From Comamonadaceae bacterium (GTDB taxonomy: Bacteria > Pseudomonadota > Gammaproteobacteria > Burkholderiales > Burkholderiaceae_C), in assembly GCA_008080595.1 (NCBI GenBank), contig VIKI01000012.1:32735-85228 (forward strand): 52,494 bases of DNA, written 5' to 3'. Positions 1-52,494 of this stretch are shown in pieces. Under the pieces are notes generated by a model, which was not told the DNA's origin, did not search any database, and worked only from the letters and a program-made list of their open reading frames with translations. The translations under genes were made by a program, and so were the position numbers. The first letter of the stretch is position 1; each line of letters opens with the position of its first letter.

Positions 1-960
1 CGTGCCACGGTCAAACGCCTGGGGCGACTGCAAGGGCTCCAGCCCGTCCAGCACCAGCAGGGCACGCTGGCTACCCACCAGATGGGCCAGGCGGCTGCCT
101 TTGTCCCAGGGGGAACCGGCGCTGGGGTCTGCGTCGCCAAAAAAGCGCAGCGCTGCGTCGATGAATGCGTCTGACGAGGCGGCGGTTTGCTCACGCACGC
201 CCTGGCTGTAAAACGACCAGCCAAACACCTGGCTGGCACCTGAGTAGTCTTCACGCGCCAGCTCGGCCAGCCAGTGGTTGACCAGTGTGGACTTGCCCAC
301 ACCGCCGTGGGCCACAAAGGCCAGTACCCGCACCGGCAGAGCGCTACCGTCGGTGGGATTCCAGGCAGCATCGAGCAACGCCAGCTCGGCATCGCGGCCA
401 AAGAGTGCGGAGCCGGTGTCGGGCAGGCGCGTCAGGTCGAGCTGGGGGCTGGGTGGCGCGGGTGGGGTCATGACCGAATCTACTGACATCAACTCGTCTG
501 TCGACGCGACATGCAAGTGCTCATACACCTGGCTGGCCACCTCCGCGAAAACGGTGTCGGCCAGATCACCCGCATAGTTGACGGCCACACACTGACCGTC
601 GCGCGGGATCATCTGGCGGGCACTGAGCCAGCGGTGCGCCTTCCAGACACAGGGGCGCAGCAGCACGGGAATCAGCAGCATGCCCTGCTCTTCCTGGCGC
701 TTGAGCAGCGCGGGCACTTCTTCCTTGACGCAAAAGTCAGAGGCCAGAAAGTCCGGTGAGATCAACAGCACCGCCACCGCAGACTGGCTCATGGCGGTTC
801 GAATTTCGGGATACCACTGCTCACCGCCGTCAATCATGCGGTCTTGCCAGACCACCATGTCAACCCCTGCTGTGACCAGTGACTGCAATTGCGGCAGTAG
901 CTTTTTCTTCCAGTCCTCGTCCTTGTGGCTATAGCTGATGAAAACAGTTTTCTGGGTCAT
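1..960 (-). CDS. TIR-domain STAND NTPase (3' part beyond window edge)
   Basis: The minus-strand frame opens at ATG 960 and stays open to base 1, so 320 codons are visible and the C-terminus is missing. The N-terminus (about residues 1-130) is a TIR domain: it starts MTQKTVFISYSHKDEDW and continues with the DGGEQWYPEI and LLISPDFLASDFC segments typical of the fold. After a linker come a Walker A motif (GGVGKSTL, near bases 262-306) and a Walker B-like LLVLDGLEP at the very edge, marking a STAND/NB-ARC-type ATPase. Known TIR-STAND proteins are sensor-effectors in which ligand-driven oligomerisation activates the TIR domain, often as an NADase. The missing C-terminus would be expected to hold the repeat-type sensor. 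The gene is divergent from the CHAT protease gene, which supports an immunity role; that role is inference. Confidence 0.85.
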   Translation of the reverse strand, partial: MTQKTVFISYSHKDEDWKKKLLPQLQSLVTAGVDMVVWQDRMIDGGEQWYPEIRTAMSQSAVAVLLISPDFLASDFCVKEEVPALLKRQEEQGMLLIPVLLRPCVWKAHRWLSARQMIPRDGQCVAVNYAGDLADTVFAEVASQVYEHLHVASTDELMSVDSVMTPPAPPSPQLDLTRLPDTGSALFGRDAELALLDAAWNPTDGSALPVRVLAFVAHGGVGKSTLVNHWLAELAREDYSGASQVFGWSFYSQGVREQTAASSDAFIDAALRFFGDADPSAGSPWDKGSRLAHLVGSQRALLVLDGLEPLQSPQAFDRGT

Positions 961-999
961 GGCGCAGCTTGGGGTGGTGTTATATGAATAATTAGCCTC

Positions 1000-1042
1000 T
1001 AGCGCTTGATGGTAATGTGCAAACAGCTACAAAACAAATAGC
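1000..1042. repeat. Small Comamonadaceae-type dispersed repeat
   Basis: Copy of the short intergenic element TAGCGCTT-(spacer)-GCAAACAGCTA followed by an AAATAGC tail. It lies in the 371-bp gap between the divergent TIR-STAND and CHAT genes, where no other feature is clear. Related copies occur near 8622, 12635, 14343, 18808, 32067, 34683 and 36851. Confidence 0.6.
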
Positions 1043-1331
1043 ACACACGCTATCACTTGTGGTGCTGATATTTTTTCCACTGAACAATCTATCTCCCAGT
1101 CCACAACCTCGGGAATACCCTGATTGCCACTCAATTCCAAAGGTGTGTGAAATGCCCCCTGTATCAGCAGCCTGTTTAGGTTGCCGCCACACAAGGGAGG
1201 GCTTTCGCAGCGATGGCCCGCAAACATCACACACCGTGCCTGAAAGGGCGCAGTGTGTTCATTGCAACCGCCTCACTGCGCTTGGCGTGCGGGGCCAACT
1301 GGGTCAAACCCAGTATTCAAGGAGACAAACT

Positions 1332-4300
1332 GTGCCAACCCCCATCACCTTTCTGATTCCCGGTGAAATTGCCAGCCCGGCAGACACCACGCAGCCGCAC
1401 ATTCGCTCGGTGCGATTGGTCACCACCGCGCGGGGCGTGGGCGCAGTGCAGCGCTTGCAAGCCATACCCGGCGAAGACACCGTGGTCATCACCCTGGGCA
1501 ATGGACAAGGCCCGGATTTGAAACTGCGCTTGTCCCCTGAGAACGCCCGCGACCTGCTGCTCGCCCAGGTTGGCCCCTCGGGTTCCGCTGCTCGTGGGGC
1601 AGGAGATGTGCCCCTGGAACCAGGCGTGGTGCAAGTACCCATCAACGCACAGTGGCAGGGCATGGGTGGGGCCAACCGTGGGATCATCAGCGACCTGGTG
1701 TTCAAAGCTCTGGATTTGGTTGGTCTGGATCCCAGAGATGAGCTGGCCAAGCTGGCGGCTGCAGAACTTGGCAAGCGCCTGGACGAGCAGGTGAATGAGG
1801 GGGTCTATGCGCTCAAGCCAACCGAGCTTGGTAGCCTGAAGTCAGCCAGCACCGTCAAGATACAGGCCAGCACTGATCCAACGCTGGTGCTCATCCATGG
1901 CACGTTTGTGGATACCGAATCCACCTTTGGCAAGTGGTGGGGCGGGCACTCTGGGCTGGTGGCTCAATTGTTTCAACACTATGCCGGACAGGTCTATGCA
2001 CTCGACCATGGCACGGTCATGCGCAGCCCGATTGCCAATGCGCTGGTACTGGCAGAAAGTCTGCCCCAAGGTGCACGGCTGCACTTGGTCACCCATTCGC
2101 GCGGCGGTCTGGTGGCCGAGGTGTTGCTGCGTGCCAGCAAGGGCGTGACCGATGCCGACTTGGCCGTGTTTGAAGGCGATGCCTACACCCAGCATCGCCA
2201 GGACTTGCGTGCATTGGGCGAAATGTTGCAGAGCAAACAGGTCAAGGTGGAGCGCATTGTGCGTGTGGCCTGCCCGGCCTATGGCACGCTGCTGGCATCG
2301 AACCGGCTGGACGCTTATTTGAGTGCATTCGCCTGGCTGCTGGAGCGGGTCAACTTGCCCGTATTGCCGAGCTTGGTGCGTTTTGCTGACGCGATTGCCC
2401 GTGAGCGAGCCAAGCCCGAAAGCATGCCCGGCATTGAGGCCATGCGCCGCAGCAGCGCCGTGGTGCAATGGCTGAATCAGGCAGGCCCCGCAGCGCCCAG
2501 TGCACTGCGTGTGGTAGCTGGCGACATCACCGGCGACTCTTTGGTGTCTTGGGTCAAAACCCTGCTGGCCGACAGCTACTACTGGACTGATAACGACCTG
2601 GTGGTGCAAACCAGCTCCATGTATGGCGGCATGGCACGCACCGACGAGGCCAGTTTTCTGCTTGACCGTAGTGGCCAAACCGATCACTTCAGCTACTTCA
2701 AGAATGACCGCACCGCCAATGGCATCGCGCAAGCGCTGATCCAGGAGCATCCCGACGGCTTTGCCCCCATCGGCCCGCTGTCTCGCACAGGTCAAGACTC
2801 CAGCGGTACACGTGGCTTAACTGCCCCATTGGGCGACGGCTCGCTACCCGCTGTGATTGTGTTGCCCGGCATTGTTGGCAGCAACCTCAAACGCGGCAAC
2901 ACGCGCGAATGGCTGGCGTGGTGGCGCTTGTTTGGCATGATGGAACGCCTCGACATCACTACACCAAACATCAGCGAAGACGGCCCGGTAGAGAGCTACT
3001 ACGACGACTTGATTCATCACCTGCGCGGCAGCCACGAGGTGCTGCCCTTTGGTTACGACTGGCGCGTCTCGTTGAGCGACAGCGCAGCACTGCTGGCCCA
3101 GTGCGTCCAGCAGTTGCTGGATCGCCGTAAAACCAGCCACCAGCCGGTACGTGTGCTGGCCCATTCGATGGGCAGCATGGTGTTGCGGGTCATGCAACTA
3201 CAAGCCCCCAAAGTGTGGCAGGACATGCTGGCAACACAGGGCGCACGTGTGTTGCTGCTGGGGCCACCCAATGCTGGCTCATGGGCTCCCATGAGCATCT
3301 ACACCGGTGACGATAACTTTGGCCGTTTTCTGTCCACCGTGGGGGGTGCTTTTCAAGAGCAGAAAGCACGCCAAAAAATGGCACAGTTCCCCGGCCTGTT
3401 GCAACTGCAAGCGGGCCTGACCGATCCCAACCTGCAGCTCAGTAGCGCACAGTATTGGGAGCAAATGGGTGCCAAAGACTACAACGCCGCGCTGGCCTCA
3501 CGCACCTGGCACGACACTGAAGAGCAAGTTGCCGCCTATCGCTGGGCGATACCTTCACAAAGTGATTTGAACCAGGCCGCAACTCTGCGCCAGCAGTTGG
3601 ATGCACAACTACCGGTCTTGCTGGCTGATGCCAGCAAACTGACCATTGTGCTGGGGCAAGCGCCAGACACCCCGTGTGGCGTAGCCTGGGACGAGCGCGG
3701 CATGCACTACCTGAGCACGCCAGAGGGCGATGGCCGGGTCACCTGGGAGGCGGCCCGCTTGCCTGGTGTCGCCACCTGGAAGACCGACCACGCTCACGGC
3801 GATCTGCCCAAGGTCAAAGCCAATTTTGATGCGTATGTGGAGTTGCTGACGAGCGGGCATACCACTTCGTCGGGCTTGACAAGCTGGGCGACTCGGGGGG
3901 ATGCATCTGCCATGCTCAACGCCCCACGCAGTGTGCGTGCCCTGCCCCGCCTGCGTGACAACGCCCAGCCCAGCGATGCCACCCCCATCAACGAACAAAC
4001 CCTGCTGGCCGCCGCCATGGGCAGCATGCCCACCCGCAGCACTTTGCCCGACTTGTCGCGCAGCGGCCCAGGCCTAACCGTCGAAGTTCTCAATGGCGAC
4101 CTGAAGTTCGTCCGCGAGCCCTTGCTGCTGGGGCACAGCCGATCCATGGCGCTCACCGGCTCGGAGTGGGTGGTCAATGGGCTGATGGGTAACGCGCTGC
4201 AAGAGGCTCTGACCCTGGGCCTGTATCCCGACCAATTGGGGCAACACCAAATATTCATCAACCAATCTGCTGCCCCCAACAACCCGTTTGCCTTTCCACG

Positions 4301-6704
4301 ACCCCAAGCCGCCATTGTGGTTGGACTGGGTGACGAAGGTGAGTTGCAACCCAACACACTGGTGACAGCGGTACGCCAAGCAGTGCTGGCCTACCAGAGA
4401 CATCTTGCCAAACCAGACAACGGTGAAGTGGGCATCACGCTTAGCGCAACCACATTGGGCAGCGGCGGCAACTTGTCCATCGGCCAGTCGGTCACGGCGC
4501 TGATTCAGGGCGTGCTTGATGCCAATGCCCGTCTGGCAACTGCCTCAGCCGCAGTCACCTGGCCACCCGTGACACGCTTGCAGGTGGTGGAGCTGTTTCA
4601 CAACCGCGCCTTGGAGGCGTGGCACACCTTGCGTGCCGCCATCGATGCAGGAGCCCTGCCCGCAGTGCTGCTGCCCCAGATTCGGACGCTGGACGGCGCA
4701 CGCAGCCAGCCCGCGGGCGGTCACTACCGAGGTACCAACTACGATTTGATCCGTATCAGCCAAAAAACCAGTGCACAAGACACGCACCAGGCTGAGTTGG
4801 AGTTTTCACTCAGCACCACGCGGGCACGCTCGGAAGTGTTGGACAAATTCACCCAACGCGACTTGGTCAATGCGCTGGTGGCCGCAGCCGAACGCCATAC
4901 CCAGTTTGACGCCGACCTTGCACGCAGCCTGTTTCAGCTTTTGCTGCCGCAAGAGCTCAAAGCCCACCTGGGCATGGCCAACACGCTGGTTTTTGAAGTG
5001 GACTCTGACACGGCGGCCTACCCATGGGAAATGGTGGATGACAGCGACGCTCAACAAACCCAGGCCCGCGAGCCATGGGCACTGCGTTTGAGCGGTGCGC
5101 TGGTGCGCAAAATGCGCGTCGAGTCGTTCCGACGTCAGCCCACAGATGCATTGACCGATGACATCCTGGTGGTAGGCGCACCCAAGCTAGACCCCAAGCC
5201 CGCCATGCCCGATCTGCCGGGTGCACGCGCCGAGGCAACCGCGGTGGCGGCGCTGTTTGAATCCCAAGCACAACTGCTGTTGGACTGCGACTTTTTAAGC
5301 ATTGTCAAACCCGCATTGGCACGCCCGTGGAAGATCATCCACATGGCAGGTCATGGGGTGTACAACGAGACCAGTGGCCACACTGGCATGCTGATGTCTG
5401 GCGGACTGGTGTTTGGCCCCACCGAGTTCGAGAGCATGCCGAGCGTGCCCGAACTGGTGTTTATCAACTGCTGCCATCTTGGAAAAACCGAGCAACCCAA
5501 GCACCCGAAACACACGCTGTTTGCCGCCAACGTGGCCGAACAACTGATACGCAACGGCGTGCGTTGCGTGGTGGCAGCCGGGTGGGCGGTGGATGACGAT
5601 GCAGCACAAGCCTTTGCGCTGGGTTTCTATGGTGCACTCAAGCGCGGCAGCAACTTTGCTGCGGCCATACACACTGCCCGGCACGATGCCTACAACCGCA
5701 ATCGAGAAAGCAACACCTGGGCCGCCTACCAGTGTTACGGCGACCCCGCCTGGACCCTGCAAGGACATGCCGGGCAAGAAGCCCCCACTGTTCGCCCCAG
5801 TCAAACACCCGTACTGCCCACCCAGGACGAATTGCTGCTGGCGTTGGAAACCCTCACCTGCGAAGCCCAAGATGCCACCGATGCCCAGCGCATGCAGTTG
5901 CGCTACAGGCTGGAGCAAATGCAGGCCGTTTCACCCGACGCATGGAAAACCTGTGGTGAGGTGGCCCAGGCACTGGGCCTGGCCTGGCGCGATGTCGGCG
6001 ACAAGGCCAAAGCCTTGGCATGGCTGGATGTGGCCGTGGCTGCCCCAGACGGCTCTGCCAGCCTGGTGGCCCGAGAGCAACAACTCAACATCAGGGCGCG
6101 ACTGCCAGGCGCAAGCCAAGATGAACTTAAGGCCGTGATCATGCAAATCGAGGCCCTGGTGCTGATGGCCCCCAGCGCCGAACGGCATTGCATTTTGGGT
6201 TCAGCCTACAAACGGCTGGTGATGCAACCTGATGCCAGCACCCAGGTAGAACACAATTTGCGCCAGATGCAGGCAGCCTACGCCAAAGCCGAGGCGCTGA
6301 ACCAAAGCAACCTTTTTTACGCCCTGATGCAACGCTGCGCGGCACAGTTACGCTTGTATTGGTTGTCACCTGAAAATCCGGCCCCCAGTGCACAAGACGT
6401 GACAGCCATTCGCCGCTCTTTGGCCTTGCAAGATGCACAAAAACCCGACTTCTGGAGCGTGGTGGGCCAGCAAGAAGTGCAGTTGCTCGAAGGCTTGATT
6501 GAAGGTAACTTGGCCGTCTACATGGACGGCATTTTGTCCGGCTTGAACAACCTGCATTTGCGGGTGCGCAACCAGCATTCCTGGGCATCGGTGTACGACA
6601 CGGCGATGTTCTTGTTGCCTGCTTATAAGGGCGTGACTGAGACGAAGGACACTGAGCGGGCGGCGGCTGACGAGTACCTTGCACGGGTAGCCTCATACAA
6701 GTGA
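1332..6704 (+). CDS. Giant CHAT-domain protease with two alpha/beta-hydrolase domains
   Basis: I start this 1,790-residue protein at GTG 1332 because AAGGAG lies 7-8 bases upstream; the frame is open back to 1017 but that stretch does not look like protein. Domains in order: a lipase-like hydrolase (HGTF oxyanion strand at 189-192, nucleophile elbow THSRGG with Ser256); a second, LCAT/PGAP1-like hydrolase (LPGIVGSNL, then AHSMGS with Ser612); an unrecognised middle region (about 870-1250); a CHAT caspase-like domain with the dyad AGHG (His1341) and NCC (Cys1380/1381); and a helical TPR-like tail. CHAT proteases are caspase relatives used in bacterial immunity and cell death. The stop overlaps the start of the next TIR gene, indicating co-translation. 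Domain calls are by motif only; substrates are unknown. Confidence 0.85.
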   Translation: MPTPITFLIPGEIASPADTTQPHIRSVRLVTTARGVGAVQRLQAIPGEDTVVITLGNGQGPDLKLRLSPENARDLLLAQVGPSGSAARGAGDVPLEPGVVQVPINAQWQGMGGANRGIISDLVFKALDLVGLDPRDELAKLAAAELGKRLDEQVNEGVYALKPTELGSLKSASTVKIQASTDPTLVLIHGTFVDTESTFGKWWGGHSGLVAQLFQHYAGQVYALDHGTVMRSPIANALVLAESLPQGARLHLVTHSRGGLVAEVLLRASKGVTDADLAVFEGDAYTQHRQDLRALGEMLQSKQVKVERIVRVACPAYGTLLASNRLDAYLSAFAWLLERVNLPVLPSLVRFADAIARERAKPESMPGIEAMRRSSAVVQWLNQAGPAAPSALRVVAGDITGDSLVSWVKTLLADSYYWTDNDLVVQTSSMYGGMARTDEASFLLDRSGQTDHFSYFKNDRTANGIAQALIQEHPDGFAPIGPLSRTGQDSSGTRGLTAPLGDGSLPAVIVLPGIVGSNLKRGNTREWLAWWRLFGMMERLDITTPNISEDGPVESYYDDLIHHLRGSHEVLPFGYDWRVSLSDSAALLAQCVQQLLDRRKTSHQPVRVLAHSMGSMVLRVMQLQAPKVWQDMLATQGARVLLLGPPNAGSWAPMSIYTGDDNFGRFLSTVGGAFQEQKARQKMAQFPGLLQLQAGLTDPNLQLSSAQYWEQMGAKDYNAALASRTWHDTEEQVAAYRWAIPSQSDLNQAATLRQQLDAQLPVLLADASKLTIVLGQAPDTPCGVAWDERGMHYLSTPEGDGRVTWEAARLPGVATWKTDHAHGDLPKVKANFDAYVELLTSGHTTSSGLTSWATRGDASAMLNAPRSVRALPRLRDNAQPSDATPINEQTLLAAAMGSMPTRSTLPDLSRSGPGLTVEVLNGDLKFVREPLLLGHSRSMALTGSEWVVNGLMGNALQEALTLGLYPDQLGQHQIFINQSAAPNNPFAFPRPQAAIVVGLGDEGELQPNTLVTAVRQAVLAYQRHLAKPDNGEVGITLSATTLGSGGNLSIGQSVTALIQGVLDANARLATASAAVTWPPVTRLQVVELFHNRALEAWHTLRAAIDAGALPAVLLPQIRTLDGARSQPAGGHYRGTNYDLIRISQKTSAQDTHQAELEFSLSTTRARSEVLDKFTQRDLVNALVAAAERHTQFDADLARSLFQLLLPQELKAHLGMANTLVFEVDSDTAAYPWEMVDDSDAQQTQAREPWALRLSGALVRKMRVESFRRQPTDALTDDILVVGAPKLDPKPAMPDLPGARAEATAVAALFESQAQLLLDCDFLSIVKPALARPWKIIHMAGHGVYNETSGHTGMLMSGGLVFGPTEFESMPSVPELVFINCCHLGKTEQPKHPKHTLFAANVAEQLIRNGVRCVVAAGWAVDDDAAQAFALGFYGALKRGSNFAAAIHTARHDAYNRNRESNTWAAYQCYGDPAWTLQGHAGQEAPTVRPSQTPVLPTQDELLLALETLTCEAQDATDAQRMQLRYRLEQMQAVSPDAWKTCGEVAQALGLAWRDVGDKAKALAWLDVAVAAPDGSASLVAREQQLNIRARLPGASQDELKAVIMQIEALVLMAPSAERHCILGSAYKRLVMQPDASTQVEHNLRQMQAAYAKAEALNQSNLFYALMQRCAAQLRLYWLSPENPAPSAQDVTAIRRSLALQDAQKPDFWSVVGQQEVQLLEGLIEGNLAVYMDGILSGLNNLHLRVRNQHSWASVYDTAMFLLPAYKGVTETKDTERAAADEYLARVASYK

Positions 6705-7708
6705 GCCCGATGCATCTATTGGTGTACATCAAGCGCCGAGTGGGTGACGGACAGGGTGTGCCACTGGCCAACACTGATGTGGCTACCGCCGCACTGAAAC
6801 ACCCGGTTCGACATGGGTTTGGTCAAACCTGGCTCTATCAAAAGGCTCTATCGGGCCAACCCATGGTCATCTGGCTTTTCAGCGTGTTGCGTCATGACGG
6901 CTGGTGCCTGCCGCCTTCGTTAGATGCCCGCATCGTGATTGGAAAAGCTCATAAGAAGCCTCTAACTGACCCTCTATCCAGCTACGAGAAATGGTTCTTT
7001 GGCGACTTTTCTTACGCTGTTGATGCCATGATGCCGGGCTCTTGCTATCTGCCGTGGAATGATTTTGGCCCCACGCTGAACGCAGTACTGGATCAGCCGA
7101 ACTTACCTTGTCTTGCGTCGGAAGTTCAAGTGTTTACGGCCTACGCGCCCGGCTTGCGCCATTTTCAGACACCCCGAATCGTGCCCGCCAGGAAGGCTGC
7201 CTATTTGGAGGCGCATGTTCGCGGTGTGGCCACCATGCCAACAGGCTTTATCAGCTACCGCAGAAAAGAAGCCCCACTGCTGGCCATGCAGGCCGCCGCA
7301 CTGATGGCACGGCACAAGTTTGCACCCTGGTTTGACCAATGGGCCATGCCACGCAAAGTGGCAGAGGAAATCAATCTGTGTGCGCAAGAAGTTATGACCA
7401 CATCACTTGATGCAGCTATTCAGAGTGCCAAGTTGGCCGTGACGCTTCACACCGATAGCTACGCCTCACCCAAGGCTGAGTGGACCCGGCGAGAGTTGAC
7501 ACACATTCGGTTTGCCAGCCAGAACGGTGCGCTAGTCCATTGCCCGATCACCCCGCTGGATGCCGGTCTACGTGATCCACAAGCCGCCAAGTGCACGGTG
7601 GAAGCGGTGCTGCCTGGAGCGATTGCAGAGGTTTTTGCCCGGCTTGCGCTCACACCCGTGCCGCCTGCACATGCATCCAGTCGCAGTTGCGGCTGCGCTC
7701 CAGGCTGA
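6701..7708 (+). CDS. TIR-domain protein coupled to the CHAT protease
   Basis: The 335-residue frame begins at GTG 6701, overlapping the CHAT stop codon in a GTGA arrangement; ATG 6710 in the same frame is an alternative. Residues 1-180 are not recognised. From about residue 183 there is a TIR-like domain: GFISYRRKE, then APWFDQWAMP, a repeat of acidic/hydrophobic segments and SPKAEWTRREL, matching the spacing of bacterial TIR domains. The last ~20 residues (alanine-, serine- and cysteine-rich) overlap the convergent peptidase gene by 59 bp and may be a replaced or frameshifted tail. Coupling to the CHAT gene suggests a shared complex. Enzyme activity (for example NAD cleavage) cannot be judged from sequence alone. 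Confidence 0.75.
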   Translation: MSPMHLLVYIKRRVGDGQGVPLANTDVATAALKHPVRHGFGQTWLYQKALSGQPMVIWLFSVLRHDGWCLPPSLDARIVIGKAHKKPLTDPLSSYEKWFFGDFSYAVDAMMPGSCYLPWNDFGPTLNAVLDQPNLPCLASEVQVFTAYAPGLRHFQTPRIVPARKAAYLEAHVRGVATMPTGFISYRRKEAPLLAMQAAALMARHKFAPWFDQWAMPRKVAEEINLCAQEVMTTSLDAAIQSAKLAVTLHTDSYASPKAEWTRRELTHIRFASQNGALVHCPITPLDAGLRDPQAAKCTVEAVLPGAIAEVFARLALTPVPPAHASSRSCGCAPG

Positions 7709-8000
7709 CCCAGCCTTCGGCCTCCCAACACTGCCACCAGGCGGCGTACTCGGGTTGGGCCAGGCGGGCGCGGTTTTGGTCCCATTTGAGCGGGTTGTGG
7801 TCGGGGTCAAAGTCAAAGGCGATGCCCCAGCCGTGGGTGGATGTGGTGCTGCCGCCGCGCCAGCTGTGCCCATCTGTGGGGGTGGCGGGGTTGAAGGTGG
7901 TTTGCCCCAGCGCTCGGGTGCTGGGGCCATATCGGCCATCCACCGCGTTGCCGCTCAAGCCAAGTGCAATTTGCAGGGTGCGCAGGGGTTTGGTCTTCAT
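7650..8000 (-). CDS. M15-family (D-Ala-D-Ala/endolysin-like) peptidase
   Basis: A 116-residue protein whose start at ATG 8000 is chosen because AAAGGA sits 8 bases upstream. The N-terminal ~30 residues resemble a short peptidoglycan-binding turn (GLSGNAVDGRYGPSTR). The rest has the zinc-peptidase signature of M15 enzymes: HGWGIAFDFDP (His and Asp ligands) and a C-terminal DWMHV (His ligand). Such proteins occur as phage endolysins and as D-Ala-D-Ala carboxypeptidases. It is shorter than most and has no signal peptide. Its 3' end overlaps the end of the TIR gene on the other strand. No holin or other phage gene is beside it, so a prophage origin is possible but unproven. Confidence 0.72.
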   Translation of the reverse strand: MKTKPLRTLQIALGLSGNAVDGRYGPSTRALGQTTFNPATPTDGHSWRGGSTTSTHGWGIAFDFDPDHNPLKWDQNRARLAQPEYAAWWQCWEAEGWVSLERSRNCDWMHVQAARV

Positions 8001-8619
8001 CGCCGCAATCCTTTCAACACATGAATGGGTGTGCCCGGAGTGATGGCGATCAATGACAACTTTTTCCGCCCAGTCATGGTCGGCCCCCCGTGCCTTCGGG
8101 CGTGTGGCCCTGTGGAAACATTCTAGGGTGATAAAGCCGCTACCGGCTTGGGGTTGACCCGCAGGCGGGGCATGTGTTGGGTTGCCGATGTTTGCGTATA
8201 AAACAGGGTTCTGGCGCTTATGGCGTATGCGCAAACAGCTCTTGAATTAGTAGCAACTAAGCACATTCCGCTCAGAGGCTTCCATCAACGCCGCGTTACT
8301 TCATTCCCCGGTGTTCTGGAAAACTTGCTTCAACTTCGCGTGAATCTGGCGCATGTCCACATCCACCGGCCTGCCCGCCTGGGCAAAGCCCTCCAGAATG
8401 GCAAAACACTTCTCCTGATGAACGTATGCGTCTTCAGCTTTGCCATGTTGCTGATGAAAGTCGTGCATCTTGAAGTGAAGCACCGCCACATCGCGCGCCG
8501 AATGAGCCGATTGAAATGGGCAAGCGCCAAATCCAATGGTATGCGAGCTGTGGCATGCTCATTGGCCACTGCCAAGAGCAATTTGGCCCCAAATGACGCT
8601 CATTTCACTCAAATTCAAG
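8001..8619. other. Gene-poor spacer with decayed-looking minus-strand frames
   Basis: This 620-bp stretch has no gene I can defend. A minus-strand frame at 8301-8489 (His-rich, containing HFKMHDFHQQHG and VHQEKCFAILEGF) and an overlapping frame at 8330-8581 could be pieces of one frameshifted small helical protein; I cannot name the family. Near 8226-8250 there is a partial copy of the small Comamonadaceae repeat (GCGCAAACAGCT). Confidence 0.4.
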
Positions 8620-8777
8620 CATATAACAGCCTTGTAACTCCCATCAAATATGCGCAAGCAGCTACTATTTTTATAGTGAAACTCAAAAAAAAAAAAAAAA
8701 TGGCCAACCCTCCAGCAGAGTTGGCCATGGAAAGCGCCATTCAGCGCAGTTGCGTTCCCTTTTCCACTGACAAATTT
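8620..8777. repeat. Direct repeat copy 1 (terminator module)
   Basis: About 155 bp that recurs at 14324-14477 in the same orientation. Shared segments in order: ATATAACA...CAGCCTTGTA, GCGCAAGCAGCTAC, a run of 15-16 A, the hairpin TGGCCAAC..GTTGGCCA, AAAGCGCC.TTCAGCGC, and CCACTGACAAATT. The two copies bracket the acyl-CoA ligase/crotonase/MarR, SEC-C and toxin-antitoxin genes. Confidence 0.8.
8685..8727 (-). terminator. Rho-independent terminator, minus strand
   Basis: Read on the minus strand, an imperfect hairpin with TGGCCAAC/GTTGGCCA outer arms (8701-8727) is followed directly by 16 T residues (A-run 8685-8700). It lies downstream of the acyl-CoA ligase gene that ends at 9072, with the MITE-like element in between. 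Confidence 0.75.
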
Positions 8778-8869
8778 TTGCCCAGACACTGGCGACGTGT
8801 CTGGGTGCGTTCAACGCAGGTTCAGACCACCCAACACATGCGAACCCTTGTTGTGGGCACAGTCAATCT

Positions 8870-9032
8870 CAGATTTCCTGACCCGGTTCAGGCCACAGCT
8901 TGATTTTCAGGAATGAGCAATGGCACTTGTGGGAGCGGTGGAAGCCGCGATTCGCGCCTGCCGACGCTCCTACAACGCCCCGATAACCAGACAGGTGTGC
9001 CAACCGACTTATCCGGCGGAGCAGGAAGTCTG
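8870..9032. repeat. 163-bp MITE-like element, copy 1
   Basis: The element has imperfect terminal inverted repeats: CAGATTTCCTGACCCGG at the left and the reverse complement of CAGACTTCCTGCTCCGCCGG at the right. Its core at 8928-8974 is a 47-bp palindrome (TGTGGGAGCG ... CGCTCCTACA with inner CGCGATTCGCG). Copy 2 at 12694-12856 has the same length, the same orientation and the core at the same offset of 58 bp. No transposase is inside. Confidence 0.75.
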
Positions 9033-9071
9033 AATCTGTGGCATCAAGCTGAGGCATGACATCGATAGGTT

Positions 9072-11189
9072 TTATTGCGTCACCACCAGCGCATCCAGCG
9101 CGATCACGCCCTTGCCACTTGGGTAGGCCACCAGCGGGTTCACGTCGACCTCGGTGATGTCCGGGCGTGCCAGCATGAGCTGGCCGATGGTGGCCACGAC
9201 CTGCGCCACGGCTTCCAGGTCGACCGCCGGTGTGCCACGGAAACCGGTCAACAGTTTGCTGGCTTTGAGGCTCTTGAGTTTGTCGATGATGGCCGCCTGC
9301 GGCAGGTTCGGCGGCAACAGTTGCACGTCGCCCAAGGCCTCGACCCAGATACCGCCCAAGCCCACCATCAGGATCGGCCCCCACTGGGCATCGCGGCTGG
9401 CCCCGACCACCAGCTCCAGACCACGCTCACCCATGGCTTCGACCAGAACACCATCGAGCACCAGCGTGGCATCCGCACGTGCCACATTGGCATAGAGCTG
9501 GCTCCAGGCCGCACGTAGCGCAGACTCATCGGCAATGTTGAGCAACACGCCGCCCACCTCACTCTTGTGCGCCAGGGTGGCGGCCTGGGCTTTCATGACC
9601 ACCGGGTAGCCAATTTTTGCGGCAATCTGGGCCGCTTCATTCGGCGTGGTGGCCAGAGCTCCTTCGGGAGTCTTGATACCCAGCTTGCGCAACACCTGCT
9701 TGCCCTGCCACTCGGCCTGCGTACCGTTGCCCAGTGTGGGCAGGTCGTTCAATGGCAGGCGGATTTCAGCAGGGGCAGAGGCCACGGCGGCTTGAATGCG
9801 GCCAAAACGGGTGAAGCGGGCCAGCGCACGCAGGGCCCGCTCAGGGGAGCGCATCACGATGGCCCCACTGCGCTGCGCCAGTTCCAGCACGGCGGGGTAC
9901 AGCGGCACGTCTTCGTTGTGCATGACAAAAATGGCCGGTTTGGTGCTGCTGGCCTGCCCTGCCAGGAAGGATTTCAACCAGACCAGGGCCGCCTCTGGCC
10001 CCGGCATGGGTAAGGAGGCCAACAGGCAACCCACGGCAGGGTCGGCCAATACCGCTGCGACACCGAGTTCGATGATCTCTGGCTTCCAGGCGATCAAGGT
10101 GCCCAGATCAAGTGGATTACGCGGTGGGGTATAGGCTGGCAGGTGTGCACGCAAGGCTTCGGCTTGAGCTTCGGCCAGCGGTGGCAGTTCCAGGTCGAGC
10201 GGTTCCACATAGTCTTGAACAATGCCGCACATCGCGCCTGAGGCGGTGACCAGGCCCAGGCCACCGGTGGGGGCTTGCGGAAAGCGCAGCATCAGTTGGC
10301 CGAGGTCGACCACTTCTTCCAGGCTGTTCACCATCAGCACACCGGCGTGCTCCATCATCAGTTGCATGGCGGCGTGGTTGCCTGCCAGTGCACCGGTATG
10401 GGATTGCGCTGCGGCCTGAGAGCGTTCGCTGCGCCCGGGGTGGAACACCACCACACCTTTGCCCCGTGAGCGGGCATGCCGGGCGGCGGCCAGAAAATCC
10501 GGGGCTGAGCGCACCTGCTCGGCATACACCACGATGGCCCCGGTGTGCGGATCGTCGGCAAAAAATTCCAGCATCTCGGCCAGGCCAATCTGCGCCTCGT
10601 TGCCGGTGGTCAGCATGTAGGACAGGGGCACGCCCCGTGCTTTGAGCGACGCGGCAATGTGCGCCCCAATGCCACCACTTTGCGCCACCACTGCCATGGC
10701 CGGGCCAGCGCTGGGGTCGAGGCGGGGCGGCAGCACCTGCTCCACCATCATCACGTAAAAGCCGTCTACGTAGTTGTAGTAGCCCAAGGTGTTAGGGCCG
10801 AGGAAGGTCATGCCGCCAGCCCGCGCTGCTTCGCTGATGGCAAGCTGCTGGGCGCGACCTTCTTCACCCATTTCGGCAAAGCCAGAGGCAAAGCAGACGG
10901 CACCGCGCACACGCCGGGCCACGCAGGCGTTGACCGTGTCCAACACGGCCTCTGACGGCACCATCAGAATCGCCAGGTCGATGCCTTCGGGGAGCTGGGA
11001 CACATCGGTCAGCACGGTGCGCCCGTCAATCACTCCTCCGCTGCGGCCTACCAGATGCACCGCTCCGTCATAGCCGCCGCGCAGCAGATTGCCCAGCAGC
11101 ACGTGGCCTGCCGATCCGGGTTTGGATGACAGGCCGACGATGGCCACGGAACGGGGGCGGACGATGGGGTGGATGTTCATACTTGTCAT
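9072..11189 (-). CDS. NDP-forming acyl-CoA ligase (FerA-like)
   Basis: A 705-residue fused ligase: an N-terminal CoA-binding Rossmann domain (about 5-130, starting IHPIVRPRSVAIVG), a succinyl-CoA-synthetase-like middle with the phosphohistidine motif QSHTGALAGN, and a C-terminal ATP-grasp domain (about 490-705, VVMKAQA...HKSEVGGV). The family includes ADP-forming acetyl-CoA synthetases and the feruloyl-CoA synthetase FerA of Sphingobium SYK-6. Here it follows a crotonase by 27 bp and a MarR gene is divergent, the same kind of arrangement as ferBA-ferC. An aromatic or hydroxycinnamic acid substrate is therefore plausible but not shown. ATG 11180 is an alternative start. Transcription probably ends at the 8685-8727 terminator. 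Confidence 0.8.
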   Translation of the reverse strand: MTSMNIHPIVRPRSVAIVGLSSKPGSAGHVLLGNLLRGGYDGAVHLVGRSGGVIDGRTVLTDVSQLPEGIDLAILMVPSEAVLDTVNACVARRVRGAVCFASGFAEMGEEGRAQQLAISEAARAGGMTFLGPNTLGYYNYVDGFYVMMVEQVLPPRLDPSAGPAMAVVAQSGGIGAHIAASLKARGVPLSYMLTTGNEAQIGLAEMLEFFADDPHTGAIVVYAEQVRSAPDFLAAARHARSRGKGVVVFHPGRSERSQAAAQSHTGALAGNHAAMQLMMEHAGVLMVNSLEEVVDLGQLMLRFPQAPTGGLGLVTASGAMCGIVQDYVEPLDLELPPLAEAQAEALRAHLPAYTPPRNPLDLGTLIAWKPEIIELGVAAVLADPAVGCLLASLPMPGPEAALVWLKSFLAGQASSTKPAIFVMHNEDVPLYPAVLELAQRSGAIVMRSPERALRALARFTRFGRIQAAVASAPAEIRLPLNDLPTLGNGTQAEWQGKQVLRKLGIKTPEGALATTPNEAAQIAAKIGYPVVMKAQAATLAHKSEVGGVLLNIADESALRAAWSQLYANVARADATLVLDGVLVEAMGERGLELVVGASRDAQWGPILMVGLGGIWVEALGDVQLLPPNLPQAAIIDKLKSLKASKLLTGFRGTPAVDLEAVAQVVATIGQLMLARPDITEVDVNPLVAYPSGKGVIALDALVVTQ

Positions 11190-11216
11190 GGAAATGTCTT
11201 TCGGTCAAAAATGGTT

Positions 11217-12017
11217 TCAGGGGTTCACGGCCAGACCAACCTTGTCCGCACGTTTTTCCAGAAAGGCGTGGACACGTTCTTTGGCTTCGGGTGCACCCTG
11301 GGTGATGGCAGCGATGAGCTGCTCGGTCATCAGCCCGTGCGACATGGGTTGCTCGGCAATCAGCGGCAGCACACTCAGGATGGCGTAGTTGGACAAAGGC
11401 GCGTTGGTGGCGATGCGTGCGGCCAGCTCACGCGCCTTGCGCATGCCTTCGCCCGCAGGGGTCACGTAGTGCACCAGGCCGATGGCGTGGGCCTCGGTGG
11501 CGTTGAGCACGTGGCCGGTGAGCATCATCTCGGTCACGCGGGAGAAACCGATCAGCTTGGTGACTCGCACCGAGCCGCCGCCGCCCAGAAAAATGCCGCG
11601 CTGGCCTTCGGGCAGGCCGAAATAGGCGCTGTCTTCAGCCACCCGCACATGGGCGGTGGCCGCCAGCTCCAGCCCGCCACCGACCACTGCGCCTTGCATC
11701 ACCACAATCACCGGCAGCCGCCCGAACTGGACTTTGGCAAAGGCTTCGTACCACAGCATGGAGTTCTGCATGCCTCCACCGGCATCGGTTTCGGACAGCT
11801 CTGACAAATCCAGTCCGGCGCAAAAGTGTGCACCAGCGCCGTTGAGAATCACCACCCGCACCGAGCTGGGCAGGGCTTCAAAACAAGCTTGCAGTTGTCG
11901 CACAAAGTGCATGCTCAAGGCGTTGCGCTTCTCTGGGCGATTAAGCGTGAGGGTGGCAATGGCCTCGTCAATATCAACAGTGATAAGTTGCTTTTCGGTG
12001 TGTGCTGGCGTGTTCAT
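11217..12017 (-). CDS. Enoyl-CoA hydratase/isomerase (crotonase) family protein
   Basis: 266 residues with the crotonase fold: NRPEKRNALS near residue 30, oxyanion-hole segments HFCAGLDLSEL and GAVVGGGLELA, and GLPEGQRGIFLGGGG. Both catalytic glutamates of true hydratases (in GGGLELA and in LPEG) are present. Hydroxycinnamoyl-CoA hydratase/lyases (Ech/FerB) instead have a GGGFSPL segment, so this protein looks like a hydratase rather than the vanillin-forming lyase. AGAGG lies 6 bases before the ATG. It is first in a two-gene operon with the CoA ligase, controlled from the palindrome at 12057. Function in side-chain shortening of an aryl-CoA is inference. Confidence 0.8.
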   Translation of the reverse strand: MNTPAHTEKQLITVDIDEAIATLTLNRPEKRNALSMHFVRQLQACFEALPSSVRVVILNGAGAHFCAGLDLSELSETDAGGGMQNSMLWYEAFAKVQFGRLPVIVVMQGAVVGGGLELAATAHVRVAEDSAYFGLPEGQRGIFLGGGGSVRVTKLIGFSRVTEMMLTGHVLNATEAHAIGLVHYVTPAGEGMRKARELAARIATNAPLSNYAILSVLPLIAEQPMSHGLMTEQLIAAITQGAPEAKERVHAFLEKRADKVGLAVNP

Positions 12018-12056
12018 GTGGCCTCTTGGATGATGCTTGCTTGGTAGATTGTTAGC

Positions 12057-12075
12057 AAGGCTAACAGTTAGCCTT
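12057..12075. promoter_or_regulatory. Perfect 19-bp palindrome, probable MarR operator
   Basis: AAGGCTAAC-A-GTTAGCCTT: nine-base perfect arms around one central base, in the 100-bp gap between the divergent crotonase (start 12017) and marR (start 12118). Size, symmetry and position fit a MarR-family operator controlling both directions. Confidence 0.75.
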
Positions 12076-12117
12076 ATGGTAAAGTTGAAAGCCTCTTTTT
12101 CGAACTAGGGAAAACCC

Positions 12118-12615
12118 GTGGTGATACGCACAAGGTCAAATCAGCCAGCACCGCTCCAGGCTGGCAGCTCAAGCCCTGAAAACGATCCCTTCGCCGCCAT
12201 GGATTTGTTGAAAGACTCCCTGGGCTATGCCATCAAATCTGCCCAGGTGCGAACCTACGAGATGCTGTTCCAGATGCTGGGGCCGAATGCGATTTCTCCG
12301 GCAAGGCTTACGGCGCTGTCCATCATCAGCACACGCTCAGGCATCAATCAGTCTGAATTGGCGCAAGAGTTGCGAATCACCCGTGCCAGCGTGGTGAAGG
12401 TGATTGACACGCTGGAGTCGCTCGGCTTGGTTCAGCGCCAATCGATTGCGGGCGACCGGCGCAGCTATGCCCTGGTGGTGACCGATCTTGGTAAAAACGA
12501 ACTGCTGGGCATGCGCCAGCGGATGGATGACTATGAGTTGGCGATTTCATCCCAATTGAGCACTGCAGAGCGTGTTCAGCTCATGGAGTTGCTGGGTAAG
12601 GTGGCGGTTGGCTGA
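12118..12615 (+). CDS. MarR-family regulator of the acyl-CoA ligase/crotonase operon
   Basis: 165 residues starting at GTG 12118. The winged helix-turn-helix is clear: SGINQSELAQELRITRAS (recognition region about residues 80-105) followed by the wing segment LGLVQRQSIAGDRRSYALV. About 40 N-terminal residues precede the fold. It is divergent from the crotonase-ligase pair, with a perfect palindrome between them. MarR proteins of this placement (FerC, CouR, HcaR) are usually repressors released by a CoA thioester of the substrate; this is family knowledge, not seen here. Confidence 0.85.
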   Translation: MVIRTRSNQPAPLQAGSSSPENDPFAAMDLLKDSLGYAIKSAQVRTYEMLFQMLGPNAISPARLTALSIISTRSGINQSELAQELRITRASVVKVIDTLESLGLVQRQSIAGDRRSYALVVTDLGKNELLGMRQRMDDYELAISSQLSTAERVQLMELLGKVAVG

Positions 12616-12634
12616 TTTTTATCAAACTGGCCTG

Positions 12635-12670
12635 TAGCGCTTATGCAATAAGCGCAAGCCGCTATTATTT
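12635..12670. repeat. Small Comamonadaceae-type dispersed repeat
   Basis: TAGCGCTTAT-GCAA-TAAGCGCAAGC followed by CGCTATTATTT. The AGCGCTTAT/ATAAGCGC arms can form a stem just after the marR stop codon. Confidence 0.6.
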
Positions 12671-12693
12671 GCATGGCAACGCAGATCAAACTT

Positions 12694-12856
12694 CAGACTT
12701 CCTGATCCGCACTGGGGAGCCTGTGCTATTTTCAGGAATGCCAATGACATTTGTAGGAGCGGTGGCAACCGCGATTCGCGCCTGCCGGCGCTCCTACAAC
12801 GCACGAACAAGCGGAAATTTGTGCCATTGCGCTTTTCTGCCGGATCAAGACAACTG
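12694..12856. repeat. 163-bp MITE-like element, copy 2
   Basis: Left terminus CAGACTTCCTGATCCGCA; right terminus is the inverse of CAGTTGTCTTGATCCGGCAG. The 47-bp core palindrome lies at 12752-12798 (TGTAGGAGCG ... CGCTCCTACA). Length, orientation and core offset match copy 1 exactly. It fills the 325-bp gap between marR and the SEC-C gene. Confidence 0.75.
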
Positions 12857-12940
12857 AACTTGGCGCAAGCGCTTGCGCAACAATTCACATGGCACACAGC
12901 TTCAATCCAATCGTGACCTTCATTCACACAAACCCGCACC

Positions 12941-13513
12941 ATGAAAACAAACAAACCCGATCCCTACCAGCCCTGCCCCTGTGGTAGCGGCAAAAAATAC
13001 AAGTTTTGCTGCTACGCCCAGGGACAGCAACTCAGCAGCGAACACCCGCTGGCCCAGATCAAAAAAGCCACTCAGTTCCCGGTAAGCCAATGCGCCGTCA
13101 ACGTCGGTTGGCAACAACAGGGCATGGCCAATGTGTTTGTCATTCGCCAATTGCCCAATGGCAAATACATGTTTGGTGTCTATCTGGTGGATTTGATGCT
13201 GCTGGGCGTGAAAGACACTTTCTTCAATACCAACCTGAGCGCAGAGTCCGTCCAGTCGATGATGCGCCGCACTGACATGCCGGTCGAGTCCATCGACTAC
13301 GAAGATGCCCGCAACCTCATTTTCGGGAGCATCGAATTTGCCCGGCAAAACCACTTCGAGCCCCACCCTGATTGGGAAAACTCGAAACACATCATCGAGC
13401 CAGAGCGCCCCTTTCAGCCCAAGTTCAGCTTCGGAATGGATGGCAAGCCGGTCTACTACCAAGGGATTGACGATGAGGTTGATGAGATCCTCGCCAAGTT
13501 ACCCAAAACCTGA
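12941..13513 (+). CDS. SEC-C motif protein of unknown function
   Basis: 190 residues. The N-terminus carries the SEC-C zinc motif (CPCGSGKKYKFCC at about residues 12-24), like the C-terminal tail of SecA. The rest shows no family I recognise; it has a hydrophobic middle (YLVDLMLLGVKDTFF) and a negatively charged C-terminus. Stand-alone SEC-C proteins are common and mostly uncharacterised; the motif binds zinc and can mediate protein or ribosome contacts. It is followed by a hairpin repeat and then by a toxin-antitoxin pair. Confidence 0.75.
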   Translation: MKTNKPDPYQPCPCGSGKKYKFCCYAQGQQLSSEHPLAQIKKATQFPVSQCAVNVGWQQQGMANVFVIRQLPNGKYMFGVYLVDLMLLGVKDTFFNTNLSAESVQSMMRRTDMPVESIDYEDARNLIFGSIEFARQNHFEPHPDWENSKHIIEPERPFQPKFSFGMDGKPVYYQGIDDEVDEILAKLPKT

Positions 13514-13534
13514 TGACTATCAGTGCACGAAGAT

Positions 13535-13560
13535 GTCGGGTTACGCTACGCTAACCCGAC
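13535..13560. repeat. Palindromic hairpin downstream of the SEC-C gene
   Basis: GTCGGGTTA-CGCTACGC-TAACCCGAC: nine-base perfect arms with an 8-base loop, 22 bp after the SEC-C stop codon. It may act as a weak terminator, but no T-run follows. Confidence 0.55.
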
Positions 13561-13626
13561 CTACGAGACTTGAGTCCATCGGAAGACCAGGCCCCAGGGT
13601 GCATCAATAATGGTACAGTTCAAAAA

Positions 13627-13992
13627 ATGGATAAATCAATCAAGAATGGGCCAAGGTTGACAGCAGTGTTTTTCCGCCAAGGTGATGGTGGTTCTGAGCC
13701 TGTACGCGAGTGGTTGAAATCCTTGCCTCAAGCTGAAAAATCCGAAGTAGGCAAGGACATTTTGGCGGTGCAGTTTGGATGGCCACTTGGGTTGCCGTTG
13801 GTTGATCATATTGAAGGGGACATCTGGGAGGTTCGCTCCAAGCTGATCCATCGAATAGCGCGCGTTTTGTTTGTTGTGAACGGCAACACCATGGTGCTGC
13901 TCCACGGATTTATCAAGAAAAGCCAGAAGACTCCAAAGCCCGACTTGGATTTGGCCAAAGAACGCTTAAAGCGAATGAAAGGTTTGAAATGA
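13627..13992 (+). CDS. HigB/RelE-type toxin (Gp49-like)
   Basis: 121 residues from ATG 13627; the frame is open further upstream to 13570 but without a better ribosome site. It has the layout of phage Gp49/HigB-like toxins: EPVREWLKSLP, then an LVDHIEGDIWEVRSKL strand, RIARVLFVVNG and VLLHGFIKKSQKTP, ending in a basic helix. This RelE-fold family cleaves mRNA on the ribosome. The downstream gene encodes an XRE-type antitoxin and overlaps by four bases (ATGA), the toxin-first order typical of higBA. Confidence 0.82.
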   Translation: MDKSIKNGPRLTAVFFRQGDGGSEPVREWLKSLPQAEKSEVGKDILAVQFGWPLGLPLVDHIEGDIWEVRSKLIHRIARVLFVVNGNTMVLLHGFIKKSQKTPKPDLDLAKERLKRMKGLK

Positions 13993-14291
13993 AAAATGAA
14001 TACATCGGTTCCAGCTTTGATGATTTTTTGCGCGAAGAAGGTGTTTTCGAAGAAGCCGAAGCGGCAGCCATCAAAAAGGTCGTTGCCTGCATGATTGAGC
14101 AGTCCATGCAAGAGGGCCATGTCTCCAAAAGCGAAATGGCACGGCGCATGGGCACTAGCCGCACACAGTTAGATCGGTTACTGGATCCAGCTTACCCATC
14201 GGTCACTTTGACGACCTTAGCCAAGGCTGCATCAGCCCTGGGCAAAAAAATCTCCATCAGTTTTGGAGATATGTCAGCCGTGAATGCTTAG
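13989..14291 (+). CDS. HigA-type XRE antitoxin
   Basis: 100 residues overlapping the toxin gene by ATGA. A helix-turn-helix of the XRE type is visible (KSEMARRMGTSRTQLDRLLDP, about residues 47-67), followed by SVTLTTLAKAASALGKKI, the usual closing helix of HigA-like antitoxins. The N-terminal ~40 residues are acidic and probably bind the toxin. Such antitoxins neutralise the toxin and repress their own promoter. Confidence 0.83.
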   Translation: MKNEYIGSSFDDFLREEGVFEEAEAAAIKKVVACMIEQSMQEGHVSKSEMARRMGTSRTQLDRLLDPAYPSVTLTTLAKAASALGKKISISFGDMSAVNA

Positions 14292-14323
14292 GGAAACGGC
14301 AATTTCCCCAGCGATGCCCTAGC

Positions 14324-14477
14324 TCATATAACAAACAGCCTTGTAGCGCTTATAAATCAAGCGCAAGCAGCTACCAATAAAATAGCAAAAAAAAAAAAAA
14401 ATGGCCAACTCTCCAGGAGAGTTGGCCATACAAAGCGCCTTTCAGCGCCGTTGCTTTCCCTTTACCACTGACAAATT
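14324..14477. repeat. Direct repeat copy 2 (terminator module)
   Basis: Second copy of the ~155-bp module at 8620-8777, same orientation, with a better preserved hairpin. It includes a copy of the small TAGCGCTTATAAATCAAGCGCAAGCAGCTA-type repeat at 14343-14386 (described here in parts). Confidence 0.8.
14387..14428 (-). terminator. Strong rho-independent terminator, minus strand
   Basis: On the minus strand a 13-bp perfect stem (TGGCCAACTCTCC / GGAGAGTTGGCCA, one-base loop, 14402-14428) is followed by 15 T residues (A-run 14387-14401). It lies 55 bp after the stop of the last gene in the minus-strand catabolic cluster and should end that transcript. Confidence 0.92.
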
Positions 14478-14482
14478 CTGAT

Positions 14483-15448
14483 TTACGCCTTGCTCAACCA
14501 CTGCCCCAGATCAGTCATCACCTCCAGGCCCACAGGTGAGACGGCGGTGAAGTGAATACACGCATGGATGGCTTGGGCGTAGTGACGATGAATGACAGGC
14601 ACACCGGCTTGCGACAGCTTGAGCGCCAGCGCATGGCCCTCGTCACGCAGCGGGTCATGGCCCATGGTGCCGACCCAGGTGGGGGGCATCTGGGCAAAAT
14701 CGTTGGACTTCAGCAAGGCGTAGTCTGGGTGGGTGGCCGCTGCGGCCTGCCCGCCCAGGTAACAGGCGATGAACCAGCGCATCACCCCTTCGGTCAAAAA
14801 CTTGCCCTCGCCGTTTTCCTGATACGAAGGGCTGGGCTCGTCGACATGTTGGGCCACCGGGTAGATCAGCCCCAGCGCACGCACTTGAGGGGCTTTCACC
14901 CGGCGCACCGCCACAAAGGCCAGTTGCGCCCCGGCACTGTCACCGGCTACGGCGATGTTGCTGGCATCACCGCCCAGCGTGGTGGCGTTGGCCAGCAGCC
15001 AGCGCAAGGCGGCCTCGGCATCGTCTGGCGCGGCGGGAAACGGGTGCTCCGGGGCCAGCCGGTAATCCAACGCCAGCACCAGCCGCTGTGATTGCTGGCA
15101 CAGGGTGCGGCAAACCTTGTCATGGGTGTCCAGATCGCCAATCACAAAACCACCGCCATGGATGAACAGCAAGACCGGCAACAGCTCGCCAGCGACAGGC
15201 GGCTTGGGTTGGTAGATGCGCACACGCAGTGGCCCGGCCGGGCCGGGAATGCTTGCATCCGTCACCGGGCCAATGGCGGGTGCGGGCAGGCCCAGCGCCG
15301 CATCCAGGTCGCGGTAGATTTGCCGTGCCACGGGCACCGGCAGGGTTTCCAGCGGCGGATTGCCTTGGGCGGCAGCCTGGGCCAGGAATCCAGCCAGAGC
15401 CGGGTCCAGGCTGGCAGTTTGCAGAGAAGGTAGGTCAAGCATGTTCAT
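14483..15448 (-). CDS. Alpha/beta hydrolase, hormone-sensitive-lipase (type IV) family
   Basis: 321 residues with the family IV esterase signatures: HGGGFVIGD oxyanion motif (about residue 96), nucleophile elbow VAGDSAGAQL, catalytic Asp in GHDPLRDEG and His near the C-terminal IHACIHF. No signal peptide, so cytoplasmic. A good Shine-Dalgarno (CAGGAGA) precedes ATG 15448. It is the last gene before the strong terminator at 14387. Members act on short-chain and aryl esters; in this cluster release of a phenolic acid from an ester would fit, but the substrate is not evident. Confidence 0.85.
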   Translation of the reverse strand: MNMLDLPSLQTASLDPALAGFLAQAAAQGNPPLETLPVPVARQIYRDLDAALGLPAPAIGPVTDASIPGPAGPLRVRIYQPKPPVAGELLPVLLFIHGGGFVIGDLDTHDKVCRTLCQQSQRLVLALDYRLAPEHPFPAAPDDAEAALRWLLANATTLGGDASNIAVAGDSAGAQLAFVAVRRVKAPQVRALGLIYPVAQHVDEPSPSYQENGEGKFLTEGVMRWFIACYLGGQAAAATHPDYALLKSNDFAQMPPTWVGTMGHDPLRDEGHALALKLSQAGVPVIHRHYAQAIHACIHFTAVSPVGLEVMTDLGQWLSKA

Positions 15449-15479
15449 TTTGAAATCTCCTGGTAGGGGGGCAACTGGA

Positions 15480-16310
15480 TCAGCCCCTGGCGATCAATTC
15501 TTGCAAAGCGGCGTTGAAGACCGCAGGCTGTTCCAACTGCGGCGTATGGCCACAGTGGTCAACCAGCAGCAGGCGGCTGCCCACAGCCAGCTGGTGTGCG
15601 TTTTCAGAATGCGCGAACGGGATCACGCTGTCTTGCCGACCATGCAGGATGAGCAGGGCTTGGGTCACCGAGCGCAGGGCCGCTTGCGCTTCACGCACCA
15701 GATCGGCACGCTGCCCACCCAGGTCGCTCATCTGGCGCAGGGTGGCCAGGAAGGCGGCTTGCGCACCTGGGCGCATCACGTTGCGCTCAACCGTCTTGCG
15801 CAGATCTTCCGAGACCACAAACTCCGGGTGAAAAATGGCTTTGAGCTGCTGGGTCACCGCCATGGCATTGCCGCGAGACAGCATCTCACCCAGCACCGGC
15901 AGCGTCATCAGCCGGAAGGGCAAAGGCCCATCGCGCCCGAGGGTGGCGGCGGCGGCCAACAGCACGGTCTTGACGCGGGCCGACTGCTGAACCAGCATTT
16001 GCAGGCAGATGGCCCCGCCCATGGAGTTGCCCACCAGATGAACCTGCTCAAGCCCGAGGGCATTGGCAAACTGCCAGACAAAGCTGGCAAAGCTCTTGGG
16101 GGCATAGGGTTGAGCGCCAAAGTCAGACAGGCCGTGACCGGGCAGGTCGAGCGCAATCAGACGCAGGTTCTGGTTGGCAGCCACAAACTGTTGAGCCCAC
16201 AGCTCCAGCGAGCCGCCAATGCCATGTAACAACAGCACCGCCGGGCCGGTGCCGCCCGAGTCCCGATACCGCACCTGAATACCGTCTACCAAGATCATGG
16301 AGTCAGTCAA
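15480..16310 (-). CDS. Alpha/beta-fold hydrolase (MhpC/BphD-like)
   Basis: 276 residues. Motifs: HGIGGS oxyanion strand (about residue 29), nucleophile elbow GNSMGG, catalytic Asp in GRQDSVIP and His in CGHTPQLEQP. The start is taken as TTG 16308-16310 because AGGAG is 7 bases upstream, just after the stop of the RND gene; ATG 16298 in frame is the alternative. The family includes meta-cleavage product hydrolases, esterases and haloperoxidase-like enzymes, so the substrate remains open. Spacing of 12 bp to the transporter gene shows co-transcription. Confidence 0.82.
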   Translation of the reverse strand: MTDSMILVDGIQVRYRDSGGTGPAVLLLHGIGGSLELWAQQFVAANQNLRLIALDLPGHGLSDFGAQPYAPKSFASFVWQFANALGLEQVHLVGNSMGGAICLQMLVQQSARVKTVLLAAAATLGRDGPLPFRLMTLPVLGEMLSRGNAMAVTQQLKAIFHPEFVVSEDLRKTVERNVMRPGAQAAFLATLRQMSDLGGQRADLVREAQAALRSVTQALLILHGRQDSVIPFAHSENAHQLAVGSRLLLVDHCGHTPQLEQPAVFNAALQELIARG

Positions 16311-16321
16311 TCGAGTTCTCC

Positions 16322-18787
16322 TTAGGCCGCAACGCGGTTTGCGTTCAAATTCGGGCTCGCACGAGTCGCCCTGGCCACACGAGCATTCGGCCGCAACAAA
16401 AAGTGCGCCAGCGCCGGCAACAACACCAAGGCCCCCACCATGTTCCAGACAAACATGAAGGCCAGCAAAATGCCCATGTCGGCCTGGAACTTGATGGGCG
16501 AGAAAGCCCAGGTGCCCACCGCCAGCGCCAGGGTGATGCCGGTCAGCATCACCACCCGACCGGTGAATTGCAAGGCGTGCAGGTAAGCCGCAGACAGACT
16601 CTCTCCGGCCCGCAGTTGCGCCAGCATCACCGAGAGCACATACAGCGCGTAGTCCACGCCAATGCCGACGCCCAGCGCAATCACCGGCAGTGTGGCCACC
16701 TTGACCCCCATGCCAAAGCCGACCATCAGCGCCTCACACAAGATGGAAGTCAACACCAGCGGCAGCACCGCACACAGCACGGCCCGCCAGGAGCGGAAGG
16801 TGACCCAGCACAACAACAGCACCGCGCCGTAGACCCACAGCAGCATCTCGCGCATGGCTTTTTTGACCACAATGTTGGTGGCGGCATCAATCCCGGCCGA
16901 GCCTGCGGCCAGCATGAAGCGCACGTCTTTGTCCTGATTGGCGCTCATAAAAGCCTCAACCTCGCCCACCACGCGATCCAGCGTCTCGGCCTTGTGGTCT
17001 TTCAGGTAAACGTAAAGCGACAGGAAGGAGCAACCCTGGTTGAACAGCTCACGCGGCGCACGGGACTGCACGCCCCCCAGCGCACTGGCGTTGGGGAACA
17101 GCTCAAACCACTTCAGGTTGCCTTCGTTGTAGCCGACCATCGCCAGCTTGGACAAGGCGGCCATGGAGTTGGTCGATTCCACCCCTGGCAACTGCTCCAG
17201 TTGCCAGGCCAGGCGGTCCACCTTGGCCAGGGTGTCGTACTGGGTGCATTGGTCTTCAGGCGTGGCCACCATCACGGTCAGGATGTCGCTGCTGGCGGCG
17301 TAGTGCTGAGCCAGGTAGGCGTTGTCCTGGTTGTAGCGCGAGTCGGCACGCAACTCGGGCGCACCGGGGTCGAGGTCGCCAATTTTCAGGTTCAGGCTGA
17401 CGGCGTAGCCACCCACGGCCATCAGCAGGCTGACCACGATGGCCAGCATGGCCGGGCCACGCTGGGTGAACAAGTCCAGCAGCGACCACAAGCGGGTTTT
17501 GCGTTGCAACAGCGTGCCGGAGCGGGTGATGTCGTCGTGGTCGTCCAGCTCTTCCAGCCGCAGGCTGCGGCGTGCCGCTTTGGCCCCCACGCCCACATAG
17601 CTCAGCAAAATCGGCAGCAGCACCAGGTTGGTAAAAATCAGCACCGCCACACCAATGCTGGCAATGACGGCCAGGTCTTGAATCACCTGAATCTGGATGA
17701 TGGCCAGCACCGCAAAGCCCACCGCATCACACAGCAGCGCGGTGGCTCCAGCCACGATCAGGCGGCGAAAGGTGTAGCGGGCGGCCACCACCTTGTGTGT
17801 GCCCCGGCCAATGTCTTGCATGATGCCGTTCATCTTTTGCGCACCATGGCTCATGCCAATGGCAAACACCAGGAAGGGCACCAGCACCGAGTACGGATCG
17901 AGCTCGTAGTGGAACAGCGCCAGCAAGCCAAACTGCCAAACCACGGCGATCAATGAGCAGGCTACCACCAGCGAGGTGCTGCGGGCGCAGCGGGTGTAAC
18001 TGTAGAGCACAGCGGCGCAGATCACCAGCGCCAGGCCAAAGAACATCAGCACCTGTTGTAAACCTTCGATCAGGTCGCCCACCACTTTGGCAAAACCCAC
18101 CACGTGGATGCGCAGCTTGTCGTTCTGGTACTTGCTGCGCAGGGTTTCGATCTTGCGCGAGAGGTCACCATAGTCCAGCGCCTCGCCGGTCTTGGGGTTC
18201 TTGTCGAGCAACGGCACAAAGACGATGCTGGATTTGAAATCCCCCGCCACCAGTTGACCAATTTCACCGGAGCGCTCGACATTGGCACGCACTTCGGCCA
18301 GGGCGGCGGGCGAGCCGTCGTAGCTGTCACCAATGACGGTGTTGCCATCCAGGCCTTCTTCGGTCACGGCAATCCAGCGGGTGTTGCTGGTCCACAGCGA
18401 TTTCATGAAGGGGCGATCGACACCGGGCAGCAAAAAGATCTCGTCGTTGAGCTTTTGCAGCGTGTCGAGGTAGTCCTTGTCGAAGATCGACGCGCCAGTG
18501 GTTTCCACCACGATGCGCATGGCATTGCCTTGGCCCGCCAGATTGCCCTTGTTGGCCAGGTAGTTGGCAATGTAGGGGTGCTGGGTGGGGATGGTTTTCT
18601 CAAAGCTGGCGTTCAGCCGCAGGCTCAAGGCCTGCCAGCCCAGCAGCAGCGTGAGCACCAGGCACAAGGCCATGACCCAGGGGCGATGGTTGAAGAAGGC
18701 CCGCTCGACCGCGCTGCCACTGGCAGTGTCAAAGTCTTCGAGACGGGCGACCACCGGTTGCTGGTCTAGGGGGGAATCGGCGTGCAT
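16322..18787 (-). CDS. RND-superfamily (MMPL-type) transporter
   Basis: 821 residues. One N-terminal transmembrane helix (ALCLVLTLLLGWQAL, about 38-55) is followed by a ~170-residue periplasmic domain, a five-helix block (about 240-400) and the same pattern repeated in the second half (helices about 445-470 and 645-790). The GIGVDYALYVLSVML helix carries the conserved acidic residue of the proton path. It is the size of stand-alone MMPL/HpnN-type exporters and has no membrane-fusion or TolC partner next to it. In Proteobacteria this family often travels with DUF1302, DUF1329 and Ycf48-like genes, as here. Transport of a hydrophobic substrate across the envelope is inference. Confidence 0.87.
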   Translation of the reverse strand: MHADSPLDQQPVVARLEDFDTASGSAVERAFFNHRPWVMALCLVLTLLLGWQALSLRLNASFEKTIPTQHPYIANYLANKGNLAGQGNAMRIVVETTGASIFDKDYLDTLQKLNDEIFLLPGVDRPFMKSLWTSNTRWIAVTEEGLDGNTVIGDSYDGSPAALAEVRANVERSGEIGQLVAGDFKSSIVFVPLLDKNPKTGEALDYGDLSRKIETLRSKYQNDKLRIHVVGFAKVVGDLIEGLQQVLMFFGLALVICAAVLYSYTRCARSTSLVVACSLIAVVWQFGLLALFHYELDPYSVLVPFLVFAIGMSHGAQKMNGIMQDIGRGTHKVVAARYTFRRLIVAGATALLCDAVGFAVLAIIQIQVIQDLAVIASIGVAVLIFTNLVLLPILLSYVGVGAKAARRSLRLEELDDHDDITRSGTLLQRKTRLWSLLDLFTQRGPAMLAIVVSLLMAVGGYAVSLNLKIGDLDPGAPELRADSRYNQDNAYLAQHYAASSDILTVMVATPEDQCTQYDTLAKVDRLAWQLEQLPGVESTNSMAALSKLAMVGYNEGNLKWFELFPNASALGGVQSRAPRELFNQGCSFLSLYVYLKDHKAETLDRVVGEVEAFMSANQDKDVRFMLAAGSAGIDAATNIVVKKAMREMLLWVYGAVLLLCWVTFRSWRAVLCAVLPLVLTSILCEALMVGFGMGVKVATLPVIALGVGIGVDYALYVLSVMLAQLRAGESLSAAYLHALQFTGRVVMLTGITLALAVGTWAFSPIKFQADMGILLAFMFVWNMVGALVLLPALAHFLLRPNARVARATRASPNLNANRVAA

Positions 18788-18807
18788 TTTTGAAGGTTCC
18801 TTTGATT

Positions 18808-18852
18808 GCTATTATTAATGTAGCTGTTTACGCAATATTTATAAGGGCTACA
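18808..18852. repeat. Small Comamonadaceae-type dispersed repeat
   Basis: Inverted copy: GCTATTATTAATGTAGCTG followed by TTTACGCAAT...AAGGGCTACAGG. It sits between the Ycf48-like gene and the RND transporter gene. Confidence 0.5.
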
Positions 18853-18888
18853 GGTCTAAAAGATATGCAAAACTCAGCACCCTTGATC

Positions 18889-18915
18889 TGTAGGAGCGGC
18901 CGCAGCCGCGAAATC
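18889..18915. repeat. Half REP-like element
   Basis: TGTAGGAGCGG-CCGCAG-CCGCGAA: the left half of the 47-bp REP-like palindrome found at four other places in the window. Similar half copies lie near 25465-25490 and 46252-46275. Confidence 0.55.
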
Positions 18916-18961
18916 TGCTTTTTTTGATACGCATGCAGGCCGGGTCTCGCCCCGGCGGGCG

Positions 18962-18997
18962 ACTCACTTTTCTTTGCTTCGCCAAAGAAAAGTGAGT
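18962..18997. repeat. Dispersed hairpin repeat with perfect 15-bp arms
   Basis: ACTCACTTTTCTTTG and its exact reverse complement are separated by CTTCGC and preceded by a GC-rich CGGGTCTCGCCCCGGCGGGC segment. It resembles a hairpin that I know as a common dispersed repeat of Proteobacteria. It lies in the 283-bp gap between the RND and Ycf48-like genes and could attenuate readthrough. Confidence 0.75.
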
Positions 18998-19070
18998 GCG
19001 CAGCCGGGCGCACATCCCGGCATCCCCCCCGCATCCCATAACGTCTTGAGCAGTCAACACAATAGACAAC

Positions 19071-20171
19071 TCAAGGCAAAGCTTGCCGACGCAAACCGCG
19101 CAAGCTGGCATAAACCAGGTGGCGTTCATCAGCCAGGGCCAGGCCAGAAGCAGGCAAAGGCCCACCACTTGGCGCAACCCGGTTAAAGCTGATGCCGTCG
19201 TCGCGACTAAGCAGCAGCTCGCCGGTTTGGCTCAGCAGCGCCAGGGTGCCAGCGTTCAGCTCGGTGGCGGCGCTGATGGACATGGGCAAGCCGGTTTCCA
19301 GCTTGTCCCAGTGCTCACCCTGGTCGGTGCTGCGCACGGCGTTGCCACGCAGTCCATAGGCGATCAGGCTTCCCGAGCGTGCGCCCAGCAAACCGAAGAA
19401 GCTGCCTTTGTAGGGCGAAGCCAGGGCTGTGAAGCTGGCCCCCGCATCGTCCGACCTGAGCAGCAGGCCTTGCTCACCCACCACATAGAGCTTGCCCGCC
19501 ACATAACGCACACCGTAGAGGTGCAGACTCTTCGGGTTGGGCAGGCGTTGCAGGGCGGGTTGCCAGGTTTTGCCGCCATCACGGGTGGCAAAAGCCATGT
19601 TGTAGGCCCCTACCGCAAAGCCGTTTTGGGCATCGGCAAAGTCCAGGTCAAAGAAGGGCTTGTCGGGGCCTTCTTCGGCAAAACGTTGGGCGTTGCGCTG
19701 GGCTTTCTCGTCACTGAGTTCTTTGGCCGTGGCAGCTACCGCCGCAGCGGCTTGCTGCCCGTCAAGTTGTTTGACCCAGGTTTGACCGGCATCGTCGCTG
19801 CGCAGAATCACCCCCAGATGGCCCGCTGCCCAGCCGGTGCGCTCATTCACAAAACGCACACTGGTCAGCGTGACCCGCACCGGCACACTGGCTTGCTGCC
19901 AGTGTTCGCCCGCGTCGTCTGACAGCAGCACCGTGCCACGCTCGCCCACCGCCACCAGGCGCTTACCCACGCGGGCTACCGCCAGTGTGGCCGCACCCAG
20001 GGCCTTGGGGCTTTGCAAGGCGGGCTCGCTCAGCACCTTTTGCACGGCCGAACCTGCCGCCGCAGGCGCATCGGCCGCAGCAGTGGTTTGCGCAGCAGCC
20101 AAGCCACCCAGCGCCACAAGACACAGCGACACCACCCGGCGGCGGTGTGCCTGGATGCTTGCCGCCTTCAT
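19071..20171 (-). CDS. Ycf48/Hcf136-like BNR-repeat protein
   Basis: 366 residues from ATG 20171, chosen because a signal peptide follows (MKAASIQAHRRRVVSLCLVA, cleavage after ...AQTTAAADA); the frame upstream to 20285 only translates the repeat element. The mature protein is a beta-propeller with repeated GTVLLSDDAGEHWQ / VILRSDDAGQTWVK / FATRDGGKTWQP / LLLRSDDAGASF units, the Ycf48-type sialidase-like repeats. In heterotrophs such proteins are periplasmic and accompany RND/DUF1302/DUF1329 genes; their role is unknown. It is separated from the RND gene by 283 bp of repeats. Confidence 0.85.
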   Translation of the reverse strand: MKAASIQAHRRRVVSLCLVALGGLAAAQTTAAADAPAAAGSAVQKVLSEPALQSPKALGAATLAVARVGKRLVAVGERGTVLLSDDAGEHWQQASVPVRVTLTSVRFVNERTGWAAGHLGVILRSDDAGQTWVKQLDGQQAAAAVAATAKELSDEKAQRNAQRFAEEGPDKPFFDLDFADAQNGFAVGAYNMAFATRDGGKTWQPALQRLPNPKSLHLYGVRYVAGKLYVVGEQGLLLRSDDAGASFTALASPYKGSFFGLLGARSGSLIAYGLRGNAVRSTDQGEHWDKLETGLPMSISAATELNAGTLALLSQTGELLLSRDDGISFNRVAPSGGPLPASGLALADERHLVYASLRGLRRQALP

Positions 20172-20209
20172 CAGCGTGAGGCGTGATTCAAAGTGATGGC
20201 TTTTTGGCT

Positions 20210-21679
20210 TTACCCCCTCTCCCCGAGGGAGAGGGTTGGGGTGAGGGCCGCCTTGTCCAGACGTGCCGGAGATGCGAACAGCCAAACATCCACCCTCACC
20301 CTGCCCCTCTCCCAGAGGGAGAGGGAATGAATCCCCTCGTTGGCCAATTCTTCGGGGCTGAAGAAGCTGCGTTGCAGCGTGGGCAACACCTTCACCTGCA
20401 CCGGCAATTCATTGGTGGCCATGTTCAGGTAGTAGGCACCGGTTTGCAAGTCGTAACCACCCCAGAAGAAGTTGCCCAGCACGGCGGGAATGTCCGGCGC
20501 GGTGAGCGTCAGGGTGTAGTTGGTGCGCCACAGGTCGCCCTTGGCATCCCAGCCGTCAAACAGAATGATCTGCCAGCTGTCTTCGTCAATGTAGTACTTG
20601 CGTTTGGCGGCCACGTGGCGCTTGCCTGCGGCCAGTGTGGCTTCGACCTCCCACACGCGGTGCAGTTCCCAGCGCACTTGTGCCGGGTTGAGGGTGTTGG
20701 GGGTCACCAGGTCGGCCACTTTGGCCAGGGCCGCGCGGTTGTTGTTGTAGGGGATGTACAGCTCTTTCTTGCCGATCAGCTTCAGCTCGTGTTTGTCAAT
20801 CGGGCCAAACAGGTTGAAGGCTTCGTCAAACAGGCCAATGCCACTGGTCACCGCATCGGGCGTGTCGTAGCCGACCGAGGGAGCCTTGCGCACACGGCGC
20901 TGGCCCACCAGGTATTGCCACAGGCCGCGTGGGGCGCTGGCGTTGATGCCGTCGTGCGCCAGAATCGCTTCGCCAGATTTGGAGCCGGGCTCGCTCACCG
21001 TGAACTTGCCCAGGGAGTAGTAGCCGTCAAACTTGCTGGTGGCCAGATCAGGGTCGTTCCAGACCCGGCGGAAGGTTTGGGTGCCGCCGCTGGCCATGGT
21101 GCGCTTGCCGTCAGAGGTCATGACCCACACCCGCAATGGCGACTGGGTATTGACCCCGGTGAAGGCCAGGCGGTGGTTCAGGATGACCTCGTAGGCATCA
21201 TGGGGGATAGGAAAAGGAATGCCGCCCAACGCGCCTTCGATACCCAGCCCGTTATCGACCAGCTTGGCCTTGGTGGCGTTCTTGAGGGTATTGTCGTAGA
21301 AATACTGGGGTGCGGCGGCGGTGCGGTGAGTCGGGTAGACATCGATGCGGAAGTCGGGGTACTTCTTCATCAGCGCTTTCACACCGTCGGTCAGCTTGGC
21401 ATCGTATTGCGCCATGTTTTTGGCGTTGATGGACAGCACGGGTTTTTCACCAGGAAACAAGTCCGGGCGCGGGTCGCCATTTTTGTAGCCTGCTGGGGCC
21501 TTGGTCAGGCCACCTTCCCAGCTGGGGATGCTGCCGTCTTTGTTGGCGGCTTTTTCAGCGCCCAAAGGGGTCAGAGTGGTTTTCAACTTGGCGGCTTCGT
21601 CAGCTGAGACAGCGGCTTGTGCCAAGGGGGCGATGAACAGACCCGCAATGAGTGTGGTCAGAAGTGGTTTGCGATACAT
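20210..21679 (-). CDS. DUF1329 outer-membrane-associated protein
   Basis: 489 residues with a signal peptide (MYRKPLLTTLIAGLFIAPLA, cleavage after AQA). The mature N-terminus AVSADEAAKLKTTLTPLGAE and the GALGGIPFPIP, RRVWNDPD and SWQIILFDGWDAKGDLWR segments are typical of DUF1329, a LolA/LolB-like lipid-binding fold. The normal family end lies near the LPTLQRSFFSPEEL segment; the last ~40 residues (including SLSLWERGRVRV and TPTLSLGERG) are a translation of the palindromic repeat pair and are probably not functional. The gene follows DUF1302 by 26 bp, its usual partner. Confidence 0.87.
   Translation of the reverse strand: MYRKPLLTTLIAGLFIAPLAQAAVSADEAAKLKTTLTPLGAEKAANKDGSIPSWEGGLTKAPAGYKNGDPRPDLFPGEKPVLSINAKNMAQYDAKLTDGVKALMKKYPDFRIDVYPTHRTAAAPQYFYDNTLKNATKAKLVDNGLGIEGALGGIPFPIPHDAYEVILNHRLAFTGVNTQSPLRVWVMTSDGKRTMASGGTQTFRRVWNDPDLATSKFDGYYSLGKFTVSEPGSKSGEAILAHDGINASAPRGLWQYLVGQRRVRKAPSVGYDTPDAVTSGIGLFDEAFNLFGPIDKHELKLIGKKELYIPYNNNRAALAKVADLVTPNTLNPAQVRWELHRVWEVEATLAAGKRHVAAKRKYYIDEDSWQIILFDGWDAKGDLWRTNYTLTLTAPDIPAVLGNFFWGGYDLQTGAYYLNMATNELPVQVKVLPTLQRSFFSPEELANEGIHSLSLWERGRVRVDVWLFASPARLDKAALTPTLSLGERG
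20213..20325. repeat. Inverted pair of GGGAGAGGG-type palindromic repeats
   Basis: Unit A (20213-20247) contains CCCTCTCCCCGAGGGAGAGG then GTTGGGGTGAGGG; unit B (20291-20325) is the same kind of unit in reverse orientation (CACCCTCACCCTGCCCCTCT then CCCAGAGGGAGAGGG). The inverted doublet with a ~43-bp spacer resembles a REPIN/BIME. It overlaps the end of the DUF1329 gene. Confidence 0.75.
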
Positions 21680-21705
21680 ATAAATTCCGTTTCGATGAAT
21701 GGGGT

Positions 21706-23439
21706 TCAGAACGTGCGTGACACGGTGAAGGACAGGTTGGCGCGGTCTCTGAGGGTTTGACCAAAGGTGAGCTGGCGTGGTGAGCCGCTGCCTGCCACCA
21801 GGGTCTCGGTAAAGGTCTTGGCCGGGCCAAAAAAGTCGCTGTAGATCAGCGCAAAGTTCCAGGCGTTCTGGTACTTGCCCTTGATGCCGATGCTGAAGTC
21901 ACCCGCGCCTGAAACACCCCCAGCGAAGTTACCCACCGCTGAGGAGCGGCCACCAAAGTTGTAGCCCAGGCCGATGGGCACAGACAAGTCCAGCCCTGGC
22001 ATCACCTGGAAGTACTGTGGCTCAAACAGAACACGCAGCGCAAATGCATCCCGGGTGGTGTTGCGATCCAGGCCGCCCAGGCCAGCGCCGGCAAACGGCG
22101 CAAAAATGTCTTTGGTGACCGACAAGGTGCGGTTAAAAGCCAGCTCACCCAGCACCGCGCCGCCTTGCCACAGGGCATTGGGTTGCAACACATAGATGCC
22201 AGACACCTGCAAATGCGCGGTGCGGCCCACGGCAAAGCAGGGGTCAGCACTGGACGTGCCGCAGTTCAGGATCGGCCCCAGGCCCAGCACAGCGGGATCG
22301 CTGTTGAGTGGCGCGTTGTCACGGATCGAGCCTTCAACGGCCCAGTTCAACTGACCCAGCGACGAGGTGACGCTGGCCCCGTAGGTGCGAATGTCGCTGG
22401 CATAGGCGGTGTGCACATTGCCGTTGACAAAGTCGAATACCGGTGCGCCGGGAGTCTTGTCGTGGTACTTGGCGGCGTAAAAGCCAAACTCGTAGTCACT
22501 GCCAGTGGGGCTCCAGCGCAGTTGCACACCGCCCTGGCCGGAGTCCTTGGGCCGCAGATCCTTGTTGATGTCGTTGTTCAGCAGGATGGGGGCACCGGTG
22601 GCAGGATTGTTGCCAAAGTTGACCATGCCCGCGCCGATATAGTCCTGGTTCGAGAAGAAGCTGCCGACACCCGGAATCTTGCTGGGCCGCCATTTGAATT
22701 GGTAGTAGCCCCCCAATGACACACCTTCAGCCACTTGCAGCGAGCCCGAGATTTGCTCCACCGGCAGCAAAACTTCCTTGAACTGCCAGCCTGGCACCGA
22801 GACGATCTTGGCAATGTCCACCGGCCCTTGTGCATTGGCAATGCCGTTTTGCCCAAAGAACAGGCTCTCGCCCCATTGCAGCGTGTGTTTGCCCAGGCGT
22901 ACCGTGCCTTTCATGTTGCCCAGGTCACCCTTGGCATACATGAACGCATCAAGCACCTCGCCGCCCTGGCCATGCTGGTCGCGGGTGGCTTGCAAAAAGT
23001 CATTGGGGGCCTGGGTGGCAACCTTGTTGTTGGCCAATGGGTAAACACCACCGGTATTCACGCCACCTGCATAGACAGCAGTGCCTGCGTAATTGTTTTT
23101 GCGCAGATAGACCGCGTCATTCCAGGCGGTGGCACTGATGCGGCCACCGAAGTTTTTGCCGGTGACATCCAGCTCGGCCAGCAGGTCCCAACGGTTGGAG
23201 ATTTGGCCTTTCTGGAAGTTGTGATTGCCATCGTCTTCATTGATGCTACCGGGGTCTTGGGCGACATCAAAACGGGTCAGCGCAACCGAGGGGTCTTTCA
23301 GACGCACCGCAGTGCTGTACTTGGGGGTCAGATCGAGGCGAACCTTGATATCCGGGTTAGGTGTCTCGATGTCAAAGGCGTGGGCAGCGGGCAGCGCAAG
23401 CGCTACCGCAGCCGCCACCAGGGTACGGCGATGTTTCAT
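21706..23439 (-). CDS. DUF1302 outer-membrane beta-barrel protein
   Basis: 577 residues: signal peptide MKHRRTLVAAAVALALPAAHA, then a long chain of amphipathic strands ending in TVSRTF. The C-terminal phenylalanine and alternating pattern are those of an outer-membrane barrel. DUF1302 proteins are predicted porin-like channels, often next to DUF1329 and RND genes in clusters for hydrophobic or aromatic substrates. A role in letting aromatic alcohols through the outer membrane or in export is inference. It lies 48 bp downstream of the binding-protein gene. Confidence 0.87.
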   Translation of the reverse strand: MKHRRTLVAAAVALALPAAHAFDIETPNPDIKVRLDLTPKYSTAVRLKDPSVALTRFDVAQDPGSINEDDGNHNFQKGQISNRWDLLAELDVTGKNFGGRISATAWNDAVYLRKNNYAGTAVYAGGVNTGGVYPLANNKVATQAPNDFLQATRDQHGQGGEVLDAFMYAKGDLGNMKGTVRLGKHTLQWGESLFFGQNGIANAQGPVDIAKIVSVPGWQFKEVLLPVEQISGSLQVAEGVSLGGYYQFKWRPSKIPGVGSFFSNQDYIGAGMVNFGNNPATGAPILLNNDINKDLRPKDSGQGGVQLRWSPTGSDYEFGFYAAKYHDKTPGAPVFDFVNGNVHTAYASDIRTYGASVTSSLGQLNWAVEGSIRDNAPLNSDPAVLGLGPILNCGTSSADPCFAVGRTAHLQVSGIYVLQPNALWQGGAVLGELAFNRTLSVTKDIFAPFAGAGLGGLDRNTTRDAFALRVLFEPQYFQVMPGLDLSVPIGLGYNFGGRSSAVGNFAGGVSGAGDFSIGIKGKYQNAWNFALIYSDFFGPAKTFTETLVAGSGSPRQLTFGQTLRDRANLSFTVSRTF

Positions 23440-23487
23440 GGTTTTGTCTCCTAACGGGTTGAGTTATTGGTTTTCCATTGGCGTTTT

Positions 23488-24624
23488 TCAGCGTTGCAGC
23501 ACAAACTGCCCGCCTTCGATCTTCAGCATCACCACACCACGCTCGTCAAAGCCAATGTGGTCGGTGGGCGTGAAGTTGAGTACGCCATGCGAGATGACGA
23601 TGTCTTTTTCGCTCTCCAGCGCGTCACGCAGCGCCTGGCGGAATTCAGGTGACCCCGGCTTGGCTTTTTTCAGCGCCAGCGGCACGATGCGTTGCAGCAC
23701 TTTCAGCGCGTCGTTGGCGTGAGCGCCAAACTGGGTGCGCGAGTTGGCTCCGTGCAGTTTCTCGAAGGCAGTCACATACTCGGTCGCCACCGGTTTGATC
23801 GGGTTATTGGCCGCCAATTGCTCGGCCACCAGCACCGGCCCAGCGGGCAAAATCGCACCGTTCATGGCCTTGCCACCGACCCGAATCAGATCCGGCGAGG
23901 CCGCACCATGGGTCTGGTAGATCGGGCCACTCCAGCCGCGCTCACGCAGGTTGATCTGTGGCATGGCAGCGGCAGAACCGGCCCCGACAATCAGCACCGC
24001 ATCAGGTTTGGCCGCAACCGCCCGCAAGGCTTGCGAGGTGATGGCAGTGTCAGGCGGGGCGAAGCGTTCGGTGGAGACGATCTCCAGCCCGGCCTTTTTG
24101 GCTGAAGCCGTGAAGGCTTGCAACCACATCTCGCCATAACCTTCATTCCAGCCCAGGAAGGCCACCTTCTTCACCTTGTCAGCCACCATACGTTTGGCCA
24201 CGGCATCGGACATCAGCGACACCGGTTGCGGCAGTGGAAAAGTCCAGTCATCCTTGCCACCGGTGCGCGGCGCCGGGGCCAAAGCCAGTTGCACGGTGTG
24301 GGTTTCAGCCGCCACCGGGGCCATGGCCAGCACAGCAGGCACACCGGACGAGCCCAGCAGCAGATCGACCTGGCTTTCGGTGATGAAGCGGCGCGTGTTC
24401 TTGACGGCACTGATGGTGTCAGAGGCATCGTCAAGCACGATGAGCTTGATCTTTTCACCGGCAATACGCTCGGGCCAGAGCTCAAGTGAGGACTTGACCG
24501 GCAGCCCCAGAGAGGACAGTGGTCCGGTCAGTGACAGGTTCACGCCGATGTGGATGTCGGCCTGGGCTGCGCCTGCCAGTGCCAGCAGTGCCGCTACCAA
24601 GGTGATGCGAATGGTGTGCTTCAA
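23488..24624 (-). CDS. ABC transporter substrate-binding protein (Leu/Ile/Val-type), orphan
   Basis: 378 residues with signal peptide MKHTIRITLVAALLALAGAAQA. The mature protein begins DIHIGVNLSLTGPLSSLG, the standard opening of type I periplasmic binding proteins (LivK-like), followed by KLIVLDDASD and the AVRALNDA-like hinge segments of that family. No permease or ATPase gene is near, so it must work with transporters encoded elsewhere or as a sensor. Binding proteins of this type often capture aromatic acids or alcohols in lignin-monomer clusters; the ligand is not known here. Confidence 0.85.
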   Translation of the reverse strand: MKHTIRITLVAALLALAGAAQADIHIGVNLSLTGPLSSLGLPVKSSLELWPERIAGEKIKLIVLDDASDTISAVKNTRRFITESQVDLLLGSSGVPAVLAMAPVAAETHTVQLALAPAPRTGGKDDWTFPLPQPVSLMSDAVAKRMVADKVKKVAFLGWNEGYGEMWLQAFTASAKKAGLEIVSTERFAPPDTAITSQALRAVAAKPDAVLIVGAGSAAAMPQINLRERGWSGPIYQTHGAASPDLIRVGGKAMNGAILPAGPVLVAEQLAANNPIKPVATEYVTAFEKLHGANSRTQFGAHANDALKVLQRIVPLALKKAKPGSPEFRQALRDALESEKDIVISHGVLNFTPTDHIGFDERGVVMLKIEGGQFVLQR

Positions 24625-24660
24625 GAGGTCTCCTCGTTGTTTTTTTCAGGCTCTTGGGGC

Positions 24661-25428
24661 TTAGAGGTAAGTGGAGGCGATGCCACCATCCACCGGGATG
24701 TTGGCCCCGCTGACCCAGCGCGCTGCGTCGCTGCACAGCCAGGCAATCACCGGGGCAATCTCGTCGGCAAAGCCGGGGCGCAACATGCGTTTGGCATCGG
24801 CCTGCACCCGCTCTTGCCCGAGCATTTGCACAAAATCGCCCAGGATCGGCGTAAATACCGGGCCAGGTGCGACGCAATTCATACGCACGCCTTTTTCCAG
24901 AAACCATTTTTGTGACTGCACCGTGCTCCAGACAATCAGCGCCTCTTTGAAATACTGGTAGCAGGTCTCATGCGCCACCGGGTGCTCTTTGAGCCACTGC
25001 GCACCCGTCTCAAAGCCCTTGGTCGTGGCCAGTTCTTTGTGCAAGTCCAAACGCTTGGGCCATTCATAGCCCAGGATGGAAGATACGTTGACGATGCTGC
25101 CGCCGCGCGAAATACGCCCCAGCGCCTGCTCAGTCAGATGACGCAGGCCGAGGTAATTCACATTGGCCACCAGCTCACCCGAGGCCGTGCCGGGCACACC
25201 AGCCACGTTGCACAGCGCGTCGAACTGAGCAGGCAATTGCGCCACGGCGGCATCAATGGCCGCAGGGGAACTCAAGTCGGCCTTGACGAAACCGTCCAGG
25301 GTCAGACTGGGGTCATTGCGATCCACGCCAATGACTTTGGCCCCCTGGAAGCGGGCGAGTTTGGCCACCTCGGCGCCGATGCCGGACGAGGTGCCTGTGA
25401 TGACGATGGTTTTTCCTTGCAGACTCAT
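24661..25428 (-). CDS. calA: Coniferyl-alcohol-dehydrogenase-like SDR
   Basis: 255 residues, short-chain dehydrogenase. NAD site TGTSSGIG (about 12-19), CNVAG strand, catalytic Ser in NVSSILG and the YQYFK (YxxxK) pair. The insertion between Ser and Tyr (WPKRLDLHKELATTKG..) and the end (IPVDGGIASTYL) match what I know of CalA from Pseudomonas HR199 and the 3-alpha-hydroxysteroid dehydrogenase of Comamonas. Expected reaction: coniferyl alcohol to coniferyl aldehyde with NAD. The neighbouring aldehyde dehydrogenase gene would do the next step to ferulate. The assignment is by recalled similarity; a steroid or other alcohol substrate cannot be excluded. Confidence 0.75.
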   Translation of the reverse strand: MSLQGKTIVITGTSSGIGAEVAKLARFQGAKVIGVDRNDPSLTLDGFVKADLSSPAAIDAAVAQLPAQFDALCNVAGVPGTASGELVANVNYLGLRHLTEQALGRISRGGSIVNVSSILGYEWPKRLDLHKELATTKGFETGAQWLKEHPVAHETCYQYFKEALIVWSTVQSQKWFLEKGVRMNCVAPGPVFTPILGDFVQMLGQERVQADAKRMLRPGFADEIAPVIAWLCSDAARWVSGANIPVDGGIASTYL

Positions 25429-25511
25429 GGGGTGTCTCCTGTTTTGTGATGAAGTAAAAGGGATGAAATTCGCGGCTGCCGCCGCTCCTACGAGGGAGCG
25501 AGGCTACTAAC

Positions 25512-26879
25512 TCAGAACGGATATGCCGGAGCCGTGTCTTTCACGGTGATCCACTGCCACTGGGTGTATTCCTCCAGGTCAGCCGGGCCACCTACGCTGG
25601 TGCCGTTGCCGGCGATGCCGGGGCCGCCAAAGGGGTTGACGCAGTCGTCGTTGACGGTCTGGTCGTTGATGTGCACCATGCCCGACTTGAGCTGCTGGCC
25701 CATCGCCATGGCGCGGCCAATCGAGGGCGAAATGATGGCCGAGGACAAGCTGCCGGTGTTGTTGTTGGCCAGTGCAATCACTTCTTCGTCGGTGTCAAAG
25801 GTGATGAGGTTGGCCACCGGGCCAAAGGTTTCCTCATCGAACACCCGCATGCCGGGCTTCACGCCAGAGAGCACGGTGGGTTTGTAGAACAAGCCGTCAT
25901 AGGTGGCCCCGGCTTCGAGTTTGGCACCAGCCTGGATGCTGTCTTGCACCATGGCGTGCACGCGGTCACGCTGTTTGGTATCGATCAGCGGCCCCAGGGC
26001 CACTTGGCCGCTGGCACCGTCGCCCACCGGCAGGTGCGTGGCCTTGGCGACCAGGCGCTGCGTCAGTTGCGCGGCAATGCTGCTGTGTACATAGATATGG
26101 TTTGCTGCCATGCAAATCTGGCCCTGGTGCAGCCATGCACCCCAGGCGGCGTTGCTGGCGGCAATGTCCAGATCGGCATCGTCCAGAATGATCAGGTTGT
26201 TGGCCCCGCCAAGTTCCAGCGAGACTTTCTTGAGATGTTTGCCCGCCACGGCATCACCGGGCAAGATGTGCAGCAGGTCTTTGGGCAGACCGGCTTCGGC
26301 AAAGATGCGGGCAATCATCAGGCCGCCACTCACGGGCGTGCGGGTGTCGGGTTTGACAATGACCGCATTACCCGCTGCCAGGGCCGGTGCCACGGCACGC
26401 AGGGTCAAAATCAGCGGGAAGTTGAACGGCGAGATCACCCCCACCACACCGTGCGGCACCCGCCGCGCAATGCTGCTGCGCCCCGGCACGCTGGGCAGCA
26501 CATGGCCTTGCGATTGCATCGGCAGGCTAGATGCCAGATGGCAGATGGTGATGGCCTCACGGATTTCATGCTGACCCTTGGGCAGGATGGCACCGGTTTC
26601 GCGGGTGCAATACAAGGCCAGTTCGTCAAAGTGCTGCTGAAACAGGTCACCCGCGCGGCGCAAAATGGCCGCCTTGTCACGCGGGGGCACGGCCACCCAG
26701 GCCTTTTGGGCCGCAGCGGCGGCGCGGCTGGCGTTGGCCACATCGGCCGCGTTGGCAATACCAATGGTGGACAGGACTTGCCCGGTGGCGGGTTCGATCA
26801 CATCACGACTGCCGCCGTTTAAGGTGGCATGTGAAGGTGTCGAAAAATTCAGGAATGCGGTGGTGTCAGGTGCGCCCAT
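25512..26879 (-). CDS. Aryl-aldehyde dehydrogenase with internal in-frame deletion
   Basis: 455 residues from ATG 26879 (AAAGGA 9 bases upstream); the open frame to 26969 is untranslated leader containing the sigma-54 promoter. It is a benzaldehyde/vanillin-type ALDH: SPFNFPLILT, AGNAVIVKPD, catalytic Glu222 in LELGG and Cys256 in QGQICMA, with the normal 34-residue spacing. Between LPGDA (residue 210) and GKHLKK (213-218) about 28-30 residues are missing, including the FTGST loop that holds the NAD pyrophosphate in this family, and the total is ~30 short of the usual ~485. The gene is first behind the sigma-54 promoter, next to calA. Activity is doubtful unless the gap is a sequencing or assembly error. 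Confidence 0.85.
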   Translation of the reverse strand: MGAPDTTAFLNFSTPSHATLNGGSRDVIEPATGQVLSTIGIANAADVANASRAAAAAQKAWVAVPPRDKAAILRRAGDLFQQHFDELALYCTRETGAILPKGQHEIREAITICHLASSLPMQSQGHVLPSVPGRSSIARRVPHGVVGVISPFNFPLILTLRAVAPALAAGNAVIVKPDTRTPVSGGLMIARIFAEAGLPKDLLHILPGDAVAGKHLKKVSLELGGANNLIILDDADLDIAASNAAWGAWLHQGQICMAANHIYVHSSIAAQLTQRLVAKATHLPVGDGASGQVALGPLIDTKQRDRVHAMVQDSIQAGAKLEAGATYDGLFYKPTVLSGVKPGMRVFDEETFGPVANLITFDTDEEVIALANNNTGSLSSAIISPSIGRAMAMGQQLKSGMVHINDQTVNDDCVNPFGGPGIAGNGTSVGGPADLEEYTQWQWITVKDTAPAYPF

Positions 26880-26941
26880 TTGCTGTTGTCCTTTCGGTGG
26901 TTTGATCAGTTCGTCACTTTGCTGTGATGTGCCAATGAATT

Positions 26942-26956
26942 GCAATGCGCGTGCCA
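26942..26956 (-). promoter_or_regulatory. Consensus sigma-54 (-24/-12) promoter
   Basis: On the minus strand TGGCACGCGCATTGC, a full match to TGGCAC-N5-TTGC with the GG and GC elements at the proper spacing. It is 63 bp upstream of the aldehyde dehydrogenase start and points into the catabolic cluster. The divergent gene encodes a sigma-54 activator. Confidence 0.9.
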
Positions 26957-27036
26957 GCAACCATGCCAACCCGTGCCAAATGCGCTGTCTGAGAGGTCTT
27001 CATGCTGGGGAAATTAGGGACATACCCTAACTTGTG

Positions 27037-27084
27037 TTGATGCATGTCAATACGCACAATCTGCATCAAAGTTTTGATCTGCAG
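27037..27084. promoter_or_regulatory. Probable upstream activating sites for the sigma-54 activator
   Basis: Two inverted repeats of TTGA/TCAA type: TTGA-TGCATG-TCAA (27037-27050) and ATCAAA-GT-TTTGAT (27065-27078) within CTGCA...CTGCAG (27061-27084). Their centres are about 28 bp apart and 90-120 bp upstream of the promoter, similar to paired XylR/DmpR sites. A third TTGATTGATCAA lies at 27120-27132, just before the activator start codon. Confidence 0.6.
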
Positions 27085-27136
27085 ATGAAATTTCTGCAAA
27101 TCATTGGCCAGCAAAATTCATTGATTGATCAAATTC

Positions 27137-28954
27137 ATGTCAAACGCTCCCCGTATTTCCCTGGCCGATGTGGCCCGTGCCACAGGCGCAGCCCTGAGCA
27201 AGTTCGACACCGAATCGGTGGCCAAGGCCATGGGTGGATTTGCCAGTTTGCACATGGGTGGTGATGCTTCACCCACCGTGGCCGACATCAGCGAATGCCT
27301 GTTTTTCTCACCCGGTGATGGCCGCATCTGGTTGCAGGATCAGCGCATGCTGCTGTTGCACACCGAAGCCTTGGCCGCCATGCGCCGCGAGATGATCGAC
27401 AGCCTGGGCCTGGAACGCACACGCGGCCTGTTCACCCGCGCCGGTTACGTCAGCGGTGCGCGTGATGCCCAACTGGTGCGCAAGCAGTGGCCCGATGCCG
27501 ATCCCCCGGCTGCAGCGATTGCCGGGGCGCGTTTGCATGCTCTCGAAGGGATGGTCAAAGTGGAGGTGGTGCACGCCTCTTATGACCCCGACAGTGGCAC
27601 TTACTCAGGTGAATTCCTGTGGCATAACTCCAGTGAGGCCGATGAACACATCGCGGCCTACGGGATTGGCGGCTCTTCGGCTTGCTGGATGGCAACCGGT
27701 GGTGCCACCGGATATGTCAGCACCCTGTTTGGCCGGCTCATTGTGTTTCGGGAAGTTCAGTGCCGCGCCAAAGGTGATGCCCAATGTCGGGTCGTGGGTA
27801 AATCGGCCGAGCAATGGGAAGACCTTGAAGAGGACATGCGTTACCTCAACGCCCGCGAGTTTGTCAGCAGTGCAGCCTACGCCCGCCCTGCCCCGCATGC
27901 AGCCGATCTGCCCAGCGCACAAGCCCCGGCAGGTGAAGCCATGGTCGGAGCCTCGTCCGCCTTCAACGCCGCCTGCCACCAGCTGAACCGGGTGGCACGC
28001 ACCACCGCCACGGTGTTGTTCACCGGCGAGTCTGGTGTCGGCAAGGAAAAATTTGCCAGCATGCTGCACAAAATCAGCCCGCGCAAAAACCAGCCCTTTG
28101 TGGCGGTGAACTGCGCCGCCATTCCCGACACCTTGATCGAGTCCGAGCTGTTTGGTGTGGAGCGCGGGGCCTACACCGGGGCCAGCCATTCGCGCCCAGG
28201 GCGTTTCGAGCGGGCCAACGGCGGCACGCTGTTTCTGGATGAAATTGGCACGCTGAGTTTTGTCGCCCAGGGCAAGCTGCTGCGTGCCCTGCAAGAAGGT
28301 GAGGTTGAGCGGGTCGGTGGCACACAGAGTATTGCGGTCGACGTGCGGGTGGTGGCCGCTACCAATGAGACGCTGCGCCAAGCGGTGCAGGAGGGCAAGT
28401 TCCGTGAAGACTTGTTCTTTCGGCTCAATGTGTTCCCGATCCACCTGCCACCCTTGCGCCAGCGCCGCGACGACATTCCCCTGCTGATGAACCACTTTTT
28501 AAACGTCTACCGGCGCAAGCATGGCGGACAAACCCGTGGCTTCACCCAGGCCGCCGTGCGGGCACTGCTGAACTACGACTTTCCGGGCAACATTCGCGAG
28601 CTGCAAAACCTGATCGAGCGCGCCGTGATCATGGCCGATGCAGACGGCTTGATTGACCTGCACCACCTGTTCACCAGCGGTGAAACGCTCAGCACCGACA
28701 TCATGACCCTGAACTTGCAGGGAGACTCTGGCACCTTGAATTTGACTGACTCAGGCATAACGCCTGCGGGCGTTGCCCCCCGCAGTGAAAACGCCAAGCC
28801 ATCTGTCAGCCCGCAGTCGCTGGAGCAAACCGAACGCGACACGCTGGCGCGTGCAATTGCCGCCAGCAAGGGCAACCTGTCGGCGGCGGCCCGCCTGCTC
28901 GACACCACGCGGGCCAAGCTGGCGTTTCGGGCGAGGAAACATGGGCTGATTTGA
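27137..28954 (+). CDS. XylR/DmpR-type sigma-54-dependent activator (V4R-AAA+-Fis)
   Basis: 605 residues from ATG 27137 (TTG 27125 is open in frame but has no better ribosome site). The N-terminal ~200 residues are an XylR_N plus V4R aromatic-sensing domain ([18 protein letters not shown]; HCxxx-like [14 protein letters not shown] end). The AAA+ domain has Walker A GESGVGKE, the sigma-54 contact loop as GAYTGA (F to Y variant of GAFTGA) and Walker [11 protein letters not shown]. The C-terminus is a Fis-type helix-turn-helix ([20 protein letters not shown]). It is divergent from the cluster with the -24/-12 promoter and very likely activates it in response to an aromatic effector. Confidence 0.92.
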
Positions 28955-29021
28955 ATTTGTCATGCCACCGTGGGCTCGGGAAACCGATGAAACAGGATCA
29001 ACTTGAAGGCAGATTTTGCGA

Positions 29022-29048
29022 TAAATCAAATACAAGACAAACCGATTG
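29022..29048 (+). promoter_or_regulatory. Sigma-28 (FliA)-like promoter
   Basis: TAAA-N15-ACCGATTG, close to the flagellar consensus TAAA-N15-GCCGATAA with exact spacing, 101 bp upstream of the CZB gene start. Chemotaxis genes are commonly transcribed by this sigma factor. Confidence 0.6.
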
Positions 29049-29148
29049 CTTAGGATGCGCCAGGGAATAACAGCCCTGTTTTCCCCGATGAGTTGGAATG
29101 CAGTCACAGCAGCAACTCGCGTTAATTTTTCGTCCAAAGGAGGTCAAG

Positions 29149-29505
29149 ATGGACTTGGATCAAGCCATTTCAGCGCATGAGCAGTGGGTCTTCAAATTCA
29201 GAGATGCTATTTCGGCCAATAGTGCCGTGGATGCCGAAACCATCTCAAAAGACAATTGCTGTGCATTCGGCAAGTGGTTGTATGGCGAAGGCCGATCCAT
29301 GCATGGAAATCTGGCCAGGTTTTCTGAGATTGTGGAAAAACACGCTGAGTTTCACAAACAGGCAGGAAAAGTAGCCATGGCGATCAATGGAAAAAATCAC
29401 CAGGAAGCTCAAGACATGATCGACTATGCGAGCACGCCCTTTACCCAGGCCGCGCAAGCAGTCAAGGCGGCCATTTTGAATTTGAAGCGAGAGGCTGGAC
29501 TGTAA
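29149..29505 (+). CDS. Stand-alone CZB (chemoreceptor zinc-binding) domain protein
   Basis: 118 residues from ATG 29149, preceded by a perfect AAAGGAGGT. The whole protein is one CZB domain: AHEQWVFKFRDAI (first His), the CAFGKWLYGEG segment with the cysteine ligand, and HAEFHKQAG (second and third His), ending in a long helix. CZB domains bind zinc with three His and one Cys and respond to zinc or hypochlorite, usually at the C-terminus of chemoreceptors or diguanylate cyclases. A free CZB domain right upstream of a CZB-ended receptor suggests a partner or competitor; that is inference. Confidence 0.85.
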   Translation: MDLDQAISAHEQWVFKFRDAISANSAVDAETISKDNCCAFGKWLYGEGRSMHGNLARFSEIVEKHAEFHKQAGKVAMAINGKNHQEAQDMIDYASTPFTQAAQAVKAAILNLKREAGL

Positions 29506-29603
29506 AAAGAAGGCGATGGATTGGTGTTGTTGCTCCGTTATGATTTGTTCACGTCAGCTGGGAGACGATTAGTTAGTTGGCGCGTTAACCAAGAAAGATC
29601 ATC

Positions 29604-31649
29604 ATGTCTGCACCATTGCCGGTATCTGCCACGTCAAACGATTCACATCAGTTTGAAGCCTTCAGTGTTGATTTTTTCAAGTATCACGGATTCTGGGCTC
29701 CTGGTGTGCGCTTGTTTCGTGCCATGCGCTTTTCCACCAAGGCTGTGGTCATCTCATTGGCTCTGGTGTTGCCAACGCTGTGTCTGCTGGTCTGGCAGTT
29801 GATGACAGATGCTGGACTTCAGCAGCAAGCGCGCATGGATGCCACCCGCCAGCATGTGGAAATTGCCCATGGCGTGTTGACCTGGGCTCAGGCTCAGGAG
29901 GTGGCGGGCACACTCACGCGCGAGCAAGCCCAACAACAGGCGCGGCTGCTGCTGTCCAAGATGCGCTATGACCAGAAGGAATATTTCTGGATCAACGACA
30001 TGCAGCAACGCATGGTGATGCATGGTGCCAGCCCGGAGCTGGATGGCAAGGACATGTCTGGTATGAAAGACCCCAATGGCCTGGCGGTTTTTGGTACGTT
30101 TGTGGAGACGGTGCGCCGCGATGGCAAGGGCTTTGTGCGCTACCAGTGGCCGCGACCAGGCGGCACACAGCCGGTGGACAAGCTTTCCTATGTGCAGGGG
30201 TTTGAACCCTGGGGCTGGGTGCTGGGCTCAGGCATTTATGTGGATGACCTGAACCAGCAGTTGCAGCATCAGATGGTGTTCGATGCGGTCATCGTGCTGA
30301 TTTCCATGTTGGTGGCGGCCTACCTGTTTCTGAGCTTTTATCGTGTGATGGATGGGGGCTTGAAAGAGACGCGCCGCCACCTTAATGCCATGACCGATGG
30401 TGACCTCACCACCTCGCCATCGCCCTGGGGGCATGACGAAGCGGCGCAATTGATGTTCGACCTGCGCCAGATGCAGGATTCCTTGCGTGACATGGTGCTG
30501 CGGGTGCGCCACTCCAGTGATGAAATTGTGCATTCCAGTGCAGAAATTGCCAGCGGTGCGATGGACTTGTCAGCCCGCACCGAGCAGGCCGCCTCCAACC
30601 TGGAGGAGTCTGCGGCCTCCATGGAAGAAATTTCATCCACCGTCAAGCTCACCTCCGAGCACACCGTAGAAGCCGCGCGTGTAGCTCAACACAATGCCGA
30701 GACGGCGGCCCAAGGTGGTCAGGTCATGCGTGAAGTGGTGCAGACCATGGAAGACATCCGAGGCTCATCGGCGCGCATCGGCGAGATCATTGGCACCATT
30801 GACGGGATTGCCTTTCAGACCAATATTCTGGCGCTCAACGCGGCAGTGGAGGCTGCGCGCGCCGGCGAACAGGGGCGTGGCTTCGCGGTGGTTGCCACCG
30901 AAGTGCGGTCACTGGCGCAACGCAGTGCGGCGGCAGCGCGTGAGATCAAAACCTTGATCAGTACCAGCGTGGAACAGGTTGAAAGTGGTGCCAACATCGT
31001 GCGCAAAGCGGGCGACACCATCGAAGACATTGTGCAGGGCTCCCAGCGCGTCAGCGGACTGCTGGGTGAGATTGCAACCGGGGCCCGCGAACAAAGCCTG
31101 GGCATCGGGCAAATTGGCCAGTCGGTTCAGGATCTGGATCGTATGACCCAGCAGAATGCAGCACTGGTGGAAGAGACCGCAGCCGCCTCATCCGCAATGA
31201 AAGACCAGGCGAATACCTTGGCCGACGAGGTGTCCCGCTTCCGGCTGCCAGCCCAAGCCATGTCAGAGTCAACCCAGCTGGTCGTGGCAAGCGATGCGAA
31301 CTTCAATTTTGACAAAGCCATTGAAGCACATCGGGCGTGGAAGGTTCGCTTGCGCAAAGCCATCGCAGACAAGGCTCACCTGGATGCCGACACCATTTGC
31401 CGCGACGACAAATGCCCGCTGGGCCAGTGGCTGCATGGCGATGGTGGGCGACAGTGGGGAAGCAAGCCACGTTTTGTAGAGCTGCTGGACAAACATGCGC
31501 AATTCCACCAAGTGGCGGGTGGGGTGGCCAAGCAAATCAACCAGGGGCAGTATGCGCTGGCAGAGAAGCTGATTGGTTCCGGCTCCGAGTTCGCCCAGGT
31601 CTCGACCGAAGTGGCCACTTTGCTGACCAAGGCCAAGCGAGGCATGTGA
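29604..31649 (+). CDS. Methyl-accepting chemotaxis protein with Cache and CZB domains
   Basis: 681 residues. A cytoplasmic tail of ~45 residues precedes TM1 ([17 protein letters not shown]); a periplasmic single-Cache domain follows ([15 protein letters not shown], then [10 protein letters not shown]), then TM2 ([18 protein letters not shown]), HAMP and the signalling domain with the conserved hairpin tip ([20 protein letters not shown]). From about residue 570 there is a CZB domain ([29 protein letters not shown]). No CheR-tethering pentapeptide ends the protein. Cache receptors of this kind often sense organic acids; zinc or oxidant sensing through CZB may be added. Likely co-transcribed with the free CZB gene. 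Confidence 0.92.
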
Positions 31650-31689
31650 AGCCAGAAGCTTTGCAGACAAAGCGCTCTGGTTTGGCCGT

Positions 31690-32082
31690 GAGCAACCCAC
31701 CAGAGCCTGGGCGGCCAGTTTGGTGAACTGATTGACCTGGCACACCAGAAGACCGGCCAACGCGCCGTGGTGCTGATCGACGAGAACGACAAACCGATTC
31801 TGGACAACATCACGAACAGCGCGGTGGCACTGGAGATGCGCGAAGGCTTGAAGAACCTCTACTCGGTGCTCAAAGGCGCAGACGAACACCTCAAATTTGT
31901 CTTCCTGACCGGGGTGTCAAAATTCAGCAAGGTCAGCCTGTTCTCGGGCCTGAACAACCTGACCGACATCACGCTGGAAGCCAAGTACAGCGCCCTGTGT
32001 GGCTAACCTGATTGGCGTGACCTTCAGCAAAGCCAGCCGGAACATTGTTGAGTTTGAAGTCAAAACGCTACAAATTCAGTAG
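31690..32082 (+). pseudogene. Remnant of an AAA-ATPase-like/PD-(D/E)XK nuclease gene
   Basis: Frame 31767-32006 translates to a segment typical of AAA-ATPase-like (DUF1703-linked) proteins: VVLIDENDKPILDN (usually DEYDKP), MREGLKNLYSVLK, FVFLTGVSKFSKVSLFSGLN and DITLEAKYSALCG. Upstream, in frame, GGQFGELIDLAHQ belongs to the same family. Directly after the stop, another frame reads GVTFSKASRNIVEFEV, the C-terminal end of the family. The N-terminal half and the whole middle are lost, so this is a deletion remnant of a ~500-residue gene. Such genes are mobile and multi-copy in many Proteobacteria. Confidence 0.8.
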
Positions 32083-32108
32083 CTGCTTGCGCTTGTTTTA
32101 AAGGAGGC
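32067..32108. repeat. Small Comamonadaceae-type dispersed repeat
   Basis: GCTACAAATTCAGTAGCTGC followed by TTGCGCTTGTTTTAAAGGAGGC, inverted orientation, at the end of the AAA-ATPase remnant. Confidence 0.6.
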
Positions 32109-32122
32109 GCACTCATATCCCT

Positions 32123-33124
32123 TCATGCCACCGCAACCCAGCGGCCTTCTTGACCCGACTTGAACAGTGCGTCAATGATGCGCATGTTGCACACCGCATC
32201 ATCCAGACCATAAGGCAGCGGGATGACACCGCGCACCGCCTGCGAAAACGCATCGCCCTGCAAGCTGTACATGTCACAAGCGGGCAGTGTCTCCGTCACC
32301 GCCGAAGCCCCGCCTGGCTCGCTGGCATCATCGATAAAAATGCGAGTGCTTCCACCCAGCGGCGCGTTGAACGGAATTTCAAGCTCCAGCCGTTGCTCGG
32401 TGCCAATCACCTGCACCCGCTGGTAGGGCACCGATTGAGTGGACACCGTGAAGTCCAGCCGCCGCCCGTGGCCAAAGTCCAGAATGGCGGTGACGGTGCG
32501 ATCCGTGCCGAAATCGGGGTCGCGGTCAAACAGAGCTACCACGCGCAGCGGCTCAGTCTCAAACAAAAAACGCCCGGCCACAATGGCGTAACAGCCAATG
32601 TCGTACAAAGCCCCACCGCCCACCTCGGGCCGGTTGCGGATGTTGTCTGGCTTGCGATTGAAATACGAGAAGAAGACTTGCATGGCCCGCAACTCACCCA
32701 AAACCCCACTGCGCACCAGCTCACGGGCACGTAACCACTGCGGGTGAAAACGCACCATGAAAGCCTCCATGATGTGCACCTGGCCAGCCACCTCGCGTAG
32801 CGCCTCGATCTCTGCAGCATTCATGGCAAACGGCTTCTCACACAACACATGTTTACCGGCGCGGGCAGCGGCCAGCGTCATGGCCACATGCTGGTCGTTG
32901 GGCAGCGGGTTGTAGATGGCTTCAATCTCGGGGTCGGCCAGCAGTTCGGCATACGAGCCGTAGGCCCGGGCGATGCCCAATTCATCGGCCACCTGGCGGG
33001 CCTGCGCCAGCGAGCGTGAGGCAATGGCCACCACCTGGCTGAACTGCCCCTTTTGCATGGCCGGAATGACTTTTTCCCGCCCGATGTTGGCGGTGCTCAC
33101 AATGCCCCAATTGACTTTTTTCAT
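32123..33124 (-). CDS. Gfo/Idh/MocA-family oxidoreductase
   Basis: 333 residues. N-terminal Rossmann domain starting KKVNWGIVSTANIGREKVIP, with the family motif CEKPFAMNAAE (about 93-103, substrate-site lysine of EKP) and YNPLPNDQH. The C-terminal alpha/beta domain contains GGGALYDIGCYAI. These NAD(P)-dependent enzymes act on sugars, inositols or aryl-glycoside-type substrates; nothing nearby fixes the substrate. GAGGGG precedes the ATG. A 53-bp gap separates it from the Lrp gene that ends at 33178 on the same strand, so the two may be co-transcribed. Confidence 0.87.
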   Translation of the reverse strand: MKKVNWGIVSTANIGREKVIPAMQKGQFSQVVAIASRSLAQARQVADELGIARAYGSYAELLADPEIEAIYNPLPNDQHVAMTLAAARAGKHVLCEKPFAMNAAEIEALREVAGQVHIMEAFMVRFHPQWLRARELVRSGVLGELRAMQVFFSYFNRKPDNIRNRPEVGGGALYDIGCYAIVAGRFLFETEPLRVVALFDRDPDFGTDRTVTAILDFGHGRRLDFTVSTQSVPYQRVQVIGTEQRLELEIPFNAPLGGSTRIFIDDASEPGGASAVTETLPACDMYSLQGDAFSQAVRGVIPLPYGLDDAVCNMRIIDALFKSGQEGRWVAVA

Positions 33125-33177
33125 GGAAATCCCCTCATCAATATCGTTACAAATATCGCCACTTTGCCGCTGACACG

Positions 33178-33648
33178 CTACAGCTTCAGCGGCTGCCCCT
33201 CAAACTCGGTGTTGAGCACCACAGTGCTGGTGGTGCGTGCCACGCCGGGAATGGATTTGATCTGGAGCAGTACACCCTCCAGGTCACGCGCATGGTGGGT
33301 GCGCACCTTGGCCAAAAAGTCGTACTCACCGGCGACGCTGTGCAGCTCCTGCACGGCGGCAATCTCGCGCAAGCGCTGGGCGATCTCGCGACAATGAGCG
33401 CCGCCGTCATTGCGAATGGCGACAAACGCGGTGAAGTTCAGCCCCACCGCCTCGTGATCCACCTGCAGTGCAAAACGTTGGATCACCCCGCGCTCCAGCA
33501 TCTTCTTTACCCGCTCATGTACCGCAGCGGTGGAAAGCCCGACCTCGGCCCCCACATCGGCGTAAGAACGACGGCTATCTATGCTTAATGCAGAAATAAT
33601 TCTGGCATCCATGTCATCTATATGAATATTTTCTTGAATTGTTGACAT
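33178..33648 (-). CDS. Lrp/AsnC-family regulator
   Basis: 156 residues. N-terminal helix-turn-helix (DDMDARIISALSIDSRRSYA, then VGLSTAAVHERVKKM), followed by the RAM effector-binding domain (GEYDFLAKVRTHHARDLEGVL, IPGVARTTSTVVL). Full length for the family. It is divergent from an EamA exporter gene with a 61-bp gap, the usual arrangement for Lrp-type control of amino-acid or metabolite export. Confidence 0.88.
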   Translation of the reverse strand: MSTIQENIHIDDMDARIISALSIDSRRSYADVGAEVGLSTAAVHERVKKMLERGVIQRFALQVDHEAVGLNFTAFVAIRNDGGAHCREIAQRLREIAAVQELHSVAGEYDFLAKVRTHHARDLEGVLLQIKSIPGVARTTSTVVLNTEFEGQPLKL

Positions 33649-33709
33649 TTTTAGGTATTATTCCGCCATGGTTGCTGTTGGCAGTAAATTTTACGGAAGG
33701 TTGAACAAA

Positions 33710-34663
33710 ATGCCTACGAATATTCAGTCTGTTCCCGGAAAACACAGCGTTGCATCGGTGCTCACCGCACTGCTGCTGGTCTACATTGTCTGGGGAACCA
33801 CCTACTTTGCCATTGGTGTGGCCTTGCAGAGCATGCCCGCGCTGTGGATGAATGGCCTGCGTTTCACTCTGGCAGGGGTGTTAATGCTGGCCTGGGCCTT
33901 GTGGCGCGGGGAGCATCTGCCCACCGCGCGGCAGTGGCGCAATGCGGGTCTGGTGGGCGGGCTGATGGTGTTTGGGGCCATGACCTTGGTGATGGTGGCG
34001 CAAAGCCATGGCATCGGCTCGGGTCTGATGGCCACAGTGGTGACCACCATGCCGATGTGGTTGGCGCTGTGGACACGCATGGGCGGCGAGCGGGTACCGT
34101 TGACCAGCTGGATTGGCCTGGGCCTGGGCTTTGCCGGGGCCGCGCTGCTGTCACTGGAGGGAGATTTTTCTGCGAGCTGGATCGGGGCCGCTGCGGCTTT
34201 TGCTGCGCCACTGTGCTGGAGCCTGGGCTCCTATGCGTCGCGCCGGCTGGATTTGCCAGGCCCGGCCATGGCCTCTGCGGCCGAGTGGCTGCTGGGCGGG
34301 GCACTTGGCCTGGTGGTGGCCGCCTGGTGGGAACCCGCAACCGGCTTGTTCCATGCCAGCGCCCTGAGCTGGCTGGCATGGGGCTATCTGTTGGTGTTTG
34401 GCACGCTGGTGGCGCTCAACGCCTATCTGTGGCTGCTGCAAAACACCAGCGCAGCCTTGGCGGGCAGTTACTCGTTCGTGAACCCGGCGGTGGCCCTGCT
34501 GGTGGGTGCGGGCATCGGCCATGAGTCACTCAACGGCTGGGTGTTTGTGGCCCTGCCGCTGATCGCCGCCGCGCTGGGCATGATTCTGTACGGGCCGGCG
34601 GTGGTGCGGGGGCTGCAAAGCCTGCTACCAACAGGTCGCCGGGTGGCTGAACCAGGTCGCTGA
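33710..34663 (+). CDS. EamA/DMT-family exporter
   Basis: 317 residues from ATG 33710, chosen because GGAAGG lies 9 bases upstream; the open frame to 33668 adds no plausible residues. About ten hydrophobic helices in two five-helix EamA repeats, opening with LTALLLVYIVWGTTYFAIGV and including NAYLWLLQNTSAALAGSYSF and VNPAVALLVG in the second repeat, both family signatures (YedA/RhtA-like). These proteins export amino acids or small metabolites. Probably controlled by the divergent Lrp gene. Confidence 0.88.
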   Translation: MPTNIQSVPGKHSVASVLTALLLVYIVWGTTYFAIGVALQSMPALWMNGLRFTLAGVLMLAWALWRGEHLPTARQWRNAGLVGGLMVFGAMTLVMVAQSHGIGSGLMATVVTTMPMWLALWTRMGGERVPLTSWIGLGLGFAGAALLSLEGDFSASWIGAAAAFAAPLCWSLGSYASRRLDLPGPAMASAAEWLLGGALGLVVAAWWEPATGLFHASALSWLAWGYLLVFGTLVALNAYLWLLQNTSAALAGSYSFVNPAVALLVGAGIGHESLNGWVFVALPLIAAALGMILYGPAVVRGLQSLLPTGRRVAEPGR

Positions 34664-34682
34664 ATTCAGCGCCCCTCAAGAT

Positions 34683-34731
34683 GCTATTTAAACAATAGCT
34701 TCTTGCGCTTGTTTATCAAGCGCCAGAGGCC
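34683..34731. repeat. Small Comamonadaceae-type dispersed repeat
   Basis: GCTATTTAAACAATAGCTTC followed by TTGCGCTTGTTTATCAAGCGCCAGAGGC. AAGCGC/GCGCTT arms can pair. It separates the convergent EamA and dienelactone hydrolase genes and could terminate both. Confidence 0.6.
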
Positions 34732-34741
34732 AATTTCATCA

Positions 34742-35425
34742 TTAACCCAGGTGCTGCACCAAAAACCCCAGCGTGCGCTCGCGTGCCAACGCAGCGGCTG
34801 CCGGGTCATACGCCGCGCGGTGGTCGCAGTTGAAGCCGTGCTGGGCCGGGTAGATGTGCACCGTGACCTCGGGGTGGGCCTGGGCAAAGGCCCGTGCCGT
34901 CTCAACCGGAATGGCGTGGTCAAACTCACCAAAGTGGCACAACACCGGGCATTGCGCCTGTCGCGCCACCTCAGCCGGGGTGGTCATGCCGCCGCCGTAG
35001 TAGGCCACTGCGGCACTCAATCCTGGCAACTGGCTGGCGGCCCGCCAGGCCAGCAAACCGCCCCAGCAGTATCCGAGGATGCCCACCCTGCCCGCCTGTG
35101 CGGCATGGGCCATGGCAGCCGAAATATCAGGCATGACCCCAGGCGCAGGCAGGCTCTCCACCGCGGCCTTCAACTTCACGCCGTTGGCAATGTCGTCGGG
35201 TGTGTAGCCCATGTTCACATCCGCCTGCACCCGGTGAAACGTGGCCGGGGCCACCGTCAGATAACCCTGGGCGGCATAGGCCTCGGCGGTAGCGCGAATG
35301 TGGCTGTTGAGGCCAAAGATTTCCTGCATCAGCACCAGGCCGCCGCGCACCGGCCCGGTGGGTTGGGCCACATAGGCCGGGAAGACAAAACCGTCGCTGG
35401 CAGTGAGGTTGACAAAATGGTTCAT
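34742..35425 (-). CDS. Dienelactone hydrolase family protein
   Basis: 227 residues with the dienelactone hydrolase triad: nucleophile Cys in GYCWGG, Asp in GEFDHAIP and His in AQHGFN. Glu in LMQEIFGLN is the residue that activates the cysteine. Full length for the family. Classical members open dienelactone to maleylacetate in chlorocatechol degradation; many homologues act on other lactones or esters. The gene lies 33 bp downstream of a PTS-type permease on the same strand, an odd partner. AGGAC precedes the ATG. Confidence 0.88.
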   Translation of the reverse strand: MNHFVNLTASDGFVFPAYVAQPTGPVRGGLVLMQEIFGLNSHIRATAEAYAAQGYLTVAPATFHRVQADVNMGYTPDDIANGVKLKAAVESLPAPGVMPDISAAMAHAAQAGRVGILGYCWGGLLAWRAASQLPGLSAAVAYYGGGMTTPAEVARQAQCPVLCHFGEFDHAIPVETARAFAQAHPEVTVHIYPAQHGFNCDHRAAYDPAAAALARERTLGFLVQHLG

Positions 35426-35458
35426 AGACAGTCCTGGGTGTTCTACAGAAGGGGGGGC

Positions 35459-36820
35459 TCAAGCTTCGGCGCTGGACTGATGCCGCCGCCACACCATGAC
35501 AATCGCACCCAGCAGCAGCGGCAAGGTCAACAATGCCCAGAGTTCGCCCTGGTACAGCGCATAGATCAGAAACCGCAGTTGGTGCCCGCCATCGGTAAAG
35601 GCGGTGATCTGGCCCAGCCCGGCGGAGTTGAACGACGGGGTCTGGGCCGCCAGCTGGGTGAAGAGCGGAGCCAGCTTGGAGGAGATCAGCAAAAACGTGA
35701 TGATGACCGGCACGCCCGCCACCACGGCGCGAAACACGTTGCCGCGAAAAATCAGCACCGACAAGGCCATGACCGAGATCAGGTTAGGCAAATCACCCAA
35801 TGGCAAGACCTTGTTGCCGGGCAGCACCAGCGCAATCGGCACGGCCAGTGTCATCAGGATCAAGCCGGTGACCATGACCGCCTTGTGGTGCATCAAAAAG
35901 CCGGTGTCCATAGCCACAATCAGATTCTTGCGATGCGGAAAAAACCTGGTGACCTGGTCACGCAAGGCCACGGTCACGGGCATCATGGCATCGCCAATCA
36001 GTCCGGCACTCTTGGGCAGCAAAAACATCACGGCGGCAATGTGCACCGCCAGTTCCAGCGTGGCCCCCAGGCCATAGCCCGCAGCCGCGGCCAGGGCCAG
36101 ACCCATCAAGCCGCCAATCATCATCGGCTCGCCCAACAAGTCCAGGCCACTGACGGCGGACGGCTCTTCACCCTTGTGATGCGGGTTGTAGTTGAGGTTT
36201 TTGAGCACCGGAATGCGATCCAGCAACCAGTCCACACACACGGTGTAAGGCACGAGGCCGTTGACCGACACGGGAGAGGCCGAAATACCCACCAGACCGG
36301 TTTCGCGCTCCACATCCGAGGCGGACCACTCGGTCATCTTGAAGCAATACACCGCAATCAGCAGCACTGCCGACAAACCCAGCACCATGCTGCCACTGGC
36401 CGACATCACCAGCGCCCCGACCAGCGCAAAGTGCCAGTAGTTCCAGATGTCGATGTAGATGGTGCGGGTCCAGCCCAAAGCCAGCATGAGCAGATTGGCC
36501 GCAAGCACCAGCGGGATCGAAATCGCCGCCAGTGGCGAGGCCCAGGTGATGGCGGCCAACGGCGGCCAGCCGACATCCAGCACCGGAAAGTTCAGCCCGC
36601 GCACGCTGGTGAGCTGCTGCACTGCCGGGCTGATGTTGGCCACAAAAAAGTTGAAGGCAATGAACACCCCGGCAAAACCCGCCGCCAGGCTCACCGTGCT
36701 CAGCACCACCTGACGCAGCGGCAGCCGCACCGCCAGCGCAATGAAGAAGATGATGACGGGCAACATCACATAGGCTTTGAAACTGAAAAAGGCCGCTAAA
36801 AACTGTTGAAGAGACTGCAT
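35459..36820 (-). CDS. PTS galactitol-type EIIC (GatC-like) permease, orphan
   Basis: 453 residues from ATG 36820; the frame is open to 36931 but that part is intergenic-like and contains a dispersed repeat. About ten to twelve hydrophobic helices, beginning LQQFLAAFFSFKAYVMLPVI. The segments MLALGWTRTIYIDIWNYWHF, GEPMMIGGLMGLALA and AVMFLLPKSAGLIGDAMMPV are as I recall them in GatC/SgcC-type EIIC proteins. No EIIA, EIIB, HPr or EI gene is in the window. It may work as a non-PTS transporter linked to the dienelactone hydrolase. The family call rests on remembered sequence. Confidence 0.75.
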   Translation of the reverse strand: MQSLQQFLAAFFSFKAYVMLPVIIFFIALAVRLPLRQVVLSTVSLAAGFAGVFIAFNFFVANISPAVQQLTSVRGLNFPVLDVGWPPLAAITWASPLAAISIPLVLAANLLMLALGWTRTIYIDIWNYWHFALVGALVMSASGSMVLGLSAVLLIAVYCFKMTEWSASDVERETGLVGISASPVSVNGLVPYTVCVDWLLDRIPVLKNLNYNPHHKGEEPSAVSGLDLLGEPMMIGGLMGLALAAAAGYGLGATLELAVHIAAVMFLLPKSAGLIGDAMMPVTVALRDQVTRFFPHRKNLIVAMDTGFLMHHKAVMVTGLILMTLAVPIALVLPGNKVLPLGDLPNLISVMALSVLIFRGNVFRAVVAGVPVIITFLLISSKLAPLFTQLAAQTPSFNSAGLGQITAFTDGGHQLRFLIYALYQGELWALLTLPLLLGAIVMVWRRHQSSAEA

Positions 36821-36850
36821 GAATGATTGGAATGAAGGATTCTGAATTGT

Positions 36851-36899
36851 GCTACATATTTTATAGCTGTTTGCGCATGATTTGATTGCGCCAGAGGTC
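36851..36899. repeat. Small Comamonadaceae-type dispersed repeat
   Basis: GCTACATATTTTATAGCTG followed by TTTGCGCATGATTTGATTGCGCCAGAGGTC, in the gap between the HxlR and PTS-type permease genes. Its end (GCGCCAGAGG) matches the copy at 34683-34731. Confidence 0.6.
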
Positions 36900-36927
36900 A
36901 AAAAGCTTACAAGTTCTGGGGTCGCTC

Positions 36928-37314
36928 TCACAATGCCTCATGCCGGGGTGGTGGCACATAGGCGGCGCGGGCATCGCGCACCTGCTGGTGATTTTGCTCG
37001 GCCCACTGCAGCAAGTTGCGCATCGGCATTAAAAATGACTGCCCCAGCGCGGTCAAAGCGTAGTCCACCCTTGGCGGCACGGTGGCGTGTGCGGTGCGCT
37101 GCACCAGACCATCTTGCTCCAGGCGGCGCAGGGTTTGCGACAGCATGCGCTGCGAAATATCGCCAATGGTGGTTTTGAGCACACTGAAACGCAAGCTTGA
37201 ATGATCACTGAGGGTGAACAGCACCAGCATGCTCCAGCGGTCGCCCATGCGCTCAAGCACGTCGCGGATCGGGCAGCGCTCGGCCCAATCAACTTTGGAT
37301 TTGTGTACGGCCAT
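36928..37314 (-). CDS. HxlR-family regulator (QorR/YtfH-like)
   Basis: 128 residues with the HxlR signature: CPIRDVLERMGDRWSMLVLF (Cys14 is the position used for thiol sensing in several HxlR proteins), then FSVLKTTIGDISQRMLSQTL and the wing RTAHATVPPRVDYALT. It is divergent from a QorB-like quinone reductase, the same pairing as ytfH-qorB of Escherichia coli. Redox or quinone-responsive repression of the neighbouring gene is likely by analogy. Confidence 0.85.
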   Translation of the reverse strand: MAVHKSKVDWAERCPIRDVLERMGDRWSMLVLFTLSDHSSLRFSVLKTTIGDISQRMLSQTLRRLEQDGLVQRTAHATVPPRVDYALTALGQSFLMPMRNLLQWAEQNHQQVRDARAAYVPPPRHEAL

Positions 37315-37341
37315 GGTTTTTCCTTTGCAACAGGGTGATCA

Positions 37342-37367
37342 ACCTGGTTACCTCAAGGGAACCAGGT
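37342..37367. promoter_or_regulatory. Inverted repeat between hxlR and qorB-like genes
   Basis: ACCTGGTTaCC-TCAA-GGgAACCAGGT: 11-base arms with one mismatch pair around a four-base loop, 27-53 bp upstream of the HxlR start. A plausible operator for the regulator; a hairpin role is also possible. Confidence 0.55.
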
Positions 37368-37509
37368 GACTTTCAAGACCCTTCTTGTTTTTTCGTTCTC
37401 AGCCCGTACCATACCATTAGCAACGAACAAAGTGAATATTAGTATTGAATAAATACCGACTTTCCAACGCTGCGTATTTCGCTTTATTTCAACTCAAAAG
37501 GATCTTGAC

Positions 37510-38400
37510 ATGACTTCTACCCTGCTCGTGACCGGCGCATCTGGCCACCTGGGCCAGCGCGTGATTCACCACCTGCTGGAAACCCTGCACGTGGCCCCCG
37601 AGCGCATCATTGCCACCACCCGCAAGCCCGAAACCCTGCAAGCCCTGGCAGACCAAGGCATCACCGTGCGTGCGGCAGACTTTGACGACGCTGCCTCGCT
37701 GCGCCAGGCCTTTGCCGGCGCTGATCGCCTGCTGCTGATCAGCACCGACGCGCTGGATCGCCCCGGTCGCCGCTTGGCGCAGCACCAGGCTGCGGTGGCC
37801 GCCGCCGAACAAGCTGGTGTGGCCCATGTGGTGTACACCTCAATGCCGCTGCCCGACAACTCTCCCCTGCTGATCGCTCCAGATCACGCCGGTACCGAGA
37901 AAGCATTGGCCAACAGCACGCTCAAGGGCTGGACGGTGCTGCGCAACCACTGGTATTTCGAGAACCTGTTCATGTCTCTGCCAAGCGCCTTGGCCATGGG
38001 CCAGTGGTTCAGCGCGGCAGAGCAGGGCAAGATCGCTCACATTGCCCGCGACGACCTGGCCCGCGCTGCGGCCACCGCGCTGGCCAGTGATGCGGCAGGC
38101 AAAACCACCTACACCCTGAGCGGGACTGAGGCCTTCACCACCGAGCAAATCGCCCAGAGGGTGTCGCAGGCCGTGAACAAACCGCTGCAAGTGGTGCCTG
38201 TGCCGCTGGCGGGCTTGATCCAGGGCATGGTGGGCGCAGGCTTTCCCGCGCCACTGGCTGCGGTGTTTGCCTCGTTTGACACCAACACTGCGCTCGGGCG
38301 TGTGGCCGAAGTCACGGGCGATTATCAAAAACTCACCGGTGTGACACCACAGCCGTTTGCAGACTGGCTGGAGCACAACGCAGCCGCATTGGCTGCGTAA
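37510..38400 (+). CDS. qorB: NmrA-type NAD(P)H:quinone reductase (QorB-like)
   Basis: 296 residues. Rossmann motif TGASGHLGQ (about 8-16), RAADFDDAASLRQAFAGADR (atypical-SDR acidic loop), VVYTSMPLPD and NHWYFENL, which are features of the QorB/YtfG branch of NmrA-like reductases. Expected role: two-electron reduction of quinones with NADPH, protecting against quinone toxicity, which fits an organism that degrades aromatics. Divergent HxlR regulator. The ribosome site (AAAAGGATCTTGAC) is clear. Confidence 0.82.
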   Translation: MTSTLLVTGASGHLGQRVIHHLLETLHVAPERIIATTRKPETLQALADQGITVRAADFDDAASLRQAFAGADRLLLISTDALDRPGRRLAQHQAAVAAAEQAGVAHVVYTSMPLPDNSPLLIAPDHAGTEKALANSTLKGWTVLRNHWYFENLFMSLPSALAMGQWFSAAEQGKIAHIARDDLARAAATALASDAAGKTTYTLSGTEAFTTEQIAQRVSQAVNKPLQVVPVPLAGLIQGMVGAGFPAPLAAVFASFDTNTALGRVAEVTGDYQKLTGVTPQPFADWLEHNAAALAA

Positions 38401-38410
38401 TCACGCGGCT

Positions 38411-38562
38411 TCAGCGGGCGTAATCCAGCGGCAGCGCGGTGGTCAACTTGATCTCTTCCATGGCAAAGCTGGGGCTCACGTTGGACAACTCTACCGAGCG
38501 GATCATCCGCCGGTAGACCGCGTCAAAGGCGGCGACATCGCCCGGCATGGCAACTTCAGGTG
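38411..38562 (-). pseudogene. C-terminal remnant of an Lrp/AsnC regulator
   Basis: The minus-strand frame ending at 38411 reads ...GDVAAFDAVYRRMIRSVEL, then SNVSPSFAMEEIKLTTALPL, which is the end of an Lrp-family RAM domain (compare the SSFVMKEIKYTTALPL-type ending of many Lrp proteins). Nothing upstream of about 38562 resembles the rest of the protein, and the break coincides with CAGACTGCCTGATCCGG (38563-38579), a sequence like the end of the 163-bp MITE-like elements. The frame continues to 38677 by chance. Between here and 38836 I see no other gene. Confidence 0.7.
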
Positions 38563-38836
38563 CAGACTGCCTGATCCGGTGCAGACCACCGCAGTTGGCA
38601 TCCCACTGCGCAAGGCCAATACACAGCATCAGCCTCACCGATGTCTCACGAAGGAAATCCCTACAAGCACCAGCCAATCCCTACATCAAAATCAAGATTT
38701 CCTGACAGACCAAACAGCTGATTTCATCTAGCATTCGCGACGATTTGTTACATCACGACGAGCAACAAATTTCCAGAAACGTAAGCAGCCAATGGCATTG
38801 GCCATGTCGAATCAGTTGAAAAAAGGCAAATACCCC

Positions 38837-38908
38837 ATGTGGAAACTTGTAGTCGTAGTTGGCATCGTCGTCCGCCATGTCACAACACCACGAAACGCCA
38901 ACAAATGA
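38837..38908 (+). CDS. Possible 23-residue leader peptide coupled to the REC-GGDEF gene
   Basis: ATG 38837 opens a 23-codon frame that begins MWKLVVVVGIVV and ends in a basic tail (TTPRNANK). Its TGA overlaps the ATG of the diguanylate cyclase gene (ATGA), and AAAAAAGG lies about 11 bases upstream, whereas the cyclase itself has no clear Shine-Dalgarno. The layout suggests translational coupling, or a small membrane peptide. Only sequence supports it. Confidence 0.45.
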   Translation: MWKLVVVVGIVVRHVTTPRNANK

Positions 38909-39921
38909 AACAAGAGGCGATTTTGTGTGTCGATGACGACATCACCATTCTGAACGCCCTGCGAACGCTCTTGAGCAAGCAGCTAGACCGCAACCAGGTG
39001 GTGGTGGTTGCGGAAAGCGGGGCTGAGGCGCTGGAGATCATTTCCGAATTAGGGGAGGATGGCATTGCCTTGTCAGCCGTCATCTCTGACTACATCATGC
39101 CGGGAATGAAGGGTGACGAGCTTCTGGTTCAGCTTCATCAGTTGCTGCCACAAGCGTTCAAGATCATGCTGACCGGCCAAAGCGACCTGCAAGGGGTCAA
39201 GCGTGCAATCAACGAAGCCAATTTGTACCGGTTTCTTGAAAAACCTTTCAACAACACCGATCTGACCATGACGGTGCAGGGGGCGACCAAGGCGTTCCGG
39301 CAAGAGCAGGAACTGGAACGCAGCCATCTGGAACTCAAGCGCCTGAACGAAGAGCTGGCACACCATAACGCCCTGCTGGAACAGGCAGTGCAAGAGCGAA
39401 CCCAGGAGCTGCTTGAGAAAAATCGGGAGTTGGAACACCTGTCCACAACCGATCGCTTGACCGGCCTGTGCAACCGCATGCGGCTGGATGCCGTGGTGGC
39501 CGAGGAGATTGCACGCAACCAGCGCTACCAAAGCCCGTTCTCGGTGATCCTGCTCGATATTGACAAATTCAAAAGCGTCAACGACAGCTTTGGCCATCAA
39601 GCGGGCGACAGCCTGCTGATCGAGATTGCGCAGGTACTGGGCAAACAAATCCGTGTCACCGATGTCGTGGGGCGCTGGGGCGGGGAAGAGTTTTTGGTGG
39701 TGTGTCGCGAATCGCCACTGGACGTGTCACACCACATTGCAGAAAAACTGCGCCAAGCCATTGAACGCATTGACTTTGCCATTGTGGGCGGGCGAACAGC
39801 GAGTTTCGGGCTTGCCGCTTATCAGGCCGGCGAGTCCGCCCACGCCCTGCTGGCACGCGCGGATCAGGCGCTGTACCGCGCCAAGAACCTGGGCCGCAAC
39901 CGCGTGGAAGTCGCCGATTGA
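38905..39921 (+). CDS. Response regulator diguanylate cyclase (REC-coiled coil-GGDEF)
   Basis: 338 residues from ATG 38905. REC domain at 5-125 with acidic pocket VDDD, phosphoacceptor in ISDYIMPGMKGDEL and switch Lys in RFLEKPF. A heptad-rich coiled coil (about 135-185) joins it to a GGDEF domain with the active motif WGGEEF and an inhibitory I-site (RVTD, five residues before). So it should make c-di-GMP when phosphorylated and be product-inhibited. It heads the oxidase operon and is related in its REC part to the single-domain REC protein at the operon end; the GAF kinase there is the likely phosphodonor. Confidence 0.9.
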   Translation: MKQEAILCVDDDITILNALRTLLSKQLDRNQVVVVAESGAEALEIISELGEDGIALSAVISDYIMPGMKGDELLVQLHQLLPQAFKIMLTGQSDLQGVKRAINEANLYRFLEKPFNNTDLTMTVQGATKAFRQEQELERSHLELKRLNEELAHHNALLEQAVQERTQELLEKNRELEHLSTTDRLTGLCNRMRLDAVVAEEIARNQRYQSPFSVILLDIDKFKSVNDSFGHQAGDSLLIEIAQVLGKQIRVTDVVGRWGGEEFLVVCRESPLDVSHHIAEKLRQAIERIDFAIVGGRTASFGLAAYQAGESAHALLARADQALYRAKNLGRNRVEVAD

Positions 39922-39950
39922 ACCTCATTTCCAAAGAAAAAGGCCATCCC

Positions 39951-41219
39951 ATGAATCACTCAAACGAAAAAGAGAGCACATCCCTGGGCCTGTTTGGCCG
40001 ACTGTATGGCCAAAGCCCGTCCAAAGAGGATTTGCGTGCGGCAGCCCAGCTGGCCATCCAGGTGGAGATGACGACCATTCCGGCCTACCTGACCGGCATG
40101 TATTCCATTGCCGAGCCCAACAGCCCGGCCTACCAGACGCTGCGCGACGTGGTGATGGAGGAGATGCTGCACGTCACCCAGGCGGCCAACTTGCTGGTAG
40201 CGATTGGCGGTCTGCCCGTGTTCAGCGGCGACGCGGCCCCCCAATACCCCGGCTATTTGCCCCATGCCAACCCGAAGACGACACCGGTGGTTGGCTTGTT
40301 GCGTGCCACACCCGAGGTGTTTGAAGAGGTCTTTGTGGCCATCGAAACCCCTGCACCGGTGGGAGCAAAACCCCAAGCTGACCAATACGACACCATTGCC
40401 CAGTTGTATGACGCGCTGGAAAAGGGCCTGGAGCAATACGCTCTGCTGCACCCCGATGATTCGCTGTTTGAACCCAACCCGCTGGGCCGCCAGCGCGAAG
40501 ACATTTACATCGGCAAATTTGGCGGTGACCCGGTGCTGGTGACCGACATGGAGAGTGCCAAAAAAGGCATTCAGCAAATCAAGCAGCAAGGCGAAGGCAG
40601 CCAATCCCTGGGGCAGCCCTTGAATCCGATCAACACCTGGGCCACCTACGACCACTACGGCAAGCGCACCGACTGCACCTACGGCCCGATCATCGGCACG
40701 CCACTGGAAATGTCGCACTTCATCAAGTTTCGCCAGGTGGCGGTTGAGCCGGAAAAGTTTCCATCGACCTATCCGATGACATCGAACCCGCGCCGCGAGG
40801 ATTTCAAAAATCCCACGGCCTCTGCGCTGGCCGATCTATTTGACCAGGCCTACAGCCTGATGCTGGATACATTGCAGCTTAGTTTCCGCAAGCCGCTTCA
40901 AGAGGGCGCAAGCGGCAATGTGTTCTTCAGCACGGCCCTGCCGCTGATGCACCAAACCATGCCCATCCTGGCACGCATGTTGATGAACACCCCGATCAAC
41001 TGCACCGGCAACAGCCAGACCGGCCCCAATGGTGCGCCGACCTTCCTGTACCAGTCCGGGGCCAGTCTGGCGCAATTGCGCTCTGGCATTGAGCAACTGA
41101 TTGCAAGCGGCGACCTGAGCCAGGAAGACAAGCTGAAGCTGCAAAACTGCATCGATTTCATTGCCGATGGGATTGCCGCCCATGTGTGCCCTGGGGCAGC
41201 CCAGGGCCACCATTCCTGA
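39951..41219 (+). CDS. Ferritin-like domain protein (VioB/RebD-type fold)
   Basis: 422 residues from ATG 39951 (AAAAAGG upstream); TTG 39918 overlapping the previous stop is a weaker choice. Residues 20-130 carry a ferritin-like helical pair with metal-ligand candidates: AAQLAIQVEMTTIPAYLTGM and VVMEEMLHVTQAANLL (Glu and ExxH). This is the domain shared with iminophenylpyruvate dimer synthases such as VioB and RebD. The C-terminal 200 residues contain more helices and QTMPILARML. It lies between the cyclase and the quinoprotein oxidase gene (22 bp to the latter), so a role in cofactor maturation or in substrate or peroxide handling is likely but unproven. Confidence 0.8.
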   Translation: MNHSNEKESTSLGLFGRLYGQSPSKEDLRAAAQLAIQVEMTTIPAYLTGMYSIAEPNSPAYQTLRDVVMEEMLHVTQAANLLVAIGGLPVFSGDAAPQYPGYLPHANPKTTPVVGLLRATPEVFEEVFVAIETPAPVGAKPQADQYDTIAQLYDALEKGLEQYALLHPDDSLFEPNPLGRQREDIYIGKFGGDPVLVTDMESAKKGIQQIKQQGEGSQSLGQPLNPINTWATYDHYGKRTDCTYGPIIGTPLEMSHFIKFRQVAVEPEKFPSTYPMTSNPRREDFKNPTASALADLFDQAYSLMLDTLQLSFRKPLQEGASGNVFFSTALPLMHQTMPILARMLMNTPINCTGNSQTGPNGAPTFLYQSGASLAQLRSGIEQLIASGDLSQEDKLKLQNCIDFIADGIAAHVCPGAAQGHHS

Positions 41220-41240
41220 TGCCCTGCCCCAAGGAGAGAC

Positions 41241-43097
41241 ATGATGATTGAATACAAAATTTTCCCTGCCATCGGCATTGCCCGTCTCGGTAACGCACCA
41301 GAAAAGTTTTACATTGGCCCGGAAAAATACCGTGGCCTGCCCACCCTGCCCGACGGCGGGGAGGTAAAAGAAGACGACCTGCGTGATGCGCAAGGGCGAA
41401 TGAGCCGCCAAGCGGCCAGGTTCCAGGTTTACAAGGTGCAGGATGGCATCGAGACACCGCTGTCACTGGGTGCTGCCGGCATCAAGTCCATCACCTGGCG
41501 GGTGCATCTGGCCAACAAGAAACCGAGCTGGTACGAGTTCCAGACTTCCATAGGCGAGAACGGCTATGCGTCCAATCACCCACTGCGCAATGCCCACATC
41601 AAGGGAGACGCGCGTCACAAGCTGGTGATTGATCCGGGGCCGCGGGTGATCGGCTGGGCGCAGGATGGCACGGTCAAGTTCGACAAGGCCAGCGTGCCCG
41701 CAGAGTACCAGGGTGCACATTTCCCGCCAGCGAATTTGCAGCCCGGCAACCTCACCATCGACTGCCTGGGAGAGCTGCGCACCGACGGCCATGGCGGCTT
41801 GCTGGTGCTGGGCGGCTTTGGCAAATCGGGCTCCACCCAGCCCGACCCCAATGCCAACAGCTATGCCAACAACGACGACTGGTGGGACGACACCTCAGAC
41901 GGCTCGGTGCAGGCGCGTATCGAGTTCAACGACGGCTCGGTGCTCAATGCCACGCCCGCTACGGTACTGGCCACCCTGCCGGCCTTCGCACCGCAGATTC
42001 CCAGCCTGGTGACGCTGTACGACACCATGTTCGATGCCGTGGTGCGCAACGGCAGTTACCCGGAAATTTACGACAACGGTCTGTGGAAGTCCGGCAAGGA
42101 CGGTTACTGGCCCGATTTCAGTACCGAGATCCAGCCGCTGCTGGAGCGCGGCATGCTCTACCCCTGGGTGGTGGCGATTCCCTCCAAGCCCCACAAGTTC
42201 GACTTTGCCATGCTGGGGGCGACGCAAGTTGTTGATGGCATCACACAAGGTTCCCTCGCCTACAAGGGCATGCGCCAGTACGTGCTGGACTTCCTGCGCC
42301 CCCCGGGTGCGGAGGACGTGATCATCAAGTCCGCCGACAACCAATCCGGCACGTCCCGGCGCAGCGGTGTTGGTGCCACCATGATGCCGTTTCTGGCGGG
42401 CGACAACACACTGTTTCCCGGCCACGGCTACAGCCACTACCTGCGCCTGACCGACACCCAATACCTGTTCCTGCAACAGTGGGCAGACGGCTGGTTCAAG
42501 GTGACCAGCGCTGACGAAGTGGCCAGTGCGGCCAAGTGTCAACCTGGCAGCGCTGTAACCCGCGCGGTGCTGGACAACTGCGTCGGCGGCTCGTTCCAGC
42601 CCGGCATGGAGATGAACTGGATTTCGCGCAACCCGGCGATCTATGCCGCGCCCTTGCGCGTGCGCTCCCACTTCGTTGTCACCGGGCCGCTCAGCCTCAA
42701 CTTCGATCCCCAGCGTGGCATGGAACCGGGCGACCTGACCCGCTACATGGCCGTGCCATGGCAGGCTGATTTCAACGAATGCTCATCCGAGCACATCGAT
42801 GGCCGGGTGTTGTGGTGGTGGCCCGCGCAACGACCGGTCAACGTTTACCTGCAACCGCTGCCCGACAAAGCCAAGAACCTGCCCGAGCCTCCCGGGCAAC
42901 AACTGGCCGGTCGACAAGTGGCCTGGGTGGGCATCGACTTTGACCAGAAAGCCAGCAACTATGTCATGTACGGCGACAACATGGAGATGGTGAAGAACTG
43001 GTCGAATCTGGGTTTCGTGATGGGCAAGCAGATTGACGGCGAACAGCAGTTTGTGGAGGTGGCTCGCCTCCCTCCACGCTGGTGGAAAAAATCGTAA
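41241..43097 (+). CDS. LodA/GoxA-family quinoprotein oxidase (probable CTQ cofactor)
   Basis: 618 residues; AAGGAGAGAC directly precedes ATG 41241 (ATG 41244 equally possible). The opening IEYKIFPAIGIARLGNAPE is the LodA-family hallmark. The two residues that would form cysteine tryptophylquinone are present: Cys447 in LDNCVGGSFQPG and a tryptophan of the WWW run 525-527 in RVLWWWPAQRP. Known members (lysine epsilon-oxidase LodA, glycine oxidase GoxA) deaminate amino acids with oxygen and release hydrogen peroxide and ammonia. No signal peptide is visible. Substrate is not predictable. The LodB-like flavoprotein needed for cofactor formation is encoded 12 bp downstream. Confidence 0.9.
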   Translation: MMIEYKIFPAIGIARLGNAPEKFYIGPEKYRGLPTLPDGGEVKEDDLRDAQGRMSRQAARFQVYKVQDGIETPLSLGAAGIKSITWRVHLANKKPSWYEFQTSIGENGYASNHPLRNAHIKGDARHKLVIDPGPRVIGWAQDGTVKFDKASVPAEYQGAHFPPANLQPGNLTIDCLGELRTDGHGGLLVLGGFGKSGSTQPDPNANSYANNDDWWDDTSDGSVQARIEFNDGSVLNATPATVLATLPAFAPQIPSLVTLYDTMFDAVVRNGSYPEIYDNGLWKSGKDGYWPDFSTEIQPLLERGMLYPWVVAIPSKPHKFDFAMLGATQVVDGITQGSLAYKGMRQYVLDFLRPPGAEDVIIKSADNQSGTSRRSGVGATMMPFLAGDNTLFPGHGYSHYLRLTDTQYLFLQQWADGWFKVTSADEVASAAKCQPGSAVTRAVLDNCVGGSFQPGMEMNWISRNPAIYAAPLRVRSHFVVTGPLSLNFDPQRGMEPGDLTRYMAVPWQADFNECSSEHIDGRVLWWWPAQRPVNVYLQPLPDKAKNLPEPPGQQLAGRQVAWVGIDFDQKASNYVMYGDNMEMVKNWSNLGFVMGKQIDGEQQFVEVARLPPRWWKKS

Positions 43098-43109
43098 GCA
43101 CAGCGGCCG

Positions 43110-44207
43110 ATGCAGCAGGCAGACGTGTTGATTGTGGGCGCAGGCCCAGCGGGCTCAGCGACGGCGCTGGGCTTGCTGGCCGCGGGCTGCAAACGGGTGG
43201 TGCTGGTCGATCATGCCTCGGCGCGGCCTGTGGCCGCCGGGGAGTCCGCCACGCCGGACGTATCCGCCATGCTGGGTGCACTCGGGCTGGAGACTGATCT
43301 GGGCCGTCTCGGGCATGCGCCTTGCCAGGGCACGGTGTCCCTTTGGGGTTCCGATGAACCGTCTTTTGACTACTTCCTGGCGCGGGGACGCGGACACGGC
43401 TGGCATCTGCGGCGCAAAGAATTTGATGCATGGCTGCGGCACGAGGCGCAGCAACGCGGAGCCGTGTTGCTCAGCCCCGCCCGCTTGATGGCTTGTGAAA
43501 CGCTTGAGTCCGGCTGGCGCGTGAAGGTAGGCAGCCGCACCGATGCTTCGCTGACGGAGATCAGGGCTCGGGTGTTGGTGGATGCCGGGGGGCGGCGTGC
43601 ACCTTTGGCCACAAGTCTGGGGGCGCACTTGCGTGAGATGGATAGTCTGGTCGCACTGGCCATGCTCACCGACTCAGCACCAGCCTTGGCCGGTTTGTCC
43701 CTGGTGGAGTCTTTTGCCCATGGCTGGTGGTATGCCGCTGGTCTGCCCGGGGGCAAGACCATGGTCATGCTGATGACAGATCGGGATCTGGCCAAAGCCT
43801 GCAATTTCCATGAGCCTGCCGTGTACCTGGATACCTGGCGGGCCACCCGCCGACTGGCCGCGATGGTGCCGCCCACTGAGACCGGTGTCATCGCCCCCTT
43901 TGCCGCACACAGCGCCTTTCTGGATCGGGCTGCCGGGCCGGGCTGGATCGCTGTGGGAGATGCGCTGCTGGCCATGGACCCACTGACCTCGTCGGGCATT
44001 GCCGGGGCTTTGAGCGATGCGCAGGCCGCCGTGTTGGCCATCGTCGCGCAATTGGCCGCAGACGATGCCCCCAGCCGGGCCTATGCGGAGCGCGCCAACC
44101 GCAACCTGGTCGCGTATGTGGACGGCCTGCGACACCATTACAGCCGCGAATGCCGATGGATGGAAAGCCCGTTTTGGGCAAGAAGACAAACAAGGAAAGA
44201 AGGATAA
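43110..44207 (+). CDS. LodB-like FAD-dependent maturase
   Basis: 365 residues. N-terminal FAD-binding motif VLIVGAGPAGSATALGL, then GESATPDV, VLVDAGGRR and the second FAD motif GDALLAMDPLTSSGIAGAL, as in tryptophan halogenase and LodB-type flavoproteins. LodB partners hydroxylate the precursor tryptophan so that the CTQ cofactor of LodA can form. The tandem order LodA-LodB is the rule for this family and supports the identification. The halogenase WxWxIP motif is absent. Confidence 0.87.
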   Translation: MQQADVLIVGAGPAGSATALGLLAAGCKRVVLVDHASARPVAAGESATPDVSAMLGALGLETDLGRLGHAPCQGTVSLWGSDEPSFDYFLARGRGHGWHLRRKEFDAWLRHEAQQRGAVLLSPARLMACETLESGWRVKVGSRTDASLTEIRARVLVDAGGRRAPLATSLGAHLREMDSLVALAMLTDSAPALAGLSLVESFAHGWWYAAGLPGGKTMVMLMTDRDLAKACNFHEPAVYLDTWRATRRLAAMVPPTETGVIAPFAAHSAFLDRAAGPGWIAVGDALLAMDPLTSSGIAGALSDAQAAVLAIVAQLAADDAPSRAYAERANRNLVAYVDGLRHHYSRECRWMESPFWARRQTRKEG

Positions 44208-44212
44208 AACAC

Positions 44213-45835
44213 ATGCAGCAATCAGAAAAAGCCATGGGCGGGGTGCCAACCCAATCCCTGCAACAAGCACAGCAATTGATGGAGGCCATCGTGCGAGCCC
44301 AGTCGGAGTTCATCCGGGAGGCAGACCGCCGCAAGGCGTTTGACCTGCTGCTGGCGGACATCCTCGCGCTGTCGGGCAGCGAGTATGGCTTCATCGGGGA
44401 AGTGCTCTACCAGCCAGACGGCCAGCCTTACCTGAAGACCTACGCCATCACCAACATTGCGTGGAACGATGCAACCCGTGAGTTCTATGAGAAAAACGCC
44501 CCTAACGGCCTGGAGTTTTTCAACCTGAAAACGCTGTTCGGCAGCGTTTTGACGAGTGGGCAGCCGCTCATCGCCAACGACCCCTACACCCACCCCAAGC
44601 GTGGGGGGCTGCCCGAGGGGCACCCCCACATGAGCGCCTTTCTGGGGCTGCCGGTCCACCACGGGGAAGAGATGGTCGCCATGATGGGTATTGCCAACCG
44701 CCCTGCTGGCTATGACCAGGAAGTGATTGATTTCCTGCGGCCCCTGACCTCCACCATCGGGCAGCTGGTGGTGGCGACCCGTATCCAACGCAAAAATGAG
44801 CAGGTTCAGCTCGAAATCGTGCAACTCAACCGCGATTTGGAACACAAGGTGGAGGAACGCACCCGCCAACTCGTCCAGGCGGAAAAGATGGCCTCTCTGG
44901 GCCAACTGGTGGCCAATGTGGCGCACGAAATCAACACCCCCATCGGTGCGGTGAAATCCAGCGCAAAAAACATCTCCGACTCCCTGTCTCAGGCCCTGCA
45001 CCATCTGCCCCAACTGTTCCAGCTGCTGTCGCCCGAAGAGGAACGCCTGTTCATTGCGCAGATCGAAAAATCCAGCATTCCAGGGCCGTCGCTCAGCACC
45101 CGGGAAGAGCGTGCTTTGGTGCGCGAACTGAGTGCTGTGCTGGAGGGGCATGGCGTGCAAGAGGCTCGGTACAAAGCCGGGTTGCTGGTGCAGATCAAGG
45201 CGGATCGCGAGGTCGAGAAGCTATTGCCTTTGCTGCTGCACCCCAAGGCCGATTTCATTCTTGACACCGCCTACAGCCTGGCCACCATCGCCAGCAACAC
45301 CGAAAACATCAACACCGCCGTGGAACGGGTGTCAAAGATCGTGTTCTCGCTCAAATCGTTCTCGCGCGTGGACCCGACCGCCGAGCTGGTGGCAACCAAC
45401 CTGCAAGACAACCTGGAAACGGTTCTCACCATTTACCACAGCCAGATCAAGCAAGGTACGGAACTGGTGCGCCGTTTTGCTGACACGCCCACCATCATGG
45501 GTCTGCCCGATGAGCTCAACCAGGTCTGGACCAACTTGATTCACAACGCCCTGCAAGCCATGGATTACAAGGGGGTGTTGACCGTGTCGATCCAGCAAGA
45601 GGGTAACGATGCCGTGGTGTCGGTGGAGGACAGTGGCTGCGGCATTCCAGATGCCGTGCTGCCGAAAATTTTCGAGCCTTTCTTTACCACCAAGCCGGTC
45701 GGGGAAGGCAGCGGGCTCGGTCTTGACATCGTGAAAAAAATCATTGAACGGCATCAAGGCCGCATCGTCGTGAACAGCACCGAAGGCCAGGGATCGGTGT
45801 TCAAGGTCTATCTGCCCTGCACCAAGGAGGCCTAA
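44213..45835 (+). CDS. Soluble GAF-domain sensor histidine kinase
   Basis: 540 residues from ATG 44213 (AAGGAT 8 bases upstream, 5 bp after the LodB-like stop). No transmembrane helix. A GAF-like domain spans about 35-205 (LLADILALSGSEYGFIGEVL, FLGLPVHHGEEMVAMMGIAN). A coiled coil leads to the H-box VAHEINTP (His238). The N-box IHNALQAM (Asn445) is 207 residues away instead of ~110, because of an inserted helical region (about 260-360). G-boxes GCGIP and GSGLGLDIV complete the ATPase. It probably reads a soluble signal, perhaps made by the oxidase, and phosphorylates the adjacent REC proteins. Confidence 0.88.
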   Translation: MQQSEKAMGGVPTQSLQQAQQLMEAIVRAQSEFIREADRRKAFDLLLADILALSGSEYGFIGEVLYQPDGQPYLKTYAITNIAWNDATREFYEKNAPNGLEFFNLKTLFGSVLTSGQPLIANDPYTHPKRGGLPEGHPHMSAFLGLPVHHGEEMVAMMGIANRPAGYDQEVIDFLRPLTSTIGQLVVATRIQRKNEQVQLEIVQLNRDLEHKVEERTRQLVQAEKMASLGQLVANVAHEINTPIGAVKSSAKNISDSLSQALHHLPQLFQLLSPEEERLFIAQIEKSSIPGPSLSTREERALVRELSAVLEGHGVQEARYKAGLLVQIKADREVEKLLPLLLHPKADFILDTAYSLATIASNTENINTAVERVSKIVFSLKSFSRVDPTAELVATNLQDNLETVLTIYHSQIKQGTELVRRFADTPTIMGLPDELNQVWTNLIHNALQAMDYKGVLTVSIQQEGNDAVVSVEDSGCGIPDAVLPKIFEPFFTTKPVGEGSGLGLDIVKKIIERHQGRIVVNSTEGQGSVFKVYLPCTKEA

Positions 45836-46248
45836 TGAAAAAGGGAATCTTGTTATGTGTGGACGATGAGGGAGTCGTTCTGAATGCGTTGAAAGATCAA
45901 TTGCGCAAGGCTTATGGGGCCAAACACGTGATCGAAGTGGCTGAAAGTGCCGAGGAAGGCTTGGAAATTCTCGACGAACTGGTGGATGGCGGCTACCTGC
46001 CCCTGGTGATCATTTCTGACTGGTTGATGCCACGCATGAACGGCGACGAGTTTCTGATTGAAGCGCACAAGCGTTTTCCCCATGTCATCAAGATCATGCT
46101 GTCCGGCCAGGCCGACGAACACGCCGTGCAGCGAACCCGGGAGCTTGCCAACCTGCACCAATTCATGGCCAAACCCTGGGAGCCCGACCAGTTGATCCGC
46201 TGCATCAACCAGGGGCTTGAGATGTTCTACCAGAAGACATCGGCCTGA
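45835..46248 (+). CDS. Single-domain response regulator (REC)
   Basis: 137 residues; its ATG overlaps the kinase stop (TAATG) and has the ideal AAGGAGG four bases before. Acidic pocket VDDEG, phosphoacceptor in ISDWLMPRMNGDEF, Thr/Ser position in IMLSGQ, switch Lys in FMAKPW. No output domain. The sequence is close to the REC part of the diguanylate cyclase at the head of the operon, so it may act as a phosphate sink or relay between the GAF kinase and that cyclase. Confidence 0.9.
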   Translation: MKKGILLCVDDEGVVLNALKDQLRKAYGAKHVIEVAESAEEGLEILDELVDGGYLPLVIISDWLMPRMNGDEFLIEAHKRFPHVIKIMLSGQADEHAVQRTRELANLHQFMAKPWEPDQLIRCINQGLEMFYQKTSA

Positions 46249-46297
46249 GTATCGCGGCTACCGCAGCTCCTACCAAACCTGGGCGTTGCGGGGCTGT

Positions 46298-46344
46298 TGT
46301 AGGAGCGGTGGAAGCCGCGATTCGCGCCTACCGACGCTCCTACA
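46298..46344. repeat. 47-bp REP-like palindrome
   Basis: TGTAGGAGCGGTGGAAGC ... CGACGCTCCTACA with inner CGCGATTCGCG; same length and orientation as the copies at 8928, 12752 and 50143. It lies between the convergent REC and vanB genes and may serve as a bidirectional terminator. A half copy lies just before it at 46252-46275. Confidence 0.75.
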
Positions 46345-46385
46345 AATGGCACTGGCTCGCCCATTTCGGATCATGAAGCAATAGG

Positions 46386-47354
46386 TTAAAGATCAAGCAC
46401 CAGTTGCGCCGTCTTGGCCCGTGAACAGCAGGGCAAAAACTGGTCGTTGGCGGCCTGCTCTTCAGGGGTCAGGTACTTGTCTTTGTGATCTGGCACACCT
46501 TCAAGCACGCGGGTCAGGCAGGTGCCGCACACACCTTGCTCGCAAGCCGTTTGAATTTCCACGCCAGCGGCTGACAGCGCCTGGGTCACGGTCTGGTCTT
46601 TGGCCACGGGGATGATGCGCCCGGAGCTGGCCAGCTTGATGTCGAAGCTGGCATCGGCCTCAGAGTGGCTCACCTCGGCGGCAAAGAATTCGTAATGCAG
46701 TTGGGTCTCGGGCCAGCCTTTGTCCCGTGCGGTTTGGAGTACCGCATCCATGAAGCCCTTGGGGCCGCAGACATAGAGGTGGCAGCCCGCTTGGGGCGCA
46801 CTCAGCAGCACACCCAAATTGAGCTTTTGCTCGGGTGCGCCATCGTCAAAATGAAACTGCACCTGGTCGGCAAAGCTTGATGCCGCAATCCGCCCGCGAA
46901 ACGCGGTGCGCTCAGGGGAACGGGTGCAGTAATGCATCTCAAAGTCGGCACCCATCACCGCCAGGCGCTCGGCCATACACAGGATCGGCGTGATGCCAAT
47001 GCCCCCCCCCAAGAGCAAACTGTGTTTGGCATCATGTGCCAGCGCAAAGTGGTTTTTTGGGGCGCTGATTTGCAATACCTGGCCCTCTTGCACCAGGTCA
47101 TGCACTGCCAGCGAGCCGCCACGTGAAGCGGGGTCGCGCAGCACGCCAATCAGGTAGCGGTGGGCTTCCTTCGGGTCATTGCACAGCGAGTACTGGCGTG
47201 TCAGGCCGCCGGGCAGGTGCACATCCACATGCGAGCCCGCAGAAAAGCCGGGTAGCGCTGTGCCGTCTTGCGCGACCAGCTCCAGCGTACAAATATCGGC
47301 GGTTTCCATGGCCTTGTGTGCCACACGAACCGTGAGTGTTGAGGCCTGGCTCAT
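46386..47354 (-). CDS. vanB: Vanillate O-demethylase reductase subunit VanB
   Basis: 322 residues from ATG 47354, four bases after the vanA stop. Domains in order: FMN/FAD-binding barrel with RQYSLCND (about 56-63), NAD-binding domain with LLLGGGIGITPIL and YVCGPKGFM, and a C-terminal plant-type 2Fe-2S ferredoxin (CEQGVCGTC plus a later Cys in LPCCSRA). This layout is that of class IA phthalate-dioxygenase-type reductases. It passes electrons from NADH to VanA, which demethylates vanillate to protocatechuate and formaldehyde. The frame upstream of 47354 overlaps vanA and is not used. Confidence 0.93.
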   Translation of the reverse strand: MSQASTLTVRVAHKAMETADICTLELVAQDGTALPGFSAGSHVDVHLPGGLTRQYSLCNDPKEAHRYLIGVLRDPASRGGSLAVHDLVQEGQVLQISAPKNHFALAHDAKHSLLLGGGIGITPILCMAERLAVMGADFEMHYCTRSPERTAFRGRIAASSFADQVQFHFDDGAPEQKLNLGVLLSAPQAGCHLYVCGPKGFMDAVLQTARDKGWPETQLHYEFFAAEVSHSEADASFDIKLASSGRIIPVAKDQTVTQALSAAGVEIQTACEQGVCGTCLTRVLEGVPDHKDKYLTPEEQAANDQFLPCCSRAKTAQLVLDL

Positions 47355-47358
47355 GGCA

Positions 47359-48390
47359 TCACGCTCCCACAGTCGTTGAGGCCTGCTCGGCGGCCAGGAT
47401 GCGCTCAATGATCTTGCGAGACTGCACGCCACCGGCATCGATGTTGAGCATCAGCAAGGCCCGCTCGGGGTGGGCCAGCAGGTTCTTTTGCTGACGCTCC
47501 AGCATCTCCAGGTCTTCGCCAAAAATCTTGCCCTGACCTTCGCGGATGGTGGCGGTGAGGGCCTTGTCGGTCGGGTTGAACTTGCGGGCCATACCCCAGA
47601 AGTAGTGGATCGAGGTTTCGGTCTCAGGGGTGATGAAGTCCACCACCACGCTGTAGGCCTTTTTGTCGTTGGGCGCGTCATAGCCGCCGTGGCCCTGGTG
47701 CGCCACACCCACCTCGATCATCACGTGGCTGGGCGGGGTGAAGCGGCAGATTTGCCAGCGGTCTACCGGCACATCATCGGCCAGGTTGTTGGCCCGCAGC
47801 GCAGCTTTCCAGAATGGCGGGGGCAGGATGCCGCTCATGAAGCGGCTGGTCACCACCATGTCGCCCTCGACCGTGGTCTTGCACGGGGTCTCGTCAATTT
47901 CTTTCTGGCCGATGCTGGTGGAGTGCACATAGGTTTCGTGCGTCAAGTCCATCAGGTTGTCGATCATCAGGCGGTAATCACAGGCAATGTGGTACAGGCC
48001 GCCACCGTAAGCCCACTCGGGGTTGTCGTACCACTCCATGTGCGGAATCTTGGCCTCATCGGCCAGGGCGGCATCACCGGGCCAGACCCAGATAAAACCG
48101 TAACGCTCAACAACGGGATAGGCCTTGATGGCTGGAAAACCACGCACGCGCTGGCCCGGCATGGCAATGGTTTTGCCCTGGCAACCCATTTCCAGGCCGT
48201 GGTAGCCACACACCAGCTTGCCCTCGGAGACATAACCGAGCGACAAGGGTGCACCACGGTGCGGGCAGAAGTCTTCCACCGCAGCCACCTTGTTTTCTTC
48301 ACCGCGATAAAAAGCGATGCGTTCGCCGCAGATGGTGCGGCCCAGTGGTTTTTCGTCAATTTCGTTGGGCGTGGCGGCTCGTTGGTTCAA
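47359..48390 (-). CDS. vanA: Vanillate O-demethylase oxygenase subunit VanA
   Basis: 343 residues. The start is TTG 48388-48390, with AGGA five bases upstream; no in-frame ATG or GTG precedes it before a stop. The Rieske motif is CPHRGAPLSLGYV ... CGYHGLEM (about 41-67). The mononuclear iron ligands lie in NLMDLTHETYVHSTS (His, His) with the bridging Asp. The C-terminus NIDAGGVQSRKIIERILAAE is characteristic of VanA. Usual VanA proteins begin with an N-x-WYVA segment that is absent here; the protein starts at ATPNEI. The substrate should be vanillate. Operon with vanB. Confidence 0.92.
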   Translation of the reverse strand: MNQRAATPNEIDEKPLGRTICGERIAFYRGEENKVAAVEDFCPHRGAPLSLGYVSEGKLVCGYHGLEMGCQGKTIAMPGQRVRGFPAIKAYPVVERYGFIWVWPGDAALADEAKIPHMEWYDNPEWAYGGGLYHIACDYRLMIDNLMDLTHETYVHSTSIGQKEIDETPCKTTVEGDMVVTSRFMSGILPPPFWKAALRANNLADDVPVDRWQICRFTPPSHVMIEVGVAHQGHGGYDAPNDKKAYSVVVDFITPETETSIHYFWGMARKFNPTDKALTATIREGQGKIFGEDLEMLERQQKNLLAHPERALLMLNIDAGGVQSRKIIERILAAEQASTTVGA

Positions 48391-48434
48391 ATAAGTCCTG
48401 CAATTTGATCGCAGGGGTGATAGGCTGCAAACTT

Positions 48435-48452
48435 CATTCAGTATGCTGAATG
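48435..48452. promoter_or_regulatory. Palindrome upstream of vanA, probable MarR operator
   Basis: CATTCAG-TATG-CTGAATG, seven-base perfect arms, 45 bp upstream of the vanA start and between vanA and the MarR gene. A second, looser ATTC...GAAT pair (48455-48471) follows. Confidence 0.65.
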
Positions 48453-48504
48453 TGATTCATTGTACGGAATGACTGCGCGCAATACCAGCCTGATTTACTC
48501 AGGA

Positions 48505-48981
48505 TTAACCCTTGGTTGTGGCCTCGTTCAGTTTGTTTTGCGAGTCATTCAAATGCACAAACTTGCGCAGCAGACGCATGAACTCGCGCTGCTCTGTGCC
48601 ATCCAGGCTGTCCATCATGCCCAGGTACATCTGCTCTATCCCTAAGCGCATGCCTTGCAAGACCGCCTCACCCTCCGGGGTCAGCGACAAGCTACGCTGG
48701 CGGCGCGGCAACACCTCACGCAGTATCCAGCCCTTGGCTTCCAGCCGGGTGGCAATGTCGGCGGTGCTGGAGGTGTCGAGTGCAATCAGTTGCGCCAGCG
48801 TGACCTGATCCACACCGGGCGATTCAAACAGCGTGCGCAACACGGCGTACTGAATCGGCGTGACCTGGCGGCCATGCACCTCATGAAACTTCGACACCGC
48901 AATTTGCTGAGCGCGGCGAATCAGGTGGCCGGGCTCATCATAGAGCGTGAAGACAGGTGCTTGGGTGGTGGCTTGGATCAT
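48505..48981 (-). CDS. MarR-family regulator, probably of vanAB
   Basis: 158 residues. Winged helix: TPIQYAVLRTLFESPGVDQV, LAQLIALDTSSTADIATRLE and the wing LREVLPRRQRSLSLTPEG. It precedes vanA on the same strand with a palindrome in the gap. VanR proteins known from Pseudomonas and Acinetobacter are GntR-type, so a MarR type here is a different solution. Repression relieved by vanillate or a related acid is inference. It is also divergent from ohrR (81 bp apart). Confidence 0.85.
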   Translation of the reverse strand: MIQATTQAPVFTLYDEPGHLIRRAQQIAVSKFHEVHGRQVTPIQYAVLRTLFESPGVDQVTLAQLIALDTSSTADIATRLEAKGWILREVLPRRQRSLSLTPEGEAVLQGMRLGIEQMYLGMMDSLDGTEQREFMRLLRKFVHLNDSQNKLNEATTKG

Positions 48982-49026
48982 GGCCGAATTTTGCCCGAAG
49001 GCCTGATGTGCTCAATCATGACAATC

Positions 49027-49047
49027 GCATGCAATTGAATTGCGTGC
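49027..49047. promoter_or_regulatory. OhrR operator-like palindrome upstream of ohrR
   Basis: GCATGCAATT-G-AATTGCGTGC: ten-base arms with one mismatch, 16 bp before the ohrR start. AT-rich inverted repeats with AATT arms are typical OhrR sites, so autoregulation is likely. Confidence 0.7.
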
Positions 49048-49062
49048 TATATAATTCAACCC

Positions 49063-49530
49063 ATGTCCACATCTTCAACACTTTCACCCAGCCAACCTGA
49101 AGCCTCGCTGCTACTGGGTGATCAGCTGTGTTTTGCCTTGTACTCCACCATGCTGGGCATGAACAAGGTTTACCGCAAGTTGCTGCGTGAGCTGGGTGTG
49201 ACCTACCCGCAATACCTGGTGCTGCTGGTGCTGTGGGAACGTGATGCGATGACTGTTTCCGAGATTGGCGAACGGCTATTTCTGGACTCTGCCACCTTGA
49301 CACCGCTGCTCAAGCGCATGGAAACCCTGGGCGTGCTGGCACGGGTTCGTGCCAAGGCGGATGAGCGGCAAGTCATCATCAGCCTGACCCCGCAAGGGCG
49401 TGAGCTTCAACAGCGTGCCAAGGCGGTGCCAGAAGGCGCATTCTGCGCCACCGGCTGCAGCCCGGATGAACTGGCCGCCATGCGGGATCAATTGCTGGTT
49501 TTGCGGGAAAGGCTGTTTAAAAATGCCTGA
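49063..49530 (+). CDS. ohrR: Organic-hydroperoxide regulator OhrR
   Basis: 155 residues of the MarR/OhrR branch. The peroxide-sensing cysteine is in [15 protein letters not shown] (about residue 24), and a C-terminal FCATGC gives the partner cysteines of two-Cys OhrR proteins. Helix-turn-helix: [20 protein letters not shown]. The protein represses itself and ohr and is released by oxidation. ohr lies 155 bp downstream on the same strand with its own palindrome. Confidence 0.92.
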
Positions 49531-49586
49531 TTTCAAGCCAACACCGCCGTGGGAATCGATTTCCCATTTTTTTGAATTTAAAAATA

Positions 49587-49607
49587 GTGTGCTATTTAAT
49601 AGCATGC
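49587..49607. promoter_or_regulatory. OhrR operator-like palindrome upstream of ohr
   Basis: GTGTGCTAT-TTA-ATAGCATGC: nine-base arms with two mismatches, in the AT-rich ohrR-ohr gap about 80 bp before ohr. Fits a second OhrR site. Confidence 0.6.
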
Positions 49608-49685
49608 ATTTTCTGCTGATGTGGCGCAGCCGCAGAAACCACCCAGTCGCCGTTGATTTTTTAAATTTTTAACAGGAGTTCCCCC

Positions 49686-50111
49686 ATGTCGATTGAAAAA
49701 ATTCTTTACACCGCCCACGCCCAGGTCACCGGAGGCCGTGATGGCCGCGCCGTGGTTGCTGAGAGCAATCTCGATTTAAAACTGAGCACCCCCAAAGCAC
49801 TGGGCGGCGCAGGTGGTGATGGGGCCAACCCCGAGCAACTGTTTGCGGCAGGCTACAGCGCTTGCTTTATTGGTGCCATGAAGTTTGTCGCGGCCAGCCA
49901 AAAAATCGCCCTGCCCGCCGACGTGTCGATTGATGCCAGCGTGGGCATTGGCCCAATTCCGGCTGGCTTTGGCATTGAAGTCGAATTGAAAATTTCTCTG
50001 CCTGGCATGGCACGTGATGCCGCCGAGGCCCTGGTGGCCCAGGCCCACCAGGTTTGCCCCTACTCGAATGCTACCCGCGGCAATATCGATGTGCGTTTGA
50101 TTGTTGCGTAA
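49686..50111 (+). CDS. ohr: Organic hydroperoxide resistance protein Ohr
   Basis: 141 residues, OsmC/Ohr family. Begins [20 protein letters not shown]; the two active cysteines are in GYSACFIGA and [12 protein letters not shown], spaced as in Ohr rather than OsmC. It is a thiol peroxidase that reduces organic and fatty-acid hydroperoxides with lipoyl cofactors. AACAGGAG precedes the ATG. Control by the upstream ohrR is expected. Confidence 0.94.
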
Positions 50112-50142
50112 GTCTCGATGACGCGGGAGTGTCAATGGCATT

Positions 50143-50189
50143 TGTAGGAGCGGCGGAAGCCGCGATTCGCGCCTGCCAGCGCTCCTACA
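50143..50189. repeat. 47-bp REP-like palindrome
   Basis: TGTAGGAGCGGCGGAAGC ... CAGCGCTCCTACA. Between the convergent ohr and Fe-S protein genes; it supplies the TAG stop codon of the latter. Confidence 0.75.
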
Positions 50190-50901
50190 ACACAGTAGGT
50201 GTCGGGCTGCTGTAACGGCGAATCGCCGCCAGTGAGCCTGCCGCGCTGTGGCGAATCTGGCTGTCGTCATAGCGGTGCTCTGCCCCTACCGGGCAGGCAC
50301 TGCGGGCCAGACAACCCAACGCGCAGTTAGAGTCAGCGGCCAGCCGCCCCGCATTGCAGGCGGCCAAATTAAAGCGGCCACTGACCAAGGCCCCTGCCGG
50401 ACATGCCGTGATGCAGGGCTTGTCCACGCAACTGTCACAGGGGTAGCCGTTGTCCACCGGGGCTGAGGCGGGCAAGGTGGTGTCGGTCAGGATTGCCACC
50501 CGGTAGGCAAACCAGCTGCCCCATACCGAATCTATCCCCACCATAAAAGGCGCGGCGCGATGCCAGCCAGCAATCGCCCCCAGGCGCTGCAAACCAATGC
50601 GTTGTGCGCCCGGAAACACCTGGCGAGATCGAGCCAGCGGCAAGGCTTGCTCCAGCCAACGCGCCACCGTGCGCACGCTGTATTCGTCAATCGGATGGGC
50701 GCTGTGAATGCCCTCAGCCTGCACACATTCCCACAAGCGCCGCCCGGCGTGGCCGAACAGAATCAACTGCCGCTCATGCGGCGCGGGTTCAAGCGGAGCC
50801 ACCAGATCAGCGGGCAGCGCGGCCAGATCAAACACATGCTGGCGGTTCAACCCGGCATCGTTAAGAACATCGACCAGGGGGAGAGACGGGCTGGAGTTCA
50901 T
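50185..50901 (-). CDS. QueG-like 4Fe-4S protein
   Basis: 238 residues. The C-terminal half has two 4Fe-4S clusters: CDSCVDKPCITACPAGA and the later C..NCALGCLARSACPVG, the arrangement seen in epoxyqueuosine reductase QueG and related proteins. The N-terminal half (ERQLILFGHAGRRLWE, then DEYSVRTVARWLE) also resembles the shortened QueG relatives. It lacks the cobalamin-binding length of full QueG (~370), so it is probably a QueG-like protein of other function. The stop codon is inside the REP-like repeat, so the natural C-terminus may have been altered. Confidence 0.75.
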   Translation of the reverse strand: MNSSPSLPLVDVLNDAGLNRQHVFDLAALPADLVAPLEPAPHERQLILFGHAGRRLWECVQAEGIHSAHPIDEYSVRTVARWLEQALPLARSRQVFPGAQRIGLQRLGAIAGWHRAAPFMVGIDSVWGSWFAYRVAILTDTTLPASAPVDNGYPCDSCVDKPCITACPAGALVSGRFNLAACNAGRLAADSNCALGCLARSACPVGAEHRYDDSQIRHSAAGSLAAIRRYSSPTPTVL

Positions 50902-50939
50902 GAGGGACTCAGGTTCACAAAAGAGCCTGAGTTTATGGC

Positions 50940-51803
50940 TTAGCCCAACCCCAACAACCTGACCGCGTTGTCTTTCAAAATGCCAGGCATCACCTCAGGT
51001 TTGAACCCGGCTTCTTCAAAATCTTTCATCCAGCGGTCGGGCGTGATCAGCGGGTAGTCACTGCCAAACAAAATGCGGTCTTTCAGCAAGGTGTTGGCGT
51101 ATTGCACCAACTGCTTGGGGAAATACTTGGGGCTCCAGCCGCTCAGGTCAATCCACACATTGGGTTTGTGCGTGGCCACGCTCAACGCTTCGTCTTGCCA
51201 CGGGAAGCTGGGGTGGGCCATGACGATTTGCATGTCGGGGAAATCCACCGCCACGTCGTCCAGGTGCATCGGGTTGCTGTAGGCCAGGCGCAAACCGCCA
51301 CCACAGCGCATGCCACTGCCAATTCCGCTGTGGCCGGTGTGAAAGATGGCGGGCATCTTGTATTCGGCAATCACCTCGTAAATCGGCCAGGCCATCTTGT
51401 CATAGGGGTGGTAACCCTGCACCGTGGGGTGAAACTTGAAGCCCTTGATGCCGAATTCTTCAATCAGCTTGCGGGCCTCACGTGCGCCCATCTTGCCCTT
51501 GTGCGGGTCAATGCTGGCAAAGGCCATCATCATGTCGCTGTTGGCCTTGGCGGCCTCGGCAATTTCTTCGTTGGGAATGCGCCTGCGCCCCATCTGGGAT
51601 TCAGCGTCCACCGTGAACATGATCAGGCCAATTTTGCGTTCGCGGTAGTAGGCAATGGTCTCGGCAATGGTGGGCCGGCGGCTGTTGCGAAAGTATTTAT
51701 CAGCCGCGCGGTCGTACTCCTCGCCATAGCTGTCAAACGGGTTCCAGCAACTGACCTCCGCATGGGTGTGGATGTCGATGGCGACCAGATTTTGGTGATC
51801 CAT
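50940..51803 (-). CDS. Amidohydrolase (TIM-barrel metal-dependent hydrolase)
   Basis: 287 residues of the amidohydrolase-2 family: IDIHTHAEV (metal-binding HxH) near the start, KFHPTVQGYHP, a conserved His in AIFHTGHSG, the AHPSFPW strand and LFGSDYPLITPDRW with the catalytic Asp. Close families include gamma-resorcylate decarboxylase, LigJ/LigY-type aromatic enzymes and the beta-ketoacyl-CoA hydrolase CouO of p-hydroxycinnamate degradation. Given its position between the vanillate region and a GMC oxidoreductase, an aromatic substrate is likely, but whether it decarboxylates or hydrolyses is not decidable here. Confidence 0.85.
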   Translation of the reverse strand: MDHQNLVAIDIHTHAEVSCWNPFDSYGEEYDRAADKYFRNSRRPTIAETIAYYRERKIGLIMFTVDAESQMGRRRIPNEEIAEAAKANSDMMMAFASIDPHKGKMGAREARKLIEEFGIKGFKFHPTVQGYHPYDKMAWPIYEVIAEYKMPAIFHTGHSGIGSGMRCGGGLRLAYSNPMHLDDVAVDFPDMQIVMAHPSFPWQDEALSVATHKPNVWIDLSGWSPKYFPKQLVQYANTLLKDRILFGSDYPLITPDRWMKDFEEAGFKPEVMPGILKDNAVRLLGLG

Positions 51804-51908
51804 GGAAGTCTCCTGTCATTTTGATGAACGCAAGGGCGCATGAAAATTCGCCCAATCCAAGCGCAATTGTAGTTATTTATCATAACCATCATGAAGCCTC
51901 CTGATCGT

Positions 51909-52494
51909 TCAAGCATGCGCCTTGACAATGCGCTCGCTGATGTAGCTGGCCAGGGCGTACACGGTTTCCGACGGGTTGTAGCCTATCGAAGTTGGCAGCA
52001 GGCTGGCATCGGCCACGTAGAGGTTCTTCACATCATGCGTCTCGCCGTAGGGATTCACCACCGTGGTCTTCGGGTCGCGCCCCATGCGGCAAGTGCCTTG
52101 CGGGTGGAACGAGGTGTACTTGTAGCGTGCGGGTTCGTTCTTCAGCGCCCCAATCACACGCTCCACCTGGTCGGCACTCTCGACCACGGCCTTGTTGGAA
52201 GACGGCAGATAGAGCTTGCTGGCCCCGGCGGCGAACAGAATGCGCGCGGTGGCCACCAGGCCCTTTTTCATCGCCTCGAAGTCGTCGTTGTCCACCGTGT
52301 AGTGGATTTGTTTCTGACCATTCTCCCAGCGCACCTGGCCCACATTTTTGTCATGGATCAGGCTGATCAGGCGGATGGTGTTTTTGTAGCCGGTCATGTA
52401 CGCCACATAAGGTTTACCCGTGCCAGGCTCTGCCTGAAAGCCCGCCTCCACCGGCTCCTGAATGGCGTTGAGCAACAAGTAGCCGCCTTTGTCG
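51909..52494 (-). CDS. GMC-family oxidoreductase, C-terminal part (5' end beyond window)
   Basis: The frame enters at the right edge and ends at 51909; 194 residues are visible. They contain the C-terminal signature of glucose-methanol-choline oxidoreductases: HPQGTCRMG (catalytic His), NPYGETHDVKNLYVADASLL and NPSETVYALASYISERI (second catalytic position Asn). These FAD enzymes oxidise primary and aryl alcohols. With the vanillate genes nearby an aryl-alcohol substrate is plausible. The FAD-binding N-terminus is outside the window. Confidence 0.88.
   Translation of the reverse strand, partial: DKGGYLLLNAIQEPVEAGFQAEPGTGKPYVAYMTGYKNTIRLISLIHDKNVGQVRWENGQKQIHYTVDNDDFEAMKKGLVATARILFAAGASKLYLPSSNKAVVESADQVERVIGALKNEPARYKYTSFHPQGTCRMGRDPKTTVVNPYGETHDVKNLYVADASLLPTSIGYNPSETVYALASYISERIVKAHA

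Follow-up and report, generated by a model that had tools for sequence, protein, structure and literature searches.

Results

A six-gene block on the forward strand

The window (the whole stretch of 52,494 nucleotides analysed here) lies on an 85 kb contig of a draft genome that comprises 322 contigs and is 89% complete. Six forward-strand genes fill positions 38905–46248, with intergenic gaps of 29, 21, 12, 5 and −1 bp as read from the open reading frames. These genes, the region upstream of them and the two flanks, which were compared by blastn with stretches from three congeners (L150, L151 and L152), are as follows.

36927–38391, strand not specified: flank A, HxlR regulator and NmrA-like gene (blastn to L150, L151 and L152)
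38401–38904, forward strand: region before the first gene, where the promoter presumably lies
38905–39921, forward strand: REC-GGDEF diguanylate cyclase, 338 aa (Pfam PF00072 and PF00990; motifs; full-length relatives)
39951–41219, forward strand: ferritin-like protein of PF12902, 422 aa (Pfam; likely diiron ligand set)
41241–43097, forward strand: LodA-like CTQ quinoprotein oxidase, 618 aa (PF17990 and PF18417)
43110–44207, forward strand: LodB-like FAD maturase, 365 aa (NCBIfam LodB/GoxB/QhpG models, all below cut-offs; PDB matches)
44213–45835, forward strand: soluble GAF-HisKA-HATPase histidine kinase, 540 aa (Pfam; core family; GAF alignment)
45835–46248, forward strand: single-domain response regulator, 137 aa (Pfam; BLASTP to the cyclase REC domain)
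46386–49004, strand not specified: flank B, reductase, Rieske oxygenase and MarR genes (same blastn comparison)

The original prediction had described six full genes on one strand with gaps of −1 to 29 bp, and all six are present in that arrangement; its family calls agree with Pfam and NCBIfam profile matches, those of the LodB-like gene lying below the cut-offs, and the oxidase is enclosed between a c-di-GMP synthase and its probable kinase, as had been stated. Its placement of the block's start at 38837 did not hold: the ATG there is out of frame with the cyclase, for which an in-frame reading frame opens at GTG 38839, and ATG 38905, adjoining the REC domain, is the likely start. The kinase begins at ATG 44213. 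No sigma-70 consensus site was found in the upstream region (38401–38904). The six genes form a real operon and presumably share a single transcript.

The oxidase and its LodB-like neighbour

Both LodA domains of the oxidase score above their Pfam cut-offs (LodA_N 217.8 bits, LodA_C 123.4 bits). The CTQ positions are C514 and W527, with D510 also in place, and all three residues were identical in 39/39 aligned LodA-like rows; C514 aligned with C516 of LodA (2ymw/3weu), the phmmer piece spanning the Trp itself being not significant. Neither functional equivalog was reached, the scores being 345.1 bits against the LodA lysine 6-oxidase model NF038172 (cut-off 600) and 230.6 bits against the GoxA glycine oxidase model NF038173 (cut-off 750), and because the protein falls below the NF038172 cut-off it is not called a lysine oxidase. 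The maturase scored 229 bits against NF038171 (cut-off 400), with a GAGPAG motif and a position next to lodA that fit the LodB type, and its PDB matches are flavin halogenases and the peptidyl tryptophan dihydroxylase 7ctq.

As in Marinomonas mediterranea LodA/LodB and the group I oxidases, the window's oxidase combines both LodA domains and the CTQ Cys and Trp with a LodB-like gene directly downstream; in contrast to LodA (C516, W581), its Cys-Trp spacing is some 50 residues shorter, and the ferritin-like gene and surrounding signalling genes are extra relative to the M. mediterranea operon. The fetched LodA-like proteins that fall outside the oxidase's own branch were 27–42% identical to it. 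Among the matches listed, Chromobacterium relatives were 57–60% identical to the oxidase (P0250 and P0275) and 54% identical to the ferritin-like protein (P0036); the Chromobacterium LodA-like oxidase belongs to group IC of Campillo-Brocal, to which the window's protein may also belong, as judged from identity. The sections of PMC4417212 consulted state that LodA needs LodB, and link the C. violaceum group IC protein to H2O2 in biofilms.

A ferritin-like gene marks one branch of LodA-like oxidases

A ferritin-like profile was used to scan 31 LodA loci (L002–L007 and L075–L099, in stretches of 5–22 kb), drawn from part of the LodA matches listed. The gene was present in 10/10 loci whose LodA was at least 44% identical to the window's and in 0/21 of the others, and in each of the ten it stood directly upstream of lodA on the same strand. 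LodB came next in 9/10 of these loci (partial in L003, at a contig end), the contig of L005 stopping before the LodB position. Among the hosts are Janthinobacterium, Ideonella, Oceanobacter, Tahibacter, an acidobacterium, a cyanobacterium and two Azospirillum plasmids. In a LodA tree of 39 rows (30 of the 31 loci, the fragment L091 being dropped, plus the window and eight database proteins) the ferritin-like gene marked one side of a single branch with support 100/98, against a mean of 9.3 changes on shuffling. Ferritin-like protein, LodA and LodB are therefore a conserved triad that marks one LodA branch. The database lists (best 120 rows each) of ferritin-like and LodA relatives had 43 contig sizes in common, of which short ones may coincide by chance.

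The original prediction took known LodA/GoxA units to consist of the oxidase and LodB, and this is incomplete: those sections of the survey by Campillo-Brocal et al. (2015, PMC4417212) that were consulted report further genes: in fungi, PF12902 genes near lodA and lodB, and in group ID operons, additional ones. The fungal group V clusters resemble the window in having a PF12902 gene near lodA and lodB, and differ in that lodA and lodB have opposite orientations and, within the same sections, no signalling genes are mentioned; it is also for fungi only that these sections report a ferritin-like gene beside lodA.

A relative of the window's REC-GGDEF protein or kinase core stood beside the triad in 0/10 of the other fetched triad loci. 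A different phosphorelay gene was found upstream, on the same strand, in 2/9 triads scanned (L096 being left out): L002 has a REC-Hpt gene and L075 a PAS hybrid kinase. Kinases being common, these neighbours are no more than suggestive. Separately, L006 has a distant GGDEF gene about 5 kb from its triad.

Possible roles of the ferritin-like protein

The ferritin-like protein scored 132.3 bits to PF12902 and carries a likely set of diiron ligands (E39, E71xxH74, E132 and E253xxH256), which was invariant in 57/57 rows. The profile of VioB, an imine-dimerising enzyme, matched 36/57 of these rows at E ≤ 1 (best E 1.1e-7); the window's own protein gave a partial match to TIGR04492 of 12.3 bits (E 0.025), the cut-off of 1250 not being reached, and the two appear to be remote kin only. 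Ligand set and distant kinship together suggest a role other than those supposed in the original prediction, which were the handling of peroxide or iron, or maturation of the cofactor.

One such role would be that of a VioB-like imine-processing enzyme, the triad then being a small pathway whose product is sensed by the GAF domain of the kinase. The likely diiron site and the VioB matches would fit this reading, as would the name ‘iminophenyl-pyruvate dimer synthase’ on 3/120 listed relatives and a GMC oxidoreductase gene upstream in 2/4 distant PF12902 plasmid loci opened (one of them chosen because its listing showed a GMC gene). Nevertheless, the window's protein reaches VioB only at the E value just given, and the VioB profile spans about 1000 residues; the reading is a possibility to be placed somewhat below even chances. 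In VioA-VioB and RebO-RebD a flavin amino-acid oxidase is joined by a much larger partner. The likeness to the window lies in the pairing of an amino-acid oxidase with a protein related to PF12902, and the difference in the pairing of a quinoprotein with a short diiron-type protein, instead of a flavin oxidase with a far larger one.

A role as an additional factor in maturing the CTQ cofactor would instead be consistent with the protein's gene marking one LodA branch, with the position directly upstream of lodA in all ten loci and with the operon it shares with LodB. Its absence from the 21 other fetched LodA loci, however, means that CTQ enzymes overall do not need a ferritin-like gene; LodB is sufficient for the maturation of LodA, and PF12902 homologues also adjoin oxidoreductases of another kind; a maturation role is thus considered unlikely.

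Kinase, cyclase and single REC recur as a module

The REC-GGDEF protein has a phospho-acceptor at D62, a GGEEF active-site motif at 259–263 and, five residues ahead of it, the RxxD motif of the inhibitory site at 250–253; with a phospho-acceptor REC domain and a GG(D/E)EF motif it is predicted to be a diguanylate cyclase. The phospho-acceptor of the kinase is His238. The single REC protein likewise has D62, and is 41% identical to the REC domain of the cyclase (BLASTP, 134 residues, E 7e-37).

The kinase was searched against 399 sampled genomes from the family at E 1e-60 or better, three candidates being scored per genome, which makes the outcome a lower bound. At least 13/399 genomes, the window's own included, had a match; the other 12 divided into nine with the kinase core and three with the GAF part only. 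Those nine yielded 16 matches at 13 loci (L120–L132), and at 13/13 loci the kinase core had, within two genes, a REC of the same type as that of the cyclase (≥145 bits). A REC-GGDEF protein like the window's was present at 7/13; L123 encodes a longer protein whose GGDEF is divergent. The reverse search in the nine genomes recovered seven full-length cyclase relatives (342–382 bits, 53–58% identical), all of them at kinase-core loci, the next full-length matches in those genomes scoring about 140 bits. REC-GGDEF protein, kinase core and single REC are therefore a recurring module, inside which the window's triad sits.

LodA, LodB or ferritin-like genes were found at 0/13 kinase-core loci. These loci resemble the window in their kinase core (50–61% identical), cyclase type and single RECs; unlike it they have no oxidase, and in L127 and L128 a solute-binding protein gene stands between cyclase and kinase, indicating that the place taken by the triad can hold an input protein. 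Seven of the kinases, scanned with Pfam (L120, L121 twice, L122, L124, L129 and L132), had other GAF, PAS, CHASE or TPR domains, or none found. The original prediction had made the kinase the partner of both REC proteins, and this is very probable given a matching REC at every kinase-core locus and all seven cyclase relatives there; phosphotransfer from the kinase to both, drawn from gene neighbourhood, is a strong inference.

The GAF domain of the kinase aligns weakly with DosS and DosT (E ~5e-4), and His137 falls on the proximal haem ligand of DosS, His149 (the part of PMC4082495 consulted gives this ligand and a five-residue tag that reconciles the numbering). Haem binding is no more than a lead, from which one may picture a gas or redox sensor in which haem bound by His137 would let the kinase report O2 depletion, NO or oxidation caused by the oxidase. 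His137, at the aligned ligand position, was conserved in 6/6 aligned rows; against this, the window has a Gly where DosS has its distal Tyr171, and the GAF domains of PtsP and PDE5 match the model better than does that of DosS. A haem sensor of this kind is quite doubtful.

Probable recurrence of the oxidase and signalling genes together in other contigs

Among the 120 relatives listed for each protein, identity was 83% and 77% for the two top ferritin-like proteins and 89% and 82% for the two top kinases, the next kinase being at 50%. The nearest LodA among the matches listed was 90% identical, on a contig of another size (10367 bp), and the second nearest 83% (contig of 9079 bp). Contigs of equal stated size recurred across these lists: 340529 for ferritin-like and kinase relatives, and 9079 for ferritin-like, kinase and LodA relatives. 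The shared-contig reading rests on equality of size, and short sizes (3948 and 3964) also agree fortuitously between these lists; on this reading, the combination of ferritin-like protein and kinase, in one case with LodA, is probably kept in two other contigs, which we read as the same operon in two further genomes. Conservation of the gene order, which the original prediction set as a check, failed for LodA homologues generally (the other triad loci). The oxidase-signalling combination itself appears to be kept in these two contigs, which bears on the concern that no other genome might keep the genes together.

Each module is independent of the other, the triad occurring without kinase core or cyclase in 10/10 loci and the kinase core with its REC occurring without LodA in 13/13. 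This would suit co-regulation only, in which the triad entered an existing signalling operon, borrows its promoter, and has beside it a kinase that senses something unrelated; GAF relatives 51–64% identical to the window's in unrelated multi-domain proteins would suit it too. Yet just two of the listed kinases exceed 80% identity, and both share contig sizes with ferritin-like relatives before similarity drops to the next relative; a chance insertion would not be expected to survive in relatives that have diverged to 77–90% protein identity. Co-regulation only is therefore rated as rather unlikely.

Probable gain of the operon as a unit

LodA was present in 1/89 genomes of the genus, the window's own, and none was found in the other 88; a full-length cyclase match (E 1e-40 or better, up to 35 candidates scored per genome) was likewise confined to the own genome, 1/60 in the genus. 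The three congeners L150, L151 and L152, which lack the operon, have flank B followed by flank A, whereas the window has flank A, the operon, then flank B; three further congener stretches show one flank only. Operon and upstream region thus fill a rearrangement junction and, given the restriction of LodA to one of the 89 genomes, were probably gained as a block. Misassembly at the rearranged site is unlikely but, in a draft of 322 contigs, retains a small probability.

Discussion

The operon joins two modules of known kinds, which a few lineages have probably retained in combination. The association goes beyond chance: both the triad and the signalling module are found as units elsewhere, and the joint set appears to recur in the two other contigs. 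A tie between oxidase and signalling also has a precedent, since the two-component pair PpoS/PpoR controls LodA in M. mediterranea according to the part of PMC8523701 consulted. The consulted sections of PMC4417212 describe H2O2 release by LodA-like proteins in biofilms and their part in differentiation and dispersal.

We put at about even the chances that two older modules have become one operon in which oxidase activity and biofilm state are set together. LodB would mature LodA into an active CTQ oxidase, which would use O2 to deaminate an amine or amino acid and so release ammonia and H2O2 along with an imine or aldehyde; the probable place of the diiron ferritin-like protein is in the oxidase reaction or on its imine product. 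The dedicated soluble GAF kinase would read a state made by, or feeding, the oxidase (a ligand, redox or O2), autophosphorylate at His238 and phosphorylate the cyclase and the single REC, each at its D62. The phosphorylated cyclase would then raise c-di-GMP, with the single REC as a competitor or second output, and oxidase activity and biofilm state would thereby be set jointly. Within this scheme the wiring of the oxidase to c-di-GMP is plausible; the sensed signal, for which the original prediction named the substrate or product as a hypothesis, and the physiological direction are inferred. A stronger form, tentative and on the whole unlikely, is a self-contained enzyme-coupled sensor, in which a cytosolic quinoprotein oxidase and a VioB-like diiron partner would turn an amine into a signal (a product, peroxide or loss of O2) read by a dedicated, possibly haem-binding GAF kinase that sets c-di-GMP.

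A literature search found no paper linking LodA-like oxidases to c-di-GMP, and none with a LodA-type oxidase in one operon with a cyclase. For the oxidase family, PF12902 proteins emerge as a regular partner of one LodA branch. The block itself unites an oxidase of a type linked to peroxide and biofilms, a small soluble kinase and a c-di-GMP synthase, which makes the link directly testable; were the enzyme-coupled sensor to prove true, catalysis itself would commit cells to, or from, the biofilm.

Neighbours of related triads

Phosphorelay genes also lie beside two other fetched sets of ferritin-like, LodA and LodB genes (the triad), one in a Janthinobacterium lividum MAG (L002) and one in a genome of the window's family (L075). 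The neighbours noted at these two loci, an iron redox protein among them, are:

L002:5493-6476, REC-Hpt protein, separated from the downstream triad by 246 bp
L002:13361-14110, iron redox protein of the Haem_oxygenas_2 type (PF14518), downstream of the triad
L075:12472-15291, PAS-PAS-HisKA-HATPase-REC hybrid kinase, adjoining the triad on its upstream side

Fusion of some LodA proteins with a Haem_oxygenas_2 domain (PF14518) is reported in PMC4417212.

Kinase family

Pfam HisKA spans only ~40 residues in the window kinase and its relatives in alignment A2, the family having a long conserved stretch from the H box to the ATPase domain (window 45020-45505). At L121, a kinase-core locus without LodA, the signalling genes form a compact cluster of kinase, single REC and REC-GGDEF, joined by another kinase that belongs to the same core family as the first and carries a CHASE domain.

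Other PF12902 proteins and the operon site

The source assembly holds a single LodA copy, as against a second PF12902 protein (710 aa) on a separate contig (L159, C90:8467-9063). The window's ferritin-like protein matched 164 plasmid records, 114 of them from Rhizobium; in Rhizobium and Bradyrhizobium plasmids (L146, L149) a PF12902 protein lies directly downstream of a gene annotated as GMC oxidoreductase, which in L149 is a short piece.

Relative to three congener stretches without the operon (L150, L151 and L152), window blocks 36927-38391 and 46386-49004 are swapped in order, and one new junction of these flanking blocks is the site of the operon. In the comparison with L152, the window also has one additional gene, for a PTS EIIC-GAT permease (35459-36931).
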